64,000 nucleotides of DNA from Elusimicrobia bacterium GWA2_51_34 (GTDB lineage: Bacteria > Elusimicrobiota > Elusimicrobia > Elusimicrobiales > UBA9959): assembly GCA_001799565.1 (NCBI GenBank), contig MGTS01000006.1, positions 6,585 through 70,584 on the forward strand, given 5' to 3'. The notes under the pieces were generated by a model. That model was not told where the DNA came from. It searched no databases and saw nothing but the letters and a program-made list of their open reading frames with translations. The translations under genes were made by a program, and so were the position numbers. This document shows positions 1-64,000 of the stretch, in pieces. The stretch's first letter is position 1, and each line of letters begins with the position of its first letter.

Positions 1-741
1 CGTGCCAGTTGCGCCAATTTCGCCGGTGACACCTTGAATTCCTTGTGCGCCAGTGAGGCCTATCTCGCCAGCGATACCGGTTACGCCGGCAGCTCCGGTG
101 GAGCCTGTGTTACCTATCGCGCCCGCGGCGCCGGTTGCACCCGTAAAGCCTTGAATTCCCTGTTCGCCAATTGCGCCGATTAAATTGGTTAAATTTGAGC
201 CGTCTAAACTGGGCAGTTTATTGTCGGACGTCATTTGCACAAGCTGACTCGCTACGTTAAAAGCGTTCCCCTGAGTAGTTACCGCCGGTTTGTTGGTTAT
301 CATAGACCAATCCGCGCCCTCTGCCCAGGCGGCGGTGGCGCTGTTTAAAGCGTATAATGAGTAAGCTGAAGCAACTATCCTGTAGCGGGGAAACATTTCG
401 CTGTCGGTCCCAACTGTCACACCCAGCCAATAAGCGGTGGAGAAACTTATATTTAAAGGAGTAACCTCTCCCAGCATTACGCTGTAAATGCCGTAATTGT
501 CCGGGGTAACATTCTGGATTTCGGTCCATGCGGGCGAGCCTCCGGAAGCGGTCGTATAGAATTTAAACACCATGGGAACAACGCCGGTGACCGCTTTACC
601 GTTAGAGTCGGCAAGCTTTCCCTGAAAATTTATCAATCCCGGAACGGCCGCCAGCGCGGGCGTTACCGCGGCTGTTACGATCATGAACAGCCCGGCCAGG
701 GCGGCGCCGCAAATTCCAGTTTTCATGCTGTTGCTTTTCAT
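1..741 (-). CDS. Collagen-like repeat exported protein, 5' part only
   Basis: The reading frame is open from an ATG at 741 to the window edge, giving 247 residues with the C-terminus missing. A GGAGG ribosome site lies just upstream. Residues 1-31 are a signal peptide ending in PALAA. Residues about 32-120 form a compact domain ([13 protein letters not shown], then [12 protein letters not shown] and [11 protein letters not shown]) that commonly precedes collagen-like or tail-fibre-like regions in surface proteins of environmental bacteria. From about residue 181 the chain becomes Gly-X-Y triplets ([17 protein letters not shown]). Such triplets form trimeric triple helices in bacterial collagen-like proteins. 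A surface filament or adhesin is inferred. The ligand is unknown. Confidence 0.8.
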
Positions 742-766
742 ATACAACCTCCGATTATTTTTTCAT

Positions 767-1726
767 CTAAAATTTGATTCCCAGCGATATACGATGAGTG
801 ATTCCCAGATCAGTGAACGAATTCCACGCATAGTCAAGCTGATAATCACTCCATTTAATTCCCATGCCGGCGGTTACCCCTGAAAGCGCGCCCAGTTCCT
901 TAACGGTGTCGTTCTTATATCCCGCTCTCGCCGCCAGAACAAAGGCGCCTAGCACGCGCGTGTATTCGGCCCCGGCGTGGATATTAATATCTTTTTCCGT
1001 GTAGTTCAGGTCGGAGGCAGCCAGCAAACCTTTAAACAGCTCCAGCGAACAACCCGCGCGGACTATCACCGGCAGAGGATTTTCTTCGGATACGTATTTG
1101 ACCTTCGTGCCCACATTCTGCACCGCCAAACCTGCGCTTATCTTCCGGCCCCAGGGCCTGAAACCGCTGTAGAGCGCGCCTATGTCGGCGGCATAGGAAT
1201 GCGCGGTTTCTTCTTCTATACGCGAGGATATGTATTTTAAATTTGCGCCCAGCGCGAGGCTGCCCCACGCGCGGGCATAGGAAACAATCCCCATCATGTC
1301 CGACATGTTGTAGTTCTCTGCAAGCCGCAAACCTGTGTTGTCCGCTTTCTGAATGTCGCCCGTGTTAAGGATATTAAACGCCGCGCCTATAGTACCGCCC
1401 AGCGCCCGCCGGCCGTACGCGATGTTTGAATAGGTGATGTCCTCAAGCCACAACGCGTGCGTCATGGACAATTCTCCGCGCTCTATACCGGCAAGCCCCG
1501 CCGGGTTCCAGTAAATCGCGTTCACATCGTCAGCCACGCCCGCAAAAACCTCGCCCATCGCCGACGGTCTGGCCCCCACACCCATCTGAAGAAATTGAAA
1601 CGCGCTCGTCCCCAGCGCGCTTCCCGCAAAAACAGGGGTTAGGGTATAGGGTAGAGGGCAGAGGGCAAAAGCAAACAGAAATGCCGAGATAAAAGCGGGC
1701 TTTCTGTTCTGCGCTAAAGTATTCAT
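767..1726 (-). CDS. PorV/PorQ-family outer-membrane beta-barrel protein
   Basis: The 319-residue protein carries the family signature after the signal peptide: GTSAFQFLQMGVGARPSAMG, then NAIYWNPAGLAG, then a barrel of alternating strands ending in HRISLGIKF. The family includes PorV of type IX secretion and UPF0164 proteins. They sit in the outer membrane and, in type IX systems, shuttle cargo. The ATG at 1726 has an AGAGAGA ribosome site, so it is preferred over a GTG at 1750. The signal peptide contains the odd stretch CPLPYTLTP, encoded by a repeat word (see 1634-1770). The gene lies directly downstream of a secreted protein with a FlgD-Ig tail, 34 bp apart, so the two are probably co-transcribed. 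Confidence 0.85.
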   Translation of the reverse strand: MNTLAQNRKPAFISAFLFAFALCPLPYTLTPVFAGSALGTSAFQFLQMGVGARPSAMGEVFAGVADDVNAIYWNPAGLAGIERGELSMTHALWLEDITYSNIAYGRRALGGTIGAAFNILNTGDIQKADNTGLRLAENYNMSDMMGIVSYARAWGSLALGANLKYISSRIEEETAHSYAADIGALYSGFRPWGRKISAGLAVQNVGTKVKYVSEENPLPVIVRAGCSLELFKGLLAASDLNYTEKDINIHAGAEYTRVLGAFVLAARAGYKNDTVKELGALSGVTAGMGIKWSDYQLDYAWNSFTDLGITHRISLGIKF

Positions 1727-1770
1727 AAAATTCTCTCTGCCTATTTCCACAATCTCTACCCTACCGTATC
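1634..1770. repeat. Word-repeat arms around the PorV-like gene start
   Basis: The plus strand at 1634-1666 is built from GGGT(A)TA and GAGGGCA words. Positions 1643-1656 (GGTATAGGGTAGAG) are nearly the reverse complement of 1754-1770 (CTCTACCCTACCGTATC). One arm is translated as part of the signal peptide and the other lies in the gap before the upstream gene. This is the same architecture as the purely intergenic word repeats elsewhere in the window. Confidence 0.6.
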
Positions 1771-2345
1771 ACAGCGAATTTACCTTTTGCCTTTCCGCCG
1801 CCGGGCGACGTAATGAAATAAAGGTAAACGCCGCTCGCCAGTTTCTGCCCATCGCTGTTTGTAGCGTTCCATTTATAATCATCAACCGTCCTGTTGGTTT
1901 TGTGAAGCTCCGCCACCTGTCTGCCGGTTATCGCGAATATCCTGATAGTCGCCTCCGCCGGCAGGTGCGCAAAGGTGATCTCAGAGGCTTGAAAGCTGCC
2001 CGGGCTGTTCGGCTTGAAGGGATTGGGATACACGTAGGCGTCGCTCAAATTAAGGGCGGGAGGATTGGCCATCGCCCGGGCCTGATCCGCAAATCCGCCT
2101 GAATTCTGGTAATTGGAGCTTTGCGCGTTGCCGGACACGCCCTGCCCAAGTGTACCGGTTTGGATCTTGTAGTTCGGCGAAGCCATGTCCGCGCCGCCGT
2201 TGGCCAACACGGGGATAGAAAGGTTATATCTGGCGCTTATCAGCACGCCGGCGTATACCAGCGAGCCGGTCAGCAAAACCATAACTGCTGACAACCGGCT
2301 CTTATGAAGAATCAATTTTATTTTCGGTTTCCAAAAAGCTGACAT
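1761..2345 (-). CDS. Secreted protein with C-terminal FlgD-Ig / T9SS-type tail
   Basis: This 194-residue protein has an N-terminal hydrophobic export segment (about residues 18-35). A low-complexity linker rich in Gly, Asn and Ser follows. Residues about 100-194 form an Ig-like tail: AYVYPNPFKPN, then ATIRIFAITGRQVAEL, then KLASGVYLYFI and a final KFAVIR. That pattern is typical of FlgD-Ig domains and of type IX C-terminal sorting domains, where YPNPF and GxYxY motifs are diagnostic. A PorV-like gene is immediately downstream, which fits cargo and carrier of a type IX-like pathway. No other T9SS component is visible here, so the link is an inference. Confidence 0.7.
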   Translation of the reverse strand: MSAFWKPKIKLILHKSRLSAVMVLLTGSLVYAGVLISARYNLSIPVLANGGADMASPNYKIQTGTLGQGVSGNAQSSNYQNSGGFADQARAMANPPALNLSDAYVYPNPFKPNSPGSFQASEITFAHLPAEATIRIFAITGRQVAELHKTNRTVDDYKWNATNSDGQKLASGVYLYFITSPGGGKAKGKFAVIR

Positions 2346-2480
2346 AAAACAAGTATAGTCCCCTGGCGGTTTGGCGTCTATTCGGAGTTGTACCGGGCTT
2401 GATGGGTAGTATTACACCGGTTTTAGGCGGGGACTACGGACACGCGCGCTTTATCAGACTTAAGCGCAAGCGCGGCTGTA

Positions 2481-3140
2481 TTACTTTATGGATGTCAACC
2501 CGTGCCGTATAGCGTACTTGGTGAGGCCTGCGACCGTGCGGATATTGAGCTTGCGCAATATATGTTCCCGGTGCGTCTCCGCCGTCCTGACTCCGATGCC
2601 GAGCTTGGCCGCTACGCCTTTGTTTGAGAAACCTTCGGCGAGCAATGTCAGCACCCCCAGCTCACGGCTCGTCAGCGAAACGCTGTCCGGCTGGTTTAGG
2701 GAAGACTTTGGCGCCGCGGCCAAAAGAGCGTCGGTAATACCGGCTGGAAAACACAGGCCGCCCCGGGCCACCTGCTTGATAGCGGCGAGCAGTTCCGCCG
2801 TCGGCTGATCCTTCGTCACGTAGCCCCTGGCGCCGCACCGGGCCATCCTGATCACGTATTCTTCGCTGGAATGGATGCTGAAAGCAAGTATTCCAGCCTT
2901 TGGCGCCAGCCGGCGCAGGCGGCGGGCCAGCTCCCAGCCTTCCATGGAAGGCAGGTTAACGTCCAATACGATGACATCGGGCGACAGCTTCTTAAGCTTG
3001 CGAAGGGCCTCCGGGGCATCTGAAGCCTCACCCACCACCGCTATAGAGCGGCTGGTCAGATAGGACCGCATCCCTTCACGTACGCTCTGATGGTCGTCTA
3101 CCAGAAAAATTTTAATATCGCTTTGTTTTCCGTCCGTCAC
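2481..3140 (-). CDS. NarL/FixJ-family response regulator
   Basis: The 219-residue protein has a receiver domain with acidic pair D15/D16, phosphoacceptor D60 in VIVLDVNLPS and the conserved Lys in GYVTKD. A LuxR-type DNA-binding domain follows (SLTSRELGVLTLLAEG to VRTAETHREHILRKLNI). It is expected to bind DNA when phosphorylated by a HisKA_3 kinase. A suitable kinase is encoded nearby at 5222-8782. It starts with GTG. It is closely similar over the receiver to the shorter protein at 3891-4370, so the two arose by duplication. Confidence 0.93.
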   Translation of the reverse strand: MTDGKQSDIKIFLVDDHQSVREGMRSYLTSRSIAVVGEASDAPEALRKLKKLSPDVIVLDVNLPSMEGWELARRLRRLAPKAGILAFSIHSSEEYVIRMARCGARGYVTKDQPTAELLAAIKQVARGGLCFPAGITDALLAAAPKSSLNQPDSVSLTSRELGVLTLLAEGFSNKGVAAKLGIGVRTAETHREHILRKLNIRTVAGLTKYAIRHGLTSIK

Positions 3141-3159
3141 AATTATTATCCTAGTGTTT

Positions 3160-3750
3160 CTAAAAACTATAATTCACCGCGGCGGTAATCATGAAGCCTT
3201 TGTCGCTGAAATTACGGCCCAACGGATGCTCTGCATCCTGAGAGTGGATATCCTCGGCCCATAGATAGCGGTAAGAGCCGTCTATGGACCAGACGGTGTT
3301 CAGGAAGAATTCAACTCCCCCTCCCGCATGAGGCCCAAAACGGAACTCGGAACTGTCGGTAGGAGCGTAGACATGGGTGTAATACCATCCTCCCCCGGCC
3401 AAAATGTAGGGTGCGAACCTGTAACCGTGCGGCATAAGATAGACCATAACCGAAAGCTGGATCGGGACCACATCCACGTTTGTTCCGCCGTATTTATCTT
3501 TGCGCAGGTCCACAGAACCTTCCAAAGCCCATCTGCGCGTAAGGTGATAGCGCGCCTGCGCTCCTTCAGCCAAGTCCCCGCTGTCGGCGCCCCTGGGATG
3601 ATAATACGCTGCGCGGCCGCCTATTGACAGGCCGGGCCGGGGGCCGCGGCTGTCTTCGGCATAGAATTGCGCGCAGGTCAGTGAAGCCGGAAAAAGCGCG
3701 GCAACCAGAAGCATAAAAAAAGCCAGCCGCTTATACGCGTTCATGAACAT
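3160..3750 (-). CDS. Outer-membrane beta-barrel protein
   Basis: This 196-residue protein has a signal peptide (AFFMLLVAALFPASLTCAQ). Alternating amphipathic strands follow: RPGLSIGGRAAYYHPRG, RYHLTRRWALEGSVDL, PYILAGGGWYYTHVY, GGGVEFFLNTVWSIDGSYRYLW. The chain ends in an aromatic residue (AAVNYSF), as barrels recognised by the BAM machine do. Size and pattern fit an eight-stranded OmpA/OmpW-like barrel. It sits between two response-regulator genes, but no regulatory link can be shown. Function is unknown. Confidence 0.75.
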   Translation of the reverse strand: MFMNAYKRLAFFMLLVAALFPASLTCAQFYAEDSRGPRPGLSIGGRAAYYHPRGADSGDLAEGAQARYHLTRRWALEGSVDLRKDKYGGTNVDVVPIQLSVMVYLMPHGYRFAPYILAGGGWYYTHVYAPTDSSEFRFGPHAGGGVEFFLNTVWSIDGSYRYLWAEDIHSQDAEHPLGRNFSDKGFMITAAVNYSF

Positions 3751-3890
3751 TTTTCCTTGAATTAGTAATCCGCTTTTGCGGTCTCAGGTTAAGCATACCC
3801 CATACCACGGGCCCTGCCAATGCGGAATTATACTCTTGACGGACGGTGTTATTACGGAGAAGCTGCAGGAGCCGTTAGGATTTGGACGGC

Positions 3891-4370
3891 CTAGGTATTT
3901 TCGGCTAGATGTCGAAGGGCTGGTTTTAGATAGAACTTATTCACGGCGGCTAAAATAGCGTCGCCCATACCGGCGGGAAAATGCAGGCCGCCCCGGGCCA
4001 CCTGCCTGATAGCGGCGAGAAGTTCCGCCGTCGGCTGGTCTTTAGTCACATAGCCACGGGCGCCGCAACAGGCCATCTTGACCATATATTCTTTGCTGGA
4101 ATGGATGCTGAAAGTAAGTATCCTGGCCTTTGGCGCCAGCCGGCGCAGGCGGAGGGCCAGCTCCCAGCCTTTCATGGAAGGCAAACTAACATCCAATACT
4201 ATAATATCGGGCGACAGCTTCTTAAGCTTGCGAAGGGCCTCCGGGGCATCTGAAGCATAACCCACCACCACAATCCCACGGCTGACAAGATAGGAACGCA
4301 CCCCTTCGCGCACGATTGGATGGTCGTCTACCAGAAAAACGCTGATTTTATTTTGTTCCACGTCTGCCAT
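3891..4370 (-). CDS. Stand-alone receiver, truncated duplicate of the NarL-type regulator
   Basis: The 159-residue protein has an intact receiver (D15, D16, phosphoacceptor D60, Lys in GYVTKDQPTAELLAAI). It is nearly the same as residues 1-140 of the regulator at 2481-3140. Similarity stops after the linker (FPAGMGDAILAAVNKF), and the LuxR-type HTH is absent. The 115 bp downstream contain no recognisable HTH remnant in any frame I read. It may work as a phosphate sink or competitor for the cognate kinase, or be a decaying copy. The conserved active site favours a protein still under selection. Confidence 0.8.
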   Translation of the reverse strand: MADVEQNKISVFLVDDHPIVREGVRSYLVSRGIVVVGYASDAPEALRKLKKLSPDIIVLDVSLPSMKGWELALRLRRLAPKARILTFSIHSSKEYMVKMACCGARGYVTKDQPTAELLAAIRQVARGGLHFPAGMGDAILAAVNKFYLKPALRHLAENT

Positions 4371-4395
4371 GTTTTTAAAAAGAATTGTAACTGCT

Positions 4396-4535
4396 AAGGG
4401 ATAGGCTGTAGGCTATTAGGCTGTTAGGCTGTTAGGCTGTTAGGCTGTTAGGCTGTTAGGCTGTTAGGCTGTTAGCGCATGTTGTGTTTTTGCTTATTAC
4501 CTACAGCCTGCTCTTCCTTCAGTCTAACAGCCTTT
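4396..4535. repeat. Word-repeat locus with seven tandem TTAGGCTG units
   Basis: Seven perfect 8-bp units TTAGGCTG run from 4416 to 4471 after an imperfect lead-in (ATAGGCTGTAGGCTA). The opposite arm at 4500-4535 carries CCTACAGCCTG and CTAACAGCC, the reverse complement. The last codons and stop of the neighbouring regulator gene (4524-) are made from the word GGCTGTTAG. There are no spacers, so it is not a CRISPR array. Confidence 0.85.
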
Positions 4536-5225
4536 CTTTTCCACCTGCTTGGCCGGGGTGGAAGATCTCAGCGACGTCAGGCCATGCTGGATGGCATATT
4601 TCGTAAGACCAGCAATGGTCGTGATATTGAGTTTGTGAGAGAGATGCTCGCGATGCGTCTCGGCGGTCCGCACGCTGATGCCCAGTTTTCTCGCCACCTC
4701 TTTGTTGGCCAGACCTTCAGCCAGAAGAATGAGCACTTCCCGCTCGCGCGCGGTCAATACGGCTTCTTTTGTCCCATCAGGGGCGGGCTTAGACCCCGGG
4801 GCCAGGATGGCGTCGGACATATCGGAAGGAAAATAGAGGCCGCCCTTATGGACGTGCTGGATGGCCTCTATGAGTTTTGCCGTGGGCGCGTCCTTCATCA
4901 CATAACCGTGCACGCCGCAGCGGGCCATCCTGACCACGTATTCCTGGCCGGCATGGACGCTGAAGGCGATGAGTTTGGCGTTGGGAGCCGTTTGGCGCAG
5001 CCGCCGGGCAAGTTCTCCGCCATCCAAAGAAGGGAGGGAGATATCTAGGATGATAACATCCGGCGTGATCTTCTTGAGCTTGCGCAAAGCCTCTTTATCG
5101 TCGGAGGCCTCCCCGACCAGCAAAAATAAGCCATGGCTGCTCAGAAAGGAACGGACTCCCTCGCGCACAACAGGATGATCGTCCACCAAAAACACTTTAA
5201 TCTTGGTCCGGCTGATGTTTTTCAT
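4524..5225 (-). CDS. NarL/FixJ-family response regulator, kinase partner
   Basis: The 233-residue protein has a receiver with D15/D16 and phosphoacceptor D61 (VIILDISLPS), Lys in GYVMKD, then a LuxR-type HTH (LTAREREVLILLAEGL to RTAETHREHLSHKLNI). Its ATG overlaps the stop of the CheB-CheR kinase gene by ATGA (5222-5225), so it is translationally coupled and very likely the cognate regulator. The final residues derive from a repeat word that supplies the stop codon. Target genes are unknown; barrel and transporter genes are nearby. Confidence 0.93.
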   Translation of the reverse strand: MKNISRTKIKVFLVDDHPVVREGVRSFLSSHGLFLLVGEASDDKEALRKLKKITPDVIILDISLPSLDGGELARRLRQTAPNAKLIAFSVHAGQEYVVRMARCGVHGYVMKDAPTAKLIEAIQHVHKGGLYFPSDMSDAILAPGSKPAPDGTKEAVLTAREREVLILLAEGLANKEVARKLGISVRTAETHREHLSHKLNITTIAGLTKYAIQHGLTSLRSSTPAKQVEKKGC

Positions 5226-8200
5226 GCTTTATTCCCTCCTGTCCCCGATAATGGCACACGGGCGCCGAGCCTGGTCCCGGCGCCTGGCGTTGAATGAAGC
5301 GCGAAAAAGCCTCCAACCGATTCCGCCCGCGCACGCATGTTCCCAAGGCCGATTCCCCCCCTGGTCAGCGGCCTATTGGCGCCGTGAGCAAACCCGACCC
5401 CATTGTCGCTCACGCTCAGGAAGATCTCTCTCCTTTTGCAAGAGAGGTCTACCGTGACCCTGGTGGCCTTGGAATGTTTTCCGATATTGTTGAGCGCCTC
5501 CTGGGCGATGCGGAAAATTGCCAGCGCCGGATCGGGCAGGATGGACTCCGGAACGCGTTCGGTCCGCAGCATTACCCGCACCCCCGCGCGCTCTTTAAAC
5601 TCGCGGCAAAGCATGCGCAAGGCCGGTTCAAGGCCCAAATCTACCAGTTCAGAAGGTATGAGATTCTGCGAGACACGGCGGATCTCCGAGATGGCGCGAT
5701 CCAGAACACCGCCCACTTTAAGGATCTTCGCCGCGGCTCTCCCGTCCAGGGCAATCTCGCCCGGGAGGGATTCCAGCCTGAATTTGACGCCCGAAAGTAT
5801 CTGGCCGACACCGTCATGAAGCTCGCGGGCAAGGCGCTTACGCTCCATTTCCTGGGCTGAGATCACGCGCGCATTCAGCCTGCGGAGCTCACGGTCGGCC
5901 CGCTTTCGCTCCGTGATATCCCGTTCGGTGGTAGCAACCTCCACCGGCTGGCCCTTCTCATCGCGCAGCACAGTGACAGTAAGCAAAACGTCCAGAATCC
6001 GGCCGCTCTTCGTACGGCGCTGTATCTCTATAGGCGCCGCCGATACCCGTACCAGCTCCCGCGCCCTTATGCGTTTGTTTTCCGGCATGATCCGCCTGAT
6101 GCTCATCGCCAGAGCTTCGCTTTCAGTGTAGCCGTACATCTTTTGCGCGCCCTTGTTCCAGGCGATGATCCGGTCTTTGAGATCACATATGATTACGGCG
6201 TCGTTAGAGTCGCGCACCAAAGTGGCCAGCCGCAGCACGGTTTTCTCCGAGAGCTTCCGGTCGTGTATATCTATAAGGGCCATCACGGCTCCCTCGGTCC
6301 TGCTTCTTTCTGTCCTACTTTTGTCGGTCCGGTAAGGCCGAAGGATGAGGTAATACCAGCGGTCTTGCGTGTCCTGGACTTCCAGCGCCTGGACATGGCC
6401 GGTCCTGATCACGTCAAGGAGCAGTTGTTTCAAGTTGGGAAGGCGCAGCGGGAGTCTGCTGTCCACAACGGACCGTCCGATCTTGTCCGGGGAGAGGCCG
6501 AGCGCCTTCTCCGCCGGCGAAGTAAAGCGGCGGACGGTCAGGTCGGAACCCAGCAGGACTATCGGGATGTTGATATTGGCCAGAAGATTGGAGAGATCGT
6601 TGTTGGCGTTGCTCAGTACCAGGTTACCGCGTCCGACTTCCTCACTCGACGTTATCAGTTCTTCGTTGGTGGACTGAAGCTCTTCCTTGGCGGTCTCGAA
6701 CTCCTCATTAATGCTTTGCAGTTCTTCGTTGCTGGAAAGAAGCTCCTCATTTGAGGTCTGAAGCCTCGCATTGGTAGACTCCTGCTCTTCTATGATGGCT
6801 TTAAGATGCTCGCCGGAAATCGCCAAGTCCTCTTTGAGCTCGATGACGCGGCGGCTTTCCTTCCCCCGCCGCGTCCGGCCGGCACGCCGCTTGTCCGGTT
6901 CCGCTGCGCCTATCTCCTCAAAGAGGATAAGAAAATATTCATTACGCGGATTGGAGGCTTTGATCGGCAGGACCTCGATACGGATGCGCCCGGGGGTCTC
7001 GTCCGGATAAGGCGCCGCGACCTCTTTGCGCACGGCGCAGGCCGACATTTTTGCCACATGAATGGCCGCCCGTAGTTCCAAAAGGAGATCTCCTGAAGCC
7101 ATACGGCGAAGATTCATGCCCGGTTTGCCTGGCGCCGACCGGAGATAAGAAGAGGTGTTCCCCAGGAAACGCAATATCTCCATGTCCCGGTTGATGATAA
7201 CGCCGTTGGGGAGGTAGCGCACCGGCAGGACGCTGTCCAGCTCGCCTTGCAGGTCGAAGGGGTCCGTAACCGGCTTTTTTTTGCCCGCCCCGCCGCGCCC
7301 GGGGTCTTTAAAGCTGGACTCGGTCTCCGGGAAACGGCTGGGTTGCATAAAATCGAGGCGCGCCTTTGAAGCGGATGTCCTCTCGAAAAAAACCTTTTTT
7401 TTCACGTTCAGTGGCGAAAAACTTCCCGAAAAATTTCCGACGGTCTCCGAACGCCCCAACATGAGGATGCCCCGCGGCTTCAAAGCGTATTGAAATATCT
7501 TCAGCGCCCTTTCCTGGAGCGCCGGCCCCAGATATATCAGGAGATTGCGGCAGCTGATCAGGTCCAGGTTCGTGAAAGGCGGATCCTGCAGCAGGTTTTT
7601 GGAGGCAAAGATACACCGCTCGCGGATATACGGGGCGATACGATAACCGTCCTCCGTCTTGATGAAGAAACGCCGCAGCCGCTCGGGTGAAACCTCCGCC
7701 CTGATCTTCGCGGGGTAGAGTCCAACGCGGGCCCTTTCCACTACGACGGGGTTCACATCCGTCGCGAAGATCTGGAAAGGTATTCTGGATGCTTGTTTAC
7801 CGAGGAACTCGATCAGGTTTATGGCCTGGGAGTAGGCCTCTTCGCCCGTGGAGCAGCCGGGAACCCAGATACGGATCGGCGTATAGGCGGATCTGTTTTT
7901 AAGGAGACCCGGATAGATACCGCTCTTTAAGGCATTGAAAGATTCCGGTTCCCGGAAAAACGACGTCACGGAGATCAGGATATCGCGGTAGAGCGACTCC
8001 AGTTCCTTTGAGTCCGCTTTCAGCGTGCGGTAATACTTCTCCGGCTCGCGGACCCGCCCCAGCATCATGCGCCTTTGGATGCGCCGGCGCAGCGTGCCCC
8101 GTTTATAAAGCTCGAACTCGACTCCCTTGGCGGTCCGCAGAAGCTCCAGTATCCTGTTCAGAGGGCCCTCGCCCATGGGTTTGTCTTGATGCCGCTCGCC

Positions 8201-8782
8201 GCCATCCCGCGCAAAGAACAGCCTTTCCCCGATCTCGGTCGGGGAGAGGATGAAGTCCACGCAGCCGGAAAGCACGGCTGAATTAGGCATGCTGAGATGA
8301 GCCGCGGTATTTCCATCCTGCGCGAAAGTCGTTCCGCCGCTTGCTTTGATGGCCCGCAGGCCTTCAGTCCCGTCGGAACCCTCTCCCGACAAGAGGACGC
8401 CTATCGCCATGTCCCTCCTATCGTTGGCTAATGAGCGAAAAAAACTGTCAATAGGTTTGCGCCAGACAGACTTATGTCCGGAGGAGGAAAGGTAGAGAAT
8501 CCCTTCCTTTATCAGCATCGCGCGGTTTGGAGGAAGGATGTAGATCCGGTCGGGCAAAACCTTGTCGCCGCTTTTAACTTCTCTGACCGGAAGCCTGGTG
8601 CTGCGCGCCAGTATCTCGGTCAAATGACTCTTATATTGGGGGGCCAGATGGGGAACAAGCACGAACGCCATGCCCGGCTCCGGCGGCAGAGCGTTCAAGA
8701 GCTCCTCAAACGCCTTAAGCCCGCCGGCGGAAGCGCCGATGGCGACTATGGGGAACGCTTTAGGGTTATTGCGGGTTTTCAC
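5222..8782 (-). CDS. CheB-CheR-PAS-histidine kinase fusion
   Basis: This 1186-residue protein starts with a CheB methylesterase domain (IGASAGG, VPHL, GEGSDGTEGL) at about 1-190. A CheR-type SAM methyltransferase follows at about 205-470 (TLRRRIQRRM, PGCSTGEEAYS, CRNLLIYL). Next is a Glu/Asn-rich coiled coil near 690-750 with repeated NEEL(Q)S, then two PAS regions. The C-terminus is a HisKA_3 kinase (ERKRLARELHDGVGQ) with an HATPase (AQEALNNIGKHS; GGIGLGNM). CheB/CheR fusions with kinases are known for sensing outside classical chemotaxis. HisKA_3 kinases pair with NarL-type regulators, as encoded next door with a 4-bp overlap. It starts with GTG. No transmembrane segment is seen, so it is cytoplasmic. 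Confidence 0.93.
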   Translation of the reverse strand: MKTRNNPKAFPIVAIGASAGGLKAFEELLNALPPEPGMAFVLVPHLAPQYKSHLTEILARSTRLPVREVKSGDKVLPDRIYILPPNRAMLIKEGILYLSSSGHKSVWRKPIDSFFRSLANDRRDMAIGVLLSGEGSDGTEGLRAIKASGGTTFAQDGNTAAHLSMPNSAVLSGCVDFILSPTEIGERLFFARDGGERHQDKPMGEGPLNRILELLRTAKGVEFELYKRGTLRRRIQRRMMLGRVREPEKYYRTLKADSKELESLYRDILISVTSFFREPESFNALKSGIYPGLLKNRSAYTPIRIWVPGCSTGEEAYSQAINLIEFLGKQASRIPFQIFATDVNPVVVERARVGLYPAKIRAEVSPERLRRFFIKTEDGYRIAPYIRERCIFASKNLLQDPPFTNLDLISCRNLLIYLGPALQERALKIFQYALKPRGILMLGRSETVGNFSGSFSPLNVKKKVFFERTSASKARLDFMQPSRFPETESSFKDPGRGGAGKKKPVTDPFDLQGELDSVLPVRYLPNGVIINRDMEILRFLGNTSSYLRSAPGKPGMNLRRMASGDLLLELRAAIHVAKMSACAVRKEVAAPYPDETPGRIRIEVLPIKASNPRNEYFLILFEEIGAAEPDKRRAGRTRRGKESRRVIELKEDLAISGEHLKAIIEEQESTNARLQTSNEELLSSNEELQSINEEFETAKEELQSTNEELITSSEEVGRGNLVLSNANNDLSNLLANINIPIVLLGSDLTVRRFTSPAEKALGLSPDKIGRSVVDSRLPLRLPNLKQLLLDVIRTGHVQALEVQDTQDRWYYLILRPYRTDKSRTERSRTEGAVMALIDIHDRKLSEKTVLRLATLVRDSNDAVIICDLKDRIIAWNKGAQKMYGYTESEALAMSIRRIMPENKRIRARELVRVSAAPIEIQRRTKSGRILDVLLTVTVLRDEKGQPVEVATTERDITERKRADRELRRLNARVISAQEMERKRLARELHDGVGQILSGVKFRLESLPGEIALDGRAAAKILKVGGVLDRAISEIRRVSQNLIPSELVDLGLEPALRMLCREFKERAGVRVMLRTERVPESILPDPALAIFRIAQEALNNIGKHSKATRVTVDLSCKRREIFLSVSDNGVGFAHGANRPLTRGGIGLGNMRARAESVGGFFALHSTPGAGTRLGARVPLSGTGGNKA

Positions 8783-8864
8783 AGTGATTCCCGCTATTAT
8801 ACTATTTTCGGATAAAATGAATAAAAAAACAAGAGTGGATTACTTACTGTCTGTCGGCGTTGTG

Positions 8865-9179
8865 CTACAGGTTTGCTTCGCGTTTCTCAGGTGTTTCTCC
8901 GCCCAGAGCTTCACCCGGCTCCCGCAGTATGGAGACCCGCTTTTTTCGTTTCCTCGCCGATTCTTTAATCCCCATGCTCTTCTTGGCCGCATTCGGCTTT
9001 ACCTTGACGGCAGCAGCGGCGGGTTTGGCAGGCGGAACTCCTGGGGGGGCCGACGCCGCCGAGTTCACGCCTGGTCTGCCTTTGTACCAAGGCGCAAAAG
9101 ACAGCGTCCACGCGGCGGCGAGCGCCAGCATGGCAAGCGCCAGAGTGATGAGTCTGATTATTTTCATATTATTCAACAT
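8865..9179 (-). CDS. Small membrane-anchored protein with PGEA motif
   Basis: The protein has at most 104 residues; ATG codons at 9179 and 9167 are both possible. A single hydrophobic segment (residues about 8-28) is followed by a Pro/Ala-rich stretch and a basic C-terminus. Near the end is KRVSILREPGEALGG, which matches KRVSRLEDPGEAMGG in the exported protein at 13867-14358; both are preceded by MG and a basic run. I do not recognise the family. Topology suggests a periplasmic tail tethered to the inner membrane. Confidence 0.6.
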   Translation of the reverse strand: MLNNMKIIRLITLALAMLALAAAWTLSFAPWYKGRPGVNSAASAPPGVPPAKPAAAAVKVKPNAAKKSMGIKESARKRKKRVSILREPGEALGGETPEKREANL

Positions 9180-9206
9180 TTCATCCGTTTAGAAGTTCCC
9201 CTACTC

Positions 9207-10757
9207 TTAGAAGGCCTGCCCCCCCAGGACTGAAAGCGACCATCGCGGTCGGCCCGGGCTGCCGTTGAGCGCGCGGGCCAGATCAATACGCACGGGACTG
9301 TTACTGGACGAGCGCGACGGGGCCACGCGCAGCCCTACGCCCACGCTGTTTTTAAGGTCGGACAGTTTGACCGGGACCTGCGCCTGCCATACATACCCGG
9401 AGTCGCAGAATAAGACCATGCCGACGTCTAACAATCGTAAAAGGTCGTCCCATACATAGACGCGGTCCTCTATATTGAGCAGGAAGCGGCGGCTGCCCGT
9501 GAACTGTCCGACGCCGTAGCCGCGCAGACCGTTAAACTCGCCCAGGGCCAGCGGCGAGGCGGGGTCAAGGCGCCAGCCCAGGTCAAGGCCGGTATGGAAA
9601 GCCAGCGTCTGGTATCTGAGGCCGCGCAAGTAGTACACCGCGTTGAACGAGGCTACAATGTTTCCGTTGCCGCCGTTGAAGTACTTAGAGCTGTAGCCGG
9701 AGTTTAAGAGCAGAAGCTGGTTACCCCAGGTGTAGCCCTTGCGCACTGTGACGCTGGGCATGAGCGGCGTTTGTGCGGTTCCCAGGGCGCGAATAGCGGG
9801 CGCCCACGACAAGGAGGGAAAGACACCGAAGCCGAGGTTATAATCCTCATCGTGCGTAAATTTCTGTATGCGCCGCACCGTCAGGAAGTCCAATTCCTCC
9901 CACTCCGCGCCCAGTTGGATGGTAACCAGCTGCTCACGATCGGGCGCCGGACCGGTGGACTCGGAGCGGTGGGCCACGAGGCCGAACTTTACACGCCGCG
10001 TCCGCTCGGTGGAGGGCGCCAGCGAGATGCCGTAGTTGACCCCGGCCTCGGCGACCCGCCGGGTGACCGCGCCGGCCGGGTTTGAGCCGTAACTGACGGA
10101 GCCGCCTACAGCCGAGCGCGCGATAGAGGCGTAGAAGGGGCGGTCAAAAGACAGCGACAAATTCTGGCTGCCCGGAGCGGTGCGGGCGGCCACAGAGTAC
10201 TGTAAACGCTTGTAATGCAGAAACTGCCGGTCCTTGTAGCTGAAGTCCGCGGAACCCGAACCCCAGTCGTTACTGTATACGGCGGAGCCGGATTTGCCCT
10301 GGCCCAGAATATTTCCCTCGGCGATCCCCGCTTTGATGCTGGTGGCGCCGCCGGCGCGCTTGTAGTTAGCTACAACCTCAAGGGTCCAGGAATCGTAAGT
10401 GCGTACTACCACGTCCACGGTGCCGTTGCTGTTAACCGCCGCCTCAATCTCGGCGCGCCGGACGAAGGGCAGGGCGCGGAGGTTGCGTTCCGTCTCCGCG
10501 ACTAAGGCCGCATCGTAGCGGTCACCGGCCTCAAAGAGCAGTTCGCGCGAAATGACGCCATCGCGCGTCTGAGAATGAATACGGTTGGCAGTCCGATAGA
10601 TTAATTTATTTTCGGAAGGCAATTCCGTTTCAAAGACATTATGCGTTTCAATCGTGATAGAAGAGATTATCAGCCCCGCAGGCAGGCGAAGCGCCGCGCG
10701 CGGCGCCGCCGACAGCGGCGCCGCATACAGGCAAAACAGCAGGGTCAGATAGCGCAT
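9207..10757 (-). CDS. Omp85/BamA-like outer-membrane protein with POTRA domain
   Basis: Read from the ATG at 10757 the protein has 516 residues with a signal peptide (RYLTLLFCLYAAPLSAA). Residues about 20-140 hold POTRA-like sequence (GDRYDAALVAETERNLRALPFVRRAEIEA). A C-terminal barrel follows with the family pattern GLRGYGVGQFTGSRRFLLNIEDRVYVWDD and VGVGLRV. It resembles the surface-antigen part of Omp85 but has fewer POTRA repeats than BamA (usually five). An accessory or TamA-like role is therefore as likely as BamA itself. An in-frame TTG at 10853 would overlap the upstream gene and lacks a signal peptide, so it was rejected as the start. Confidence 0.8.
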   Translation of the reverse strand: MRYLTLLFCLYAAPLSAAPRAALRLPAGLIISSITIETHNVFETELPSENKLIYRTANRIHSQTRDGVISRELLFEAGDRYDAALVAETERNLRALPFVRRAEIEAAVNSNGTVDVVVRTYDSWTLEVVANYKRAGGATSIKAGIAEGNILGQGKSGSAVYSNDWGSGSADFSYKDRQFLHYKRLQYSVAARTAPGSQNLSLSFDRPFYASIARSAVGGSVSYGSNPAGAVTRRVAEAGVNYGISLAPSTERTRRVKFGLVAHRSESTGPAPDREQLVTIQLGAEWEELDFLTVRRIQKFTHDEDYNLGFGVFPSLSWAPAIRALGTAQTPLMPSVTVRKGYTWGNQLLLLNSGYSSKYFNGGNGNIVASFNAVYYLRGLRYQTLAFHTGLDLGWRLDPASPLALGEFNGLRGYGVGQFTGSRRFLLNIEDRVYVWDDLLRLLDVGMVLFCDSGYVWQAQVPVKLSDLKNSVGVGLRVAPSRSSSNSPVRIDLARALNGSPGRPRWSLSVLGGQAF

Positions 10758-10833
10758 TTTCAAGGATAATAACAACGCGGCGCTGCACCAGTTGTTAATT
10801 ACGATTAAGCGAGCGCGACGAATGGGTTTAAAG

Positions 10834-11148
10834 CTATCGCAGCTGCTCTCCAATATGCGCCCAGGCGTTCTTAAGATCGGCTGTTATATTCTTTAAGCCG
10901 GCGGCGCTGACGCGCTTGACCCGTACGTACCGCGCAGCGGTCTCGTCCACGAGTTTCTCATAAGCCTCCTGGTCAAGGTCTTTGAGTTTCTCCATCTTCT
11001 CCAGAACTTCGCCCTTCAATTGGAGCGCCCAGCCCGCCATTCTCTCGCGGTTCCCGGCTCCCTTCTTTCCATATAGAAAATAAGCTCCCGCAGCTGCCAG
11101 AGCCGCCATCCCGATTCCCGCTCCCATCATCTTTCCTGTTTTTTTCAT
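10834..11148 (-). CDS. YtxH-like small membrane protein
   Basis: The protein has 104 residues, preceded by a good AAGGAG ribosome site. It has one hydrophobic segment (MMGAGIGMAALAAAGAYFLYG), then a Lys/Glu-rich helical tail (LKGEVLEKMEKLKDLDQEAYEKLVDETAARYV). This layout matches YtxH/gas-vesicle-like stress proteins, which are poorly understood. It is followed by the Omp85 gene and preceded by an AI-2E-family transporter, all in the same direction. Assignment rests on architecture only. Confidence 0.55.
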   Translation of the reverse strand: MKKTGKMMGAGIGMAALAAAGAYFLYGKKGAGNRERMAGWALQLKGEVLEKMEKLKDLDQEAYEKLVDETAARYVRVKRVSAAGLKNITADLKNAWAHIGEQLR

Positions 11149-11202
11149 ACTGTCTCCTTGTGAAAATACCGTCTAGCCCTAAAATTTAATTAAATTTTCT
11201 GG

Positions 11203-12309
11203 CTAAGACGGCGAAGTCTGGTTTTTCCGGGGGGTTGGCATTTTATTTTCCTCCACCGGGGAACCTATCCCGAACCGGCCTCTTATTACCGGCCAGATCT
11301 TTAATAACGAGAGAAGCATAGCCGCCAGGATCGGTCCGATGAGTATCCCCTGTATACCGAACATCTGCAGGCCGCCGATGATGGCTATAAGCCCCACAAG
11401 CGGATGCATATCGGCCCGGCCCTTAAGGACCAGGGGCCGGACCAGATTGTCTATGACTCCGGCCGCAAGCGCCATAGCGACCATTAACGCCATCTGTAAC
11501 GCCGATCCATGCATCACATAGAGATAGAGCATCCCCGCAAGCGAAGCCGGGGCGGTTCCAAGCATTGGTATCCACGCGAAGATGAAAGTCAGTCCTCCGG
11601 CCAAAAATGCGCCAGGCACGCCAATGACCAGAAATCCGATCACGATTAGAACGGCTTGGGAAGCTGCGGCGGCCAGACCGGCAAGGACGGCGGAGATAGT
11701 GGTGTCCCTGAAAGAATCCACCAGTTTCTCCTGCACGTGCCGATCAAGCACGCCAAGGCCGAGTGTCCATTCCATGAAATGCTTACCGTCCAGCAGGAAG
11801 AAAAAGAAGGCGATCATTGCCAGAATGATCTGAAGAATTATTTCCGGGGCGCCTTCGCCCAGCTTCAGGACGGCAGCGCTGGTGAATTGTCCGGCGGCCT
11901 GGATCGTGCTTTTGAGCTGCGCGGTAACCTCCCTCGGATCGCCGATTACAGTCCTGACCAGCTGCCAACGGCTTAAGGCGACGGTGAGCGCCTTAGGAGA
12001 GAACTCCTTGAGCCCGGCCATCTCCTGGCCGATGGATATTCCCTCTTTTACGGCCAGGACAGAGAAGCCGGTCAACGGCGTTATGACAAGCAGCAGCAGG
12101 AGCGCGGTGACCGCGGCCGCGGCCAGCCGGGGGCCGCACTTTCTTACCCGAAACCATTGATACACCGGATAGGTGAGCATGGCCAGCGTCCCGCCCATAA
12201 ACAACGACAGCAGGTACGGCCCTACCATCCAGAAAACGGTAACGACACAAGCAAGCAGCGTGACCAGAAAGGTGACAAGATGAGCCCGCCTGGGCGAAGC
12301 CTGAACCAT
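11203..12309 (-). CDS. AI-2E/PerM-family transporter
   Basis: The protein has 368 residues from the ATG at 12309, which has AAGGAA five bases upstream; an ATG at 12324 lacks a ribosome site. Hydrophobic segments are arranged as in the UPF0118/PerM family: paired helices at the N-terminus, a soluble middle region (residues about 90-150), then five or six C-terminal helices including GVIDNLVRPLVLKGRADMHP. That last stretch is the family signature. Members export autoinducer-2 or act as Na+/H+ or efflux carriers; the substrate here cannot be told. Confidence 0.88.
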   Translation of the reverse strand: MVQASPRRAHLVTFLVTLLACVVTVFWMVGPYLLSLFMGGTLAMLTYPVYQWFRVRKCGPRLAAAAVTALLLLLVITPLTGFSVLAVKEGISIGQEMAGLKEFSPKALTVALSRWQLVRTVIGDPREVTAQLKSTIQAAGQFTSAAVLKLGEGAPEIILQIILAMIAFFFFLLDGKHFMEWTLGLGVLDRHVQEKLVDSFRDTTISAVLAGLAAAASQAVLIVIGFLVIGVPGAFLAGGLTFIFAWIPMLGTAPASLAGMLYLYVMHGSALQMALMVAMALAAGVIDNLVRPLVLKGRADMHPLVGLIAIIGGLQMFGIQGILIGPILAAMLLSLLKIWPVIRGRFGIGSPVEENKMPTPRKNQTSPS

Positions 12310-12330
12310 ATGAGTTTCCTTCATAAAGGA

Positions 12331-12669
12331 CTAGGGTATCCGCACTCCGTGAAAGAAAGCGTTGATGACCGAGAGTACGAGCGCGAAAACCAGCGCCCAC
12401 CAGAAGCTGGCCACTTGGAACCCGGGCACCACCCGCGCCGTAATCATCACAAGCCCGCCTATGATGACAAAGGTGAACATCCCCAGAGTCAACATGTTGA
12501 TGGGCAAAGTCAGCAGCAACAGCGCCGGCGCGAGGAAAACGCTCACCAGAGCCAAAACGACCGCGACCACGATTGCGGTGCCGAAGCTGTCTACTGTCAC
12601 TCCCGGAAGCAGGCGGGCGGTCACGAACACGGCCAAGCTGCTAACCAGCATATTAATCAGCATCTTCAT
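12331..12669 (-). CDS. Phage-holin-like four-helix membrane protein (PF04020 type)
   Basis: The 112-residue, almost fully hydrophobic protein has four predicted helices and the motif TARLLPGVTVDSF, repeated weakly as TARVVPGFQVASF. This is typical of the widespread small 'phage holin family' membrane proteins, which are chromosomal and mostly not phage-derived. It has an AAAGGGGA ribosome site and lies 21 bp before the AI-2E-family gene, so they probably share an mRNA. Function is unknown. Confidence 0.8.
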   Translation of the reverse strand: MKMLINMLVSSLAVFVTARLLPGVTVDSFGTAIVVAVVLALVSVFLAPALLLLTLPINMLTLGMFTFVIIGGLVMITARVVPGFQVASFWWALVFALVLSVINAFFHGVRIP

Positions 12670-12822
12670 CTAGGTCCCCTTTGGCCTTCGTCCGGACATT
12701 ATTGTCGCACGGACCAGACCGTAGTCTTTCAACAGTGCCCGCGGCAACGCCTGTTTGACGGGAATATTGGCGGCCGTCCATCCCTTAATGGCGCCTTTTA
12801 AGTGCCAAGCTTAAGGAACTTT

Positions 12823-12984
12823 TCAGCCACCATATACGCGGCTTTGCGCTACGCGCAGCGCGAAGTACCGGTGCAACATATCACAAGTTGCCTGGATTTG
12901 CCGGACCTTGAGCGCAGCGCCTTTTTTTGTTTTGTCGTTTAACGCATTTTTGGTTACAACCTTGGTTTCCGGTATTTTGTTCAT
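12823..12984 (-). CDS. Possible 53-residue basic protein
   Basis: An ATG at 12984 follows an AAAAGGGGAA ribosome site. It opens a 53-codon frame beginning MNKIPETKVVTKNAL, Lys/Arg-rich, with a C-terminal helix-like stretch (VRQIQATCDMLHRYFALRVAQS). It lies alone in a 366-bp gap on the same strand as its neighbours. No family is recognised and there is no homology evidence, so it could be chance. The rest of that gap (12670-12822 and 12985-13035) shows nothing recognisable. Confidence 0.4.
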   Translation of the reverse strand: MNKIPETKVVTKNALNDKTKKGAALKVRQIQATCDMLHRYFALRVAQSRVYGG

Positions 12985-13035
12985 TTTATTCCCCTTTTAA
13001 AAAACTACGGCGCCGGGCCTTGCCGGCTGTCAATG

Positions 13036-13488
13036 TCAGCTCCTCTTGAAGTAATATCGCAGGCCTATGCCCGCGTTTAAATCGACACCATCGTTATTAG
13101 AGAAGCGCAAAACAGGAACGAGCTCAAGGAATATCTCCACGGGATTGCGCGGCAGCCAGTAGGCAATGCCCGCGACCGCGCGCAATCCGAAATTGTTGTG
13201 CGCCGAGTCCATGATCTGGGCGCCCAGCCCCAGATAGACGGGAAGTCTGCCCTCGGACGGCTGGGGCAGCACCTTCCAGCTATGCCATAAGTAGTCGCCG
13301 TACAGAGCTAAGTCCGTGTTGAACCCCACACCGGCATCCAGCGCCCGGCTGTCGTTAAGCCAAAACTTGGCCGCGGCGCCCGTAGGGTTGCCGAGAATGA
13401 CGCCCGCCCCGAAGTCGCCCGCCTTCTGGGCACACAGCGGTTTTACCCCGGCCGCGAGCAGGCAAACCAGAGCTAATAGTATTTTCAT
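13036..13488 (-). CDS. Small outer-membrane barrel-like secreted protein
   Basis: The 150-residue protein follows an AAGGAG site and has a signal peptide (LLALVCLLAAGVKPLCAQ). The mature part opens with GDFGAGVILGNPTGAAAKFWL and ends with NAGIGLRYYFKRS. Alternating strands containing VYLGLGAQI and IAYWLPRNPVEIFLELVPVLRF suggest an eight-stranded barrel of the kind annotated as DUF3996/BAPKO_0422-like. Function is unknown; the assignment is by strand pattern. Confidence 0.65.
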   Translation of the reverse strand: MKILLALVCLLAAGVKPLCAQKAGDFGAGVILGNPTGAAAKFWLNDSRALDAGVGFNTDLALYGDYLWHSWKVLPQPSEGRLPVYLGLGAQIMDSAHNNFGLRAVAGIAYWLPRNPVEIFLELVPVLRFSNNDGVDLNAGIGLRYYFKRS

Positions 13489-13650
13489 TGATTTATCTCC
13501 TTAGCGGGACTTCAGCCCCGCATTTATGTTAATACAATACTCTTTGCGCGCCTTTGGCCGCTATACGGAGTTATACGCACGTCCATAGGTAATATTCACA
13601 AGTGTACCGCGGGGTACGGCTGTTTACGGACGGCAGGATTATTACCAGGA

Positions 13651-13747
13651 ATCCGGTGACATAATACTTAATTCCCAGCTACTGCTAAGACACACATATT
13701 TATCGGCATGAAAACACTGGAATGGAATAGGTATTATGTCACCGGAT
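13651..13747. repeat. 97-bp inverted-repeat element (CCGGTGACATAATA ends)
   Basis: Positions 13651-13667 and 13731-13747 are perfect 17-bp inverted repeats with core TCCGGTGACATAATAC. They enclose 63 bp with no reading frame. The word GGTGACATAATA occurs again at 14471-14482, beside the next element. Short size, terminal inverted repeats and multiple copies suggest a non-autonomous mobile or REP-type element. No transposase is present. Confidence 0.7.
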
Positions 13748-13776
13748 GACCATCGGCGCTTTCGGCGGTGTGTAAA

Positions 13777-13820
13777 AACCTGTCTGAGAACTTTTAGCGC
13801 TAAAAGTTCCCAGACAGGTT
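13777..13820. terminator. 44-bp near-perfect palindrome
   Basis: The two 22-bp halves meet with no loop (AACCTGTCTGAGAACTTTTAGC facing its complement) and differ by one A-C mismatch. It lies 46 bp beyond the end of the minus-strand gene at 13867, in position for a transcription terminator or processing hairpin, though there is no U-tract. A cruciform or protein-binding palindrome is equally possible. Confidence 0.5.
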
Positions 13821-13866
13821 ATCATTAGGATGGCTTAAATGGAGGGCGTTTCCATTCGGAATTACC

Positions 13867-14358
13867 TTAGTTAGCAACGGCCTCCATCCTGTTCTGAGCC
13901 TCCATTCTTTTGGCATCCTCCTTAAGGTGCTTCTTTCTTCCTCCACCCATCGCTTCGCCCGGATCCTCCAACCGGGAGACTCTCTTTGTGCGCCGCGTCT
14001 CAAGCCCCATGCCATCTTCCTTCAGGTTAGCATCTCTTAACGAGAGGTCAGCCGGTGTTTCAGGCATCGGGCTCGTGATAACAGCCTGTGGGCGTGTTGT
14101 GTGGGGCGCTTTAGAGAGCAAGCCTTTTTCTTTAACCGAACCGGGCGTTAATTTCTTCTCCGCGTAGCGTGCTTTGTCCGAGCCCGCTTCTCCGTAGTTC
14201 CCGAAAGATTCTATCATCAGTGTGTTGAACCCATCCGCTTTTGCCGCCATTGCCATTCGTGAGCCCATAACTGAGTTATTGTCGGCTCCAAGCGAGACAC
14301 CCAGAAAAACAAGCGCAGTCGCAAGCTCAAGTACGGTTTTTAAATTTATCTTTTTCAT
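13867..14358 (-). CDS. Exported protein with C-terminal PGEA motif
   Basis: Read from the ATG at 14358, which has GGAGGAGAG before it, the protein has 163 residues. An ATG at 14379 lacks a ribosome site. Residues 1-24 form a signal peptide (TVLELATALVFLGVSLGA). The mature chain is polar with no predicted fold. Near the end is KRVSRLEDPGEAMGGGRKK, sharing KRVSxLxxPGEAxGG with the small membrane protein at 8865-9179. The family is unknown; the shared tail suggests a common partner or processing signal. Confidence 0.6.
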   Translation of the reverse strand: MKKINLKTVLELATALVFLGVSLGADNNSVMGSRMAMAAKADGFNTLMIESFGNYGEAGSDKARYAEKKLTPGSVKEKGLLSKAPHTTRPQAVITSPMPETPADLSLRDANLKEDGMGLETRRTKRVSRLEDPGEAMGGGRKKHLKEDAKRMEAQNRMEAVAN

Positions 14359-14481
14359 AATCTCTCCTCCTGCCTTCATTAATAGTATAAGGCGCGGGCC
14401 TACGGGAAAGCTCAGGCGCGGCTCAGATTATCCTCAGATAAAATTTATGAGGTAATGCGGTGGGTAATGCGGTGACATAAT

Positions 14482-14684
14482 AGAATGACGCTAACTTAAG
14501 GCCCTACCGGCAATTCTCAGGGTTTTCATCTTTCTTAGCCGTTGGCAGTTCCGGATTTTATTATTACGTCGTTCCGGCGTAAACCGGAATCCAGGCCTTG
14601 CCGTAATCTGGGCACCGGCTTACGCCGGTGAGACGGACCAATTAGAACTTTCAGGTTAAAAACGCCTTAAGTTAGCGCCATTCT
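14482..14684. mobile_element. Putative 203-bp MITE-like element
   Basis: Positions 14482-14502 and 14664-14684 are 21-bp inverted repeats with one mismatch (GCCTTAAGTTAGCG core). The interior carries a second dyad (GTTCCGGCGTAAACCGGAATC and ACCGGCTTACGCCGGTGAG) like the small dispersed palindromic repeats found in many bacteria. There is no reading frame of note. It fills most of the gap between the PGEA protein and the OPA transporter. Mobility is inferred from structure only. Confidence 0.6.
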
Positions 14685-14780
14685 CCCATGTTCCCCTTTT
14701 TTACATACATTTTGCTTTACCTCCGCTAGAATGAACTCATATAATTATTGTAAAGGTTCCGCATAAAACAGGAGAGCGCA

Positions 14781-16124
14781 ATGACCAACCCCATGAACCA
14801 CACCAGACAATACCGGACACGCCGGTTTTTGAACTGGTTTCCACTGGGCCTTACCTACGCCACATTTTACATGGGACGCTATAACCTGAATGTGGCCGGC
14901 AAGACGATGATGGATTATTTTCACCTCAGCAAGGCTGAATTCGGCATCATCGCCACGGCCGGCTTCTGGACCTACGCCCTTTCGGTGGCCTTTAACGGGC
15001 CGCTGGCCGACCGGATAGGCGGTAAAAAAGCCATCCTCGTAGGCGCGGCAGGCGCAGCCGCGCTTAACCTCGTCATCGGAGTTCTGTTCCTTAACGGCTG
15101 GCAGACCAAATTGATACTGGGCATGTCGCTCTTATACGCCGCCAACCAGTATTTCCAGTCTTTCGGCGCCCTCTCGGTGGTTAAAGTAAACGCTCCGTGG
15201 TTCCATGTTAAAGAGCGCGGGATGTTCGGCGGTATATTCGGTGTAATGATATCAAGCGGTTACTTCCTGGCTATGACCGTAGGCGGCTGGATACTGGCGT
15301 ATCTGCCCTGGTACTACGTGTTTCTTATCCCCTCAGGCGCCATAGCCGTGATGTTCGCGGTGGACTTCTTCCTGGTCAAAGACACGCCCGGGGAAGCGGG
15401 CTTTAAAGACTTCAACACCGGCGACGCGTCCTCCCGCGACGCGGACAAGGACAAACCGGTGGACTTAAACCACCTGGTCCGGCGGGTGTTCACCAACCCG
15501 GTTATAATCACGCTCGCCGTCTCGGAATTCTGCACGGGTTTCGTCAGGCAGGGCCTTATGCTCTGGTTTATCCCTTTTCTGGGCGAGGTACACAAGATAG
15601 AACACGGCAGTTCCCTGTTCACAATGGCCACGTCCGGAGTTACCGTGGGCGGCATCGCCGGCGGTATGTTATGCGGCTACCTCTCCGACCGGTGCTTTGA
15701 ATCCCGGCGGCCCCCGGTGGCATTCATCTTCTATCTGGGCCAGATCGTTTCCTTGTACATACTGGGCAGGACCGCCTCGCCGTTCGCGGCCTCTTTCATG
15801 GTGGGCGTCTGCTGTATGTGGATATTCGGGGTTCACGGGATGCTTACAGGCACCGCTTCCATGGACTTTGGCGGAACAAAAGCGGCCTCAACCGTGACCG
15901 GCCTTCTGGATGGGGTGCAGTACCTGGCCTCAGGTCTCACCGGTTTCTTCATGGGCTCGCTGCTGGATAAATTCGGCTGGAACTCCTGGACCTATATGCT
16001 GATGCCGTTCTCGCTCATCGGCGCGATGCTGATGCTGCGGCTCTGGAACGAGACTCCACTTAAGAATACCGCGGCCCCGGAAGCGATGGAAGCGCACAGG
16101 CCGCTGGTGGAAGAAGAAGTTTAA
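14781..16124 (+). CDS. Organophosphate:phosphate antiporter (OPA, MFS)
   Basis: The 447-residue protein has twelve hydrophobic segments. The N-terminal signature FLNWFPLGLTYATFYMGRYNLNVAG and the loop GPLADRIGGKKAILVGA are typical of the OPA branch (GlpT, UhpT, UhpC, PgtP). An AGGAG site precedes the ATG. Members exchange glycerol-3-phosphate, hexose phosphates or phosphoglycerates for inorganic phosphate in the inner membrane. Substrate cannot be read from the sequence. It is one of few plus-strand genes in the first third of the window and stands alone. Confidence 0.88.
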   Translation: MTNPMNHTRQYRTRRFLNWFPLGLTYATFYMGRYNLNVAGKTMMDYFHLSKAEFGIIATAGFWTYALSVAFNGPLADRIGGKKAILVGAAGAAALNLVIGVLFLNGWQTKLILGMSLLYAANQYFQSFGALSVVKVNAPWFHVKERGMFGGIFGVMISSGYFLAMTVGGWILAYLPWYYVFLIPSGAIAVMFAVDFFLVKDTPGEAGFKDFNTGDASSRDADKDKPVDLNHLVRRVFTNPVIITLAVSEFCTGFVRQGLMLWFIPFLGEVHKIEHGSSLFTMATSGVTVGGIAGGMLCGYLSDRCFESRRPPVAFIFYLGQIVSLYILGRTASPFAASFMVGVCCMWIFGVHGMLTGTASMDFGGTKAASTVTGLLDGVQYLASGLTGFFMGSLLDKFGWNSWTYMLMPFSLIGAMLMLRLWNETPLKNTAAPEAMEAHRPLVEEEV

Positions 16125-16133
16125 CGGGCGTCC

Positions 16134-16187
16134 GTCCGCCACTACGGCGTTGGCGGACAAGTTGCCCGCCGGGACTGTGTGGCGGGC
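16134..16187. repeat. Pair of adjacent hairpins after the OPA gene
   Basis: Positions 16134-16141 pair with 16151-16158 (GTCCGCCA/TGGCGGAC). Positions 16164-16170 pair with 16181-16187 (GCCCGCC/GGCGGGC). Together they form two back-to-back stem-loops between convergent genes. They may end transcription, but neither is followed by a clear T-run. Similar GC hairpins recur in the larger repeat islands. Confidence 0.55.
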
Positions 16188-16232
16188 GTCTAAAGCGGCT
16201 GAATTTTATCCCAACTCTTATTCCCCCCCGTG

Positions 16233-16952
16233 TCATCGCTTTATATTAAATTCTTCCCTGGTGAGGCGCCGGAACCGGCCGGGTTCAAGTGTACCCAATT
16301 GCAGGGAACCGAAAGCAACGCGTTTAAGGCCGGTAACTTCGTGGTCCAGTGCGTCAAAAAGCCTGCGTATCTCGCGATTCCTCCCTTCGGTCAATTCCAC
16401 GGTAAGATGCGATTGTCTGCCGCAGGCTTTGCGAAGTGTTACGGCGGCCGGCTTCAGCAGTTCCCCGTTGTCCACTATTCCCGCCGCTACTTTTGCCCGT
16501 TCCGCCTCCGTCACCTCGCCGGCTACGGTGACAACATAGGTACGCAATATGGCGTTGGCCGGATCGGTCAGGTAAGAGGAGAGGCGAGTATCGTTCGTGA
16601 GTATCAAAAGGCCGGTGGTGGCCATATCCAGGCGGCCCACAGGGTGCAGAGCGCGCAGTTCCAAAGGCAGCAGGTCAAAAACGGTACGGCGGCCTTTCTC
16701 ATCGCTTTTAGTGGTGACTACCGCCCTGGGCTTGTTCAGCATTATGGCCCGCCAGCCGTCATTACGCATCGGCTTGCCGTCCACCGTGAACCTGTCTTTT
16801 TCGGGGGTGACCATGAACAGAGGGTCCCGTACAGTCCTGCCGTTTACCTGCAGGCGGCCCTTTAGCGCCCATTCACGGGTCTGACTGCGCGAAGCGGCCC
16901 CAAGCTTAGAGAGCGCGCGTTCCAACGGTACCTTTCCGAAATCTATCGCCAT
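16233..16952 (-). CDS. rRNA pseudouridine synthase, RsuA/RluB family
   Basis: The 239-residue protein has an N-terminal S4 RNA-binding domain (LERALSKLGAASRSQTREWALKGRLQVNGRTV). The catalytic domain has the RsuA/RluB/E/F motif VGRLDMATTGLLILTND, whose Asp is the nucleophile, and the distal NREIRRLFDALDHEVTGLKR element. It converts a uridine in 16S or 23S rRNA to pseudouridine. Which site is modified cannot be decided here. It is convergent with the OPA gene and divergent from the channel gene. Confidence 0.92.
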   Translation of the reverse strand: MAIDFGKVPLERALSKLGAASRSQTREWALKGRLQVNGRTVRDPLFMVTPEKDRFTVDGKPMRNDGWRAIMLNKPRAVVTTKSDEKGRRTVFDLLPLELRALHPVGRLDMATTGLLILTNDTRLSSYLTDPANAILRTYVVTVAGEVTEAERAKVAAGIVDNGELLKPAAVTLRKACGRQSHLTVELTEGRNREIRRLFDALDHEVTGLKRVAFGSLQLGTLEPGRFRRLTREEFNIKR

Positions 16953-17097
16953 AGTTCAATTATAACCCTAATTTCACGCGTAAACAAAACAATATATTGA
17001 GCCCCGCGCAGGCGTTTACGACTTGCTTCTTGATTAAGCACGGGAATATAAACGATAATTGTGTTGCGGTTCTTTACGTTCAATAAGGGGAAAAATA

Positions 17098-17775
17098 ATG
17101 AATGATATAATGCAAACGTTCCTGAATCCTTTTCAGACGCTGACTATGCAGGTCTGGAGCAAGGTGCCGGCAGTGGTGGCCGCGCTGATACTGCTGCTCG
17201 CTGGTTCTTTAATAGCCCGCTGGCTCAGGGTTGCTGTTGAGAAAGCGCTTCACCTGACAAAGCTGGACGAATACTCCGACAAGGCGGGTTTCGCTGAACT
17301 TCTACGCAAGCTGGGAGTGGGCCAATCGCCTGTATCCATACTTGGTTTTCTGGTGTACTGGCTGGTTTTCCTGGCGTTCCTGCTTTCCGCGGCCAACATT
17401 GTGGAACTTACAGTAGTTTCCGAGTTCCTGCAGCAGGTCGTGCTGTTCATGCCCAAGCTGATAGCGTCCATCCTGATAATGGGCGGCGGCTTGTTCCTCG
17501 GTCATTTTCTGTCCGGGATTATCGGCAACGCCGCGAAAGCCAATGAACTTTCCGGCGCCGAAGCGCTGGCCAAAGCCACGCAGATCGTGGTGGTAATATT
17601 TGCCGCCATTATGGCCCTTGAAAGGCTGGGAATAGACACGGCGATATTAAGCCAGACGGTACAGATCGTGCTGACTTCCGCCGGGTTCGGCCTCGCGCTC
17701 GCTTTCGGGGTGGCTTTCGGGCTGGCTGGCAAGGAATTTGCGGGGAGATATATTGACAAATTCCTCAAGAAATAA
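17098..17775 (+). CDS. Small mechanosensitive-channel-like membrane protein (CmpX type)
   Basis: Read from the ATG at 17098 (AAGGGG eight bases upstream), the protein has 225 residues. It has four or five hydrophobic segments with the glycine-rich repeats seen in 'conserved TM helix' MscS relatives (VPAVVAALILLLAGSLIARWLR; ASILIMGGGLFLGHFLSGIIG; GLALAFGVAFGLAGKEFAGRYI). It lacks the cytoplasmic beta domain of full MscS. A role in tension or ion homeostasis is inferred from the family. Confidence 0.8.
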   Translation: MNDIMQTFLNPFQTLTMQVWSKVPAVVAALILLLAGSLIARWLRVAVEKALHLTKLDEYSDKAGFAELLRKLGVGQSPVSILGFLVYWLVFLAFLLSAANIVELTVVSEFLQQVVLFMPKLIASILIMGGGLFLGHFLSGIIGNAAKANELSGAEALAKATQIVVVIFAAIMALERLGIDTAILSQTVQIVLTSAGFGLALAFGVAFGLAGKEFAGRYIDKFLKK

Positions 17776-17783
17776 ATAAAAAA

Positions 17784-17820
17784 ATAAACCCCGGAAACAT
17801 TTATTGTCTCCGGGGTTTAT
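17784..17820. terminator. Bidirectional terminator between convergent genes
   Basis: A 12-bp perfect stem (ATAAACCCCGGA/TCCGGGGTTTAT) with a 13-nt loop lies between two convergent genes. It has an A-run on the left and a T-rich run on the right, so it can end transcription from both sides. Confidence 0.88.
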
Positions 17821-17834
17821 ATTTTCGGCTTTAT

Positions 17835-18266
17835 TTATTTCTTCGTTTCTTTTTTAGCCGGTCTCGGGTGGTCCTTCCTGAACTGTTCTATCTCAGCCTT
17901 GTTGGCCTTTCCCAGTTCTTTAAGGGCGGCTTTCTGCTCAACTTTCTTCGCCGCTATCGCCTTGCGGATACTCACCGGCGGTTTTCCTTTAAGGCTTTCC
18001 CTGAGCGCCGTTATTTCATCTATGTTCTTTTTTTTAAGTTCGGCTACGGTGTCTATGTGCTTTTTTCTGAGTTCCTCAAGGGTAGGCTGATTGGCAGGCG
18101 CGGCCGGGGCAGGGGCGGGAGCCGGGGTCACGGCGGGCTCAGCAGCAGGCTGTAGCGGGATCGTCACCGCGTTCTGAGCAGGCTGGGCCGCAGGCGCGGA
18201 ATTGTTCTGCGCGTTCGCGATAACACCCAGGAACGACACTAACGCTAGTGGAATAATTATTTTCAT
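17835..18266 (-). CDS. Exported Lys/Ala-rich coiled protein
   Basis: The 143-residue protein has a signal peptide (IIPLALVSFLGVIANAQ), a Pro/Ala linker (residues about 30-58), then a highly charged helical region (LEELRKKHIDTVAELKKKNIDEITALRESLKGK). The helical part reads as a coiled coil with weak heptads, ending PRPAKKETKK. No family is recognised. A periplasmic structural or envelope-binding role is plausible. Transcription ends at the shared terminator at 17784-17820. Confidence 0.65.
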   Translation of the reverse strand: MKIIIPLALVSFLGVIANAQNNSAPAAQPAQNAVTIPLQPAAEPAVTPAPAPAPAAPANQPTLEELRKKHIDTVAELKKKNIDEITALRESLKGKPPVSIRKAIAAKKVEQKAALKELGKANKAEIEQFRKDHPRPAKKETKK

Positions 18267-18317
18267 GCTTTGTCTCCTGTGAAATTTGCTGGCTTTTTAT
18301 CTTAGCATAAATGCGCC

Positions 18318-18510
18318 CACAAGCCGCAAATCCCGCTTAAGGGGCGAAATAGCCAGGGCGGAGCCGGAGGCGCAGGAAACATACCTCAAACCTGGCTGCC
18401 ACTATCACTAACAAGGTTTTCTCTGCTGTGGCGCAGGGTCCGGTAGGCTGATAACACCCGTTTCCCGTGAATCTAACAGGCCCCCCGTTGCGCGGGGCCT
18501 GTTTATTTTA
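18318..18510 (+). ncRNA. Candidate structured RNA ending in a terminator
   Basis: A strong plus-strand terminator stands at 18475-18510 with no plus-strand gene before it. The 155 bp upstream contain possible stems, such as AGCCAGG (near 18351) with CCTGGCT (near 18398). A weak promoter-like TTGCTG-16-TAAATG lies near 18288-18315. I compared it by eye with 6S RNA, SRP RNA, RNase P, tmRNA and common riboswitches and saw no match. The 5' end is a guess. Confidence 0.35.
18475..18510 (+). terminator. Rho-independent terminator
   Basis: A ten-base-pair stem AACAGGCCCC/GGGGCCTGTT encloses a short loop and is followed by TTATTTTA on the plus strand. The minus-strand side lacks a T-run, so it acts on plus-strand transcription. 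Confidence 0.85.
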
Positions 18511-18624
18511 TCCAGCACAACTCATCCGCAAAAGGCTACGGCGCGGCCACTCAAAGCGGACAGTGCCGCATCCCTTGTCGCTCCAAATTCCAACAGCTAA
18601 ACCTAGCCCTGCGACGACCGGACC

Positions 18625-18652
18625 TTGACAAGCGGTTTGTATGTGGTACACT
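18625..18652 (+). promoter_or_regulatory. Sigma-70-type promoter of the metzincin-like gene
   Basis: TTGACA (18625-18630) is followed after 16 bases by TACACT (18647-18652). The -10 box overlaps an upstream in-frame ATG at 18641, so translation must begin further down. This supports the ATG at 18710. Confidence 0.75.
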
Positions 18653-18709
18653 ATGAACGGTCTAAAGTCAGATGGAACTGACCTGTCACCTAACCGGGAT
18701 AATGCGCGT

Positions 18710-19888
18710 ATGCCGATAAATATTCAAAAACAAAACAACAGGAGTGTTTGCGGCGCGGATATCGGTTTTGTGTTTGCGTTCATAGCCGGATGTCTGTTGG
18801 CTTCCACCTTAATAACGCCTGCCTGGGCGCAAAACAACAATACAGTGAAGATCATGGCTTACCTTCAGGAAGACGTTGATGAAGCCGGATATAGGAAATT
18901 GCTCAAAAATATTAACAAATACTATGCCGATAACGGCATAGATGTTAATTTCAGCCCTGAACAGATAAACCGATATCCCGTAGGCGGTTCCTGCGGAAGC
19001 CGCGCGTATGGGAACGATGTTATTATGTGTGTCGGGCCCGGTAAGGGCAGTTTTATCGGCTGGCCGCGCTTCATTCTTGGCGCCAATACTGATCCCCCTT
19101 ACGGTTTTACAGCGACAGGTATTCGCGCCGAGGCGCATGAATTGGCGCATTTTCTCGGTTTTCAGGACCTTTATTGGCTCAAGACTCTGCCCCCATTAAT
19201 TGCGCCTCCGATCGCGACAAAAGATATTATGACCGATGTTTATACCGACGGAGTTATGTTCGGTCCCAACGCGAAATATATAATTAAAATGAATATCTCC
19301 CGGTTGAACAAGGGCGGAAGGCTTTCGATATTGTATCCGTCTTCCAGAAAGGCTAAAAAATTACGCGTCCAAATCAGGGACGGGCAGGATAAGACATGCA
19401 AAATTTATACCCGGAAACGAAACTATGAAAAATTTCAAAGCCAGATAAACGCGACGCCAAGTTTGACCGTACACACCAATAGCTCCGGCGTCTTTGAAAT
19501 GCGTCCTATCAACATATTGGAGGAGGATTTTGATTTATATCACATTGCGTGCGATTCCCAAAAATTCTGGCTTAGTTCGCTGGAAACAGAAAACTGTTAC
19601 GCGACAAACGGCGCACATTCCGTTTGCGATATCGTGTGCCTCAACTCCGGAGAATGGTGCATCTTTAGCCCTGTCCGGGATATACTTGGGGATATTGGGA
19701 ACACAAAGATACCGATGATTGATAATTTTAAGCAAAGCGGCACGAAGAATCCGTTTAAGCAGGGGAACGTTTCCGATAACACCAGTACACCTGAATTGGA
19801 TCTGGGCGCCGATGTCACCATCGGCCAGCTAAAGAGCAACAATCCGGCTGTCAGTCAGCGGACTTCCGCTCCGCCGATGATAAGATAA
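18710..19888 (+). CDS. Secreted metzincin-like putative metalloprotease
   Basis: The 392-residue protein has a signal peptide ending ITPAWA (residue 40). At 143-153 is HELAHFLGFQD, fitting the metzincin zinc site HExxHxxGxx(H/D): H143, E144, H147, G150, D153. M174 in KDIMTD is placed like a Met-turn. Several cysteines after about residue 230 suggest disulfides in the periplasm or outside. I do not recognise the subfamily. The start at 18710 is chosen because the promoter overlaps the earlier ATG. No partner genes are adjacent. Confidence 0.65.
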   Translation: MPINIQKQNNRSVCGADIGFVFAFIAGCLLASTLITPAWAQNNNTVKIMAYLQEDVDEAGYRKLLKNINKYYADNGIDVNFSPEQINRYPVGGSCGSRAYGNDVIMCVGPGKGSFIGWPRFILGANTDPPYGFTATGIRAEAHELAHFLGFQDLYWLKTLPPLIAPPIATKDIMTDVYTDGVMFGPNAKYIIKMNISRLNKGGRLSILYPSSRKAKKLRVQIRDGQDKTCKIYTRKRNYEKFQSQINATPSLTVHTNSSGVFEMRPINILEEDFDLYHIACDSQKFWLSSLETENCYATNGAHSVCDIVCLNSGEWCIFSPVRDILGDIGNTKIPMIDNFKQSGTKNPFKQGNVSDNTSTPELDLGADVTIGQLKSNNPAVSQRTSAPPMIR

Positions 19889-20078
19889 ATTACGCCTCAA
19901 GTACGGATGCTGATTCCGCGCTGTAAGACCTGTTAAGAAAACCCTCTTCCCGCTTTATTATTGCGCCGGCTTTGGCCTGGATCGGCCCAGGCGCGCCTCA
20001 AAAAAAGAATATACTCCGGCAAGTGATAATAAATTTTGATAAAATTACCGTTAAAGAAAGGGAGGCCGGGGGCAAGAA

Positions 20079-20534
20079 ATGAAAACACTGCAAACAGGCG
20101 ACGACGAAAAATCGGACTTTGTAAAAATAACGCGTAAGATAAATTTTTTTGCGTCCATGAACATGGGCCTGCTGGAAAAAATACTGACCTATGTGACGCT
20201 TTACGAATATGGCGCGGGAGAAAAGGTATGCCGGCAGGGAGAAAAAGGCGACGCTTTCTATGCCGTAAAGGCCGGGCGGCTTACCGTAAGCGTAAAAAAG
20301 GGCCTTATTTTCTCCAAAAAACTGGCGGAACTGGGGCCCGGTGATTTTTTCGGTGAAATGGCTCTGATAGACCGCGCCCCGCGCAACGCCACCATAGCAT
20401 GCGAGACCGCCGCCAAACTTTTTGTCCTGCTCTCCGAACATTTTGAGGCGGCCATGCGCGAGAACCCTAAATTAGCGGAAGAAATGAAAAGCCTTGCGGC
20501 CGCCCGCCGGTTTGAATTAATCCATAACACGTAA
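20079..20534 (+). CDS. Cyclic-nucleotide-binding domain protein
   Basis: The 151-residue protein is a single cNMP-binding domain. It has the beta-barrel glycines (GEKVCRQGEKGDAFYAVKAGRLTV) and a phosphate-binding cassette FGEMALIDRAPRNATI with the conserved Glu and Arg. There is no HTH, kinase or channel domain, so it is not a Crp-type regulator. It may act as a small sensor subunit. It lies 46 bp upstream of the cyclophilin gene on the same strand. Confidence 0.85.
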   Translation: MKTLQTGDDEKSDFVKITRKINFFASMNMGLLEKILTYVTLYEYGAGEKVCRQGEKGDAFYAVKAGRLTVSVKKGLIFSKKLAELGPGDFFGEMALIDRAPRNATIACETAAKLFVLLSEHFEAAMRENPKLAEEMKSLAAARRFELIHNT

Positions 20535-20580
20535 ATATTAAATTTATTATAATATTCGCTCGGCAGACAGGAGGTTAATT

Positions 20581-21282
20581 ATGAAATCCGCGCACTTGAC
20601 GCTTGTTTTCGCGGCAGTTTTTGCCGTTTCCTGCGCTCCTAAAGCGCATGAATCCGCGCAGCCCCGTGAAGCAGCCCGGGAAATAAAAACAGAGGAGACA
20701 AACACAACAATGGCTACCCTTAAAAATCCGGCGCTCGCAAACGCCAAAGCCCCTGAAACTTTTAAAGCGAAGTTCACCACCACCAAAGGCGACTTCACGC
20801 TTGAGGCGACCCGTGCCTGGTCGCCTCTAGGCGCGGACAGGTTCTACAACCTGGTTAAAGCCGGTTTTTTCACCGATGTGGCGTTTTTCCGCGTTATTTC
20901 CGGCTTCATGGTGCAGTTCGGCATACACGGCGACCCGGCGGTAAGCGCTGCCTGGCGCGAAGCAAATATCCCCGATGACCCTGTAAAGGAATCCAATAAG
21001 AAGGGCTATGTTTCCTATGCCATGGCCGGCCCCGGCACCCGCACCACCCAGATGTTTATTAACTACGGCAACAATGCCCGCCTGGACGCAATGGGTTTCT
21101 CACCCTTTGCCAAAGTTACCGACGGAATGGATGTGGTGGAAAGCATTTACTCCGGCTACGGCGAGGGAGCCCCGTCGGGAATGGGGCCGGACCAGGGCGG
21201 AGTGCAGATGAAGGGAAACGCCTATCTGAAAAAAGATTTCCCTAAAATGGACTATATACTGAAAGCGCAACTGATGGAATAA
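20581..21282 (+). CDS. Cyclophilin-type peptidyl-prolyl isomerase, lipoprotein
   Basis: The 233-residue protein has a lipobox (FAAVFAVSC, Cys at residue 18) and an Ala/Lys-rich linker. The cyclophilin domain starts near residue 63 (FTTTKGDFTLEATRAWSPLGADRFYNLVKAGFF) and contains FFRVISGFMVQFG and GTRTTQMFIN. These match the catalytic Arg/Phe/Gln core. It should speed proline isomerisation in proteins at the membrane surface. A GGAGG site precedes the ATG. Confidence 0.9.
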   Translation: MKSAHLTLVFAAVFAVSCAPKAHESAQPREAAREIKTEETNTTMATLKNPALANAKAPETFKAKFTTTKGDFTLEATRAWSPLGADRFYNLVKAGFFTDVAFFRVISGFMVQFGIHGDPAVSAAWREANIPDDPVKESNKKGYVSYAMAGPGTRTTQMFINYGNNARLDAMGFSPFAKVTDGMDVVESIYSGYGEGAPSGMGPDQGGVQMKGNAYLKKDFPKMDYILKAQLME

Positions 21283-21475
21283 GTGGTCAGTGAACAGTGG
21301 TCAGCGGGCAGACAGCGGCCAGTGGTCAGTAAAGAATAACGAACAATCTTAAACTGACCACTGGCCACTTATCACTGACCACTGTTCCTACGGCAGGCGG
21401 TTAAGTTCGCTGTTCTCTATTCACTACCTTACTATTCGCTATTTGCTACCCACTACCCTATTCGCTATTCCTAAA
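21283..21475. repeat. Word-repeat locus (GTGGTCAGT / ACTGACCAC; CTATTCGCTATT)
   Basis: Left arm 21283-21330 repeats GTGGTCAGT-type words, and right arm 21354-21387 repeats the complement ACTGACCACTGG. A second word follows at 21413-21475 (CTATTCACTACC, CTATTCGCTATT). The whole locus lies between convergent genes and overlaps the 3' end of the SRAP frame. Confidence 0.8.
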
Positions 21476-22211
21476 CCGGTTTCAGGCAATCGGGGGAATC
21501 GTTTTTGGGATCGTTTACCATATCGGACACGCGGTATCCGTGCATAAGAGAAGAATCGCAGGCGCGAAGGAGCGGCAGCAGGGTTTCGCTGTCTTTCATC
21601 TTCGGGTCAAGCCACAGCGCCTCATGCCTTTTCTCCAATATTACCGGCATACGGTTATGCACGCAGCGCACCAGGGCGTTGGCGGCGGTGGTGATTAGGG
21701 CGAAAGTGCCCGTGGCTTCCTCGTAAACCGCCGCCATGCCGAAAAGGCCTTTATCCCGCATTTCAAAGCGGTGCGGTATCTTCGCGCCGGCCGCTGACTG
21801 CCACTCGTAAAAGCCGTCAGCCGGCACTATGCACCGGGTTTTATAAAAAGCGTTCCTGAAAAGCGGGCGCGAGGCTATGCCTTCCGCCCTGGCGTTTATA
21901 AAACCTTCTTTAGCCGGCCCGTTTTCAGAAGTGCCCGCGTTTTCAATTCCGGAAAATTTACTTTCCGGGTCGCCGGCGGCGAAAAGCGGCAGATGTCCGC
22001 CTTCCAGACGGACGCCGGGGGAAGGCTTTGGGGCCGACCAGGCCGGTATAAAACCCCATTTAAGCAGCTTCATACCCCCCTGACAGACGACAGGAGCCAT
22101 GGCGCCGGGAGCGATGTTATAGCTTGGTTTGCAGCTGAACGGAGGCGGTTTCAGAGAGAAGCGTTTTATGGCCTCGGAGAGTTCAAAAGTTTGGGAATAT
22201 CTTCCGCACAT
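21471..22211 (-). CDS. SOS response-associated peptidase (SRAP, YedK/HMCES)
   Basis: Read from the ATG at 22211 the protein has 246 residues and begins MCGRYSQ. The Cys that becomes residue 1 after Met removal forms a thiazolidine crosslink to abasic sites in single-stranded DNA. Other family marks are NARAEGIASRPLF, CIVPADGFYEWQ and the His in VRCVHNRMPVIL. An in-frame upstream start at 22304 would bury the catalytic Cys and reads through a repeat arm, so it is rejected. Confidence 0.92.
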   Translation of the reverse strand: MCGRYSQTFELSEAIKRFSLKPPPFSCKPSYNIAPGAMAPVVCQGGMKLLKWGFIPAWSAPKPSPGVRLEGGHLPLFAAGDPESKFSGIENAGTSENGPAKEGFINARAEGIASRPLFRNAFYKTRCIVPADGFYEWQSAAGAKIPHRFEMRDKGLFGMAAVYEEATGTFALITTAANALVRCVHNRMPVILEKRHEALWLDPKMKDSETLLPLLRACDSSLMHGYRVSDMVNDPKNDSPDCLKPV

Positions 22212-22257
22212 AACAAAATCATACCTGCTAAGGTTGCTCAGACTGACAACTGCCATC

Positions 22258-22379
22258 ATCGATGGCAACTGAAGGCTACGGAAAGCCATGAAAAGCAACC
22301 GCAAGTAAGAAAGAAAACTGTTTTATGCTCTTACTTTCTGCGGCGTTCAATTGCTTTCTTTTGCTTTCCGTTGCCATCA
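22258..22379. repeat. Inverted word-repeat locus
   Basis: Left arm 22260-22311 (GATGGCAACTGAAGGC, AAAGCAACCGCAAGTAAG) pairs imperfectly with right arm 22332-22379 (CTTACTTTCTGCGGCG, TTGCTTTCCGTTGCCATC). The arms form a long quasi-palindrome between SRAP and the CheY-like gene. Confidence 0.75.
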
Positions 22380-22414
22380 ACTATCATCTCACCTACAGCC
22401 TAAACAACCTGAGT

Positions 22415-22786
22415 TCACGCTCCGCCAAGCTTTTGAGCCACTTTGTTTATTTCGGCGGTCAGCTTGTCAAAATCCACCGGTTTGGGAAGGATGGAGATCT
22501 CTTTCGGTATGCCAGCACTGGCCAGCTCGTCCTTTGTGGCGCCGGTAACCATTATGACCGGTATGCCGGCGAGGGGGACGTACATGTCTATCATGGCTAT
22601 CATGGAATCGCCCGTCATCTCCGGCATGTGCATGTCGGTCAGTATCAGGTCTGGCCGCCCGGCCATAGCCAGCTGCACCAGCTCCCGGCCGTTTTCCGTG
22701 GGGACGACCTCATGGCCAAGGTCGGAAATAAAAGCGCAAAGCATTTCGCGAACCGGCGCGTCGTCTTCAGCGATCAGTATTTTCAT
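22415..22786 (-). CDS. CheY-like single-domain response regulator
   Basis: The 123-residue protein has the receiver acidic triad (E7, D8, D9), phosphoacceptor D51 in LILTDMHMPEM, the Thr in VTGAT and the Lys in LPKPVDF. There is no output domain. It may take part in a phosphorelay, perhaps with the soluble kinase at 23819-24577. No chemotaxis genes accompany it. Confidence 0.93.
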   Translation of the reverse strand: MKILIAEDDAPVREMLCAFISDLGHEVVPTENGRELVQLAMAGRPDLILTDMHMPEMTGDSMIAMIDMYVPLAGIPVIMVTGATKDELASAGIPKEISILPKPVDFDKLTAEINKVAQKLGGA

Positions 22787-22901
22787 ACGTCCACACTCCC
22801 CACGCTATTTTTAAGATTATAACATTAAAAAATCCCCCAGCCCCGCTTTTAAAACGAAGGGTTAATGGAAACCATCTTACACTGCAGGATTCGGGTTAAG
22901 G

Positions 22902-23795
22902 TCAGATTGCCGCTTTCAGGCGTTCAATACGCGCCTCAAGCGGCGGGTGGGTGGCGAACAGAGCGAAGAACCCTTTCGGCTTGCCGGCAATTTTCATGGC
23001 GGCTACTGAAGCGTTGCCGGTAAGATCCGCATATTGAGTTGTCCGGCGGAGCGCTTCAAGGGCGCTTATCATTTTCTCCCGGCCCGCAAGACGCGCGCTG
23101 CCGGCGTCGGCGCGGAACTCGCGCCGCCTTGAGAACGCGGCCACGGCTATCATGCCGAAAGCGCTTAATACTATTTCAAGAACTATGACTATAAGGAAGT
23201 TCATCCAGGGGCTTGATCTTTCACCGTCCTTTGAACGGGTGATAAAAAAGGCTATAACACGCGCGAGGAACATTACAAACGCGTTTATTACACCCTGAAG
23301 CAACGTCATGGTCACCATGTCGCCGTTGGCTATATGGGAAATTTCATGTCCAAGCACGCCTTCCAGCTGCTCACGGTCCATGCTTTCAAGCAGTCCCGCC
23401 GACACCGCGACCAAAGCCCGGCTTTTCGTGGGCCCGGTGGCGAAAGCGTTAATTTCGGGGCTGTTGTAATAGCCGACTTCCGGCATTTTCGGCAGGCCCG
23501 CGGCCTTGGCAAGGTTGTGCACGGTCTGCACCAGAGAGGCCATAGCGGGGTCCGAGGTATTCGGGTCAATAACCTTAACGCCCATCATCCACTTGGCTAA
23601 TATTCTTGAAAGCCCCAGCGAAATTAAAGCGCCGCCCATGCCCCAGACCAGGCAGAAAGCCATAAGCGCGCCGTAATTTATGCCGCTCGCGTTAAGATAG
23701 GGCTGCACGCCCAATACATTCAACGTAAGTGAAAGGGTCAGCAGTATAAGTAAATTTACCGCCAGGAAAAGTGAAATTCGTTTAGCTATCTTCAT
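22902..23795 (-). CDS. htpX: HtpX-type membrane zinc metalloprotease (M48)
   Basis: The 297-residue protein has two N-terminal membrane segments (residues about 8-30 and 40-62), HEISH at 150-154 as the zinc site, two more membrane segments near 165-215, and FRADAGSARLAG carrying the third zinc ligand. The NSPEINAFATG motif is typical of HtpX. It degrades damaged inner-membrane proteins. AAGGAG precedes the ATG. Confidence 0.95.
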   Translation of the reverse strand: MKIAKRISLFLAVNLLILLTLSLTLNVLGVQPYLNASGINYGALMAFCLVWGMGGALISLGLSRILAKWMMGVKVIDPNTSDPAMASLVQTVHNLAKAAGLPKMPEVGYYNSPEINAFATGPTKSRALVAVSAGLLESMDREQLEGVLGHEISHIANGDMVTMTLLQGVINAFVMFLARVIAFFITRSKDGERSSPWMNFLIVIVLEIVLSAFGMIAVAAFSRRREFRADAGSARLAGREKMISALEALRRTTQYADLTGNASVAAMKIAGKPKGFFALFATHPPLEARIERLKAAI

Positions 23796-23818
23796 ATTTT
23801 GGTTCTCCTTATCGTTAT

Positions 23819-24577
23819 TTACATTTTACCAAAACACGGCGCCGGAAGAGCGGGGGTTTCCGCTCCTGGAACATATACCGGCATGGTGAAACTGAACGTG
23901 GAGCCTTCGCCGGGGCGGCTGTCCACCCACATTATCCCGCCTTGTATCTCCGTCATGGAGCGCGCCAGCGAAAGGCCGAGACCGCTGCCTTCCCCGCGCT
24001 TGTCGGGAGGCCCCACCTGCACGAAATAGCCGAACACTTTCCGGATATCCTCCGGCGCTATGCCGCACCCTGTATCTTTCACGGAAAGGACCACAAAACC
24101 AGCGTGACCGGGATCATCCGCTTTCAGGGTCACATCTATATGCCCCCCTGAAGGTGTAAACTTTATAGCGTTGGAAAACAGGTTCATAAGGACCTGAACG
24201 GTCCTGCGCCGGTCCACGAATACCAGCGGGCAGTTTTCCGGGGCGTTCACCGTCAGCTTCAGGCCCGCGCGCTGCACCCACGAATCCATGTCCTCGGCCG
24301 TTTCCCGCGCCAGTTGCCCCGGATCCGCGGGTTCCGGCTGCATTTTCAGGCGGCCGGTCTGTATTTTTGACAGTTCCATGATATCGTTTATGAGCAGGCT
24401 AAGCCTTGAAACATTCCTGCGCGCTATATCCAGCAGCCGCCGATCCTCCGCTTGCAGCCCGGCGGCGTTCTTGTCCAGGAAAAGCTCAAGCGCGAATCGT
24501 ATTGAGGCAAGCGGGGTTTTCAGTTCGTGCGTAAGATAGCCGGAGGCAAGCTGGTCTTTTGTGGGTTTCTGGTTCAT
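23819..24577 (-). CDS. Soluble sensor histidine kinase core
   Basis: The 252-residue protein consists only of a HisKA dimer domain (GYLTHELKTPLASIRFALE, phosphoacceptor His) and an HATPase domain (N-box LMNLFSNAIKFTP, G1 VKDTGCGIAPED, G2 GEGSGLGLSLA). It lacks a membrane segment and any recognisable sensory domain, so signal input must come from a partner. It is 23 bp from htpX on the same strand, with a receiver gene beyond. Confidence 0.9.
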   Translation of the reverse strand: MNQKPTKDQLASGYLTHELKTPLASIRFALELFLDKNAAGLQAEDRRLLDIARRNVSRLSLLINDIMELSKIQTGRLKMQPEPADPGQLARETAEDMDSWVQRAGLKLTVNAPENCPLVFVDRRRTVQVLMNLFSNAIKFTPSGGHIDVTLKADDPGHAGFVVLSVKDTGCGIAPEDIRKVFGYFVQVGPPDKRGEGSGLGLSLARSMTEIQGGIMWVDSRPGEGSTFSFTMPVYVPGAETPALPAPCFGKM

Positions 24578-24621
24578 GAAGCGCCACCATTGAATCTACC
24601 GGTCTTTAGCCGGAAAAAAGT

Positions 24622-25071
24622 TTATTGCCCGGTTTTTCCAAGGGAGGAACTCCCCGGGTCCCAGACGCTGAAAGCCCGCACTACCTCCTGCGGTATACGC
24701 TGCGGCCTGCCGGTTTTATAGTTTATCCAAACCCATATGGTAAGGCCGCGGCAGACCATTTTACCGTCGGAACGCCTGTAAATTTCGTAAAGCCGCCCGG
24801 AGGAGGCGCGCTCGGCAGTTTCCACCCAGGTGCGAATGAGCACTATCTCTTCCGGCTTCAAGGGCAAAAGATAGTCTATTTCGTGGCGGCGCACCACCCA
24901 GCCCTCTCCCATGGCAAGCATGCGCTCTATGCCCCAGCCCACAGCCTGCGAATGAGCGGTAGCCGCTTCAATAAACCAGTTCAGATAGACAAGATTATTC
25001 ACATGCCCCAGGCCGTCTATCTCTTCGGGTGTCACCCTGCGTTCAAATTCCAGCGCTTTTGAAATAGGCAT
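24622..25071 (-). CDS. Acyl-CoA thioesterase, 4HBT hotdog family
   Basis: The 149-residue protein has the hotdog-fold pattern with RVTPEEIDGLGHVNNLVYLNWF, in which the Asp and HVNN region are active-site features of the FadM/YbgC-like group. VRRHEIDYLLPLKPEEIVLIRTWV and MVCRGLTIWVWIN follow. It hydrolyses acyl-CoA or acyl-ACP thioesters; the chain length is unknown. Confidence 0.85.
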   Translation of the reverse strand: MPISKALEFERRVTPEEIDGLGHVNNLVYLNWFIEAATAHSQAVGWGIERMLAMGEGWVVRRHEIDYLLPLKPEEIVLIRTWVETAERASSGRLYEIYRRSDGKMVCRGLTIWVWINYKTGRPQRIPQEVVRAFSVWDPGSSSLGKTGQ

Positions 25072-25087
25072 ATCAAGGGAATCAAGG

Positions 25088-25172
25088 TGAATAGGCTGTA
25101 GGCAATTAGGCTGTAGGTAAGAAGGAAAGATATAACAGACTAATAGCCTACAGCCTATAGCCTTCGGCCTAT
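25088..25172. repeat. Word-repeat hairpin (TAGGCTGTAGG)
   Basis: Left arm 25091-25118 (ATAGGCTGTAGGCAATTAGG) pairs with right arm 25143-25172 (TAGCCTACAGCCTATAGCC). The right arm ends on the stop codon of the FKBP gene. It uses the same word as 4396-4535. Confidence 0.8.
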
Positions 25173-25867
25173 TTCTTCGCGGGTGCAGCCGCAGCTGGCG
25201 TCTCTATACCAAGAAGCTCGATTTCAAACACAAGAACCGCGCCTCCCGGTATCTGGGGCGGCCTGCCCTGGTCCCCGTATGCTATAGCGGAAGGACAGAT
25301 AAGCTTTGATTTGCCGCCGACTTTCATCTTCTGAACACCTTCAGTCCAGCAGGCAATAACGCCGCTAAGAGGAAATGTGGCAGGGGTTTTGCGCGCGACA
25401 GAGCTGTCAAACACAGTACCATCAATAAGAGTTCCATGATAATGCACCTTAACCGTGTCGGAAGCTTTAGGGGAAACCCCTTTTCCTTTTTTAAGTTCGG
25501 AGTATATCAATCCCGAAGAGGTGGTAACAGCCCCTTTTTGTTTGGCTGATTTTTCAATGAAGGGTTTAGAGCGCTGTTTCTCCACGTCGGCTTTTGCCGC
25601 CATCCTGGACTGAGCGAACGTACCTATCTTCGGGCTGTAAGCGTCGAAATCTACCAGCAGCTTGTTGCCTTTCACAGCGTCATTAAGCCCGGCAGCCACA
25701 TATTTCACGTCATCAGCTACAAGACTGAACGGCGCGATATTGCGTCCAAGCGCCACACCCAGAGCATACAAGACCTTCTGCTCTTCCGTAGAGGGAATGG
25801 CGGCGTCCTGAGCCGCGGCAGTTCCCACCGTCAAAGCGGAAAATAATATTGCAACTGCTAGTTTCAT
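25169..25867 (-). CDS. FKBP-type peptidyl-prolyl isomerase (Mip-like)
   Basis: The 232-residue protein has a signal peptide (LAVAILFSALTVGTAAAQ), then an FKBP_N dimerisation region (EEQKVLYALGVALGRNI to QKGAVTTSSGLIYSELKKGKG). The FKBP domain follows from about residue 135 (VHYHGTLIDGTVFDSS; WTEGVQKMKVGGKSKLICP; IPGGAVLVFEIELLGI). It is a periplasmic folding catalyst, like FkpA or Mip. AAGGAG precedes the ATG. The tail is Ala/Lys-rich and ends within a repeat arm. Confidence 0.93.
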   Translation of the reverse strand: MKLAVAILFSALTVGTAAAQDAAIPSTEEQKVLYALGVALGRNIAPFSLVADDVKYVAAGLNDAVKGNKLLVDFDAYSPKIGTFAQSRMAAKADVEKQRSKPFIEKSAKQKGAVTTSSGLIYSELKKGKGVSPKASDTVKVHYHGTLIDGTVFDSSVARKTPATFPLSGVIACWTEGVQKMKVGGKSKLICPSAIAYGDQGRPPQIPGGAVLVFEIELLGIETPAAAAPAKK

Positions 25868-26042
25868 ATATATTTCTCCTTAACTCTAACGCTTCAGTAC
25901 TATCCCTGTATGATACAAAAAACAGGAAACGTATCGCCACAACACCGGCAGTCCTTATGGAGCCCTGCCGGAATTTTGACAAACGCCCCCTTCCGCAGAC
26001 AAAGCGGATAAGTTTCAAACTACAACGCTCTTAGGGCTTAAA

Positions 26043-26225
26043 TTACAGCAGGTCCTGCTGTCCCAGGGTTTTCCTGGAACCGTCGGCTTTAACTTTTTCT
26101 ATTGAAGCCGTTACTATCTGACTGATTTTGTCGGACAAAGCCTGGACATACTCACCGCTGGTGCGAAAACCAGCTTCTTTTACTATCTTTTTCACCTTGC
26201 TTACAACCACGAGTGTTTCTGCCAT
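26043..26225 (-). CDS. Single histone-fold protein (bacterial histone type)
   Basis: This 60-residue basic protein reads as a minimal histone fold. Helix 1 is SKVKKIVKEAG, a short loop FRTSGE follows, a long helix 2 is YVQALSDKISQIVTASIEKVKA, and loop 2 plus a short helix 3 is RKTLGQQDLL with the Arg-Thr pair and an Asp. The shortened helix 3 resembles bacterial histones such as Bdellovibrio Bd0055 rather than archaeal histones. It has its own promoter and an AGGAG site. DNA binding, by bending or filament formation, is inferred from fold pattern. It could instead be a short relative of DUF1931. Confidence 0.72.
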   Translation of the reverse strand: MAETLVVVSKVKKIVKEAGFRTSGEYVQALSDKISQIVTASIEKVKADGSRKTLGQQDLL

Positions 26226-26247
26226 GGGCGCGATCTCCTGTCGTTTA

Positions 26248-26277
26248 TTTATACTACGCTTTAATTCCAGTTTGCAA
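26248..26277 (-). promoter_or_regulatory. Promoter of the histone-fold gene
   Basis: On the minus strand TTGCAA (26277-26272) is followed after 18 bases by TATAAA (26253-26248). The latter lies 22 bp before the ATG, leaving room for the AGGAG site. The rest of the 174-bp gap up to 26399 holds only the word repeat at 26356-26401. Confidence 0.65.
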
Positions 26278-26355
26278 CCAGCAAATCAGAATAATTCATT
26301 ATACCAATTAAATCCGTTTTAATCGCGCGATCATTATTTTTGCGACTTCCCTCAG

Positions 26356-26401
26356 AAGTTCTCTTTAGCTATTCGCTATTCCCTGTTCGCTATTCGCTGT
26401 C
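26356..26401. repeat. Word-repeat tract (CTATTCGCTATTC)
   Basis: The tract reads as degenerate copies of CTATTCGCT and GTTCGCTATTC, ending on the stop of the dinB gene. The same word recurs at 21413-21475, 48510-48552 and 54465-54485. No clear complementary arm is present here. Confidence 0.7.
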
Positions 26402-27581
26402 ATATCTCTTTCCTGCCGCCGGCCCGGTAAATAGCGCCTTTGCCGAACTTTTCCCTTATCGCTTCTATCGCTTTGTGCGTATTTTCCCGGCGCGTGTCAT
26501 TTTTATCCTCAAAAAGGGATTCCTTTAAATCCGCAGGCATAAGGGCTGAAACTTTAACGCCCAATAATCTTATTTTTTTATTATCCTTTTCAAAAGCCCT
26601 GTACAATTCCAGCGCGTGTTCGTTTATTACATCCGTAAAATTAGTGGCGAAAGCAAGCGTTACCGCCCTGGTATAGGTTAAAAACCCCTCCAGCCTTATT
26701 TTTAAGGTTATGGTCCGGCCTTTAAGGCCCTGCGCGCGCAGGCGGGAAGAGACCTTATCGCAAAGGGCAAGCAGCGACTCTTTAACCGTTCTCTCGTCTG
26801 AAGTGTCGGTTTCAAAAGTTATTTCATTGCCAACCGACTTTATTCCGTTGCCCTCTTTTACCTCGCGCGGATCCACCCCCCGCGCGCTCGCCCGCAATTC
26901 GGGGCCGGCCTTGCCTAGAAAAGAAAGCTCCCGCGCCCCGCAGCCGGCAAGCTCGCCTATGGTGTTTATACCGCGCTCGCGCAGGGCTTGCGCGGTTTTC
27001 GGGCCAAGGCCCCAGATTTTTAAAATATCCAGAGGACCCAGGAAAGAATTCAGATCCCCCGCTTTAACCAATACCAGCCCGTCCGGCTTCTCCAGGTCGG
27101 AAGCTATTTTAGCCGCCAGCTTGGTGGGCGCCATGCCTACAGAACAGGTAAGGCCGGTAACTTCTTTAACGCGGGCTTTTATTTTTTTACAGGTTTCAAA
27201 CGGCCCGCCGAACAAATGAGAGCTGCGGGTAATATCCAAAAAAGCCTCGTCTATGCTTATCTGCTCTATGTCAGGGGTGAACTCGTAGAAAACGGACCTT
27301 ATGGCCCCGGAAGCGGCCTCATATTTTTTAAAATCCGGAGGAAGGAAAACGCCGGCCGGGCAGCGGCGCCAGGCTTCGGAAATGGGCATAGCCGATTTTA
27401 CGCCGTATTTTCTGGCCTCGTATGAGCAAGTTGAAACCACTCCCCGCCCGCGGCCCCCTTTGGGGTCCGCGCCTATAATTACCGGCCTGCCTTTCAGCGC
27501 CGGATCATCACGCTGTTCTATGGCCGCGAAAAACGCGTCCATATCCACATGCACAATGTGCCGCTCTTTCCCGTCAGACAT
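26400..27581 (-). CDS. dinB: DNA polymerase IV (Y-family)
   Basis: The 393-residue protein shows the Y-family catalytic motifs HVDMDAFFAAIEQRDDPALKG and QISIDEAFLDIT, supplying the metal-binding acidic residues. A helix-hairpin-helix thumb follows (LKIWGLGPKTAQALRERGINTIGELA), then a little-finger domain to the end. It copies damaged templates with low fidelity. The C-terminus lacks an obvious beta-clamp motif. It lies just downstream of the MoaD-like gene. Confidence 0.95.
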   Translation of the reverse strand: MSDGKERHIVHVDMDAFFAAIEQRDDPALKGRPVIIGADPKGGRGRGVVSTCSYEARKYGVKSAMPISEAWRRCPAGVFLPPDFKKYEAASGAIRSVFYEFTPDIEQISIDEAFLDITRSSHLFGGPFETCKKIKARVKEVTGLTCSVGMAPTKLAAKIASDLEKPDGLVLVKAGDLNSFLGPLDILKIWGLGPKTAQALRERGINTIGELAGCGARELSFLGKAGPELRASARGVDPREVKEGNGIKSVGNEITFETDTSDERTVKESLLALCDKVSSRLRAQGLKGRTITLKIRLEGFLTYTRAVTLAFATNFTDVINEHALELYRAFEKDNKKIRLLGVKVSALMPADLKESLFEDKNDTRRENTHKAIEAIREKFGKGAIYRAGGRKEI

Positions 27582-27604
27582 AATTCAACCCGGTGCTTAT
27601 CACG

Positions 27605-27832
27605 CTAACCGCCGGAGTAGATCGGGGAAATTACCACGCGGTCGCCGTCTTTCAGCGGGTCGGCCGGAGTGACCGCTTTGCCGTTGCGGGTAATGATGGT
27701 GGGACGGTTTTTTCCAATGTTGAAGCGGACAAGCAGATCTTCAGCGGAAACGGGCCCCGTGAGATTAAAATCCTTCTCGCTAAAACCCGCCGAGTAGATC
27801 AGCGGCCCTATCAACTTTACCGTAATTTTCAT
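27605..27832 (-). CDS. MoaD/ThiS-family sulfur carrier
   Basis: The 75-residue ubiquitin-like protein ends VVISPIYSGG. The C-terminal Gly-Gly is thiocarboxylated to carry sulfur for molybdopterin (or thiamine) synthesis. DGDRVVISP is the family signature before the tail. It follows the AOR gene, and MogA-like and MoeA genes are nearby, so a role in the pterin cofactor for AOR is favoured. No MoaE, MoaA or MoaC is in the window. Confidence 0.85.
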   Translation of the reverse strand: MKITVKLIGPLIYSAGFSEKDFNLTGPVSAEDLLVRFNIGKNRPTIITRNGKAVTPADPLKDGDRVVISPIYSGG

Positions 27833-27867
27833 AACATCAGGCTTTTATCAGAATTTTCCGCGCTCTT

Positions 27868-27923
27868 CTTGTGACTTGTGACCTGTCGCTTGTGACTAAC
27901 CAGTCCATCCGGACGGACTGGTT
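27868..27923. repeat. Word repeat and palindrome downstream of AOR
   Basis: Positions 27868-27897 repeat CTTGTGAC words. Positions 27898-27923 form a 26-bp palindrome with one mismatched pair (AACCAGTCC...GGACTGGTT). The reverse complement of the word (GTCACAAG) occurs upstream of the same gene at 29801-29863, so the AOR gene is bracketed by complementary arms. Confidence 0.7.
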
Positions 27924-29760
27924 AACTAAGTTTCGCGTACTTCTCCGCGCCGTCCGCCTCTTTAGACAGTCCGAGCCTGCCCAGCAGGCTCTTTGTCGGT
28001 ATGCCCCGCTTATCGTAACCGCGCTGGTCGTAATAATGCTGGAGGAGTTGATCATACTTGTCAATATCCAGGCACTTACCGGCAATTGGGCCTTCGGTGT
28101 CAGCATTGGATTTATCAAACCAGACAGCCGGGGGATAATCGCTCTTGCGCGTAGCCTCAGGGAACTCACGGATGTAATGCAGCTTTATCATGGCGTATAT
28201 CCGGTCGGCCACCTTCCACATATCATCCAGCGTCCAGTTCAAACCGGTGACGGTATTGAAATATTTGGGATAGTTCTCAAGCGACCAGCCCTCCTCTATC
28301 CAGGGGAATCTGCACGCGACAAGAGTTTCAAACATCCCTCCCCTGATACGCTGAAGCTCTATCACCTTGGCCGCCTTCTCGGGGCCGAAAGATTCCCGCG
28401 TGGTATTTTTAAGCTCAAAAGAGATGATCCACGCCTCGCGGTGGTGAGCGCCTATGGCTGCCACGCCAAACGACAACGCCTGGCCGGGGATGAACTTGCA
28501 GTTGTAAGCGGCAACTTCAAGCCCCTTGACCTGCATGGCGTATGCCTCGGAGTTGTGTCCGAATTCTTTGGCCATCCGTAATGAACCTTCGGCAAGCAGA
28601 TTCCCCACTTTGCCTTCGCGGTGCGCGGCCATCCGCAAAAGCTCTTTGGCCCGCTCCGCATCGCCGAACTTGAAGTCGCCCTTTACAGCGCCGTGTTCAA
28701 TGGCGTCGGCGTAGAAACTAAGTACGCAGCCGGCCGACATTGTGTCCAGGCCATATTCGTCGCATAGGTAATTCAGAGAGCCGACCTGACTGAGTTCAAA
28801 GATATTTAGATTACTGCCCAGCAGACCGACATTCTCATAGTCAAGTTCTGACTCATGGCCCTCTTTGTCGTGGATGGTTATGCCGCACTTCATCGTGCAG
28901 TTAGGGCAGCCGTAAGTAGCCACTCTGGCGTCGTTAAGCCGCTCACCGTCTATTTTCCAGGCTTCGCTATGGCTTGTCTTGCGGAAATTCTGCACCGGCA
29001 GCCCCGCCACTTCATTGCACCAGGCAAGGACGGCGTTTGTACTCTGTTTGGTCCAGCCTGACTTTTTGTCCATCTCATAAACCTTCTTCAGGTCCCCGAT
29101 ACCCAGCGCCTTCATAGCTTCGGGGTTGGCCTGGGGGATGGATTTGGTGCCTTTCACGACAATGGCTTTAAGAAGTTTAGAGCCCATAACGGCGCCTATG
29201 CCCGGCCGCCCGCCGGCACGTCCCTCCATGCTGCGTATAACGGCGTAACGGACCATGTTTTCTCCGCCCTGGCCGATGTTTAAAACGCCCGCGCCTTTTC
29301 CATATTTTGCGTAGATCCAGTCATTGGTCGCGTAGGTTCCCTTACCCCATACTTCTTCGGCGCTGAGAAATTCCACCTTGTCATCCTCAATATAGAGCAT
29401 CGTAGGCTTATCGGCTCTGCCTTCCACTATCATGGCGTCGTAACCCGCTTTCCGAAGCTGTTCAGCGGCTTTGGTGCCCAGGTTCCCGTCGCCGTAGAAA
29501 CCCGTAAGCGGAGACTTGGCGGCCACCACGGCCTTGCCGGTGTTGGGGGCCGGTATGCCGGAGATAGGCCCCAGCGCCACCACAAGCTTGTTTTCCGGGC
29601 CAAGGGGATCAATGCCGGGCTTTAGTTCGTCGTACAAAATTTTTACGGCAAAACCGCGCCCGCCGATCCAGTTAGTGGCGAATTCCTCATTGAAGGATTC
29701 CTTTTTATAAGTTTTATCAGTCAAATTTACCCTGAGAATATTGCCGGTCCATCCTTTCAT
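27922..29760 (-). CDS. Aldehyde ferredoxin oxidoreductase family enzyme (W/Mo)
   Basis: The 612-residue protein has the full AOR architecture. N-terminal pterin-binding domain: WIGGRGFAVKILYDEL, NTGKAVVAAKSPLTGFYGDG, EGRAGGRPGIGAVMGSKLLKAI. Then the [4Fe-4S] ligand cluster CPNCTMKCG and the later Cys in LVACRFPW. The enzymes oxidise aldehydes to acids with ferredoxin, using a tungsten or molybdenum bis-pterin. A strong GGAGG site precedes the ATG, with a hairpin (29774-29800) just upstream of it. Substrate and metal cannot be told from sequence. An anaerobic lifestyle is implied. Confidence 0.93.
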   Translation of the reverse strand: MKGWTGNILRVNLTDKTYKKESFNEEFATNWIGGRGFAVKILYDELKPGIDPLGPENKLVVALGPISGIPAPNTGKAVVAAKSPLTGFYGDGNLGTKAAEQLRKAGYDAMIVEGRADKPTMLYIEDDKVEFLSAEEVWGKGTYATNDWIYAKYGKGAGVLNIGQGGENMVRYAVIRSMEGRAGGRPGIGAVMGSKLLKAIVVKGTKSIPQANPEAMKALGIGDLKKVYEMDKKSGWTKQSTNAVLAWCNEVAGLPVQNFRKTSHSEAWKIDGERLNDARVATYGCPNCTMKCGITIHDKEGHESELDYENVGLLGSNLNIFELSQVGSLNYLCDEYGLDTMSAGCVLSFYADAIEHGAVKGDFKFGDAERAKELLRMAAHREGKVGNLLAEGSLRMAKEFGHNSEAYAMQVKGLEVAAYNCKFIPGQALSFGVAAIGAHHREAWIISFELKNTTRESFGPEKAAKVIELQRIRGGMFETLVACRFPWIEEGWSLENYPKYFNTVTGLNWTLDDMWKVADRIYAMIKLHYIREFPEATRKSDYPPAVWFDKSNADTEGPIAGKCLDIDKYDQLLQHYYDQRGYDKRGIPTKSLLGRLGLSKEADGAEKYAKLS

Positions 29761-29773
29761 AGTTCCTCCGTAT

Positions 29774-29870
29774 AAAGAGTTCGCTTACCGCGAACTCTTT
29801 GTCACACGTCACAGGTCACAAGTACAGCACCGAACTGACTTTTTGTCACAAGTCACAAGTTAGAACATTG
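29774..29870. repeat. Leader hairpin and GTCACAAG word repeats upstream of AOR
   Basis: A ten-base-pair stem (AAAGAGTTCG/CGAACTCTTT) at 29774-29800 sits in the AOR leader eight bases before the ribosome site. It may affect mRNA stability or translation. Positions 29801-29863 repeat GTCACACGTCACAGG and GTCACAAGTCACAAG, the complement of the arm at 27868-27897. Confidence 0.65.
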
Positions 29871-29892
29871 AAACTCGCCACTGTCACTGTTT

Positions 29893-30375
29893 TTAGTGTC
29901 CGCCTCCGTCCAACATCTCCAAAGCGTGCGGAATAAGGTCTAAAACCGCCTCAAGGGATTCTTTGACCGCATTGGGGCTGCCCGGTAAATTTATAATTAT
30001 AGTGCCCTTGCGTATGCCGCTGATGCCGCGCGACAGCACGGCTTTTTTTGTTTTTTTAAGGCCTTCCATCCGCATTAGTTCGCTCAGGCCGGGGATTACC
30101 TTTTCTATAACCTGGCCGGTGGCCTCCGGCGTAACGTCCCGTCCGCCGAACCCCGTGCCGCCGGTGGTAAAAACTACGCGCGCTTTAAGCGTGTCGCAGT
30201 AGTAAATCAGCCTTTCCTTAATCCGGTCTATCTCATCAGGCACCACATCATAGGCCGCGGCCTCCCCGCCCACGATTTTTATCATCTCAACAATGACCTT
30301 GCCGCTCTCGTCCGCGCTTTCGCCGCGGGAGCACCTGTCGCTGGCTGTCAGCACGGCTGCTTTAAAATTTTTCAA
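29893..30375 (-). CDS. MogA/MoaB-family molybdopterin adenylyltransferase
   Basis: Read from a TTG at 30375, which has GGGAG six bases upstream, the protein has 160 residues beginning (M)KNFKAAVLTASDRCSRG. A GTG at 30402 is possible but lacks a site. The family motifs are TASDRCSRG, VFTTGGTGFGGRDVTPEA and INLPGSPNAVKESLEAVL. It adenylates molybdopterin before metal insertion by MoeA. It lies directly upstream of the AOR gene in the same direction. Confidence 0.9.
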   Translation of the reverse strand: MKNFKAAVLTASDRCSRGESADESGKVIVEMIKIVGGEAAAYDVVPDEIDRIKERLIYYCDTLKARVVFTTGGTGFGGRDVTPEATGQVIEKVIPGLSELMRMEGLKKTKKAVLSRGISGIRKGTIIINLPGSPNAVKESLEAVLDLIPHALEMLDGGGH

Positions 30376-30511
30376 TTCTGTCTCCCATGACCATATCGCC
30401 ACCCGCCAAAACTTCGCCGATTACATTTCCCTGGCTTATAAAATAGACTTGTCACCTATTTCCATCTGCCTTTTTTATAGCTTAATTTTATCAAAAAGAG
30501 CTTTGATGAAG

Positions 30512-30703
30512 TCAGATCTTCACAATAACTTTCACCTTTCCGAGCCTGGGACTACTCAAACTTTCAACAAGATCTTGTTTTGAGAATTTTGTCTCCACAT
30601 TCCAAACATTAGTTTTATAACTGACAAGTTTGACACCAAGACCCCGTAATTTATCACTTATATCTACCGAAAACCCCTGCTCGCCAATAATAACATATTG
30701 CAT
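30512..30703 (-). CDS. Hypothetical 63-residue protein
   Basis: The 63-residue protein starts MQYVIIGEQGFSVDISDKLRG, with alternating beta-type and helical stretches and a final KVKVIVKI. It begins 9 bp after the CsgG/TPR gene, so it is probably in the same operon. No family is recognised. It shares the AT-rich composition of its three upstream neighbours and closes that block. Confidence 0.5.
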   Translation of the reverse strand: MQYVIIGEQGFSVDISDKLRGLGVKLVSYKTNVWNVETKFSKQDLVESLSSPRLGKVKVIVKI

Positions 30704-30712
30704 GATTTTCTT

Positions 30713-32485
30713 TTAGTTAAAATACTCTTTCTTAAAAGCCTCCAGCTTTCCCTCTAAAATTGGGCCTTCTTTTTTTACAATTTCAGATAGCGTAGTCAAA
30801 CTGTTGCGCTCTTTTTCGGTCAAGTACTCCCACACATTTTTTCCAGTTTCCCCTTTAATCCATTCACTCGTACTCCAAAAGTTCGGATCATCTGGATACG
30901 CCAGATAAATCTCATCTTTTAGATACAAGTTGAAAAACTTTTTAGCTGTTTCCACTTTTCCGGTTTCAAAATTTATTATTGCAAACACAAGCGAAATAGC
31001 TGGGGTGTGTGTTCCCTTATAAGCCTTTATATCCGAGATTGCATTATTGCCTTTCCCTGCTTCGTGAAGATAGAGGTTTTTCAAGGCACAACCCATTTCC
31101 CATGGAGCGCCACTATTTTGGAGGGGCTCAAGAGTTTTTATCGCTAAGTTGTATTTTTTTACTGCACGATAGGCGGCTGAACATCCCTCAATAAGTGGCA
31201 CGCGCTGACCACCGCTATTCCTGGCCAAATCTCCTAGCTCTAGTTGTGTGCAGAGCTTGATTGCTTTTGCGTAATTTTTCAGGCTGAAATATATGCTGAA
31301 TATTGTTTCAGTATATGGATACTTTTTAGGTAATTCTTTCAAATTTATAGCAATATAATTAATCGCTGTGGTTGAATCCTTAGCAAGCGCGTAAGTTAAG
31401 GCAATTTTTACATGCATGTCGGTATAATAATCCCAATCCTCTTGGGAGAGCGCAAGGAGATCTCGATGCTGTTGTCCAATCGCAAGCCAATTCTCTGCTG
31501 ATAAAATCCTATCGAAGGAACTGGCATAAAGTCCATACGGAAGCAATCGTATGGTTGAGGTAAATGGATGTGTAGACAATGCCACTTCAAAATCCCGCCG
31601 TGCCTCATGAAAGCGCCCGACAGCCAACTCTGAATTGCCTTTCAGGGCATATAAAACCTGATCATCCGGGTCATTTTTTATTGCCTGGCTAAACTCGGCT
31701 ATGGCGTAATTGTGTTTCAGGGATAATTGACTGTATATCAAGCCTCTAAGCGCGTACACCTGTGAGGAATTGGGGTTAAGAGCAATAGCATTCTCAGTGT
31801 CGGCCAATGCAGCCTCAGAATTAGAATTCATACTATATGCACGTGCCCTACCCACATATAATTCCCATTTTATTGAATCAAGCGCAGGTGACGATTGGTT
31901 TAATAAGCTTGAAAATATTTCAATGGATTTTTCAGGCGCATTGTTTTCAAGATAAAGGTTTGCAAGCTCAACTTGGGATTTGATGTTTTCTGGAAGCCTC
32001 CCAATCTCCGGGGTTTGTGGCAACAAGATACTGGTTTTCCAATCCTTTGAAATTATTGCTTTTTCTGCGCAGTGCACGGTTGAGCTTGCAACAGAAATGA
32101 CTCTCGCATTTATTTCAACCCGATTTTTTTCGAGGTCAGTTAGTGTTCCAGTTAATATGTAGTCCGCGTTTAATATCTGCCCAAGTTTGGCTGTTTCCTG
32201 AGGGCCAAGTGCGCCGGAAGCCTGGAAATATAGTTCCTTTAAAACTTTTTCAACAAGCTTCCTTTCAACAATGGTCACTTTCTTGGACCTTGAAAGTGCG
32301 GTGGTAAGCCTCTCTTGTATTATTTGTGGGGATATTGTGTCGGTTTTATTTATATATTCAAAATCAAGAACAGCCACGGTCGGATTTTGACCATTTTGCA
32401 AACACGCACCAATTTTTTTAGAAACATCCTCAACAGTTGCCGCATTAGTATTAACTGCAAAGAAAAGCAGAAAAATAAGTTTCAT
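30713..32485 (-). CDS. CsgG/FlgO-like domain plus TPR protein
   Basis: The 590-residue protein has a signal peptide (IFLLFFAVNTNAA). Residues about 35-150 carry a CsgG/FlgO-like domain (TVAVLDFEYINKTDT; ALSRSKKVTIVERKLVEKVL; GQILNADYILTGTLTD). Residues about 180-330 hold TPR-type repeats (ALADTENAIALNPNSSQVYALRGLIYSQLS). A helical repeat region runs to the end. Such proteins are often envelope lipoproteins of unknown role; here the signal peptide lacks a clear lipobox. It is AT-rich compared with flanking genes. Confidence 0.75.
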   Translation of the reverse strand: MKLIFLLFFAVNTNAATVEDVSKKIGACLQNGQNPTVAVLDFEYINKTDTISPQIIQERLTTALSRSKKVTIVERKLVEKVLKELYFQASGALGPQETAKLGQILNADYILTGTLTDLEKNRVEINARVISVASSTVHCAEKAIISKDWKTSILLPQTPEIGRLPENIKSQVELANLYLENNAPEKSIEIFSSLLNQSSPALDSIKWELYVGRARAYSMNSNSEAALADTENAIALNPNSSQVYALRGLIYSQLSLKHNYAIAEFSQAIKNDPDDQVLYALKGNSELAVGRFHEARRDFEVALSTHPFTSTIRLLPYGLYASSFDRILSAENWLAIGQQHRDLLALSQEDWDYYTDMHVKIALTYALAKDSTTAINYIAINLKELPKKYPYTETIFSIYFSLKNYAKAIKLCTQLELGDLARNSGGQRVPLIEGCSAAYRAVKKYNLAIKTLEPLQNSGAPWEMGCALKNLYLHEAGKGNNAISDIKAYKGTHTPAISLVFAIINFETGKVETAKKFFNLYLKDEIYLAYPDDPNFWSTSEWIKGETGKNVWEYLTEKERNSLTTLSEIVKKEGPILEGKLEAFKKEYFN

Positions 32486-32530
32486 GATATATTTTCAAAT
32501 TTTATCTAACTTTAAAATTCTTGCTTCGTC

Positions 32531-33070
32531 TTATATCTCAATGTTTTCTTCTGAAATGCCTTGACCATTTTTAAAAAACAAAGTTCCTCGAATTTGACCT
32601 TTTTCATATATTACTTGCAAAGCGAATTCATATTGATACCTTTCATCACGCAAGAACGCATACAATTTCTTTTCATCATGTTTTATTTTTGATTTCGCCC
32701 CGCCTGCTTTTTTACATTCCACAACTAAAAAATTCTTCTTCTCCTCTCCCGTTTTGCGGTTATGAATGATTATGTCAGGTCGGACCAGTTCTTCTTTGGC
32801 ATCGACCTTCAGCATCTTATCGTCTACGCTCTCCCTATTAAACTCTATATCTACAGAATACTCCTTTCCGTCTCCATTAAGAATTTGCAGTATCTGGATT
32901 TCTAGATGATTAGCAAGTTTATGATTTATAGACACTTCATGGAGTTTTCTAGAATTACACTCATGCTTAACAATCGGGCAAGCAAACAGCTCACCATCTT
33001 CGTCTTTTAATCGCGAAAATGCCTCAGAGATGGCCTTTTTAAGTTTATTTTTAGTGTCTTCTTGATTCAT
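32531..33070 (-). CDS. PD-(D/E)XK nuclease-like protein
   Basis: The 179-residue protein has a helical N-terminus, then a core RPDIIIHN followed by FLVVECKKAGG. This is the D-(x)n-ExK arrangement of restriction-endonuclease-like folds: Asp in RPDI, Glu and Lys in VVECKK. No methylase or helicase partner is adjacent. The gene lies between DUF3800 and CsgG/TPR genes in an AT-rich block. Nuclease activity is inferred from motif only. Confidence 0.6.
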   Translation of the reverse strand: MNQEDTKNKLKKAISEAFSRLKDEDGELFACPIVKHECNSRKLHEVSINHKLANHLEIQILQILNGDGKEYSVDIEFNRESVDDKMLKVDAKEELVRPDIIIHNRKTGEEKKNFLVVECKKAGGAKSKIKHDEKKLYAFLRDERYQYEFALQVIYEKGQIRGTLFFKNGQGISEENIEI

Positions 33071-33234
33071 ATGACACGACTATTCCTCGATGCTATTCAT
33101 TTCTATGTGGCCAAAAGAAGCGGGCATTCTTATAGTTAGATTCTACTAAAACTGTTTCAATAAAATGCCTCTGAATCGTTATAAAATTCCCTATTGCCTA
33201 ACTCAAACCTATCTGCTAGAATATATATGGAAAT

Positions 33235-33293
33235 GGTGCCGTCTCAAATAGTCCCGTTCATCGGGGCGTCCCGCAAGGGTAAGAGACGGCATC
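33235..33293. other. Three-way-junction-like stem-loop element
   Basis: An 11-bp outer stem (33235-33245 with 33283-33293, one G-T pair) encloses two small hairpins, CCCG-TTCAT-CGGG and CCC-GCAA-GGG. It begins two bases beyond the stop codon of the DUF3800 gene, so it could cap that transcript. No T-run follows. The same plan (outer stem, two hairpins) is seen at 42759-42814. The remaining part of this 224-bp gap shows nothing recognisable. Confidence 0.6.
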
Positions 33294-33294
33294 G

Positions 33295-33924
33295 TTATTT
33301 TGGCCATACTTGCACCCATATTTCCTTATCGTTAAGGAACCTGTAATACTCCGACCAGTCTTTTTTCCCTTGTATCTTGCGATTTACAACTCCTGAAACA
33401 TAATCTGCTAATTGCAGAAGATTGTTAGATGATGACCTTTGTTGTTTTATCTTGCTTATAGTCCTATCAGCGTCAGTGTTTAATTTGTTTTTAAGATAAG
33501 TGGACAGGCGACTTCTGAAATCCGGCGACCCTGACTGGTCCAAAACAACGGTGGCGTTCTTAAGATATGGCAAGGCATTTGTAAAAACCATCTGACAAGC
33601 GTACTTATAAAATGATTCTTTTGTCTGGAATCCCGGCCCCCATAGCTTTTCAGGAGATTTATCTATTGCAACGGAAAAGTAAAGGAACTTGTAGGGTTGT
33701 ATTGCATTTAGGAAAGTAAGCCTTATCCTGTGTGAATTCTCAGCAAAGTGAAACTCATAATTGTCCGGAAGTTTTAGTTCCTTACGCAGTAGATTTATGC
33801 GCTGGTCACAATTAACAGCGTCATCGTGTTCCTCAAAAAGCACTAGCGAAACAATAAAATACCGGCTTGAGCCGGAATCAAGCTTTCGGCCTGTGTCTCC
33901 TGATTCATCTATAAAAACAAGCAT
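33295..33924 (-). CDS. DUF3800 protein, predicted nuclease-like
   Basis: The 209-residue protein opens with LVFIDESGDTG, the acidic N-terminal signature of DUF3800. The downstream acidic motifs TVVLDQSGS and LLQLADYVSGVVNRK are also present. The family is thought to adopt an RNase H-like fold and is common on mobile and defence islands, but its biochemical role is not established. It is the first gene of the AT-rich block read on the minus strand. Confidence 0.85.
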   Translation of the reverse strand: MLVFIDESGDTGRKLDSGSSRYFIVSLVLFEEHDDAVNCDQRINLLRKELKLPDNYEFHFAENSHRIRLTFLNAIQPYKFLYFSVAIDKSPEKLWGPGFQTKESFYKYACQMVFTNALPYLKNATVVLDQSGSPDFRSRLSTYLKNKLNTDADRTISKIKQQRSSSNNLLQLADYVSGVVNRKIQGKKDWSEYYRFLNDKEIWVQVWPK

Positions 33925-33965
33925 AAAAATATCGGGAATCCGTAGATGGTTTATCCTCCGACTAA

Positions 33966-34018
33966 TAAACTAGCCGCCTTTAGCCTAACAACCTCTCTTC
34001 CTAACAGCCTTCAGCCTA
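33966..34018. repeat. Word-repeat arm at the 3' end of moeA
   Basis: The tract carries TTTAGCCTAACAACC and CTAACAGCCTTCAGCCTAT and runs into the moeA stop codon. Its complement (GGCTGAAGGGATTTAGGCTG) lies upstream of moeA at 35224-35243, so the gene is bracketed by matching arms. Confidence 0.65.
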
Positions 34019-35203
34019 TCCCCATGTTATAAACTCAGCTTTTTCATTTTTCTCAAGGGTTGAGCCCTCTTTTATAACTACAAATCCGTTGGCCCCGGCG
34101 AGTGCCAGTATATCTGCTGAGCCGTTGTTTAGAACTTTGGTCAGGAAGTATTGCGCATGCTTTTCTACGGCCTTTGAAAGCGCAAATGCCTTGCGCGCGG
34201 TATTTGCGGAGAAACGCCCGGAGCAAACCCCGGTTTTAAACTCCGGGACGTAAACCCTGCGCCCGCTCATCTTTAGTATAGCCGGGCGTATAAACACAAG
34301 GTATGCCAGGAAATTGGAAACAGGGTTCCCCGGTATGCCGAAAACTAAGGTTTTGCCTTTCCTGCCGAAAAAAAGCGGTTTGCCGGGCTTCATCCTGACC
34401 TTGTGAAAAATTTCACGCACTCCGAGTCTCTTTAAAACCCCCGGCACCAGATCATAATCTCCCATGGACACCCCGCCCGAAATAAGGACTATGTCGGATT
34501 TAAGGGCTTTGGCGAAAGCCGCCTTCATTTTTTTTGCGTCGTCTTTTACAATTACCGCGGCGGCGGCTATATTATCGGACTTTAGCAGAGCCGTAAGCAT
34601 GGGGCCATTACTGTTGTATATACGGTTAGCGGTAAGCCTTGCGCCCGGGGGAATTATCTCGCCGCCCGTATTTATTAAAGCCACCCCTGGCAGGGAACCG
34701 GTTTTCACAAAACCACGCCCTGCCGCCGCCAGCACGGCGATATGCGATACGGAAATAACCGTCCCGCGCGACAGGATTTTAGAACCTTTCTTTATGTCCT
34801 CACCCCTCAGGCAGATATTGTCTCCTTTCCTGACCGCTTTTGAAAAATTTATAAGGCTGTTATACCCCGAAGTATTCTCAACCATTACCACGCTGTCCGC
34901 GCCGGCCGGCACCGGCGCGCCGGTCATTATTTTAACGCATTGTCCGGCGCTTATTTCCCCCTTAAAAATATCCCCCGCCTGCACCATACCCGTGCGGCGA
35001 AGCGTTACCCTGGTATTTTTTAAATCCGCCGCCCTCACGGCGTAACCGTCCACAGCCGATTTATTAAAAGGCGGCATATCAAACGCGCAATAAACATCTT
35101 CCAGTAATGTCCGGCCCACGGAATGTTCAACGCGGACTTTTTCCGCAGGCAGCGGAAGCGTGTTTTTAAGAATATTTTCCAAAGCAAGTTCAAAGGTTAT
35201 CAT
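34016..35203 (-). CDS. moeA: Molybdopterin molybdenumtransferase
   Basis: The 395-residue protein shows MoeA domains: PFNKSAVDGYAVRAADL near the N-terminus, GQCVKIMTGAPVPAGADSVVMVE, the MogA-like domain with ISGGVSMGDYDLVPGVL, and GIPGNPVSNFLAYLVFIRPA before the C-terminal domain. It inserts molybdate or tungstate into adenylated molybdopterin. It belongs functionally with the MogA-like, AOR and MoaD-like genes but is separated from them by the AT-rich block at 30512-33924. Confidence 0.95.
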   Translation of the reverse strand: MITFELALENILKNTLPLPAEKVRVEHSVGRTLLEDVYCAFDMPPFNKSAVDGYAVRAADLKNTRVTLRRTGMVQAGDIFKGEISAGQCVKIMTGAPVPAGADSVVMVENTSGYNSLINFSKAVRKGDNICLRGEDIKKGSKILSRGTVISVSHIAVLAAAGRGFVKTGSLPGVALINTGGEIIPPGARLTANRIYNSNGPMLTALLKSDNIAAAAVIVKDDAKKMKAAFAKALKSDIVLISGGVSMGDYDLVPGVLKRLGVREIFHKVRMKPGKPLFFGRKGKTLVFGIPGNPVSNFLAYLVFIRPAILKMSGRRVYVPEFKTGVCSGRFSANTARKAFALSKAVEKHAQYFLTKVLNNGSADILALAGANGFVVIKEGSTLEKNEKAEFITWG

Positions 35204-35220
35204 GCGTGTTTACCTTTATC

Positions 35221-35305
35221 TTCAGGCTGAAGGGATTTAGGCTGCCCGCCAAACAACCGGCGGGCAGCCTGATAGCCTTTCTTGCTTCAGCCTATCTTCT
35301 GCCTT
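35221..35305. repeat. Palindromic element with word-repeat flanks
   Basis: A perfect 12-bp stem (AGGCTGCCCGCC/GGCGGGCAGCCT, 35239-35270) carries the loop AAACAACC. It is flanked by GGCTGAAGG and TGCTTCAGCCTAT words. The loop side (GGTTGTTTGGCGG on the other strand) shares GTTGTTTGGCGG with the insertion inside cca. Confidence 0.75.
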
Positions 35306-35324
35306 TTTATCCAATGCGTATTGT

Positions 35325-35960
35325 TTACACCGGCCCGGCGAGACGTTCTGCATGGGTTTTGACAAGAGCTTCCAAAACTTCAACTCGTTTTTCCAGCTGA
35401 GTCAGCCTGTCCGCGGGAGCAAGAATCCCTACAACGGATTCCACTGGCGCCGCGGGAGCGGCGCCTGAGAAAAGATGCCGGTAGCGCGACTCTTTTTGTC
35501 CGGCCTGGCGGGGAAGCCGGGCCACGAAAGGGGCCTCAACTCTCGCGCATAATTGCTGTAAAAGCCCTTCTACTTCGGCGGTGCTTGCGAACTCGCAAAG
35601 CCGTTCCGTCCGGCCTTTGATCTCGCCGGGGGTTTGGGGGCCGCGCAACAGCAGTATCGTTATAGCCCCCACCAGTTTAGGGTCGGTCCCGTCCAGCAGT
35701 CTGTAGATGTAATGCCTGAATTTAGGCACGCGTTCACCGGGGACCTGCTGGCGCTCCACCAGCCCTTTTTCTATCAGCGACTGCACCGCTTTGCCCATAA
35801 TGCCCGCGTCCAGGTTCATCACTGGTTCCCGGCTGGTTTTCTGGTTGCAGGCATTGAGAAGGGCGTTAAAGGTAAGCGGGTACTGTTCCCGGGTCGTAAG
35901 CGATTTTTCCACAAGCGAGCCCAGGACTCTCGCTTCAACAAGGTCTAATTCTATCATCAT
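35325..35960 (-). CDS. YceH/DUF480 family protein
   Basis: The 211-residue protein has the family pattern LDLVEARVLGSLVEKSLTTREQYPLTFNALLNACNQKTSREPV, then a second winged-helix unit (LLRGPQTPGEIKGRTERL). The C-terminal tail (LTQLEKRVEVLEALVKTHAERL) reads as a coiled coil. Members are two tandem winged helices and are probably regulators, though the role is not established. Confidence 0.92.
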   Translation of the reverse strand: MMIELDLVEARVLGSLVEKSLTTREQYPLTFNALLNACNQKTSREPVMNLDAGIMGKAVQSLIEKGLVERQQVPGERVPKFRHYIYRLLDGTDPKLVGAITILLLRGPQTPGEIKGRTERLCEFASTAEVEGLLQQLCARVEAPFVARLPRQAGQKESRYRHLFSGAAPAAPVESVVGILAPADRLTQLEKRVEVLEALVKTHAERLAGPV

Positions 35961-35997
35961 AGCTACATTTTAGCCTAAATCCCCGTTTTTTAAAATA

Positions 35998-38076
35998 CTA
36001 CGACAGATCTATAAGGTCCCACTTTTTGCCGTAGAGCTCTATCAGTTTGCGCCTGAGGCCCGCGTTTTGGGGCGCGCGCAGGTCCGGGTCGGCGTGTAAA
36101 AGCTCTTCCCTGTCCGCGATGGCGGCTTCAAGCAGCTCCGCGTCCCTTGAAAGGTCCGCTATTTTAAAATCCATGTCTCCGTGCTGGCGCAGGCCCATTA
36201 TGTCGCCCGCGCCCCGCATATATATATCCTTTTCGCTCAGCTCAAAACCGCTCGCGCAAGACCGCAGCGCGTCCAGGCGCAAACTCCCGTCTTTCGTTAC
36301 GGCAGACCCCGTAACCAGAAGGCATTTCCCGCCGTGTTTTCCCCTGCCCACCCTGCCGCGCAGCTGGTGCAGGCTCGCCAGGCCATAATTTTCAGCGTTG
36401 TTTATAACCATCACCGTGGCGTTCGGCACATCAATGCCCACTTCTATCACCTGGGTGGCCACAAGCACCCCGCTTTTACCTGAGACAAAATCGTCCATGA
36501 TCTTTTTTTTCAGCTCGGACGGCAGGCGGCCGTGCAGCATGTCCACGCATGAATTTTTAAAAATTCCTTTCAGCCGCGTAAACTGTTCTTTTACCGACTT
36601 CAGACCCCGCGCTCCGTCCTCCTCTATGACAGGGTAGACAATGTAAGCCTGACGGCCTTTCAACAGTTCCTCCCGCACAATCTCAAAAGCCCGGTCCTCT
36701 CCGGCAAGTTCGGTTTTAACCGGCTGTCTGCCCGGCGGCATTTCCTTTAAAACCGACAGTTCCAGATCGCCGTAAAGCGCCAGAAACAAAGTGCGCGGTA
36801 TCGGGGTTGCCGTCATAACCAGCATATCGGCCTTGTCTCCTTTCAGGCGCAGGGCCGCGCGCTGGCGCACACCGAAGCGGTGCTGTTCGTCTATCACCGT
36901 CAGGCGCAGGTTTTTAAATTTAACGCCCTCCTCGAGCGCGGAGTGGGTGCCGATAAGAATATCAATTTCCCCCGCGGCCAGGCGTTCAATTATTTTTTGC
37001 TTTTCCTTCGGCCTGACGCTTGAGGTCAGAAGGGCGAAATTAACCTTAAGCCCGTCAAGAAATTTATGAAAAGTAAGGTAATGCTGCTCCGCCAGAATTT
37101 CCGTGGGCGCTAAAAACACCCCCTGGCCGCCGTTTTCAACCGCCAGCAGAAGCGCGCTTAAAGCCACAACGGTTTTGCCGGAACCCACATCTCCCTCTAG
37201 CAGGCGGGCCATGGGGCTCGCAGAACGCATATCGGAGAAAATGGAATTTATGGCCCGCTTCTGGTCGGACGTGAACTCAAAGCCCAGGCGTTCCTTAAAA
37301 GGCGTAAGCAGGTGTTTTTTAATTTCGTAGCTGAACCCTTTAAGAGCTCTCAGCGTCTGGCGGCGCTTCAGCGCCCAGGCCAGAACCATCAGAAAAAGCT
37401 CCTCGTAAATAAACCGCCTGCGGGCTGCCGTCAGCTGAAAACCGTTTGCGGGGAAATGAAGCGCCCGGAGCGCGGAAACCCTGTCAAGCAGCCCCCTTTT
37501 AGCAAGCGATCCAGCCGGCATGAAGTCACCCGCCGCGCCGGCGCGCTCTTCCAAAGCTTTTCGTGAAATTTCACGCATGAATTTTGAGGAAAGTCCCGCC
37601 GTAAGCGGATAAACCGGAATCAGGCGCGCTATGTGGTTAAGTCTGGCGGCCGCGTCGCCGTCAAGATAATATTCTTCGCCGCGCAGACGGGTTTTAAAAA
37701 GCGGATCCTCCGGTTCTCCCACCACCCATACTTCCGCTCCCTCTTTCAGGTCTTTACGCAAAAGGCCAAACACATCAAAACGGGGGCTATGGCGCTTGAA
37801 CCAGCTGACCTCCGCTTTAAACGCTCCTGTATCCACAACGGTTTTAAAGATCCGCAGGCGGCCCGACGCGTATAGGTCCTTCACCAGGACTATGCGTCCC
37901 TTTAACACTGTGATTTTTTCAATAAAGGGCAGATTTTCCGGTTTAGCGTCAAGGCGGCGGTCCTCCCACTTGCGGGGAAAATAAAACAGCAGATCATCAA
38001 CGGTTTCAAGGCCGAGTTTGCCCAGAAGTTCCGCTCTTTTCGGTCCTATTCCTTTTAAATACTGCAATGGGAGCAT
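35998..38076 (-). CDS. recG: ATP-dependent DNA helicase RecG
   Basis: The 692-residue protein has the wedge domain at the N-terminus, starting LKGIGPKRAELLGKLG. The SF2 motor follows with Walker A (LEGDVGSGKTVVA), DEQH box (TVIDEQHRFGVRQRAAL), TATPIPRTL, and RecG-specific LHQLRGRVGRGKHGGKCLL. It remodels stalled forks and Holliday junctions. Its length is as expected for the family. Confidence 0.96.
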   Translation of the reverse strand: MLPLQYLKGIGPKRAELLGKLGLETVDDLLFYFPRKWEDRRLDAKPENLPFIEKITVLKGRIVLVKDLYASGRLRIFKTVVDTGAFKAEVSWFKRHSPRFDVFGLLRKDLKEGAEVWVVGEPEDPLFKTRLRGEEYYLDGDAAARLNHIARLIPVYPLTAGLSSKFMREISRKALEERAGAAGDFMPAGSLAKRGLLDRVSALRALHFPANGFQLTAARRRFIYEELFLMVLAWALKRRQTLRALKGFSYEIKKHLLTPFKERLGFEFTSDQKRAINSIFSDMRSASPMARLLEGDVGSGKTVVALSALLLAVENGGQGVFLAPTEILAEQHYLTFHKFLDGLKVNFALLTSSVRPKEKQKIIERLAAGEIDILIGTHSALEEGVKFKNLRLTVIDEQHRFGVRQRAALRLKGDKADMLVMTATPIPRTLFLALYGDLELSVLKEMPPGRQPVKTELAGEDRAFEIVREELLKGRQAYIVYPVIEEDGARGLKSVKEQFTRLKGIFKNSCVDMLHGRLPSELKKKIMDDFVSGKSGVLVATQVIEVGIDVPNATVMVINNAENYGLASLHQLRGRVGRGKHGGKCLLVTGSAVTKDGSLRLDALRSCASGFELSEKDIYMRGAGDIMGLRQHGDMDFKIADLSRDAELLEAAIADREELLHADPDLRAPQNAGLRRKLIELYGKKWDLIDLS

Positions 38077-38151
38077 ATTTTAACCGAAAAATCCGGGGCA
38101 ACCGGGTTTTTCAGATTAACATGTTATATTATATTGCGACAAGGGGGAACA

Positions 38152-38319
38152 ATGGGCATTAAAATTTTACTGGTTAACGAAGAAAAAGATGTGTTTGAGA
38201 TGACGGCGCGCAGCCTGGCGCTTAAAAACTTTAACATAACCTCCACCTCAAACAGCGCGGGCGCGGCGGCTTTGGGGCGCAAAACCGGTCCCGGCCTTGT
38301 TTTCTTGAACTTCATTTGA
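38152..38319 (+). pseudogene. Receiver-domain fragment lacking the phosphoacceptor
   Basis: The 55-residue frame starts MGIKILLVNEEKDVFEM, the first half of a receiver. The acidic pair is changed to NE. The frame stops at FLNFI, where the phosphoacceptor Asp would be; an Asn stands there. It is most likely the remnant of a response regulator, beside an intact OmpR-type regulator and a truncated kinase. It could alternatively be a short expressed decoy. Confidence 0.55.
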
Positions 38320-38339
38320 AGCCGACTTGAACGATTCTT

Positions 38340-38590
38340 GAACGGAGTCTGTTATACTTTATGTATTAGTATGAAGCAGGCAGTACGGCTCTTTAAAAAA
38401 TTTAAAAGATCTCCAGCGCTGTACGAAGCACCCCCTAACCCAAACCCCCAAAGCAAAAGGTCTCTAACGACCGTATGCTTAGCTTCTGCAGCGCTGGTCT
38501 ATTTTAACCCCGCCGGAAAGCGTCAGACTGAACTTCAAGTAAGGCAGCAGACTTCACATCATGAAAATTTCCGGCGGGGCGATTTTTTAT
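38340..38590 (+). ncRNA. Candidate structured RNA before the OmpR-type regulator
   Basis: This gap holds no convincing gene but two clear stems. CCAGCGCTG (38413-38421) pairs with CAGCGCTGG (38489-38497) around an A/C-rich loop. CCCCGCCGGAAA (38508-38519) pairs with TTTCCGGCGGGG (38568-38579) and is followed by TTTTTTA, so it is terminator-like. A TATACT box near 38353 is a possible -10. No known RNA class was recognised. The 88-codon frame across it has no ribosome site and is discounted. Confidence 0.4.
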
Positions 38591-38603
38591 CGGGGAGATT
38601 ATA

Positions 38604-38632
38604 AGGGCTGCTGATTTTTTTCAGCAGACCCT
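38604..38632 (+). terminator. Second hairpin with internal T-run
   Basis: AGGGCTGCTGA (38604-38614) pairs with TCAGCAGACCCT across a six-T loop with one bulge. It follows the terminator-like stem at 38508-38588, directly upstream of the regulator gene. Confidence 0.5.
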
Positions 38633-38654
38633 AAAATAATATAATCTAGAAAAT

Positions 38655-39341
38655 ATGAAAGAAACAGTCCTTATTGCGGATGACGACAAGGAACTGCTGG
38701 AGATACTTTCCCGTTACCTGGACGGCCGCGGTTTTACCGTTATTGCCGCGGAAAACGGGGCGGAAGGGTTTAAGACCGCTCTTGCGAAAAAACCGGACCT
38801 TGTTATTACCGACGTTGAAATGCCGCTGATGGACGGTTTCGCGTTATGCAGGAAAATCAAAGAGTCGCACGCGCTTACCCGCACTCCGGTAATTATAATG
38901 TCGGGCAAGAAAATTTCCGAAATGGACATGGTTTCCGGCTACGGCCTTGGAGCCGACGACTATGTGGTAAAGCCTTTTTCCTACCCGGTGCTGCAGGCCA
39001 AGATAAAAGCCCTTTTGCGCAGGGCTCCCAAAAAAAACCAGGATAGAACAAAGATAAAAAAAGCCGGGCTAGAAATTAATATCGCGGGCCGCGCGGTAAA
39101 GTTTAAAGGCGGGGTTTTAAAGCTGACCTCCAAGGAGTTTGACCTTCTGGTGCTGCTTGTTTCCAAAGAAGGCAAGGTTTTAACTTTCAACAGCCTGCTT
39201 GAGACGGTTTGGGGCCGCGATCCCGCCGACTACAACGACCCGCACACGGTGGAAGTGCATATCTCAAACCTCCGCAAAAAACTTGGCGCTTTCGGCAAAC
39301 GCATAATAGCCGTGGCCGGCCACGGCTATAAGTTTGAGTAG
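38655..39341 (+). CDS. OmpR/PhoB-family response regulator
   Basis: The 228-residue protein has a receiver (IADDDKELLEIL; phosphoacceptor in LVITDVEMPLMDG; Lys in YVVKPFSYP) and a winged-helix DNA-binding domain (LKLTSKEFDLLVLLVSKEGKVLT; DPHTVEVHISNLRKKLG; AVAGHGYKFE). It is paired with the kinase gene immediately downstream. Target genes are unknown. Confidence 0.95.
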   Translation: MKETVLIADDDKELLEILSRYLDGRGFTVIAAENGAEGFKTALAKKPDLVITDVEMPLMDGFALCRKIKESHALTRTPVIIMSGKKISEMDMVSGYGLGADDYVVKPFSYPVLQAKIKALLRRAPKKNQDRTKIKKAGLEINIAGRAVKFKGGVLKLTSKEFDLLVLLVSKEGKVLTFNSLLETVWGRDPADYNDPHTVEVHISNLRKKLGAFGKRIIAVAGHGYKFE

Positions 39342-39363
39342 CAACAGTGTCACAAGTTCAATA

Positions 39364-41676
39364 ATGAAAACAAGCCATATGAGCAGCGCGGGAAAGCCAC
39401 CGGGTTCAGCCTCCGCCCGGAAAAAGCGCCGTGCGCGCCGGCGGAGCGGCGTTATTGTAAAAAACGGGAAACCGGTCATGCTCTCCCGCGTTGCAAGGGA
39501 TGTTACCGAACACAGGCAGTTGAAGGAACGGATAGAGGAAAGCGAGGAGAAATACAGGACTCTTTTTGAAAACGCGAATGCCGGCATTCTGCTGGCGGAT
39601 GCCGGCACCGGAACGCTCCTTGACGCAAATAACGCTGCGGAATTTCTGCTTGGCCGGACTAGAAAAGAACTTATCGGCATGAACAGGCAAAAAATACATC
39701 CGCCGGAAGAAGCGGAATACTATAAAAAACATTTTTTAAATCATGTTAAACAAGGAACCGTAAACTTTGCCGACGCACTGATTGTCAGAAAAGACGGGGC
39801 CAGGATCCCCGTAAAAATAAGCGCCTCGGTAATCCGCGTCAAAGGGAAAAAAGCGATTCTGGGCATATTTAACGATGTAACCGTCCAAAAACAGATGGAA
39901 GCGGCTCTCAAAGCAAGCGAAAATAAATATCGCGCCCTGGTGGAAACTACCGGCACAGGATTCCTGATACTAGACCGGGAAGGCAGGGTCATAGATGCCA
40001 ATGCGGAATACGTCCGCCTCTCCGGACACCACAGGCTCCGCGAGATCCTCGGCAGAAGAATTACCGAATGGACCATTCCTTACGAACGGAAAAAGAACGC
40101 GAAGGCGGTTGCCGAGTGCCTGCGAAATGGATTTATCCGCGAACTGGTGATAAACTACGCCGGCCGTGATGGAAGGGAAACAACGGTGGAAATTAACGCC
40201 ACAACAGAAGGCAAGGGAAAGACCGCGCGCATCATATCCCTCTGCCGTGACATTACCGGACGCAGGCGCATTGAGAACACCTTAAAGATGTCCGAACAAA
40301 AATATAGACGGCTTGTTGAAAATCTGGGGAAGGATTACTTCTTTTACCAACATGACACCAACGGGATATTCAACTATTTGAGCCCCACCATGACCGATAT
40401 GCTGGGTTATACCCACAAAGACTTCCTTTCCCACTACAGTACGTATTTCACCGATAATCCCCTGAACAAAAAGGCCGTACAGCATACCAGGCTGAGCCTG
40501 CGTGGGATACAGCAGCCCCAATATGAAGTTGAACTCCGCCACAAAAACGGCGGCACACGCCTGCTGGAGATAACAGAAGCCCCCTTACGCGATGCCAAAG
40601 GAAAAGTAACGGGGGTTGAGGGGCTTGCCCGCGACATCACCCAGCGCAAGGAATCAGAGAAACTGCTGGCAGCCAGCGAGCATAAATATCGCACACTGAT
40701 AGAGGCTTCATTCGACCTGATATATGTGATTCGCCGCGACGATACCATCCAGTACGTTAATCCTGCCGCCCTAAAATATCTCGGGCGGAACTATGCTGAA
40801 GTAGTTGGCCGCCCCCGGGCATCATTTTTCCCGCCTAAAGTAGCGGCCCACCAAAAACTTGAACTGGACCGGGTTTTTGCCAACGGCAAACCGTTGTTCC
40901 TTGAGCAGGAAATAAAATTGCGATCCGTCATCCGGTATCAGGAGACTCATCTGATTCCGCTCAAAGGCCCGGACGGGAAAACCGACTCTGTCCTAGGCGT
41001 CTCGCGGGACATCACCGAGCGCAGACGGATGGAGAGCGTTATCAGGGAAAATGAAGAGCTGCTGCGCAAAGTTTTTGATGCCGCCACGGACGCCATGTTT
41101 GTAAAAGACACGCACAGCCGCTACATTAAGGTCAATAAAGCTTGCGCCAATATCTTCCTTTTAAAACTTGAGGAAGTGCCGGGCAAGACCGACGCCGAAG
41201 TTTTCCCCCGCGATGTGGCGGCCGAAGTGTTAAAGGATGATCTGAAAGTGCTCCGCACCGGAAAAACCGTAGTGAGCAACAAGGGAAGAAAGCTGGCGTC
41301 CGGCAGATATTATTTTAATACCATCAAGACGCCGTTACGCAATAGCCGCGGTGAAATAATCGGTATAGTGGGCATAGCCCGCGATATAACAAAAATTAAA
41401 AAATTGGAATCGGAATTGGCGCTTGCCAGAACCCTTAAGGCGGTAAGCCTTAAAACCAGGCCTATAGCCCATGATTTTAATAACGCGCTCGCGGCTATAA
41501 GCGGCTACGCGACCCTTATAGCCGAAGAACTGGACGCTAAAGATCCGATAAGACCTGAAATAAACATGATAATAAAAGGCGTCAAAAGAGCCGCTAAAAT
41601 AGCGTCCCAGCTTCAGAAATACGCCAGAAACCCGAAAATAGTGTCTGCCGGGTGCGCGAAGCGCACAATTCAGTGA
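39364..41676 (+). CDS. Multi-PAS sensor protein ending at a HisKA domain
   Basis: Read from the ATG at 39364 the protein has 770 residues; a TTG at 39334 would overlap the regulator gene. It holds a partial PAS C-terminus, then five PAS domains, each starting with a SE(H/Q)KYR-like helix. A HisKA-type dimer segment follows with phosphoacceptor His (PIAHDFNNALAAISGYATLI). The chain stops 60 residues later with no HATPase (no N, G1 or G2 box), and the cca gene begins 45 bp on. It cannot phosphorylate itself. Either it is a decaying kinase or it is phosphorylated in trans. N- and C-terminal losses favour decay. Confidence 0.85.
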   Translation: MKTSHMSSAGKPPGSASARKKRRARRRSGVIVKNGKPVMLSRVARDVTEHRQLKERIEESEEKYRTLFENANAGILLADAGTGTLLDANNAAEFLLGRTRKELIGMNRQKIHPPEEAEYYKKHFLNHVKQGTVNFADALIVRKDGARIPVKISASVIRVKGKKAILGIFNDVTVQKQMEAALKASENKYRALVETTGTGFLILDREGRVIDANAEYVRLSGHHRLREILGRRITEWTIPYERKKNAKAVAECLRNGFIRELVINYAGRDGRETTVEINATTEGKGKTARIISLCRDITGRRRIENTLKMSEQKYRRLVENLGKDYFFYQHDTNGIFNYLSPTMTDMLGYTHKDFLSHYSTYFTDNPLNKKAVQHTRLSLRGIQQPQYEVELRHKNGGTRLLEITEAPLRDAKGKVTGVEGLARDITQRKESEKLLAASEHKYRTLIEASFDLIYVIRRDDTIQYVNPAALKYLGRNYAEVVGRPRASFFPPKVAAHQKLELDRVFANGKPLFLEQEIKLRSVIRYQETHLIPLKGPDGKTDSVLGVSRDITERRRMESVIRENEELLRKVFDAATDAMFVKDTHSRYIKVNKACANIFLLKLEEVPGKTDAEVFPRDVAAEVLKDDLKVLRTGKTVVSNKGRKLASGRYYFNTIKTPLRNSRGEIIGIVGIARDITKIKKLESELALARTLKAVSLKTRPIAHDFNNALAAISGYATLIAEELDAKDPIRPEINMIIKGVKRAAKIASQLQKYARNPKIVSAGCAKRTIQ

Positions 41677-41691
41677 ACAGATACGCTCGGC

Positions 41692-41712
41692 AGCCCCGGT
41701 TTCAAGGGGGCT
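41692..41712. terminator. Hairpin between convergent genes
   Basis: AGCCCC pairs with GGGGCT across a short loop, between the multi-PAS gene and cca. There is no strong T-run. A smaller stem (GTGCGC/GCGCAC) lies at 41653-41667, inside the 3' end of the PAS gene. Confidence 0.5.
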
Positions 41713-41720
41713 TCTGACTT

Positions 41721-42731
41721 TCAGGAACCCCTTTCTATTTCTTTTGTCATTGCCCTTGTGAGTTTGAGACTTCCCACAAAATCCCTTCCGGCGCCGCCCA
41801 TCAGCCGGGCCAAAATGGAGAGCCGCGCGGCCAGGCCCGAAGCAGCGGATACCTCAGGGCCGAAAACAAATTTTTCGTGTAAAAATTTAAGCGCGTCCAG
41901 CTCTTTTAACAGCTCAAAGGCCGGCAGCGGATCTTTCTCGGAAAGCAGTTTTAAAAGCTCGTTGCGCAGACGTTCGCGCGAGAGCAGCGAAGGCATCTCG
42001 GTTTTTACAGCCTCAATTGCCAGCCGGTAAGTTTTTGTTTCAAGCTTCCAGCCGAAACGACCCGCGAAGCGGGCCGCGCGGTAAAGGCGGGTAGGGTCGT
42101 CAACAAAACTCCGTTCGTGCAAAACTCTCAATACGCCTTTTTTAATGTCGTCTGCTCCGCCGCAGGGATCAAGAAGTTCCCCGAAGCCGGGCCCCGGCAA
42201 AAGCGAAACAGCAAGCGCGTTGCAGGCGAAATCGCGCCGTTTTAAGTCCTCGGCAGCCGAAACCGCGCGCGATACCGAGGGCAACGCCGCGGGTTTTAAG
42301 TAGGATTCTTTTCTAAAAACGGCAAAATCCAGCCGCCGGCCATCGGCTAAAAACAGCCGGGTGGTCAGAAACCGCTCAAAAGTTGTGACCCCACCACCTG
42401 CTTGCCCGACTTTTCCGCCTGAGGCAGATCCGCCGAGTTGTTTGGCGGAGGCGGGCCCTGCCGGTCCCGAAGCGGGTGGTGGGGTGACTCTGGCCTGTCG
42501 CGGGCCTATGGCGCTGTCCGCGACTGAAGAAACGCCGCCAGGCTTGACTGTGAGCTCCGATACCAGAGCCTTGGGGTCCGCGCCGCAAAGGAAATCTATA
42601 TCCGCGCTTGTAACGCCCAACAGCCAGTCACGCACGCAGCCGCCCACGGCGTAAAGCTCAAAGCCAAGGCGCCTGGCCGCTTCACCCGTTTCACGCAGGA
42701 AAGCCAGATCATTCAAAGGTTCTAAGTTCAT
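41721..42731 (-). CDS. cca: CCA tRNA nucleotidyltransferase with in-frame insertion
   Basis: Read from the ATG at 42731 the protein has 336 residues. The nucleotidyltransferase head has YAVGGCVRDWLLG and the metal pair in SADIDFL, then FACNALAVSL and the RNA-binding neck VDDPTRLYRAARFAGRFGW. It adds or repairs the tRNA 3' CCA end. About 40 residues between the head strands (RVTPPPASGPAGPASAK to VGQAGGG) are low in complexity and encoded by a palindromic element (42385-42488). The C-terminus is shorter than in long-form enzymes. Because head and neck motifs are intact, it is probably active. Confidence 0.88.
   Translation of the reverse strand: MNLEPLNDLAFLRETGEAARRLGFELYAVGGCVRDWLLGVTSADIDFLCGADPKALVSELTVKPGGVSSVADSAIGPRQARVTPPPASGPAGPASAKQLGGSASGGKVGQAGGGVTTFERFLTTRLFLADGRRLDFAVFRKESYLKPAALPSVSRAVSAAEDLKRRDFACNALAVSLLPGPGFGELLDPCGGADDIKKGVLRVLHERSFVDDPTRLYRAARFAGRFGWKLETKTYRLAIEAVKTEMPSLLSRERLRNELLKLLSEKDPLPAFELLKELDALKFLHEKFVFGPEVSAASGLAARLSILARLMGGAGRDFVGSLKLTRAMTKEIERGS
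42385..42488. repeat. Palindromic element inserted in frame in cca
   Basis: Arms 42385-42401 (GTGACCCCACCACCTGC) and 42472-42488 are inverted repeats with two mismatches. Inner hairpins include TCCGCC/GGCGGA around GAGTTGTTT. The length keeps the cca frame open, and the encoded Pro/Gly/Ala-rich peptide sits between conserved strands of the enzyme. Part of the inner sequence is shared with the intergenic palindrome at 35239-35270. Confidence 0.8.
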
Positions 42732-42758
42732 TGTTTGCAACTTAAGGTAGCCAGAAGT

Positions 42759-42814
42759 TCAGAATTCGCTCGCCAGTCCGGCGAGCGCCCGCTGAAATAG
42801 CGGGCGAATTCTGA
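42759..42814. repeat. Three-way-junction palindrome upstream of cca
   Basis: The outer stem TCAGAATTCG/CGAATTCTGA (42759-42768 with 42805-42814) encloses two hairpins, CTCGCC-AGTCC-GGCGAG and CCCGCT-GAAAT-AGCGGG. It lies between the CpXC gene and cca. No promoter or reading frame is seen in this gap. Confidence 0.75.
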
Positions 42815-42846
42815 CTACTGAATCCTGTCTACCTGTGTAGTAACCA

Positions 42847-43488
42847 TTATTTAACAAAAGGTATTTCTTCCGCGGCAAGAACCTCAAGTTCTTTAAGCAG
42901 GTTTTTCAGGCGCGGCAGGGCGTCGTTTACGGCAAGCAGTTTTTTAACGGCTGAAAGCGCCCCCCCTTTAACCGGGGCCGGACCCGAGTATGGCAGGCAA
43001 AAGGGCAGGTCCCTGAGTCTGGCTTCGCCGGCTTTAATTTTGGCGGTTTTAAAATTGCTTTCACCGGCAAGGCAGGCAAGCACCTCGCTTTCTTCTTCCA
43101 TATCGCGGTCGCGGGAGAGTAAAGGTGAAAGTTCACCCACCCCGAAAAAATATGCCGGCTCAAGGCCCGCCAGGCGGCCGCCGAAGCTTGCGGGATCAAG
43201 CGCCTCGTAGTCGGCCCTCATTTTAGCCAGCCATTTTTCCTTTTCCGGCCGATAGTTTTCCGGCATCACAAAAACCAGCAGTTCATAGCGCGGATCAAGG
43301 TATAAAAACGGCTCCTCGTGGGAAAACACGGTAGAACACCTGGGGCATCCCAACAGATCGAATTCCCCGCTTATAATAAGGTCTTTCAGATCCGCGTCGG
43401 AGTCACCCCTGACTACGGTCCAGAAATCAGCGTCGAAATTATCGCCGCAGGAGGGACACTTAACCCTGAAAACGCCTTTTGTTGACAT
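42847..43488 (-). CDS. CpXC-domain protein
   Basis: Read from the ATG at 43488 the protein has 213 residues. It opens KGVFRVKCPSCGDNFDADFW and has the second pair LGCPRCSTVFSHEEPFLYLD, the two CpXC zinc-binding pairs. The C-terminal half is helical and acidic. The family role is unknown. An open frame continues upstream to 43683, but its extra 65 residues are translated repeat words, so that extension is rejected. Confidence 0.8.
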   Translation of the reverse strand: MSTKGVFRVKCPSCGDNFDADFWTVVRGDSDADLKDLIISGEFDLLGCPRCSTVFSHEEPFLYLDPRYELLVFVMPENYRPEKEKWLAKMRADYEALDPASFGGRLAGLEPAYFFGVGELSPLLSRDRDMEEESEVLACLAGESNFKTAKIKAGEARLRDLPFCLPYSGPAPVKGGALSAVKKLLAVNDALPRLKNLLKELEVLAAEEIPFVK

Positions 43489-43713
43489 AAGTTGATGATA
43501 CTGCGATTGCCTTAAGCCGTAAGGGCGCCGCGCCCGCCATAAGCCATAAGTTTTAGATACGGCTATTGCCATAGGCAAAAACTGCCATAGGCCGTAAGCC
43601 CTACGCCATACATTTTTAAAGGAACTCCTTGAAAGCTTATGGCCTAAGGCAGACAGCTTATGGCGCGGCTGGAACAGCCGCATGGCCTAAAGCTTATGGC
43701 AATAGCCGTATCT
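43489..43713. repeat. Large word-repeat hairpin (GCCATAAGCC words, 19-bp core)
   Basis: Degenerate words GCCATAAGCC and GCCGTAAG fill the left side, and GCTTATGGCC words fill the right. The core AGATACGGCTATTGCCATA stands at 43555-43573, and its exact complement at 43695-43713 overlaps the stop codon of the PLP enzyme gene. The two cores can pair over 19 bp. Between them are also AGGAACTCCTT and GCGGCTG-GAACA-GCCGC. Confidence 0.85.
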
Positions 43714-45163
43714 ACAGTATTCCCACTTCCCTGTTGAATTCTTCTATAAGCCTGTCGTACTCGCCCACCTTTGCGAAAGTCTCGTCCCAGAAAGCGGGAT
43801 CCCAAAGCTTTCTAAGCTCCTCGGAGGTGCGGCCCTGCTGTTCAACCCAGGTAAAATACTTGAAATTATGCACGGCCTTGCGGTCGTAATAATTTAATTC
43901 CTTCATATAATCGGTAGTCTGGCCGAGCAGACGGCGTTCCATATCAATAAGGGCGTTCTCGCGGGTATACTTGCCGTGTTCCGCCTCAAGTTCTTTCAGC
44001 CGGGAGCCGTAAAGCTCCATAGAATCCGTGAACACGGTGAGAACCACATCATCGGAGCCAAGCTCATAGTATTTGGCGGTCTTTATGGCGCTCAACATGT
44101 TGGAAACACCCGAAATACCCAGCAGGTTGAGTTGTTCAAGTACCTCTTTTTTTACGCCGTAGTGCGCCAGAACCTTTTGGCCCTCTGGGTCGTTGAAAAG
44201 CCGGACTATGCGCATGCAGGCCTCGTCGTCTATGGCCGTGACAACGTCAGTGTTGCGCACATTATGCACCCAGGGGATATGCTTATCCCCTATGCCCTCT
44301 ATGCGATGCTCGCCGAAACCGTTCATCAGGATGGTGGGGCACTGAAGGGCCTCGGAAGCGGTTATCTTCATACCGGGGAATTTCTTTTTCAGATAGTCGC
44401 CGGCGGCAATGGTTCCTGCCGAGCCTGTGGCGGAGGTGAAGGCGGCCAGGCGGCTCTTTGGGCCCTTTATGGCGTTGAAGGCTTCTTCAAGCGCTGAGCC
44501 GGTTACATGGTAATGCCAGGTGGGGTTGCCGAATTCCTCGAACTGGTTGAAGACAACACAGTCTTTGCGGGTTTTCTTTATTTCCCAGCATTTGTCGTAA
44601 ATTTCCTTGACATTTGATTCAGTGCCCGGGGTGGCTATAACTTCCGCGCCTATGGATTTGAGCCAGGTGAAACGCTCTTTACTCATGCCCTCGGGTAGTA
44701 TGGCTACGGCGGTGGTACCGAGGAGCGCCGAATCAAAAGCGCCGCCGCGGCAGTAGTTGCCGGTGGAGGGCCAGACAGCTTTCTGGTCTACGGCGTCAAA
44801 TTCTCCGGTTACAAGGCGCGGCGCCAGGCAGCCGAAGGCGGCGCCGACCTTATGGGCGCCTGTAGGGAAGTATTTACCTACCAGGCCTATTACGCGGGCT
44901 TCTATGCCCGTTATCTCTTTGGGAATTTCCAGGTAGTTGACGCCGCCGAAGAGGCCGGTTTTAACGTCGTTATGCCAGTTGATGCGGAATAGATTTACGG
45001 GGTCTATATCCCAGAGCCCTACGGGTTTCAGGGCTGTCTTTATTTTGTCGGGAATGCGGCCGGAATCTTTCATCTGGGTGAAAGTGGGTATCACGATCTT
45101 GCGCTTTTTGCAGAGCGCCGCGTTCTTCTTAACCACCGCTGAATTAACCTTAAGTTTAGCCAT
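43712..45163 (-). CDS. Fold-type II PLP-dependent enzyme, substrate unknown
   Basis: The 483-residue protein has the PLP-lysine motif FPTGAHKVGAAFGCLAP, a Ser/Thr/Asn loop (WPSTGNYCRGGAFDSALLG) and a Gly-rich phosphate loop (TSATGSAGTIAAGDYL), as in the cysteine synthase / threonine synthase superfamily. The N-terminal region (VIPTFTQMKDSGRIPDKIK) and C-terminal 100 residues differ from CysK and TrpB. It is usually annotated only as a PLP-dependent beta-subunit-like protein. GGAGG precedes the ATG. Lyase or beta-replacement chemistry is likely. Confidence 0.75.
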   Translation of the reverse strand: MAKLKVNSAVVKKNAALCKKRKIVIPTFTQMKDSGRIPDKIKTALKPVGLWDIDPVNLFRINWHNDVKTGLFGGVNYLEIPKEITGIEARVIGLVGKYFPTGAHKVGAAFGCLAPRLVTGEFDAVDQKAVWPSTGNYCRGGAFDSALLGTTAVAILPEGMSKERFTWLKSIGAEVIATPGTESNVKEIYDKCWEIKKTRKDCVVFNQFEEFGNPTWHYHVTGSALEEAFNAIKGPKSRLAAFTSATGSAGTIAAGDYLKKKFPGMKITASEALQCPTILMNGFGEHRIEGIGDKHIPWVHNVRNTDVVTAIDDEACMRIVRLFNDPEGQKVLAHYGVKKEVLEQLNLLGISGVSNMLSAIKTAKYYELGSDDVVLTVFTDSMELYGSRLKELEAEHGKYTRENALIDMERRLLGQTTDYMKELNYYDRKAVHNFKYFTWVEQQGRTSEELRKLWDPAFWDETFAKVGEYDRLIEEFNREVGIL

Positions 45164-45299
45164 TGAAGTTCCTCCGCATAGTCTTCACCAAAATCTTGAT
45201 TTTATTATACAAATAAAAATCCAGTCTATTCTCCCTTGAGAACACAGGCATTAGGGCAATAATTTTGACTAATGGACCGCGGCTGGAGTGAAACAAATT

Positions 45300-46463
45300 T
45301 CAGGCTCCGAAAAGATACAGTTCCTCTTCGGCGCGGGTTACGCCAGTATAGAGCCAGCGCCGCCACATCTCGTCGTCCATCCGCGTAAAACGTTCCTCGA
45401 ACATGACCACCTTTTTTGCCTGGCTGCCCTGGGCTTTGTGCACTGTCAGCGCATAGCCGAAGTCAAAAAGGTCCCCTGTCAGGGAATGTTTCCGTTCCTT
45501 CGTAAAATTGATGCCCCTTTCAGCCCCGAACTGCGGCGCGTAAATAAGGCCGGAATACGGCTTGTCACGATCGTCCATTTTTATTTCAGCGCCGTACCAG
45601 TCTTTGCGGTCAGGCTCCAGCAGCAAAACGGTTCCCAGCATTCCGTTGCATATGCCTTTTTTGTGGTTGTTGCGCAGACATATAACCCTGTCGCCGCGCG
45701 TCGGATTCGCGCTTTCAAAACCCAGCGAATTTCTTACAAATTTATTTATTTTCCCACGCGTGGAATTATATCCGCACAAAATCAGCGTGTCCGGCTTATA
45801 ACTCTCCAGCAGCCGGCCGGACCTTTCCTGCGCGTCGGAATCTTCCCAAAGGTATTTTGTAACCCCGGCCCCATATTCTTTCGGGGGCACACGCCCGGTC
45901 TTCCTGGCGCACTGCGAAACTTTAATTATCGGATTGTCCCTGGCCTGCCGGTGTATTTGGGTCAGCACAATATCCGGCATCTGCATTAAATTAAAGCTGC
46001 CGGATATAGGCGGAAGCTGGCCGTGGTCGCCCACCGCTATTATGGGGATATTATAAGCCAGCAGATCCCGCCAGATAAGACCGTCCACCATTGACGCTTC
46101 GTCCACCACTATAAGATCCCTCTCCAGTTCGTCTTTACGCTCCCAGCCGATTATCCGGCCTTTTGAATCCTCCATGGGTGTATAGATGAGGCCATGAATG
46201 GTGCTCACACTGTCCCGTGATGAAAAAGAGCCGGCTTCTTTCAGCTTGTTCTTTAAATTTTGCGCGGCGCGGCCGGTGTAGCTGCAGAACGCTATCCGCG
46301 CGTGATGGACCGGTTTCAGGATCTCTTTCCTGAATTCCCCCATAAGCGTGGTCTTACCGGTGCCGGCGTACCCGCCCAGGGTAATAAATTGGGTCTTGTC
46401 CCGGTCTTTATACCAGTCAAGGAGTATATTCAAGGCTTTTTGCTGGTCGTTGGAAAGTTCCAT
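45300..46463 (-). CDS. SF1B helicase, RecD2/Dda-like
   Basis: The 387-residue protein has Walker A (LGGYAGTGKTTLMGEF), Walker B (LIVVDEASMVDG), motif III (IIAVGDHGQLPPISG), motif V-like ALTVHKAQGSQAKKVV and motif VI YTGVTRAEEELYLF. It lacks the N-terminal HhH region of RecD2. Its compact size resembles phage Dda. It should move 5' to 3' on single-stranded DNA. No RecB or RecC is nearby. Confidence 0.88.
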   Translation of the reverse strand: MELSNDQQKALNILLDWYKDRDKTQFITLGGYAGTGKTTLMGEFRKEILKPVHHARIAFCSYTGRAAQNLKNKLKEAGSFSSRDSVSTIHGLIYTPMEDSKGRIIGWERKDELERDLIVVDEASMVDGLIWRDLLAYNIPIIAVGDHGQLPPISGSFNLMQMPDIVLTQIHRQARDNPIIKVSQCARKTGRVPPKEYGAGVTKYLWEDSDAQERSGRLLESYKPDTLILCGYNSTRGKINKFVRNSLGFESANPTRGDRVICLRNNHKKGICNGMLGTVLLLEPDRKDWYGAEIKMDDRDKPYSGLIYAPQFGAERGINFTKERKHSLTGDLFDFGYALTVHKAQGSQAKKVVMFEERFTRMDDEMWRRWLYTGVTRAEEELYLFGA

Positions 46464-46621
46464 TTATTTAAAAAAGAGGATGTCCGCGGAGAATGTTAAT
46501 TTCGGTTTGCTATTTCTGCCCCAGATAATACAGGAGCTGGGGAAGCAGGATATAAAACGCCCGGCGGACCCTGACTTTGCTACCCGCGCGGCTCTCAGCC
46601 CAAAATCATTACCGCCCGGGT

Positions 46622-46894
46622 TTACGCCACTTTTACATTTTTGCCCACCCAGACGAACCCGGAGGGCAGTATAATACACTGGCACTTTCCGCTCAATATG
46701 GAAGCGCTTTCCGGCATTATGGAAACAATGCCGTTCGTCCAGCTTACATAGCGGACGTGCTCAGCCCCAAGCCACTCGTAAACCCTGGGACCCACACGCG
46801 GCATTATAGTCCACACCACGGCCTCTTCCCACGGCACTTCAGCCGCGTTGGAAGAATATTTTATCTCAGGTATCGTCCCGGATAACGAATCCAT
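46622..46894 (-). CDS. Hypothetical 90-residue protein
   Basis: The ATG at 46894 has GGAGGTTTT before it, so it is preferred over the upstream in-frame start at 46921. The 90-residue protein is rich in Trp, Val and Ser (EVPWEEAVVWTIMPRVGPRVYEWLG; YVSWTNGIVSIMPESASIL). It has no signal peptide or membrane segment and looks like a small beta-rich domain. No family is recognised. It stands alone between the helicase gene and the repeat island. Confidence 0.55.
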   Translation of the reverse strand: MDSLSGTIPEIKYSSNAAEVPWEEAVVWTIMPRVGPRVYEWLGAEHVRYVSWTNGIVSIMPESASILSGKCQCIILPSGFVWVGKNVKVA

Positions 46895-46924
46895 AAAACC
46901 TCCATTCGTAGCCCATCGCAATAA

Positions 46925-47600
46925 GCAAAACTGCCATACGCCATAAGCCGTAGGCCATAGGCTTTTTAAGGAAGCTCCTTATGGAATAAGATTTTTGCGT
47001 ATGGCTTATAGCCTAAGGCTTATGGCAATAGCCGTATCTAAAACTTGCGGCGATAGCCGTACCTTAAATTTTCAGACTGCGGACTGTACCCCGAATTCTG
47101 TCCCCCCCCGCACTTTTTCCGAAAGGGCTAAAGTGCGGGGGATGGAGGACCATTTATCTTGTGCGGCCCACTCTGCGCTGTCCCGCCCTTTTGGCCCAAT
47201 GTTGATCCAAAAGGGCGGGACGGGACGGGCTATCCATAGCGCATATTTGGCCTTGCTTCAGGAGGGGCTTGCCCTGCCCCCCCCCCTCTTTTTCTTACGG
47301 AAAAATTGGGGGGGGGCGGTGCGCTCTTACCGCACCTTTTCACCCTTACCCTTGCGGGCGGTATGTTCTCTGTGGCGCTGTCCGTCGGCCGGGGATATGG
47401 CCCCGGTCTCCCGGCCTATGGCCGCTTAACGGCTTTAAACCGGCACCCTGCCCTGTGAAGTTCGGAAGTTCCTCCCCTCCCTTGCGGGAAGAGCGGCCCT
47501 CCGTCCGCAGTCTAAAATTTAAGGTACGGCTATTGCCATAAGCTATGCGGCTGTTCCAGCCGCGCCGTATGCTTTAGGCCATAAGCTTTTAAGGAGTTCT
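46925..47600. repeat. Multi-hairpin repeat island
   Basis: The island has nested layers. Positions 46925-47040 are a word-repeat hairpin (GCCATAAGCC words; core complement at 47021-47039). Positions 47056-47084 and 47503-47530 are 28-bp inverted repeats with one bulged base. Inside are 47105-47116/47130-47141 (AAAGTGCGGGG stem), 47180-47194/47207-47221 (perfect 15 bp), a C10/G9 pair at 47277-47286/47308-47316, and GGTGCG/CGCACC at 47318-47336. A partial core copy lies at 47525-47540. No credible gene exists across about 750 bp. Confidence 0.88.
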
Positions 47601-47651
47601 TTATTTCCTTACCCTACCCCACCATGCCCTAACCTCTAGCCCCTGCTGTTT

Positions 47652-48398
47652 TCACCCGAACACTGTTTTTTCCAGGTAAAGCATGCGCCCGCAATTGTCA
47701 CAAACGCCAAGCACATCCCTTCGTTTAACATCCACCGCTTTTTGCGGGGTAAGGGCGATATTACAGCCGCCGCAGGAGATTTTTTTGCCCGAGGGGTCCT
47801 CGTGAACTTTGGCAATTGCAAGGCCTTTTTTCTGCGAACGTATAAACTCATACTGTGCCATAACCTCAGCGCCTATTTTAGCGGCGAAGCCGGCGCGCTC
47901 AATTTTAGCGGCCTCCATTTGTTCCCGCGCGGCCGCGGCGCCGGCTTCAAGTTTACTTACGCTCATATTTTTGGCTTCTTCAAGTTTTTTAACCTCATCC
48001 TGAAGGGCCTTATCCCGGACCGCGGCTAAATCTATTTTTTCAAGCAGTTCAAGGATAACAGTTTCAATCTCATCTTTTTGCTTCTTATCATTTTCTATCT
48101 CCCCCAAAAGAGCTTTGAAGGCGTTATTTTCCTTGACCATATTCAGCTCGCGCTGGTGTTTGGCCACCGCTTCATCTTTTTCGGCCGTTTTTAATTCATT
48201 TTCTTTCTTCTCAAGTTTCAGGCGGATAAGCTCCTGTTTGGCCGTGTCCATGGTTTTCTTACGTTCCTCAAAAGCGTCGGTAAGCGCCTTGATCTCGGCG
48301 GGCACGGCGTTAATACGCTTTTGCATCTCGTCAATGGCGCTGTCTTTGTTTTGCAATTCTATCAGCGCCTGGGCTTCCAAAGTGTGTACCAAAGCCAT
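47652..48398 (-). CDS. Coiled-coil zinc-ribbon protein (DUF164 / C4-type)
   Basis: The 248-residue protein has about 180 residues of charged heptads (IDEMQKRINAVPAEIKALTDAF to LEAGAAAAREQMEAAK), then a four-cysteine ribbon (ISCGGCNIAL and LGVCDNCGRMLYLEK). Members of this family, such as Chlamydia CT398, are elongated hairpins thought to act as adaptors. A GAGG site precedes the ATG. It is separated from metF by a word-repeat locus. Confidence 0.88.
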   Translation of the reverse strand: MALVHTLEAQALIELQNKDSAIDEMQKRINAVPAEIKALTDAFEERKKTMDTAKQELIRLKLEKKENELKTAEKDEAVAKHQRELNMVKENNAFKALLGEIENDKKQKDEIETVILELLEKIDLAAVRDKALQDEVKKLEEAKNMSVSKLEAGAAAAREQMEAAKIERAGFAAKIGAEVMAQYEFIRSQKKGLAIAKVHEDPSGKKISCGGCNIALTPQKAVDVKRRDVLGVCDNCGRMLYLEKTVFG

Positions 48399-48439
48399 TT
48401 TATCCTCGCTTTTCCCGGTGTTCCGGATAAATTATACTA

Positions 48440-48552
48440 AGTTGAGCGCTAACAGCGATGCAGTGATGTAGCGATGTAGCGAATGAAAACAGAAAAGCTA
48501 TAAAAATCCGTATTTCCGCCCCTATTCGCTATTTCGCTGCTTCGCTATTCGC
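48440..48552. repeat. Word-repeat hairpin (GCGATGTAGCGA / TTCGCTATTCGCT)
   Basis: The left arm reads GCGATGCAGTGATGTAGCGATGTAGCGAA. The right arm reads CTATTTCGCTGCTTCGCTATTCGC, partly complementary, and ends on the metF stop codon. Confidence 0.75.
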
Positions 48553-49475
48553 TATATGCTATTCGCTGTCCCCTTAATTTCTTTCTTCACCAGATTCAAC
48601 ACGGCTGACGTGGCCTTTGAGCGGTTAAGGGTGTAAAAGTGTATGCCGGGGGCGCCGTTTTTTAGCAATTCCCGGCACTGCCCCGCTGCGTAAGCTATGC
48701 CGAAATCTCTTATAGCGGCTTTGGTCTCGGGCCCGCCCTCCGCGTCCGCGGGGGAAAGTTTTTCAAGGGCGGCCAAAAGCCTGGCCGGTATTTTAACCTT
48801 TATGCGCTCGGCGAAATTGGTAAGCTGCGAGAGACCCGTTACCGGCATTATGCCGGGTATTATCGGAATGGTAACGCCCCTGGCCAGACATTTTTCCCTG
48901 AAACTGAAATAAGAGGCGTTATCCAGAAAAAGCTGGGTAATGGCAAAAGACGCCCCACAGTCCATTTTCCTTTTAAGGTTGTCTATGTCGGCCTCAAGGC
49001 TTACGGCCTCGGGATGCTTTTCAGGGTAACAGGCGGCGGCGATATCAAAAGCTCCCCGGCTCTTAAGCTCACGCGCAAGTTCACATGCCCGCGAAAAAAT
49101 AGGTTTTTCAAACTCTACCGCGGCAGAGTCCCCGCGCAGGGCTAAAACATTTTCAAGCCCGAAAATTTTAAGCAGCTTTACAGCTTCATCCAGCATCTCC
49201 CTGTTTTTCAGGGTAACACAGGTTAGATGAGCCATCACCTCAAGCGAAAACTCGTGTTTAAGCACGCCGCTGAGCGCGAGCGTGCTGGAAAGACTGGCGA
49301 AATTAAGCCCGCTAAGCGCGGTTGGCGATTGAGTGATGGACACAAAATCGGGAGAGAGAGTTTTAAGTTCCTCCACCGCTTTTTTCAGGAAAGGGATATC
49401 CTCCTCTTTTTTAGGAGGATAAAATTCAAAAGAGAAAACTCTGGATTGTTTTTTAAGCTTTTCAGATATTTTCAT
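48552..49475 (-). CDS. metF: Methylenetetrahydrofolate reductase
   Basis: The 307-residue TIM-barrel protein begins RVFSFEFYPPKKEEDIPFLKKAVEELKTLSPDFVSIT, the MetF signature with the catalytic Glu. LEVMAHLTCVTLKNREMLDEA and ENVLALRGDSAAVEF follow, supplying FAD and folate contacts, then FAITQLFLDNASYFSF. It reduces 5,10-methylene-THF to 5-methyl-THF for methionine synthesis or one-carbon flux. Confidence 0.95.
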   Translation of the reverse strand: MKISEKLKKQSRVFSFEFYPPKKEEDIPFLKKAVEELKTLSPDFVSITQSPTALSGLNFASLSSTLALSGVLKHEFSLEVMAHLTCVTLKNREMLDEAVKLLKIFGLENVLALRGDSAAVEFEKPIFSRACELARELKSRGAFDIAAACYPEKHPEAVSLEADIDNLKRKMDCGASFAITQLFLDNASYFSFREKCLARGVTIPIIPGIMPVTGLSQLTNFAERIKVKIPARLLAALEKLSPADAEGGPETKAAIRDFGIAYAAGQCRELLKNGAPGIHFYTLNRSKATSAVLNLVKKEIKGTANSI

Positions 49476-49504
49476 TTATAAAAACCAAAGACGCTTGGGG
49501 TTTG

Positions 49505-49545
49505 CAGCTAACCGATTACTGGTCACCGATTACCGGTTACGCCTC
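49505..49545. repeat. Word-repeat tract (ACCGATTACCGGTTAC)
   Basis: Degenerate copies of ACCGATTAC and ACCGGTTAC lie between metF and lepB. The same word appears at 59735-59775, between hprK and the HPF gene. Confidence 0.7.
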
Positions 49546-49558
49546 TCTCCCCCTCTCC

Positions 49559-50557
49559 TCACTTCGGCGCGCCCATCCGAGAGGGCGGCCAGTAAATAAA
49601 CATGGCCTTACCCTTTATCAGGTATTCCGGCACCGGCCCCCAGTAACGGGAATCGCAGGAGCGGTCGCGGTTGTCGCCCATCATCATGTATTGGCCCTGC
49701 GGCACTGTTACGGGCCCGAAATTATCCTTTATGTATTCTGAAAACATCTGGCCGAGCGTCCGTTTTTCCCATTGCAGCTGATAGTCCGAGGCCGTAATCC
49801 TGCCGGAACCCGCGGGGTAGCGGAAATTGTCAATATACTTCGCGTACGCCTCTTCTTTCATGAGCACGCCGTTCACAAACACCGCTCCGTCTTTCAGCTG
49901 CACCTTGTCTCCGGGCAGGCCGATGACCCGCTTTATAAAATCCTTGCCGTATTGCCTGCCGCCGCACTGAAACTCATTGGGGTTTTCAGACGGGAACATA
50001 AAGATAACTATATCCCCGCGTTTTATTTTCCGCAGGGCCAAAAACTTTTTATGCGTGTAGGGAATACGAAACCCGTATATAAACTTATTAACAAAAAGGT
50101 GGTCCCCCTCCAGGAAGGTGGTGCGCATGGAGCCGGAAGGTATTTTAAAAGCCTGCACGAACAAATACATCACCACCGAAGCGAGAAGTACCGCCGAAAA
50201 TACCGTCTCTGACCATTCAAGGTCGCCTTTTATGGCCGGCGGCGGGTTTTCCTGCGCTGTATACCGGGCTTTGTCGCCTTTTAAAAAAGCGTAAAGGCCG
50301 AAGCCGACTGCGGCCGCTAGCCCCCAGGCCAGCTGACGCACGCTGAAAAGCACCGTCGTCACCACTTCGCCGCCGCGGTTATCAAGACTTACGGACAGCA
50401 GCGCCCCTCCCACAAAACCCAGCACGGCCATAAAAGCGGCGTGCCAAAGGCGCGTAAACGACGCCGAAGCGCTGAATTTATTTTTATCCCTGAAATGCAG
50501 GGTTAAAAAAAAGTGGATCCCTACCAGAATACCGACCCAGAAAAGTTTTTCTTCCAT
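49559..50557 (-). CDS. lepB: Signal peptidase I with extra N-terminal membrane segments
   Basis: The 332-residue protein has three hydrophobic segments before residue 95, then a fourth (residues about 118-135) leading into PSGSM, with catalytic Ser143. Next come the lysine box KDFIKRVIGLPGD and box E MMGDNRDRSCDSRYWG. It cleaves signal peptides on the outer face of the inner membrane. The added N-terminal segments are more than the two of E. coli LepB. AGGAG precedes the ATG. Confidence 0.94.
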   Translation of the reverse strand: MEEKLFWVGILVGIHFFLTLHFRDKNKFSASASFTRLWHAAFMAVLGFVGGALLSVSLDNRGGEVVTTVLFSVRQLAWGLAAAVGFGLYAFLKGDKARYTAQENPPPAIKGDLEWSETVFSAVLLASVVMYLFVQAFKIPSGSMRTTFLEGDHLFVNKFIYGFRIPYTHKKFLALRKIKRGDIVIFMFPSENPNEFQCGGRQYGKDFIKRVIGLPGDKVQLKDGAVFVNGVLMKEEAYAKYIDNFRYPAGSGRITASDYQLQWEKRTLGQMFSEYIKDNFGPVTVPQGQYMMMGDNRDRSCDSRYWGPVPEYLIKGKAMFIYWPPSRMGAPK

Positions 50558-50584
50558 ATTTTTCTCCTATTGAAGTAACAGCAC

Positions 50585-50722
50585 AACAAATCGCAAGAGG
50601 CAAAGCAGTCTGCGGCTGGAGGTAAAGATGCAAAGCAATTTGGATGCGAAGTCCGCAAATTAGCCAAGTTGTTTTGTCTCTGAATTGCTAAGTTGCTTTA
50701 CCTCCAAATTGCTTTGCATCTT
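50585..50722. repeat. Word-repeat hairpin (AAAGATGCAAAGCAATTTGGA)
   Basis: The left side carries GGTAAAGATGCAAAGCAATT, and the right side its complement (CAAATTGCTTTGCATC), with further GCAAAGCA and TTGCTAAGTTGC words between. The right arm ends just before the lepA stop codon. Confidence 0.8.
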
Positions 50723-52536
50723 TATTTATTCTGGCTGATCTTGAGCAGCGACATGAAAGCTTCCTGCGGAATTTCCACCGAACCCAGCAGCTTCATCTTC
50801 CTTTTGCCCTCTTTTTGTCTCTCAAGCAGCTTGCGCTTGCGGGTGATGTCGCCGCCGTAGCATTTGGCCAGAACATCCTTACGGACGGCGCCGATGGTCT
50901 CACGGGCTATGATCTTTCCGCCCACCTGAGCCTGCACCGCTATTTCAAACATGTGCCGCGGGATAAGCTCCTTGAGCTTTTCACAAAGCAGTCTTGAGTT
51001 ATAAAGCGCCTTGGAACGATGCACAATGAATGACAGCGCGTCGACGACTTCCGCGTGAAGGAGTATTTCTATCTTCACCATATCCGAGGACCTGTACTCG
51101 TAAGGGTCGTAGTCAAAAGAAGCGTAGCCCTTTGAAACGGACTTGAGCTTGTCGTAAAAATCTATAATAATTTCGCTTAAAGGCAGGTAATATTCCACTA
51201 TAACCCTTGTGGTGGATATATATTCTATCTTTACGTGCTCGCCGCGTTTTTCTTTGAGCAGGTTCATGATGCCTTCCATATAAGGCAACGGGGCGATAAT
51301 AGTGGCGTGCACGAAGGGTTCCATGATATCAAGGACATCTCCATAATGCGGAAAGTCAGCGGGATTGGTGACGTCTATATATTTACCGTCCTTCAGTGTT
51401 GAACGGTTCTTTGCGAGCACCTTATAGATGACATTCGGATTGGTGGCGATAAGGGGAATATTAAACTCGCGTTCAATGCGCTCGCGGATGATGTCCAGAT
51501 GCAGAAGCCCCATAAAACCAAGCCGGAAACCGAAGCCGAGGGCCTTGGAAGTCTCGCCCTGGAAATTGAAAGATGAATCGGTGAGATTCAGCTTTTCTAT
51601 GGCGGTTTTAAGAGCGGTATAGTCCGTAGTATTTACTGGATAAAAACCGGCAAATACCACCGGATTTACTTCTTTATAGCCGGGCAACGGCTCACTCACC
51701 GGCTTTTCTTTTTCAAATATCGTATCGCCCATCTTTATCTCGTGGATGTCGCGGATGCCGGCGATGATATAACCCACTTCTCCGGTCTTAATGGAAAGCG
51801 CCTTCACAAGCTTGGGAGTAAGATACCCGACCTCCTCCACCTTGTAGCTCGCACCGCTGGAATAAAATGAAATATACTTCCCTGCCGAAATGGCCCCGTC
51901 CACCGCTTTGGTGAATATAACCACGCCTTTATAAACATCGTAGAAAGAGTCAAAAACAAGCGCTTTAAACGGCTTGTCCGCAGCACCGCCGGGAGCGGGG
52001 ACCTCGCGGATCACGCGCTCAAGAACTTCGCGGGCGCCTAGGCCGTTCTTCGCGCTGATACGCGATGATTCCGCGGGACTCCTGAGCACTTCCCATATCT
52101 GTTCCTCGGCGGAGTCGGGGTTGGAGTGTTCAAGGTCTATTTTATTAATGACGGGAATAATAGTAAGACCGAGCGACTGCGCCAGATGCGCGTGAGCCAG
52201 CGTTTGCGCCTCCACACCCTGGGAAGCGTCCACCAGTAGTATCGCGCCCTCGCAGGCCGCCAGCGCCCGCGACACCTCGTATGAAAAATCCACATGGCCG
52301 GGAGTATCAATAAGATTAAGAATGTATTTCCCGCCGTCCACCCCTGAGGTGTAAAGCATTCTTACGGCTTTGGCCTTGATGGTAATGCCGCGTTCGCGCT
52401 CAAGTTCCATGCCGTCCAGGTACTGCTCTTTCATCATCCTTTCAGGAATGGTATTTGTGATCTCTATAAAACGGTCGGCCAGCGTGGATTTACCATGGTC
52501 AATGTGGGCGATAATAGAGAAATTCCGGATGTTCAT
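50722..52536 (-). CDS. lepA: Elongation factor 4
   Basis: The 604-residue GTPase has G1 AHIDHGKSTLADRF, G2/G3 ERGITIKAKAV and DTPGHVDFSYE, G4 NKIDLEHS, then the EF4-specific C-terminal domain (ARETIGAVRKDVLAKCYGGDITRKRKLLERQKEGKRKMK). It acts on the ribosome during initiation and translocation recovery. The ATG at 52536 matches the usual MNIRNFSIIAHID start; a TTG at 52545 is also in frame. Confidence 0.97.
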   Translation of the reverse strand: MNIRNFSIIAHIDHGKSTLADRFIEITNTIPERMMKEQYLDGMELERERGITIKAKAVRMLYTSGVDGGKYILNLIDTPGHVDFSYEVSRALAACEGAILLVDASQGVEAQTLAHAHLAQSLGLTIIPVINKIDLEHSNPDSAEEQIWEVLRSPAESSRISAKNGLGAREVLERVIREVPAPGGAADKPFKALVFDSFYDVYKGVVIFTKAVDGAISAGKYISFYSSGASYKVEEVGYLTPKLVKALSIKTGEVGYIIAGIRDIHEIKMGDTIFEKEKPVSEPLPGYKEVNPVVFAGFYPVNTTDYTALKTAIEKLNLTDSSFNFQGETSKALGFGFRLGFMGLLHLDIIRERIEREFNIPLIATNPNVIYKVLAKNRSTLKDGKYIDVTNPADFPHYGDVLDIMEPFVHATIIAPLPYMEGIMNLLKEKRGEHVKIEYISTTRVIVEYYLPLSEIIIDFYDKLKSVSKGYASFDYDPYEYRSSDMVKIEILLHAEVVDALSFIVHRSKALYNSRLLCEKLKELIPRHMFEIAVQAQVGGKIIARETIGAVRKDVLAKCYGGDITRKRKLLERQKEGKRKMKLLGSVEIPQEAFMSLLKISQNK

Positions 52537-52555
52537 TATTGTCAAGTTAGCTTGT

Positions 52556-52635
52556 ACTCTGGTATGCCATAGGCTAGTAGGCCTTGTTAAGGAATCCAGA
52601 AGCTTACCAGCCTACCAGCAGCGAGTCCTTACTCG
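52556..52635. repeat. Word-repeat hairpin (TAGGCTAGTAGGC / GCCTACCAGC)
   Basis: ATAGGCTAGTAGGCCTTG faces TTACCAGCCTACCAGC across CTTGTTAAGGAATCC. A short stem GCGAGTCCTTACTCGC follows, next to the ptsI stop codon. Confidence 0.7.
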
Positions 52636-54363
52636 CTATTTCACTTCCTCCTCTACCATCTTCCTTATCTGGTCCGAGGTGGGAAGCCCGAGCGCATGCT
52701 GGGACAGGGCCGAGAACCGCTCAAAATTCATTGTGCGCACGGAATACTTCGCGCGTAAATACATTTTCATCGGCACTGAAAGTATATCCACCCCAAGCCC
52801 CACAAGCAAAGGTATGGCATAGGGGTCGGAAGCCATCTCGCCGCAGACGCTGACCGGCTTGCCTTTCTTGTGGGCCGTCTGCACCACCAGGTTGATAAGC
52901 CGCAGCACCGCCGGGTGGAACGGTTCGTAAAGCTCGGAAACATACTGGTTTATTCTGTCAACGGCAAGCGTATACTGGACAAGGTCGTTCGTGCCTATGG
53001 AAACAAAATCAATTTCACCAAGCAAAGAATCCAGAATAATTGCGGCCGCGGGAATTTCCACCATCACGCCCAGTTCCGGTTCTTTTTTTATTTCAAAGCC
53101 CTCCTCGGACAGCTCCGTTTTCACTTCCTGGGCCATTTTCTTCACGGTGATTACCTCGTCAAGGGAGGAAACCATCGGAATCATTATTTTAACGGCGGCG
53201 GCGGTATTGGCTTTGTAAATGGCGCGCAGCTGGGTTTTAAGCAGTTCCGGATATTTGATAAAAAGCCGTATACCCCTGAAACCCATAAAAGGATTGCGCT
53301 CGTCCTTTAAGCCCTTTATACCCAGCTGGGTGGCCCTGTCACCGCCTATGTCGGCCGTCCTTATGGTAAGCGGCAAAGGGCCAAGCGCCCGCGCCACCTC
53401 CGAATAGGCCTTCAGCTGCTCAGCTTCCGTAGGCACGGCGTCGCGGTTCATATAAAGGAATTCCGTCCTGAAAAGCCCCACCCCTTCGGACCTGGTCGCG
53501 GCCAGTTCCTCGGAGTCGGAGGAAGAATCCAGGTTTACCATCAGGTTTATCTTGTGGCCGTCGCGGGTGACAGCGGGCAGACCCTTCAAGCGATGGAAAA
53601 AGATCTCCTGCTTATGCAGTTCCGCCTGCCGCAGCCTGTATTTGGCGATTATCTCGACCGTGGGCGAAATTATCACCATACCCTGCTCTCCGTCAACTAT
53701 CACCAGATCACCGCTTTGGATCTGGCGGGTGATGTCGGAGAGCCCCACCACGGCGGGAATCCCCATGCTTTGGGCGAAAATAGCGGTGTGGCTTGATTTT
53801 GAGCCCAGGTCCATGCAGAACCCGAGCACCTTATTTGACTCCCTTATGTGAAGCGTGTCGGAAGGATACAGGTTATGGGCGATTATAACAACAGGTTCTT
53901 TGATATCTTTAAGGGAAACCTTTTCACTGTTGACAAGATTTGAAATAATTTTCTTGCCCACATCAAAAACATCATGTTTGCGCTCGTGGAAAAATTCGTC
54001 GTCTATTTTTTCGAATTCCTGTTCGGCCCTGTCCAGCACTTCCGAAAGAGCGAATTCCGCGTTAAAATGCTTCTCAGTTATAAGCTTCGGAACTTCCTTG
54101 GCAATAAGCGGATCGCTTAAAATAAGATGATGCGAATCTATAAGCTTCGCATGCTGTTTGCCAAGCACCGCAAGCACTTTCACGCGAATGGCATCCAGGT
54201 CTAGCTTTGTTTTTTCAAGGGCGTCCTTAAAGCGTTTTATCTCGGCTTTTATCTTTTCAGGCGCTATTTCTTTCTGCTCTATGAGGATATTCTCCTCTTT
54301 CAGGATATGCGCCTTGCCGATCACAATACCTAAACTTGCGGCTATCCCCTTTTTTATAAGCAT
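52636..54363 (-). CDS. ptsI: PTS enzyme I
   Basis: The 575-residue protein has an N-terminal HPr-binding region. The phosphohistidine is His192 in GSKSSHTAIFAQSMGIPAVVG. The PEP-binding barrel has GVGLFRTEFLYMN, FRGIRLFI, SIGTNDLVQYTLAVDR and the Cys in VSVCGEMASD. It takes phosphate from PEP and passes it to HPr. It lies 128 bp downstream of the HPr gene, in the usual PTS order on this strand. Confidence 0.97.
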   Translation of the reverse strand: MLIKKGIAASLGIVIGKAHILKEENILIEQKEIAPEKIKAEIKRFKDALEKTKLDLDAIRVKVLAVLGKQHAKLIDSHHLILSDPLIAKEVPKLITEKHFNAEFALSEVLDRAEQEFEKIDDEFFHERKHDVFDVGKKIISNLVNSEKVSLKDIKEPVVIIAHNLYPSDTLHIRESNKVLGFCMDLGSKSSHTAIFAQSMGIPAVVGLSDITRQIQSGDLVIVDGEQGMVIISPTVEIIAKYRLRQAELHKQEIFFHRLKGLPAVTRDGHKINLMVNLDSSSDSEELAATRSEGVGLFRTEFLYMNRDAVPTEAEQLKAYSEVARALGPLPLTIRTADIGGDRATQLGIKGLKDERNPFMGFRGIRLFIKYPELLKTQLRAIYKANTAAAVKIMIPMVSSLDEVITVKKMAQEVKTELSEEGFEIKKEPELGVMVEIPAAAIILDSLLGEIDFVSIGTNDLVQYTLAVDRINQYVSELYEPFHPAVLRLINLVVQTAHKKGKPVSVCGEMASDPYAIPLLVGLGVDILSVPMKMYLRAKYSVRTMNFERFSALSQHALGLPTSDQIRKMVEEEVK

Positions 54364-54384
54364 ATTTTTCTCCGCTGATCGGCG

Positions 54385-54490
54385 GCGAGCGTATAGCGTA
54401 TAGCGTATAGGGGCGGCAACACTAATTCTGATATTTTTTTATTCTTCATTTTTAATCTTCCCTATTCGCTATCCGCTATTCGCTGCTGTT
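54385..54490. repeat. Word-repeat locus (GCGTATAGCGTATAG / CTATTCGCTATCC)
   Basis: Three GCGTATA units at 54388-54408 face CTATTCGCTATCCGCTATTCGC at 54463-54485, between ptsI and ptsH. The arms are partly complementary. Confidence 0.7.
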
Positions 54491-54491
54491 A

Positions 54492-54758
54492 TCACTCTTC
54501 TTCAAATTTCCCGGCGAATAAGCGCTCTATGGCCGCCACGGCGGCCGCTTCGTCTTTGCCGCTTGCCACCACGGTAAGCGTCACGCCAAAGCCTGCGGCA
54601 AGCGTCAGTATGCCCATAATGCTTTTGCAGTTAACTTCCATTTTGTCTTTTATAAGCTTCAGATCACAGGTGAATTTTGAAGCCGTATCCGCCAGCATGC
54701 CGGCCGGCCGCGCGTGTATGCCGAGTTCGTTGATAACACGAATATTCTTTTTAATCAT
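54492..54758 (-). CDS. ptsH: Phosphocarrier protein HPr
   Basis: The 88-residue protein has His15 in NELGIHARPAG, the phosphate carrier, and Ser46 in NCKSIMGILTLAAG, the site used by HPr kinase. Both match the standard HPr positions. An hprK gene lies in the same locus, so dual regulation by enzyme I and HprK is expected. Confidence 0.97.
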   Translation of the reverse strand: MIKKNIRVINELGIHARPAGMLADTASKFTCDLKLIKDKMEVNCKSIMGILTLAAGFGVTLTVVASGKDEAAAVAAIERLFAGKFEEE

Positions 54759-54771
54759 AATCAGTACGGGT

Positions 54772-54868
54772 AAAGAGTGAAGCGTAAAGGGCGAATAGTA
54801 AAAAACCGCAGTGTTTGTTTCTCACCATTTATCCTTACGCTCCTTACGCTTCACACTTTACCCTTTCC
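54772..54868. repeat. Word-repeat hairpin (GGTAAAGAGTGAAGCGTAA)
   Basis: GGTAAAGAGTGAAGCGTAAAGG at the left faces CCTTACGCTTCACACTTTACCC at the right, giving a stem of about 20 bp with a few mismatches. It fills the gap between ptsH and the IID gene. Confidence 0.8.
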
Positions 54869-55860
54869 TAAAGGACGAAGGGCTTGAGTTTAAGCGCCCA
54901 AAAAAGAAAAAGTGAAACCGAAAGAATCAGGCCGATTACAAAAAAAACAGAACGGCCTGATTTGTGAGCCACGCGGTGAACCGCTAAAACGCTGAGCGGC
55001 AGGCCAAGGCGAAGAGCAAGATCGGGCCCCGGGCGCATGTGACTGTTAAAAGCTGTTGACAGGGCGAAAGCCGCCAGCACTATCATCAGAGAAAAAGAAA
55101 AACCCAGCACGCTGAGGCGCCTTATAAAACGGGACCAGTTCATGGCTTCAAGACCGCAATTTGAAGCGCCGCCGCATTCAAAACCCAGTTTTACGCCCTT
55201 CCAGCGCCAGTAAACGGCAAAAAACGAATAAACCGCCACCCCCGAAACAGGACCAAGCATGATCAGCCAAAGAGATGGCATTTCCCGGCCGGAGATAAAC
55301 AGCCAACCGTAAAAGCCGCCAAGAATCCACACTATCAGACAGACCTGGGTTGTCATTGGCTTAAGGCGTCCCCAAAAAATTCTGTCGCCTATCGCCGCAA
55401 AGCTTGAGGCGAGGGCTTGTTTTACCTCAGCCGCAGTTTTTATGGCTTCCTCATTTTCAGGCCCGGCCGCCAGCTTCTCCTCCATTTTTGCCACATTCCC
55501 AAGAATAAAACCCGCCATATACGGCTGTGTGTTGAAAAACCCTAAATTCCGCAACAGAGCCGAGGAAAATCTTTCAGTCGCGGACAGGTCTGCTTCGCTT
55601 GGCAACAGCTTCGCAGGACCATGTTCCTCCGAAGCCTTGGCGAAGGAGGACAATCCGCCTAAGGCGGAACAGGCCCCGCCTTTTTGCCCGATGCTGTTTA
55701 ACTCTGTTGGCAAAAGGGCGGGGCAGGCCAGTGGCACAGTCACGCCATACGCTTTACGCAGCGCCGGGAGCAAAGCGAAAGCAAAACCCACATTCTGGTT
55801 GCGCTCGTAATTCCAGCCCGCCTGTATGAAGAAAGACCGTAAAAACATTGAAAAAAGCAT
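54868..55860 (-). CDS. Mannose-family PTS IID component with in-frame insertion
   Basis: The 330-residue protein opens FFIQAGWNYERNQNVGFAFALLPALRKAYG. After an unusual stretch it resumes RFSSALLRNLGFFNTQPYMAGFILGNVAKMEE, which is typical IID. In the family these parts are normally about 15 residues apart; here about 50 extra residues (VPLACPALLPTELNS to PSEADLSAT) intervene, encoded by hairpins at 55625-55724. The C-terminal half has membrane segments (VCLIVWILGGFYGWLFI; VLGFSFSLMIVLAAFAL). It forms the sugar channel with IIC. The sugar cannot be told. Confidence 0.9.
   Translation of the reverse strand: MLFSMFLRSFFIQAGWNYERNQNVGFAFALLPALRKAYGVTVPLACPALLPTELNSIGQKGGACSALGGLSSFAKASEEHGPAKLLPSEADLSATERFSSALLRNLGFFNTQPYMAGFILGNVAKMEEKLAAGPENEEAIKTAAEVKQALASSFAAIGDRIFWGRLKPMTTQVCLIVWILGGFYGWLFISGREMPSLWLIMLGPVSGVAVYSFFAVYWRWKGVKLGFECGGASNCGLEAMNWSRFIRRLSVLGFSFSLMIVLAAFALSTAFNSHMRPGPDLALRLGLPLSVLAVHRVAHKSGRSVFFVIGLILSVSLFLFWALKLKPFVL
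55625..55724. repeat. Tandem hairpins inserted in frame in the IID gene
   Basis: Three stems follow in order: TCCTCC/GGAGGA (55625-55650), TCCGCCTAAGGCGGA (55654-55668), and a 16-bp stem with one mismatch (55673-55688 with 55709-55724). The last stem (GCCCCGCC...AAAAGGGCGGGGC) closely resembles the hairpin at 47180-47221 in the intergenic island, including part of the loop. The frame stays open through it. Confidence 0.8.
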
Positions 55861-55871
55861 AATAATGACCA

Positions 55872-55960
55872 GTCTGAGCGTCTGGGAGTCTAAGAGTCTG
55901 AGAGTCTGAAAGTCGGGGAGTCTGCGACTCTGTGACTCTTTGACTCTACGACTCCAAGAC
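55872..55960. repeat. Word-repeat hairpin (GAGTCTAAGAGTCTGAGAGTC)
   Basis: Five or six GAGTCTG-type words (55884-55923) face CTGCGACTCTGTGACTCTTTGACTC (55922-55955), the complementary word. It lies between the IID and IIC genes. Confidence 0.8.
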
Positions 55961-55967
55961 TTCCCTC

Positions 55968-56582
55968 TTACCCTCTCTTATACATCTGCGTCCTGAATCT
56001 GAAATAAAGCCCGCTTAAACCCAGCCAGGGCATCAGAGAGTAAGCAAAATTCATGGCGGGCGTAAAGGTCTCAAGCTGAAAAATACCCCCCGCTAACACC
56101 ACGGCGGCGGAAAAAGAAAAAACATAAATAGAAACCACCGCGCTTTCCCCAAGCAGAGCGCCTGCTATCCAGTAGTGCAACCGCTCCCGGCCCGCCTTAA
56201 TTTCAGTTTCAATAACGCCATTGCGGCGCGAACGGGAGGAACGCAGCCTGTGTTCAACAAAAGAATACATTCCCCCGGCTAATAGTCCCGTGAAAAAGGC
56301 GAGTGACGGCGCGACCCCCGCCCAGGCGTGCGCGAGCACCCCCACAGCGGCTGCCACTACGCCGTTCGGGGGCACAACCCCGCCCACCGGGATAAAGTCG
56401 ATATATATGAGCTCAATTAAAATGCCAAGGCGCGCGCCTTCAAGAACGCAGCCGTTTAAAGCGCCAAGCAGCGGCCCTACAAGGGCCGGCCGCGACAGAA
56501 GGAACTGCCCCGCCTGGACAGAATCAAGTTCCAACAGCCCCGCGAGTGAACTTGAGATAAGAGCTTTTAAAATTAAAATCAT
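55968..56582 (-). CDS. Mannose-family PTS IIC component
   Basis: Read from the ATG at 56582 the protein has 204 residues. The 20 residues read from 56642 are translated repeat sequence (GLLASQQKSAKR) and are excluded. The IIC signature is present: LLELDSVQAGQFLLSRPALVGPLLG and GILIELIYIDFIPVGGVVPPNG, with six or so membrane segments. It forms the translocation channel with IID. It is a little shorter than usual at the C-terminus. Confidence 0.88.
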   Translation of the reverse strand: MILILKALISSSLAGLLELDSVQAGQFLLSRPALVGPLLGALNGCVLEGARLGILIELIYIDFIPVGGVVPPNGVVAAAVGVLAHAWAGVAPSLAFFTGLLAGGMYSFVEHRLRSSRSRRNGVIETEIKAGRERLHYWIAGALLGESAVVSIYVFSFSAAVVLAGGIFQLETFTPAMNFAYSLMPWLGLSGLYFRFRTQMYKRG

Positions 56583-56639
56583 AAAATAGAATAATCGCTT
56601 TGCCGATTTTTGCTGGGATGCTAGTAAACCAGAAGACAA

Positions 56640-56722
56640 CACTGCTGGTAGGCTAGTAGGCTGGTATGCTTTCTGTGGAGTTCCTAAATTAGGCCTACAA
56701 GCATACCCGCCTACCAGCGCCC
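56640..56722. repeat. Word-repeat hairpin (TGGTAGGCTAGTAGGCTGG)
   Basis: CTGGTAGGCTAGTAGGCTGGTATGC pairs with GCATACCCGCCTACCAGC across a loop holding CTGTGGAGTTCC. It lies between the IIC and IIB genes, near the start of the IIC frame. Confidence 0.8.
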
Positions 56723-57202
56723 CTAGCTTATCGCCTCAATAAGATTTAACGGGCCGTCTGAAGGCACACCGCGGCCCTCCATAACAACGCCGGAATCGGA
56801 AAGAAAGCGAAGCGCCGCGCAATCGGCGTCGTTTAAGAAAATAGCCCTGCCTATGGACAGGTTTTTTCCGGCCGAGTAATGCATGCCGCCCACATTAAGC
56901 CTGGAAATTTTTACGCCTTTTTTAATAAGCTCAACCGCCTCAGCAAGCCCCGGCAGCAGAACGAGAATATTCGGGCCGCGGGCGTCCGCCGCCGACAGGT
57001 AGGCTGGCGCTTCGCTCAGGGGCAGTATTCTTAAGGCTATGTCTTCCGGCGCGGCAAAGCGCATAATGGTCTGGCGCATCAAATCGCGTGATAAGTCGTC
57101 TGAAACGACTGCGATTTCACCCGCCTTCAGGTACGGCACCCAGGCCTCCACCACCTGGCCATGCACCAGCCGGTCGTCTATGCGGTAAAGTGTTATGGGC
57201 AT
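56723..57202 (-). CDS. Mannose-family PTS IIB component
   Basis: The 159-residue protein begins ITLYRIDDRLVHGQVVEAWVP; His14 in RLVHGQV is the phosphate acceptor from IIA. KISRLNVGGMHYSAGKN is the second family motif. It is cytoplasmic and passes phosphate to the sugar at the IIC/IID channel. Confidence 0.95.
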   Translation of the reverse strand: MPITLYRIDDRLVHGQVVEAWVPYLKAGEIAVVSDDLSRDLMRQTIMRFAAPEDIALRILPLSEAPAYLSAADARGPNILVLLPGLAEAVELIKKGVKISRLNVGGMHYSAGKNLSIGRAIFLNDADCAALRFLSDSGVVMEGRGVPSDGPLNLIEAIS

Positions 57203-57204
57203 AA

Positions 57205-57300
57205 TTTGGTAAGTAGGTAGTAGATAGTATGTAGTATGTAGTATGCAGGGAAGTTGTGTTCCTTATACCCTACCTGCTACATACTATCTACTATCTACTT
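57205..57300. repeat. Word-repeat hairpin (GTAGTAGATAGTATGTAG)
   Basis: GTAGTAGATAGTATGTAGTATG at the left faces CTACATACTATCTACTATCTAC at the right, giving about 20 paired bases. It lies between the IIB and IIA genes and supplies part of the IIA 3' end. Confidence 0.85.
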
Positions 57301-57710
57301 TCCTGGCTTCCCAGCAACAGACTTTTAACCTCGCAGATAGCTTTTTTTCCGTCCACCATTATTTTCTCCACAAGGTCGTTAAAGCCAAGTGTTTTGCGAT
57401 AAGCGAAGGCGGAAGTCACCATGTTGATGTTCACGCCGCAGATTACCGCGCTTTTTGGTATGTCACGCGCTATGGGAAGCACCACATTCATAGGAGTGCC
57501 GCCCGGCATATCTATAAGGAAAATCAGCCCGTCACCCGATGCCATTTCAGCGGCGGCCGCGGCAATAAGGGCGTTAATTTTTTCGAGCGGCAGCCTTGGG
57601 GAAATGGAAACATTCTTAAGGCCCGCGTTCTGAACGCCCACTATGGTTTCAGACGCCTCTATAAGATAAGCGCCGAATTCCCCGTGTGTGATAACAATTA
57701 TGTTGATCAT
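57291..57710 (-). CDS. Mannose-family PTS IIA component
   Basis: The 139-residue protein begins INIIVITHGEFGAYLIEASETIVG with phosphoacceptor His9. FLIDMPGGTPMNVVLPIAR carries the conserved Asp and Gly-Gly-Thr. It takes phosphate from HPr and hands it to IIB. The last residues (GSQESR) overlap a repeat arm. Confidence 0.95.
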   Translation of the reverse strand: MINIIVITHGEFGAYLIEASETIVGVQNAGLKNVSISPRLPLEKINALIAAAAAEMASGDGLIFLIDMPGGTPMNVVLPIARDIPKSAVICGVNINMVTSAFAYRKTLGFNDLVEKIMVDGKKAICEVKSLLLGSQESR

Positions 57711-57714
57711 AAGC

Positions 57715-57875
57715 TAAACAGTTTTATGCCATAGCTTTAGATACGGCTATTGCCATAAGCTTTAAGCCATACGCCATAAAATTCGGAACACAAAAACTCT
57801 GCTTATGGCCTAAAGCTTAGGGCTTATGGCAGCCCTTACTCTGCCTATGGCTTATGGCCTACGGCTTATGGCAGC
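57715..57875. repeat. Word-repeat hairpin with 19-bp core
   Basis: The core AGATACGGCTATTGCCATA is at 57739-57757. AAGCTTTAAGCCATACGCCATAA pairs with later CTTATGGCCTAAAGCTTAGGG words. It fills the gap between the IIA and rapZ genes. Confidence 0.85.
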
Positions 57876-58736
57876 CTATTTTCTGATATCCCTGTGATAC
57901 TTTGAAACCGAGAAACCGCTTTTTGAAAGGGCGCTGGCCACCTGTTCGGCTATAAAAACGCTGCGGTGCCGGCCGCCAGTGCAGCCTATGGCTATAGTCA
58001 GGTAAGATTTGCCTTCTTTTATGTAATACGGCAGTAAAAAATCAATCTGTGCCAGATACTGCTTAAGAAAAAACCTGAAAGCGGGGCGGCGTTTTACATA
58101 GTCGCCCACCGGCGCGTCAAGCCCGGTTTTGTTCTTGAGTGCCGTGACATAATTAGGGTTGGGCAGGAAACGCACATCCATAACAAGGTCCGCGTCAAGC
58201 GGCAGACCGTATTTATAACCGAAGGAAATAACGGACAGCTTCATTTCTTTTGAGCGTTTCAGCTCAAGCATTCCGGAAAGTATCTCTTTCAGCTCGCCAA
58301 GCGTCAGCCTGGAGGTATCTATCACCTTGTTCGCCTTTCCCTTAAGTTCGCAGAGAATTTTCCTCTCCTCTTTTATAGCCGCGGCGACATTTTTGCCCAG
58401 AGGGTGGCGGTGCCGTGTTTCCGAAAATCTCTGAAGAAGCGCGCCGTCGGTGGAATCAAGGAAAATAACTTTGTAGTCAAGACCCAGCGCGCGCAGGCTG
58501 TCAAGCGAGCGGGTAAAGCCCCTGAAAAACCGCCCCTCGCGCATATCCAACCCAAGGGCCACAAAGCGGAAGTGCTTCTGATTTTTTATAAATTCCAGGA
58601 ATTCCGGGATCAGGCCTATCGGCAGATTGTCCACGCAGTAAAAACCGAAGTCTTCAAAACATTTAAGCGCCTGGCTTTTGCCCGCTCCGGACATGCCGGT
58701 AATAATAAAAAGCTTACCACCTGATAGATTTTTCAT
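57876..58736 (-). CDS. rapZ: RNase adapter protein RapZ
   Basis: The 286-residue protein has a Walker A loop (IITGMSGAGKSQALKCFEDFGFYCVDNLP), a Walker B-like region (VALGLDMREGRFF), FSETRHRHPL, and a C-terminal signature TIAIGCTGGRHRSVFIAEQV. RapZ-family proteins bind small RNAs and control glucosamine-6-phosphate synthase in enterobacteria; the role elsewhere is less clear. Linkage to hprK and PTS genes is a widely conserved arrangement. Confidence 0.95.
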   Translation of the reverse strand: MKNLSGGKLFIITGMSGAGKSQALKCFEDFGFYCVDNLPIGLIPEFLEFIKNQKHFRFVALGLDMREGRFFRGFTRSLDSLRALGLDYKVIFLDSTDGALLQRFSETRHRHPLGKNVAAAIKEERKILCELKGKANKVIDTSRLTLGELKEILSGMLELKRSKEMKLSVISFGYKYGLPLDADLVMDVRFLPNPNYVTALKNKTGLDAPVGDYVKRRPAFRFFLKQYLAQIDFLLPYYIKEGKSYLTIAIGCTGGRHRSVFIAEQVASALSKSGFSVSKYHRDIRK

Positions 58737-58742
58737 GCTGTT

Positions 58743-59717
58743 TTAATTGCGGCTGTTTTTTCCCATTTCTTTTATAAGGTTTTCGTTGAATTTTTTAGCC
58801 GTGAAATAACCCTGGTTTTTAAGGCGCTGATTCAGGGCCGCCACCTCTATAAGTACCGCCAGGTTCCGGCCGGGAGTGACCGGCAGCCGCAACGACGGCA
58901 TGGAAACATCAAGCAGGATGATTTCACGCGACTTAAGCCCGGTGCGGTCATAATCGGCAAGGCTTCCCGGGACCACTGTTTCAAGCTGCACATGCATTTC
59001 TATTATGGACTGGTCCATTATGGAGCCCACGCCGAACAGCAGTTCCACGTCTATGATGCCAAGCCCCCTGACTTCCATGTAATGCTTTATATTTTTAGGG
59101 GAATTGCCTACCAGCATATAGCCGATGCGCCTTTTAATTTCTATCACATCATCCGCTATAAGGATATGGCCTCTTTTTAAAAGCTCCAGGGCGCATTCCG
59201 ACTTGCCCACGCCCGAAGCGCCCTGTATGAGCACACCCAGGCCGTAAACATTTACAAGCACCCCGTGCGCGTAAGCGACGGCGGCCAGTTTATCGTCAAG
59301 AAATATGGTAAGTTCCCTGATAAAGGAAGAAGTGTCGGTTGAGCTTGTAAGCAGCGGCACTCCCGCGCGCGCGCAGGCCGATTTTATAACGGGCAGGGGA
59401 CGCAGGCCGCCGGTCACTATCACGCAGGGGATGTCGGAGAAAGCGAACATCTTCCGGAAGTTCGCGCTCACCAGACGTTTGTCTTCTTTCAGACAGTAGG
59501 CATGTTCCCCCTGGCCTATTATCTGTATGCGCTCGGACCGGAACTGCTCCATGTGGCCCGCAATGGCGAGCCCCGGCCGGTTTATCTCGCTGACTACGAT
59601 CTTGCGGGAAAGTTTTTTTGCTCCGCTGATCACCTTCAACCCCAGGATCTTGCCCCTGTATTTCAGCAATTCCGCGATGGTCACCGTTTTTGGGGCGCTG
59701 TGCGTGGTTTCTGTCAT
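58743..59717 (-). CDS. hprK: HPr kinase/phosphorylase
   Basis: The 324-residue protein has an N-terminal regulatory domain, Walker A (GASGVGKS, residues 166-173) and the HprK signature EVRGLGIIDVELLFGVGS, then LRLPVTPGRNLAVLIEVAA. It phosphorylates or dephosphorylates HPr on Ser46 in response to metabolites. It lies 6 bp upstream of rapZ, so the two are probably co-translated. Confidence 0.96.
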   Translation of the reverse strand: MTETTHSAPKTVTIAELLKYRGKILGLKVISGAKKLSRKIVVSEINRPGLAIAGHMEQFRSERIQIIGQGEHAYCLKEDKRLVSANFRKMFAFSDIPCVIVTGGLRPLPVIKSACARAGVPLLTSSTDTSSFIRELTIFLDDKLAAVAYAHGVLVNVYGLGVLIQGASGVGKSECALELLKRGHILIADDVIEIKRRIGYMLVGNSPKNIKHYMEVRGLGIIDVELLFGVGSIMDQSIIEMHVQLETVVPGSLADYDRTGLKSREIILLDVSMPSLRLPVTPGRNLAVLIEVAALNQRLKNQGYFTAKKFNENLIKEMGKNSRN

Positions 59718-59734
59718 TTGATGATTCCGGGGAA

Positions 59735-59775
59735 ACGGAAAAGCAACCGGTTACCGGCCACATTACCGGTTACTT
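59735..59775. repeat. Word-repeat tract (AACCGGTTACCGGCCACATT)
   Basis: The tract carries AACCGGTTACCGG and ATTACCGGTTAC, sharing the word seen at 49505-49545. It lies between the HPF and hprK genes. Confidence 0.7.
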
Positions 59776-59790
59776 GCCGCCTTCTTCGTC

Positions 59791-60309
59791 TTATTTCTTA
59801 ACCGGCTGTAAAAGGCCGTAGGTGCTGTCAAGCCGCTTGAACACCACTCTCACCTGCTTTGACTCTTTATCCATGAAAAGCCAGAAATTATAACCCAGCT
59901 TTTCCATTTCAACCACGGCGTCTTCCCTGCCCTGCGGTTTTATGGGCACATCTTTCACTACCGAAAACCGTATTTCCGGGCCGACCAGCGTGGTAAATTC
60001 GCTGTAATCCATTTCCCTGCCGCGGTGCTCGACATGGCGTTCCTTGTATTTCTTCACCTGTATTCCCATTTTAGACATAACCTTGTCTATGGCGGAATAC
60101 ACATCGTCCGACTGGGCGCTGGCTTTCATTGTCTGGTGACCGGCGTGGACGATGGCTTCGGCCGTGTATATTTTCTTTTCAAGGCTGACCATAGCCTGGG
60201 CCCATACGATATTATCAAGGAATTCGCTAAGCTTTGAAAACCTGGCTTCTATGAAATCCTTTATGGCATCGGTAATTTTAAGTTTCCTGGCTACTATGTG
60301 CACTCTCAT
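59791..60309 (-). CDS. hpf: Ribosome hibernation factor, long HPF
   Basis: The 172-residue protein has an N-terminal S30AE domain (RVHIVARKLKITDAIKDFIEARFSKL; MSKMGIQVKKYKERHVEHR) and a C-terminal dimerisation domain (IKPQGREDAVVEMEKLGYNFWLFMDKES). Long HPF dimerises 70S ribosomes into inactive 100S particles in stationary phase. GGAGG precedes the ATG. It is the first gene upstream of hprK in this direction. Confidence 0.95.
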   Translation of the reverse strand: MRVHIVARKLKITDAIKDFIEARFSKLSEFLDNIVWAQAMVSLEKKIYTAEAIVHAGHQTMKASAQSDDVYSAIDKVMSKMGIQVKKYKERHVEHRGREMDYSEFTTLVGPEIRFSVVKDVPIKPQGREDAVVEMEKLGYNFWLFMDKESKQVRVVFKRLDSTYGLLQPVKK

Positions 60310-60455
60310 GGTTTCCTCCGTAATCGTACAAAACGCTGACTGACTACATATAACTTATTAAATTATGAGTTCTTTTTCAATGACGATGAACTACCGCCAG
60401 AGGGCGCTGAAGGGATTGGCGCCGGCCACCGGTGCGGCGGGCGCAAGCCGGGTAT

Positions 60456-61760
60456 TTATGGGAGAGCGGCGGGCCACGGGGTGGTGATATCCTGCCAGGA
60501 TGTCCTCACCAGCGTGTAATTTGTCGTCAGGATGTCCTGCGCAACAGCCGGATCGTAGTATATTTTACAATGCGAGTTGGAATCTATATTGGCCGTTCCC
60601 TTAACCACTATGGCCCCATGAACCAAGTCGTCGCTGCCTCCGCCATTTGGGAGACTCAGGTTTTTGCCGACATATACGAATCCGTGGATGGCGGGATTTA
60701 TGGATTTGGTAAGACCGGTGGGACGGTAAGTGTTGTTAAGGCTGCCGAAACAGGCCGGAACAGCCGGACTTATGGCATTAAGAGGGGCATCGTAATTATC
60801 CAGATAATAATCCCAGTCATTGCAGTACTGCTTCCAGGCCACTGGCGGAACCGTAGCGGCATAGGAACCCACGGTGGCCTGACTCCCGTTCTTGAACTCC
60901 ATATTGCCCATAATAATAACATTGCCTATGATGGCACTTTTGAAGTTAGTCCAGTTTCCCGCGATATAATACGTCCCCCCGACGAGCGAATTGCAGTTAG
61001 TGCTCCAGTCACCAGGCTGATAATAATGGTTGCCGCAGGGGTCATGAAGGGGATTGGCCGGGTCGGGGCCGATGGCCAGGTCTTTATAACCCTCAGTGTT
61101 TACCGCCGGAAACGGCGGAAGCTGGGTTTGATAAGAATGCCACCACCAGCAGGTGCCCGGGTCGCAGTTGTTACCGCCAGGGCCGTCAGTATCCAATGAG
61201 ACCCCGTTGCTTTGGATGTCGTTGGCGCTCCAGAAGGAGGGATGGTTCTTACCGCCGGTATCCACCGTTTTGGGGCTGGTGACGGCGCCCCACTCAACCT
61301 GTATATTGTTGCCGGTAATGGCAACTCCGTCAGCCGCTACGATACTTATGTTGCCCATGACGGAGTTGGCGTAGACCGCCTTAAGCGCCCGCGTTTCCTT
61401 TAGGTTCTTATCGCGGGCGATGGCGGTGATTACAACCGTCCCCGTCTCCGTGCCGCTGGTAATGCCTATGGTATAAGAGCCGCCGTCAAGATCGGTATAA
61501 GCCGTAGGCGTACTGAGGTCGAACCCTGTCAACGCCTGTCCATTTTTGATGGCTGTCCAGGTGGCAGTGGATTCCGTGACTTTCTGATATCCCCTGTCCA
61601 GCGCCCCTTCCACCAGCTGGAAAGCGTTGGAGTTCTGTGCCTGTTTCATACTCCATTTTGTTTCATTGCGGATATACATAACCATAGCCGGGACAATTAT
61701 GGCCAGCACCGCCAGCAATATAATGGCCCCAACCAGCACCTGACCTTTATTTTTTTCCAT
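60456..61760 (-). CDS. PilX-like pilus-associated protein
   Basis: The 434-residue protein has a short N-terminus and one hydrophobic segment (VLVGAIILLAVLAIIVPAMVMYIRNE), then a helical linker (QNSNAFQLVEGALDRGYQKV), as in PilX-type minor pilus proteins. The rest is a Gly/Asn/Trp-rich extracellular region with several cysteine pairs (CDPGTCWWW). It starts directly after the stop of the pseudopilin gene. Function in assembly or surface contact is inferred. Confidence 0.7.
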   Translation of the reverse strand: MEKNKGQVLVGAIILLAVLAIIVPAMVMYIRNETKWSMKQAQNSNAFQLVEGALDRGYQKVTESTATWTAIKNGQALTGFDLSTPTAYTDLDGGSYTIGITSGTETGTVVITAIARDKNLKETRALKAVYANSVMGNISIVAADGVAITGNNIQVEWGAVTSPKTVDTGGKNHPSFWSANDIQSNGVSLDTDGPGGNNCDPGTCWWWHSYQTQLPPFPAVNTEGYKDLAIGPDPANPLHDPCGNHYYQPGDWSTNCNSLVGGTYYIAGNWTNFKSAIIGNVIIMGNMEFKNGSQATVGSYAATVPPVAWKQYCNDWDYYLDNYDAPLNAISPAVPACFGSLNNTYRPTGLTKSINPAIHGFVYVGKNLSLPNGGGSDDLVHGAIVVKGTANIDSNSHCKIYYDPAVAQDILTTNYTLVRTSWQDITTPWPAALP

Positions 61761-62255
61761 CTAGTTCATGATCCTCACTTTTTGAATTGATAACTGCAGC
61801 GCCTTCTTGCCGCCCCTGTAAGTCGACGACTGCGCGGTGAGTGAGACCGAAATGAGACTGACGTCGTCCGAACGCGGATAAGTGAACGCGATGTAGGCGA
61901 TACTGTTTGAGAGGGTTGAGATGTTGTCTGAAAGCCGCATGTGCAGCTTATTTCCTTCCTGGTAAAAAGAAACGGTCTGGCCCTGAATGCTGGTGAAAGT
62001 GATGCGTGAACAAGACGGCTGATTGGCGGCGGCGTCAATTACCACGGTGCCGCTTTGGCCCTGCCGGATAAAACGATTCATCAGGTCAAGGCTGTGGCGT
62101 ACATCCCGTTGAATGGTATTTCTGGCGCTGGTCTGCCGCCAGAAGTTGGTCATTTGCGTAAGCAGCGGCGCGGACATCCCTCCCACTATCCCTATGATAG
62201 CGACCGTGAGCATCAATTCCAGCAGGGTATAACCTTTTTTAGAATTTATGGCCAT
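61761..62255 (-). CDS. Type IV pilin-like / pseudopilin protein
   Basis: The 164-residue protein has a prepilin-type N-terminus: KKGYTLLELMLTVAIIGIVGGMSAPL, with the cleavage Gly followed by Tyr and Glu+5. The globular part has the PilW/GspJ-like pattern (DVRHSLDLMNRFIRQG; SRITFTSIQGQTVSFYQEGNKLHMRL). It is cut and methylated by a PilD-type peptidase not seen here. Confidence 0.88.
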   Translation of the reverse strand: MAINSKKGYTLLELMLTVAIIGIVGGMSAPLLTQMTNFWRQTSARNTIQRDVRHSLDLMNRFIRQGQSGTVVIDAAANQPSCSRITFTSIQGQTVSFYQEGNKLHMRLSDNISTLSNSIAYIAFTYPRSDDVSLISVSLTAQSSTYRGGKKALQLSIQKVRIMN

Positions 62256-64000
62256 GTAAAATTCTGATCCGGCGTCGCCGCGCCCGCGCCCACGGAAATC
62301 CCTGTTATGAGTTTGCTGGGAGTGGGAGAGGCGGCTATTCCTGTTTTGATATCAACTACGGGATAAAAGAACCGCACATTATACGTGGAGGTGGTGCTGG
62401 CGCGCACTTCCAGGCTATACATTCCATCCGACTTGCTGGAGACGGCGTAGAAAATAGTAAGCGACGGGGACGTGGCGGCGGTAATGGCCGGCATTGGATC
62501 GGGAACGGTACCCGTGCTTGCGACTACCAGAACCCCCGTGGTAATAGGGGAGCCGTTGGCTGAGACGCTCCCCGTAATTGTTCCAAGAGCCCCGATTACA
62601 GTGACAGTACCGGCAAAAACGGTATCGCCCGGAACCGTAACGCTGGACGTAAGAGGCTGGCCCGGAAGCGAAGTGTAGCTTTGAAGCGGATCCAAAATAG
62701 GCGTAATAGTGTACGCCGCCGCCGCGGTGGCCGCAAAGATGTAAAAATACCCCGTATTGTCGGTGGTATCTTCATATACCGCCGTGCCAAGAGTCGCCAG
62801 CACCGGTATATTGGGAAGCGCGCCAAGCCCGGGGGTAACATATCCCTTGATAACTCCGCCCTGCGCGAGGTGGAAGGCGGGTATAGTTGTTACAGCTCCC
62901 TCCGCGATAGTGGCTACCGCGTTGTCGCTGGTGTAACTACCATTGTCCGAATTACAATTGGCGGTAATAACCGTGATCCCTGTAGTCAGGTTCAAAACAT
63001 AAAATCCCTGGGAGTCGGTCCTGCTAGGTGGGGATCCATCGGAAGCGCACATCAGAATCCCGTTTATACGCTTGAAGTAATCGGGACCGACGCCAAAAAC
63101 CATGCCACCGGCGAAACCGCCCATATACGCGGAGCTTAAGACAGTATTATAAAAACCGGAATCCGGCCAGGAAGGAGAGGTTGAGCCGTTGGGAATGGTG
63201 GTAAGCAACCCCTGCGAAACCACGACATTTGAGATCGTCTGACTGGAGTTTTCGGTCATAACCGCCACTGTCCAGGTGCCAGTGGCAACGCCCACTACGG
63301 TAAAAGAGGACATGGCGCACACCTGGCCCTGCGGACCGGTCACGGAATATTCGCAGGATAGCGCCCCGGCGGAATTGCCGTCGTTGGCTAAAACATAAGC
63401 TCCGGTAGAGGGCCTTCCGGAGATTACGGTCTGAGCCGGGCTGGAGGAGTTGAAAGGCCTATAAACAATGCCGCTTGCGGCAGTGTTGTTATAGTAAAAA
63501 TCATTCGCGTTGTTGTCCGTGTCATAAGCCCGGCCGTAGGTTATTCCCACGGCACAGGCAGAAGAAAATCGCACGATTTGATTCCCTGCCTGCATCCCAT
63601 CAAAGCCGTTCGCCGTGTTATTTGGGATTGAAGTTCCTTCACAAAACCCTGGATCTACGCAGGCATCATTATTATTATCATTCCACCCCACGGTGTCATA
63701 GGAAGCATTGTCTAAGTAATTGCTTAAGCGTATAGCGCCGGCCCGGTTATTATCCAGATGATCGGGAAAGGTTGGAATAGTGTCGCAACCGGCGGCCGAG
63801 CCGAAGCAGGCGTCGGCGTTGATCATGGAACCATTGATCATGAATGCCGTTGCGCTGGCCAGCAGGTAATAGCTGCCCGAAGGCACGTAGGTACTTATAA
63901 ACACAAAGTTAAATGCGCCGTGGGCGCGGTCCTGCCCGGCCGCCTCACAATCGTAATCGATGCGGATATTCGGATTGCCGGTCACGCCGATATTGATTGG
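62246..64000 (-). CDS. Large extracellular repeat protein, 5' end beyond the window
   Basis: At least 584 codons are open to the right edge, with no start needed inside the window (a GTG at 63985 is internal). The visible N-terminal part has a lamin-tail-like unit (IRLSNYLDNASYDTVGWNDNNNDACVDPGFCEGTSIPNN). The later part is carboxypeptidase-regulatory-like beta units (GVIKGYVTPGLGALPNIPVLATLG; ITGSVSANGSPITTGVLVVAST). It is Ser/Thr/Gly-rich. It overlaps the pseudopilin gene by 10 bp. A secreted or surface role is likely. Confidence 0.75.
   Translation of the reverse strand, partial: PINIGVTGNPNIRIDYDCEAAGQDRAHGAFNFVFISTYVPSGSYYLLASATAFMINGSMINADACFGSAAGCDTIPTFPDHLDNNRAGAIRLSNYLDNASYDTVGWNDNNNDACVDPGFCEGTSIPNNTANGFDGMQAGNQIVRFSSACAVGITYGRAYDTDNNANDFYYNNTAASGIVYRPFNSSSPAQTVISGRPSTGAYVLANDGNSAGALSCEYSVTGPQGQVCAMSSFTVVGVATGTWTVAVMTENSSQTISNVVVSQGLLTTIPNGSTSPSWPDSGFYNTVLSSAYMGGFAGGMVFGVGPDYFKRINGILMCASDGSPPSRTDSQGFYVLNLTTGITVITANCNSDNGSYTSDNAVATIAEGAVTTIPAFHLAQGGVIKGYVTPGLGALPNIPVLATLGTAVYEDTTDNTGYFYIFAATAAAAYTITPILDPLQSYTSLPGQPLTSSVTVPGDTVFAGTVTVIGALGTITGSVSANGSPITTGVLVVASTGTVPDPMPAITAATSPSLTIFYAVSSKSDGMYSLEVRASTTSTYNVRFFYPVVDIKTGIAASPTPSKLITGISVGAGAATPDQNFTWP

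Follow-up and report, generated by a model that had tools for sequence, protein, structure and literature searches.

Where do the additional residues come from that interrupt the PTS mannose/fructose/sorbose-family IID protein of Elusimicrobia bacterium GWA2_51_34, and why is the gene still open? The gene lies in a stretch of 64,000 nucleotides (the window, to which positions refer unless a locus is named) of a 2.6 Mb draft genome in 43 contigs. Its uninterrupted 330-aa frame was assigned to Pfam EIID-AGA (E 6e-30), and IIC and IIB genes (Table 1) as well as genes reading as IIA, HPr and EI are located nearby. IID and IIC are separated by 8-bp tandem repeats (AGTCTGAG / TCTGCGAC) at 55871-55954. 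In an initial annotation, a single palindromic element of about 50 residues, encoded by three successive hairpins at 55625-55724 and inserted in frame, was proposed and compared with the palindromic elements of Rickettsia. The best-known in-frame palindromic elements are those of Rickettsia and Wolbachia, two genera in which genome decay and host dependence obscure why they reside in genes. In the gene described here, the 54 extra residues were very probably added in two or more successive steps, each the insertion of a small, non-autonomous palindromic mobile element; one of these elements (element A) is mainly protein-resident.

Table 1. Position of the IID gene, its insert and the component repeats in the window.
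Feature	Position	Strand	Basis
PTS mannose/fructose/sorbose-family IID gene (330 aa, insert carrier)	54868..55860	-	ORF, Pfam PF03613, homologues in 80 relatives
Whole insert, 162 nt / 54 codons, net versus orthologues	55580..55741	-	orthologue alignment
3' arm of D-family element (TGTC/CGCGACTGA); A interrupts at TGTC/CGCGA	55574..55586	-	comparison with L025, L030
Direct repeat CAGTC, 5 bp, two copies	55575..55579 and 55737..55741	.	sequence comparison
GACA (minus strand TGTC), presumed target duplication of A, one copy	55583..55586	-	junction table, covariation
Element A unit, 66 nt / 22 codons, CTCCTTCGCC...GACCTGTC, reads SSFAKASEEHGPAKLLPSEADLS	55583..55648	-	23 cores in genome
GACA (minus strand TGTC), presumed target duplication of A, second copy	55649..55652	-	junction table, covariation
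Small palindrome C (TCCGCCTAAGGCGGA)	55654..55668	.	many copies elsewhere in sampled genome
Element B hairpin, 52 nt	55673..55724	.	17 exact-pattern copies in own genome
5' arm of D-family element (GTGCCACTGGCCTG)	55724..55737	-	D family 31 copies; same arm in L025, others
PTS IIC gene, IID cluster	55968..56642	-	Pfam PF03609
PTS IIB gene, IID cluster	56723..57202	-	Pfam PF03830

The in-frame palindromic insertion proved to be real, and its edges were set by alignment of related IID proteins. Residues ~1-45 and ~93-330 align with the homologues and nothing aligns between them in 80/80 relatives; the insert follows ...LRKAYG and precedes ERF..., and the region encodes the peptide LLPSEADLSATER. 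The net size of 54 residues or 162 nt was obtained from an alignment with 27 relatives and UBA9634 (L015, labelled Elusimicrobia bacterium). The insert exceeds the initial description in size, and the interval proposed for the element was too narrow. The two congeners have an exact in-frame gap at this point, and the identity of IID to these same-genus genomes is 73-76% (residues 95-330). The solved ManZ chains also break here, the step from query 38 to 95 corresponding to residues 49 to 52 of 7xno_Z (a three-residue step). Location in a surface loop is weakly indicated. An AlphaFold model of IID was poor (pLDDT 64, pTM 0.43; no PDB match), placing the insert as the part of lowest confidence between helices 18-37 and 93-105, with residues 44-72 least confident, and it was therefore not used as surface-loop evidence.

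At the DNA level, only 1/200 dinucleotide shuffles of the 171-nt region folded as well as or better than the native sequence (z -2.8). An inverted-repeat search under an ungapped rule reported none for the insert, to which such a search is probably blind because of loops and internal bulges. The CAGTC pair at the borders was considered as a target duplication of the whole insert and dropped, because D copies elsewhere also carry GACTG at their end.

A search of the own genome with a 201-nt query from the insert gave 47 places, mostly as two blocks, and the sequences recur in many other genes. Instead of one element, the insert is a nested composite with parts of three repeat families, comprising the outer arms of D, the hairpin of B and the unit of A. 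Four hairpins are present and not three, namely B, the small C palindrome and two bulged hairpins within the 66-nt A unit. B is a 52-nt hairpin with conserved stem and variable loop, occurring in variants besides the exact copies, and folds on the gene strand into an RNA stem of ~-27.6 kcal/mol. D is a 42-bp family. When A is removed at TGTC/CGCGA, the IID sequence reads on like the B-containing copies L025 and L030, which are free of A; A therefore landed inside an earlier element. The opposite nesting, D within A, was observed in RecN (L113/L194) and in a hybrid histidine kinase (L125/L196). The net length of 162 nt is the sum of 96 and 66 nt, each a multiple of three.

Several further copies were recorded. 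Comparison of L025:7971-8060 with window 55648-55737 revealed the B loop in inverted orientation with its D and C flanks unchanged, as a flip of the hairpin would produce. At window 42485-42527, a 42-bp copy of D is located amid further palindromes (42400-42530), where a spanning gene was not found, and a degenerate B-like hairpin (CCCGCCCTTTTGG...CCAAAAGGGCGGG) at window 47182-47219. Element B is also present in frame within TsaD (L160:701-1924), whose Pfam domain extends over 335 residues for 262 model positions.

The same IID loop carries a separate insert in genome G015 (L041), which consists of three hairpins of unrelated sequence and was nearly unique in a repeat test (one weak second match in the G015 genome). 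In G004 (L045), a B-like palindrome (CCCCGCCCTTTTTCCAAAAGGGCC) is inserted in frame at a second IID site. Both cases support the view that the IID loop tolerates inserts and that such insertion may be general in the family. The G015 protein has a second small insert, LRLRSGQAG, further downstream.

For element A, a pattern census gave 23 cores in the own genome and 0 with the reversed control pattern. Gene contexts of repeats were taken from sampled genome stretches and locus flanks. 21 of the cores are in frame in ORFs extending across them, with coding-like flanks on both sides, 13 being read as DGSASLNNSFAGPRPFEALAKED and 8 as SSFAKASEGRGPAKLLLSEADPS. Two of these adjoin in TatD as a tandem array with a 66-bp period, so that about 20 genes are affected, the majority coding for enzymes that can be recognised. 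The exceptions are L123, which is without a gene, and L109, which is probably situated at the boundary of a VWA and a TPR gene. Most hosts were assigned by Pfam, to PheT, RecN, DNA polymerase I (PolA), TatD, Mur ligase (MurF), QueG, peptidase M3, GH57, alpha-amylase, carbamoyltransferase, radical SAM methylthiotransferase, a PASTA protein, a TPR protein, glycosyltransferase and others; L115 had no match and L117 a beta-helix match only. In L107, A is near the N-terminus with a short left flank and is bracketed by the orthologues. A further palindromic insert of 36 nt, a multiple of three, is present inside the hairpin of a second A copy of the radical SAM gene (L108 / L022:13933-14037).

Clean empty sites were present in same-genus orthologues from two congeners for 11 of 13 hosts examined, at identities of 67-90%; in PolA (L118, partial element) and TatD (L119) a clean empty site was not seen in the congeners. 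B and D are mostly intergenic, unlike A: in-ORF copies amount to 21/23 for A, about 5/18 for B and about 9/31 for D (Fisher A versus B 4e-5, A versus D 5e-6). Coding density is ~80% in the sampled stretches by a crude ORF count, and A is therefore not depleted from genes.

The junctions of A follow a strict rule. Among 28 usable copies, the left tetranucleotide is CGTC in 22, TGTC in 3, CATC in 2 and CGCC in 1, with a background frequency of CGTC in the window of 0.3% of positions. The right end has the same tetranucleotide in a more decayed form. Where position -4 on the left is T, the right flank has T as well in 3/3 copies versus 1/25 (p 0.001), and where -5 is G, it agrees in 2/2 versus 0/26 (p 0.003); this covariation is carried by five loci. 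In the orthologues of L112, L114, L122 and L126, C/TGTC occurs once at the site, compared with two copies in this genome. Read most simply, A is probably an element of 62 nt whose insertion duplicates about 4-5 bp of target, giving a total of 66 nt. An imperfect 9-bp similarity of its ends (CTCCTTCGC / CTGCTTCGC; also written CTCCTTCGC / GCGAAGCAGACC) was read from the sequence.

A was found in 5/341 Elusimicrobiota genomes, belonging to one family and four genera; two congeners are without A. Copies in G015 and G034 have 93-94% identity to the consensus, the IID proteins of these genomes are 56-61% identical to the IID described here, and the A hosts examined in them differ from the genes hit in this genome. 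It is likely that A spread horizontally in recent time, or else an old family would have been recently active independently. In GHMP kinases (read as IspE) of G015 (L175) and G152 (L176), A is located in a similar region in different orientation and frame. In G007, G017 and G024 (genus g6), the matches, in several copies, mostly cover only about 28 nt of A, its first hairpin, and may represent a smaller element related to A. Phage, plasmid and IMG/VR collections gave no match, and Rfam gave weak eukaryotic miRNA matches only, far below gathering scores.

Variation of the IID loop within the family (L041, L045) might recall an ancestral loop, with residues of a common ancestor that were lost by the relatives; this is otherwise a logical possibility alone. 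Homologues with the same residues, named in the initial annotation as the mark of such a loop, were sought in the 80 relatives and found in none, and the DNA is made up of repeat families that recur at unrelated places in 23, 17 and 31 copies, which leaves this origin next to no probability. An assembly or binning artefact is conceivable for a draft genome in 43 contigs and is extremely improbable given inserts that keep the frame, flanks that match same-genus orthologues at 67-90% and the occurrence of A in other genera. A more serious contender concerns the mode of insertion, namely HUH transposition (Y1/RAYT, IS200-like) at a fixed tetranucleotide, a mode that has been proposed for GTAG REPs and leaves the target unduplicated. 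The genome has six Y1_Tnp genes, the junction tetranucleotide is strict, hairpins lie near the ends of A, and the tandem copies in TatD have a 66-bp period. However, scanning for A and B detected neither within about 1.5 kb of the six Y1_Tnp genes, so that mobilisation of A by RAYT was unsupported, and HUH insertion predicts neither a tetranucleotide at both ends nor covariation of the deviating copies. This mode is thus regarded as unlikely. With these loci covered, neither a transposase nor an autonomous relative was found. Under the preferred reading, insertion with target duplication, A would be moved by a transposase acting in trans.

Residence in frame could also mean that the A peptide serves its hosts as a selected linker or tag, for which copies would be retained. 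Of the six frames, four are open in most A copies, and the 21 in-frame copies of this genome use two only, a restriction that at first sight suggests strong selection. A reading that mainly takes this restriction as proof of protein-level selection was nevertheless rejected. GACG in sampled genes is in Asp codon phase in 1337/1809 cases, 79% would be expected in the two used frames from the codon phase of CGTC/GACG alone (21/21 then has P = 0.007), and a third frame is used in the GHMP kinase of G152 (L176). Target choice, mostly of the Asp (GAC) codon, therefore explains most of the bias, with a lesser share for protein-level selection. The hosts are moreover unrelated (tRNA synthetase, nuclease, peptidase, PTS) and the congeners lack A in these proteins, which makes a useful peptide very unlikely. 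Variants of A with a longer inner stem differ in length by 15, 18 or 36 nt, all multiples of three.

The origin of the insert by successive mobile-element insertions can be reconstructed as follows. A D-type element with B and C hairpins in its centre very probably entered IID in a first step (net 96 nt, 32 codons), and A (62-nt core plus 4-nt target duplication; 66 nt, 22 codons) entered a TGTC inside this element in a second step. Both insertions are placed where homologues have just a short turn, and since both are multiples of three and introduce no stop, the frame survived. More generally, A inserts at YGTC (GACR on the other strand), probably duplicates about 4-5 bp and adds 22 codons, the frame being preserved because 62 + 4 = 66 nt. 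It would be tolerated because its commonest genic target is the Asp codon GAC, the phase is open and the insert reads as a small polar linker, and it is presumably neutral for the host proteins. Whether A is adapted to life in proteins is a further step, put forward here tentatively and with some doubt: its target and 66-nt length would yield frame-preserving, stop-free linkers, by which it could multiply in housekeeping genes and cross genera without killing hosts.

Among known systems, bacterial MITEs resemble A in being short and non-autonomous with target duplication, and MITE in-frame fusions occur. Duplication by A is indicated at few loci, by flank covariation at -4 and -5 and by the single copy in four orthologues. 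A may differ from MITEs in its ends, which share the imperfect 9-bp similarity, and in having no known parent transposon. PARCELs (PMC2996958) are likewise protein-coding palindromic DNA of patchy, probably horizontal distribution, but form tandem domains of dedicated repeat proteins, whereas A forms single inserts in housekeeping enzymes. GTAG REPs with RAYT share with A small palindromes, grouped copies and Y1_Tnp genes in the genome; A has YGTC junctions and no GTAG tag, the Y1_Tnp genes are without A or B, and A is genic whereas GTAG REPs are extragenic.

The parallel to Rickettsia drawn at the outset, to elements of another lineage and another sequence, was supported. Like A, RPEs (RPE-1 etc.) are palindromic, non-autonomous and patchy among relatives, and they reside in frame in many unrelated genes, to which they add a peptide of tens of residues. 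R. conorii has 44 RPEs, nearly half of them within ORFs (review PMC10969869), with CGTC at one end (PMC3733652). A corresponds to RPEs functionally by its in-frame position in many unrelated genes (21/23 cores), orthologues without the segment (IID 80/80; other hosts 11/13) and hairpin-forming palindromes according to the folds. It is set apart by description, with a different phylum, 66 nt instead of ~150 bp, YGTC on both sides, signs of target duplication and 21/23 copies intragenic.

CGTC-tagged REPs, which include RPE-4 and RPE-6 and whose intragenic members reside in DNA synthesis/repair genes and tRNA synthetases, are 20-40 bp long, have stems of 8-9 bp starting with AT, loops of 4-5 nt and a tail resembling CCA, and were listed for five phyla, Elusimicrobiota being absent (PMC3733652). 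As in A, their CGTC terminus is often changed to TGTC, grouped copies encode 20-30 aa, and a dedicated transposase is not known (PMC3733652). A has the corresponding end, with CGTC at 22/28 left junctions and TGTC at 3, and has it on both sides. It departs in size, stem, loop and tail, the unit being 66 nt long, with two bulged hairpins within 62 nt, a CTCC start and neither AT start nor CCA tail. Since A shares the CGTC end, deviates in these other traits and occurs in an unlisted phylum, it would represent, as compared by description, a new family that works like RPEs and intragenic CGTC REPs and is a member of neither. In the set of papers searched, titles and abstracts contained no earlier report of palindromic elements in Elusimicrobiota.

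A is of such recent date that empty sites, target and duplication are still legible, and the mostly intergenic B and D serve as controls from the same genome. It offers a testable answer to the question of residence in essential proteins, consisting of a target codon, a length that includes the duplication, and open frames. Extra loops in proteins from such draft genomes need a repeat check before an insertion is called functional. With element A, a phenomenon best known from Rickettsia is extended to a new phylum, Elusimicrobiota.
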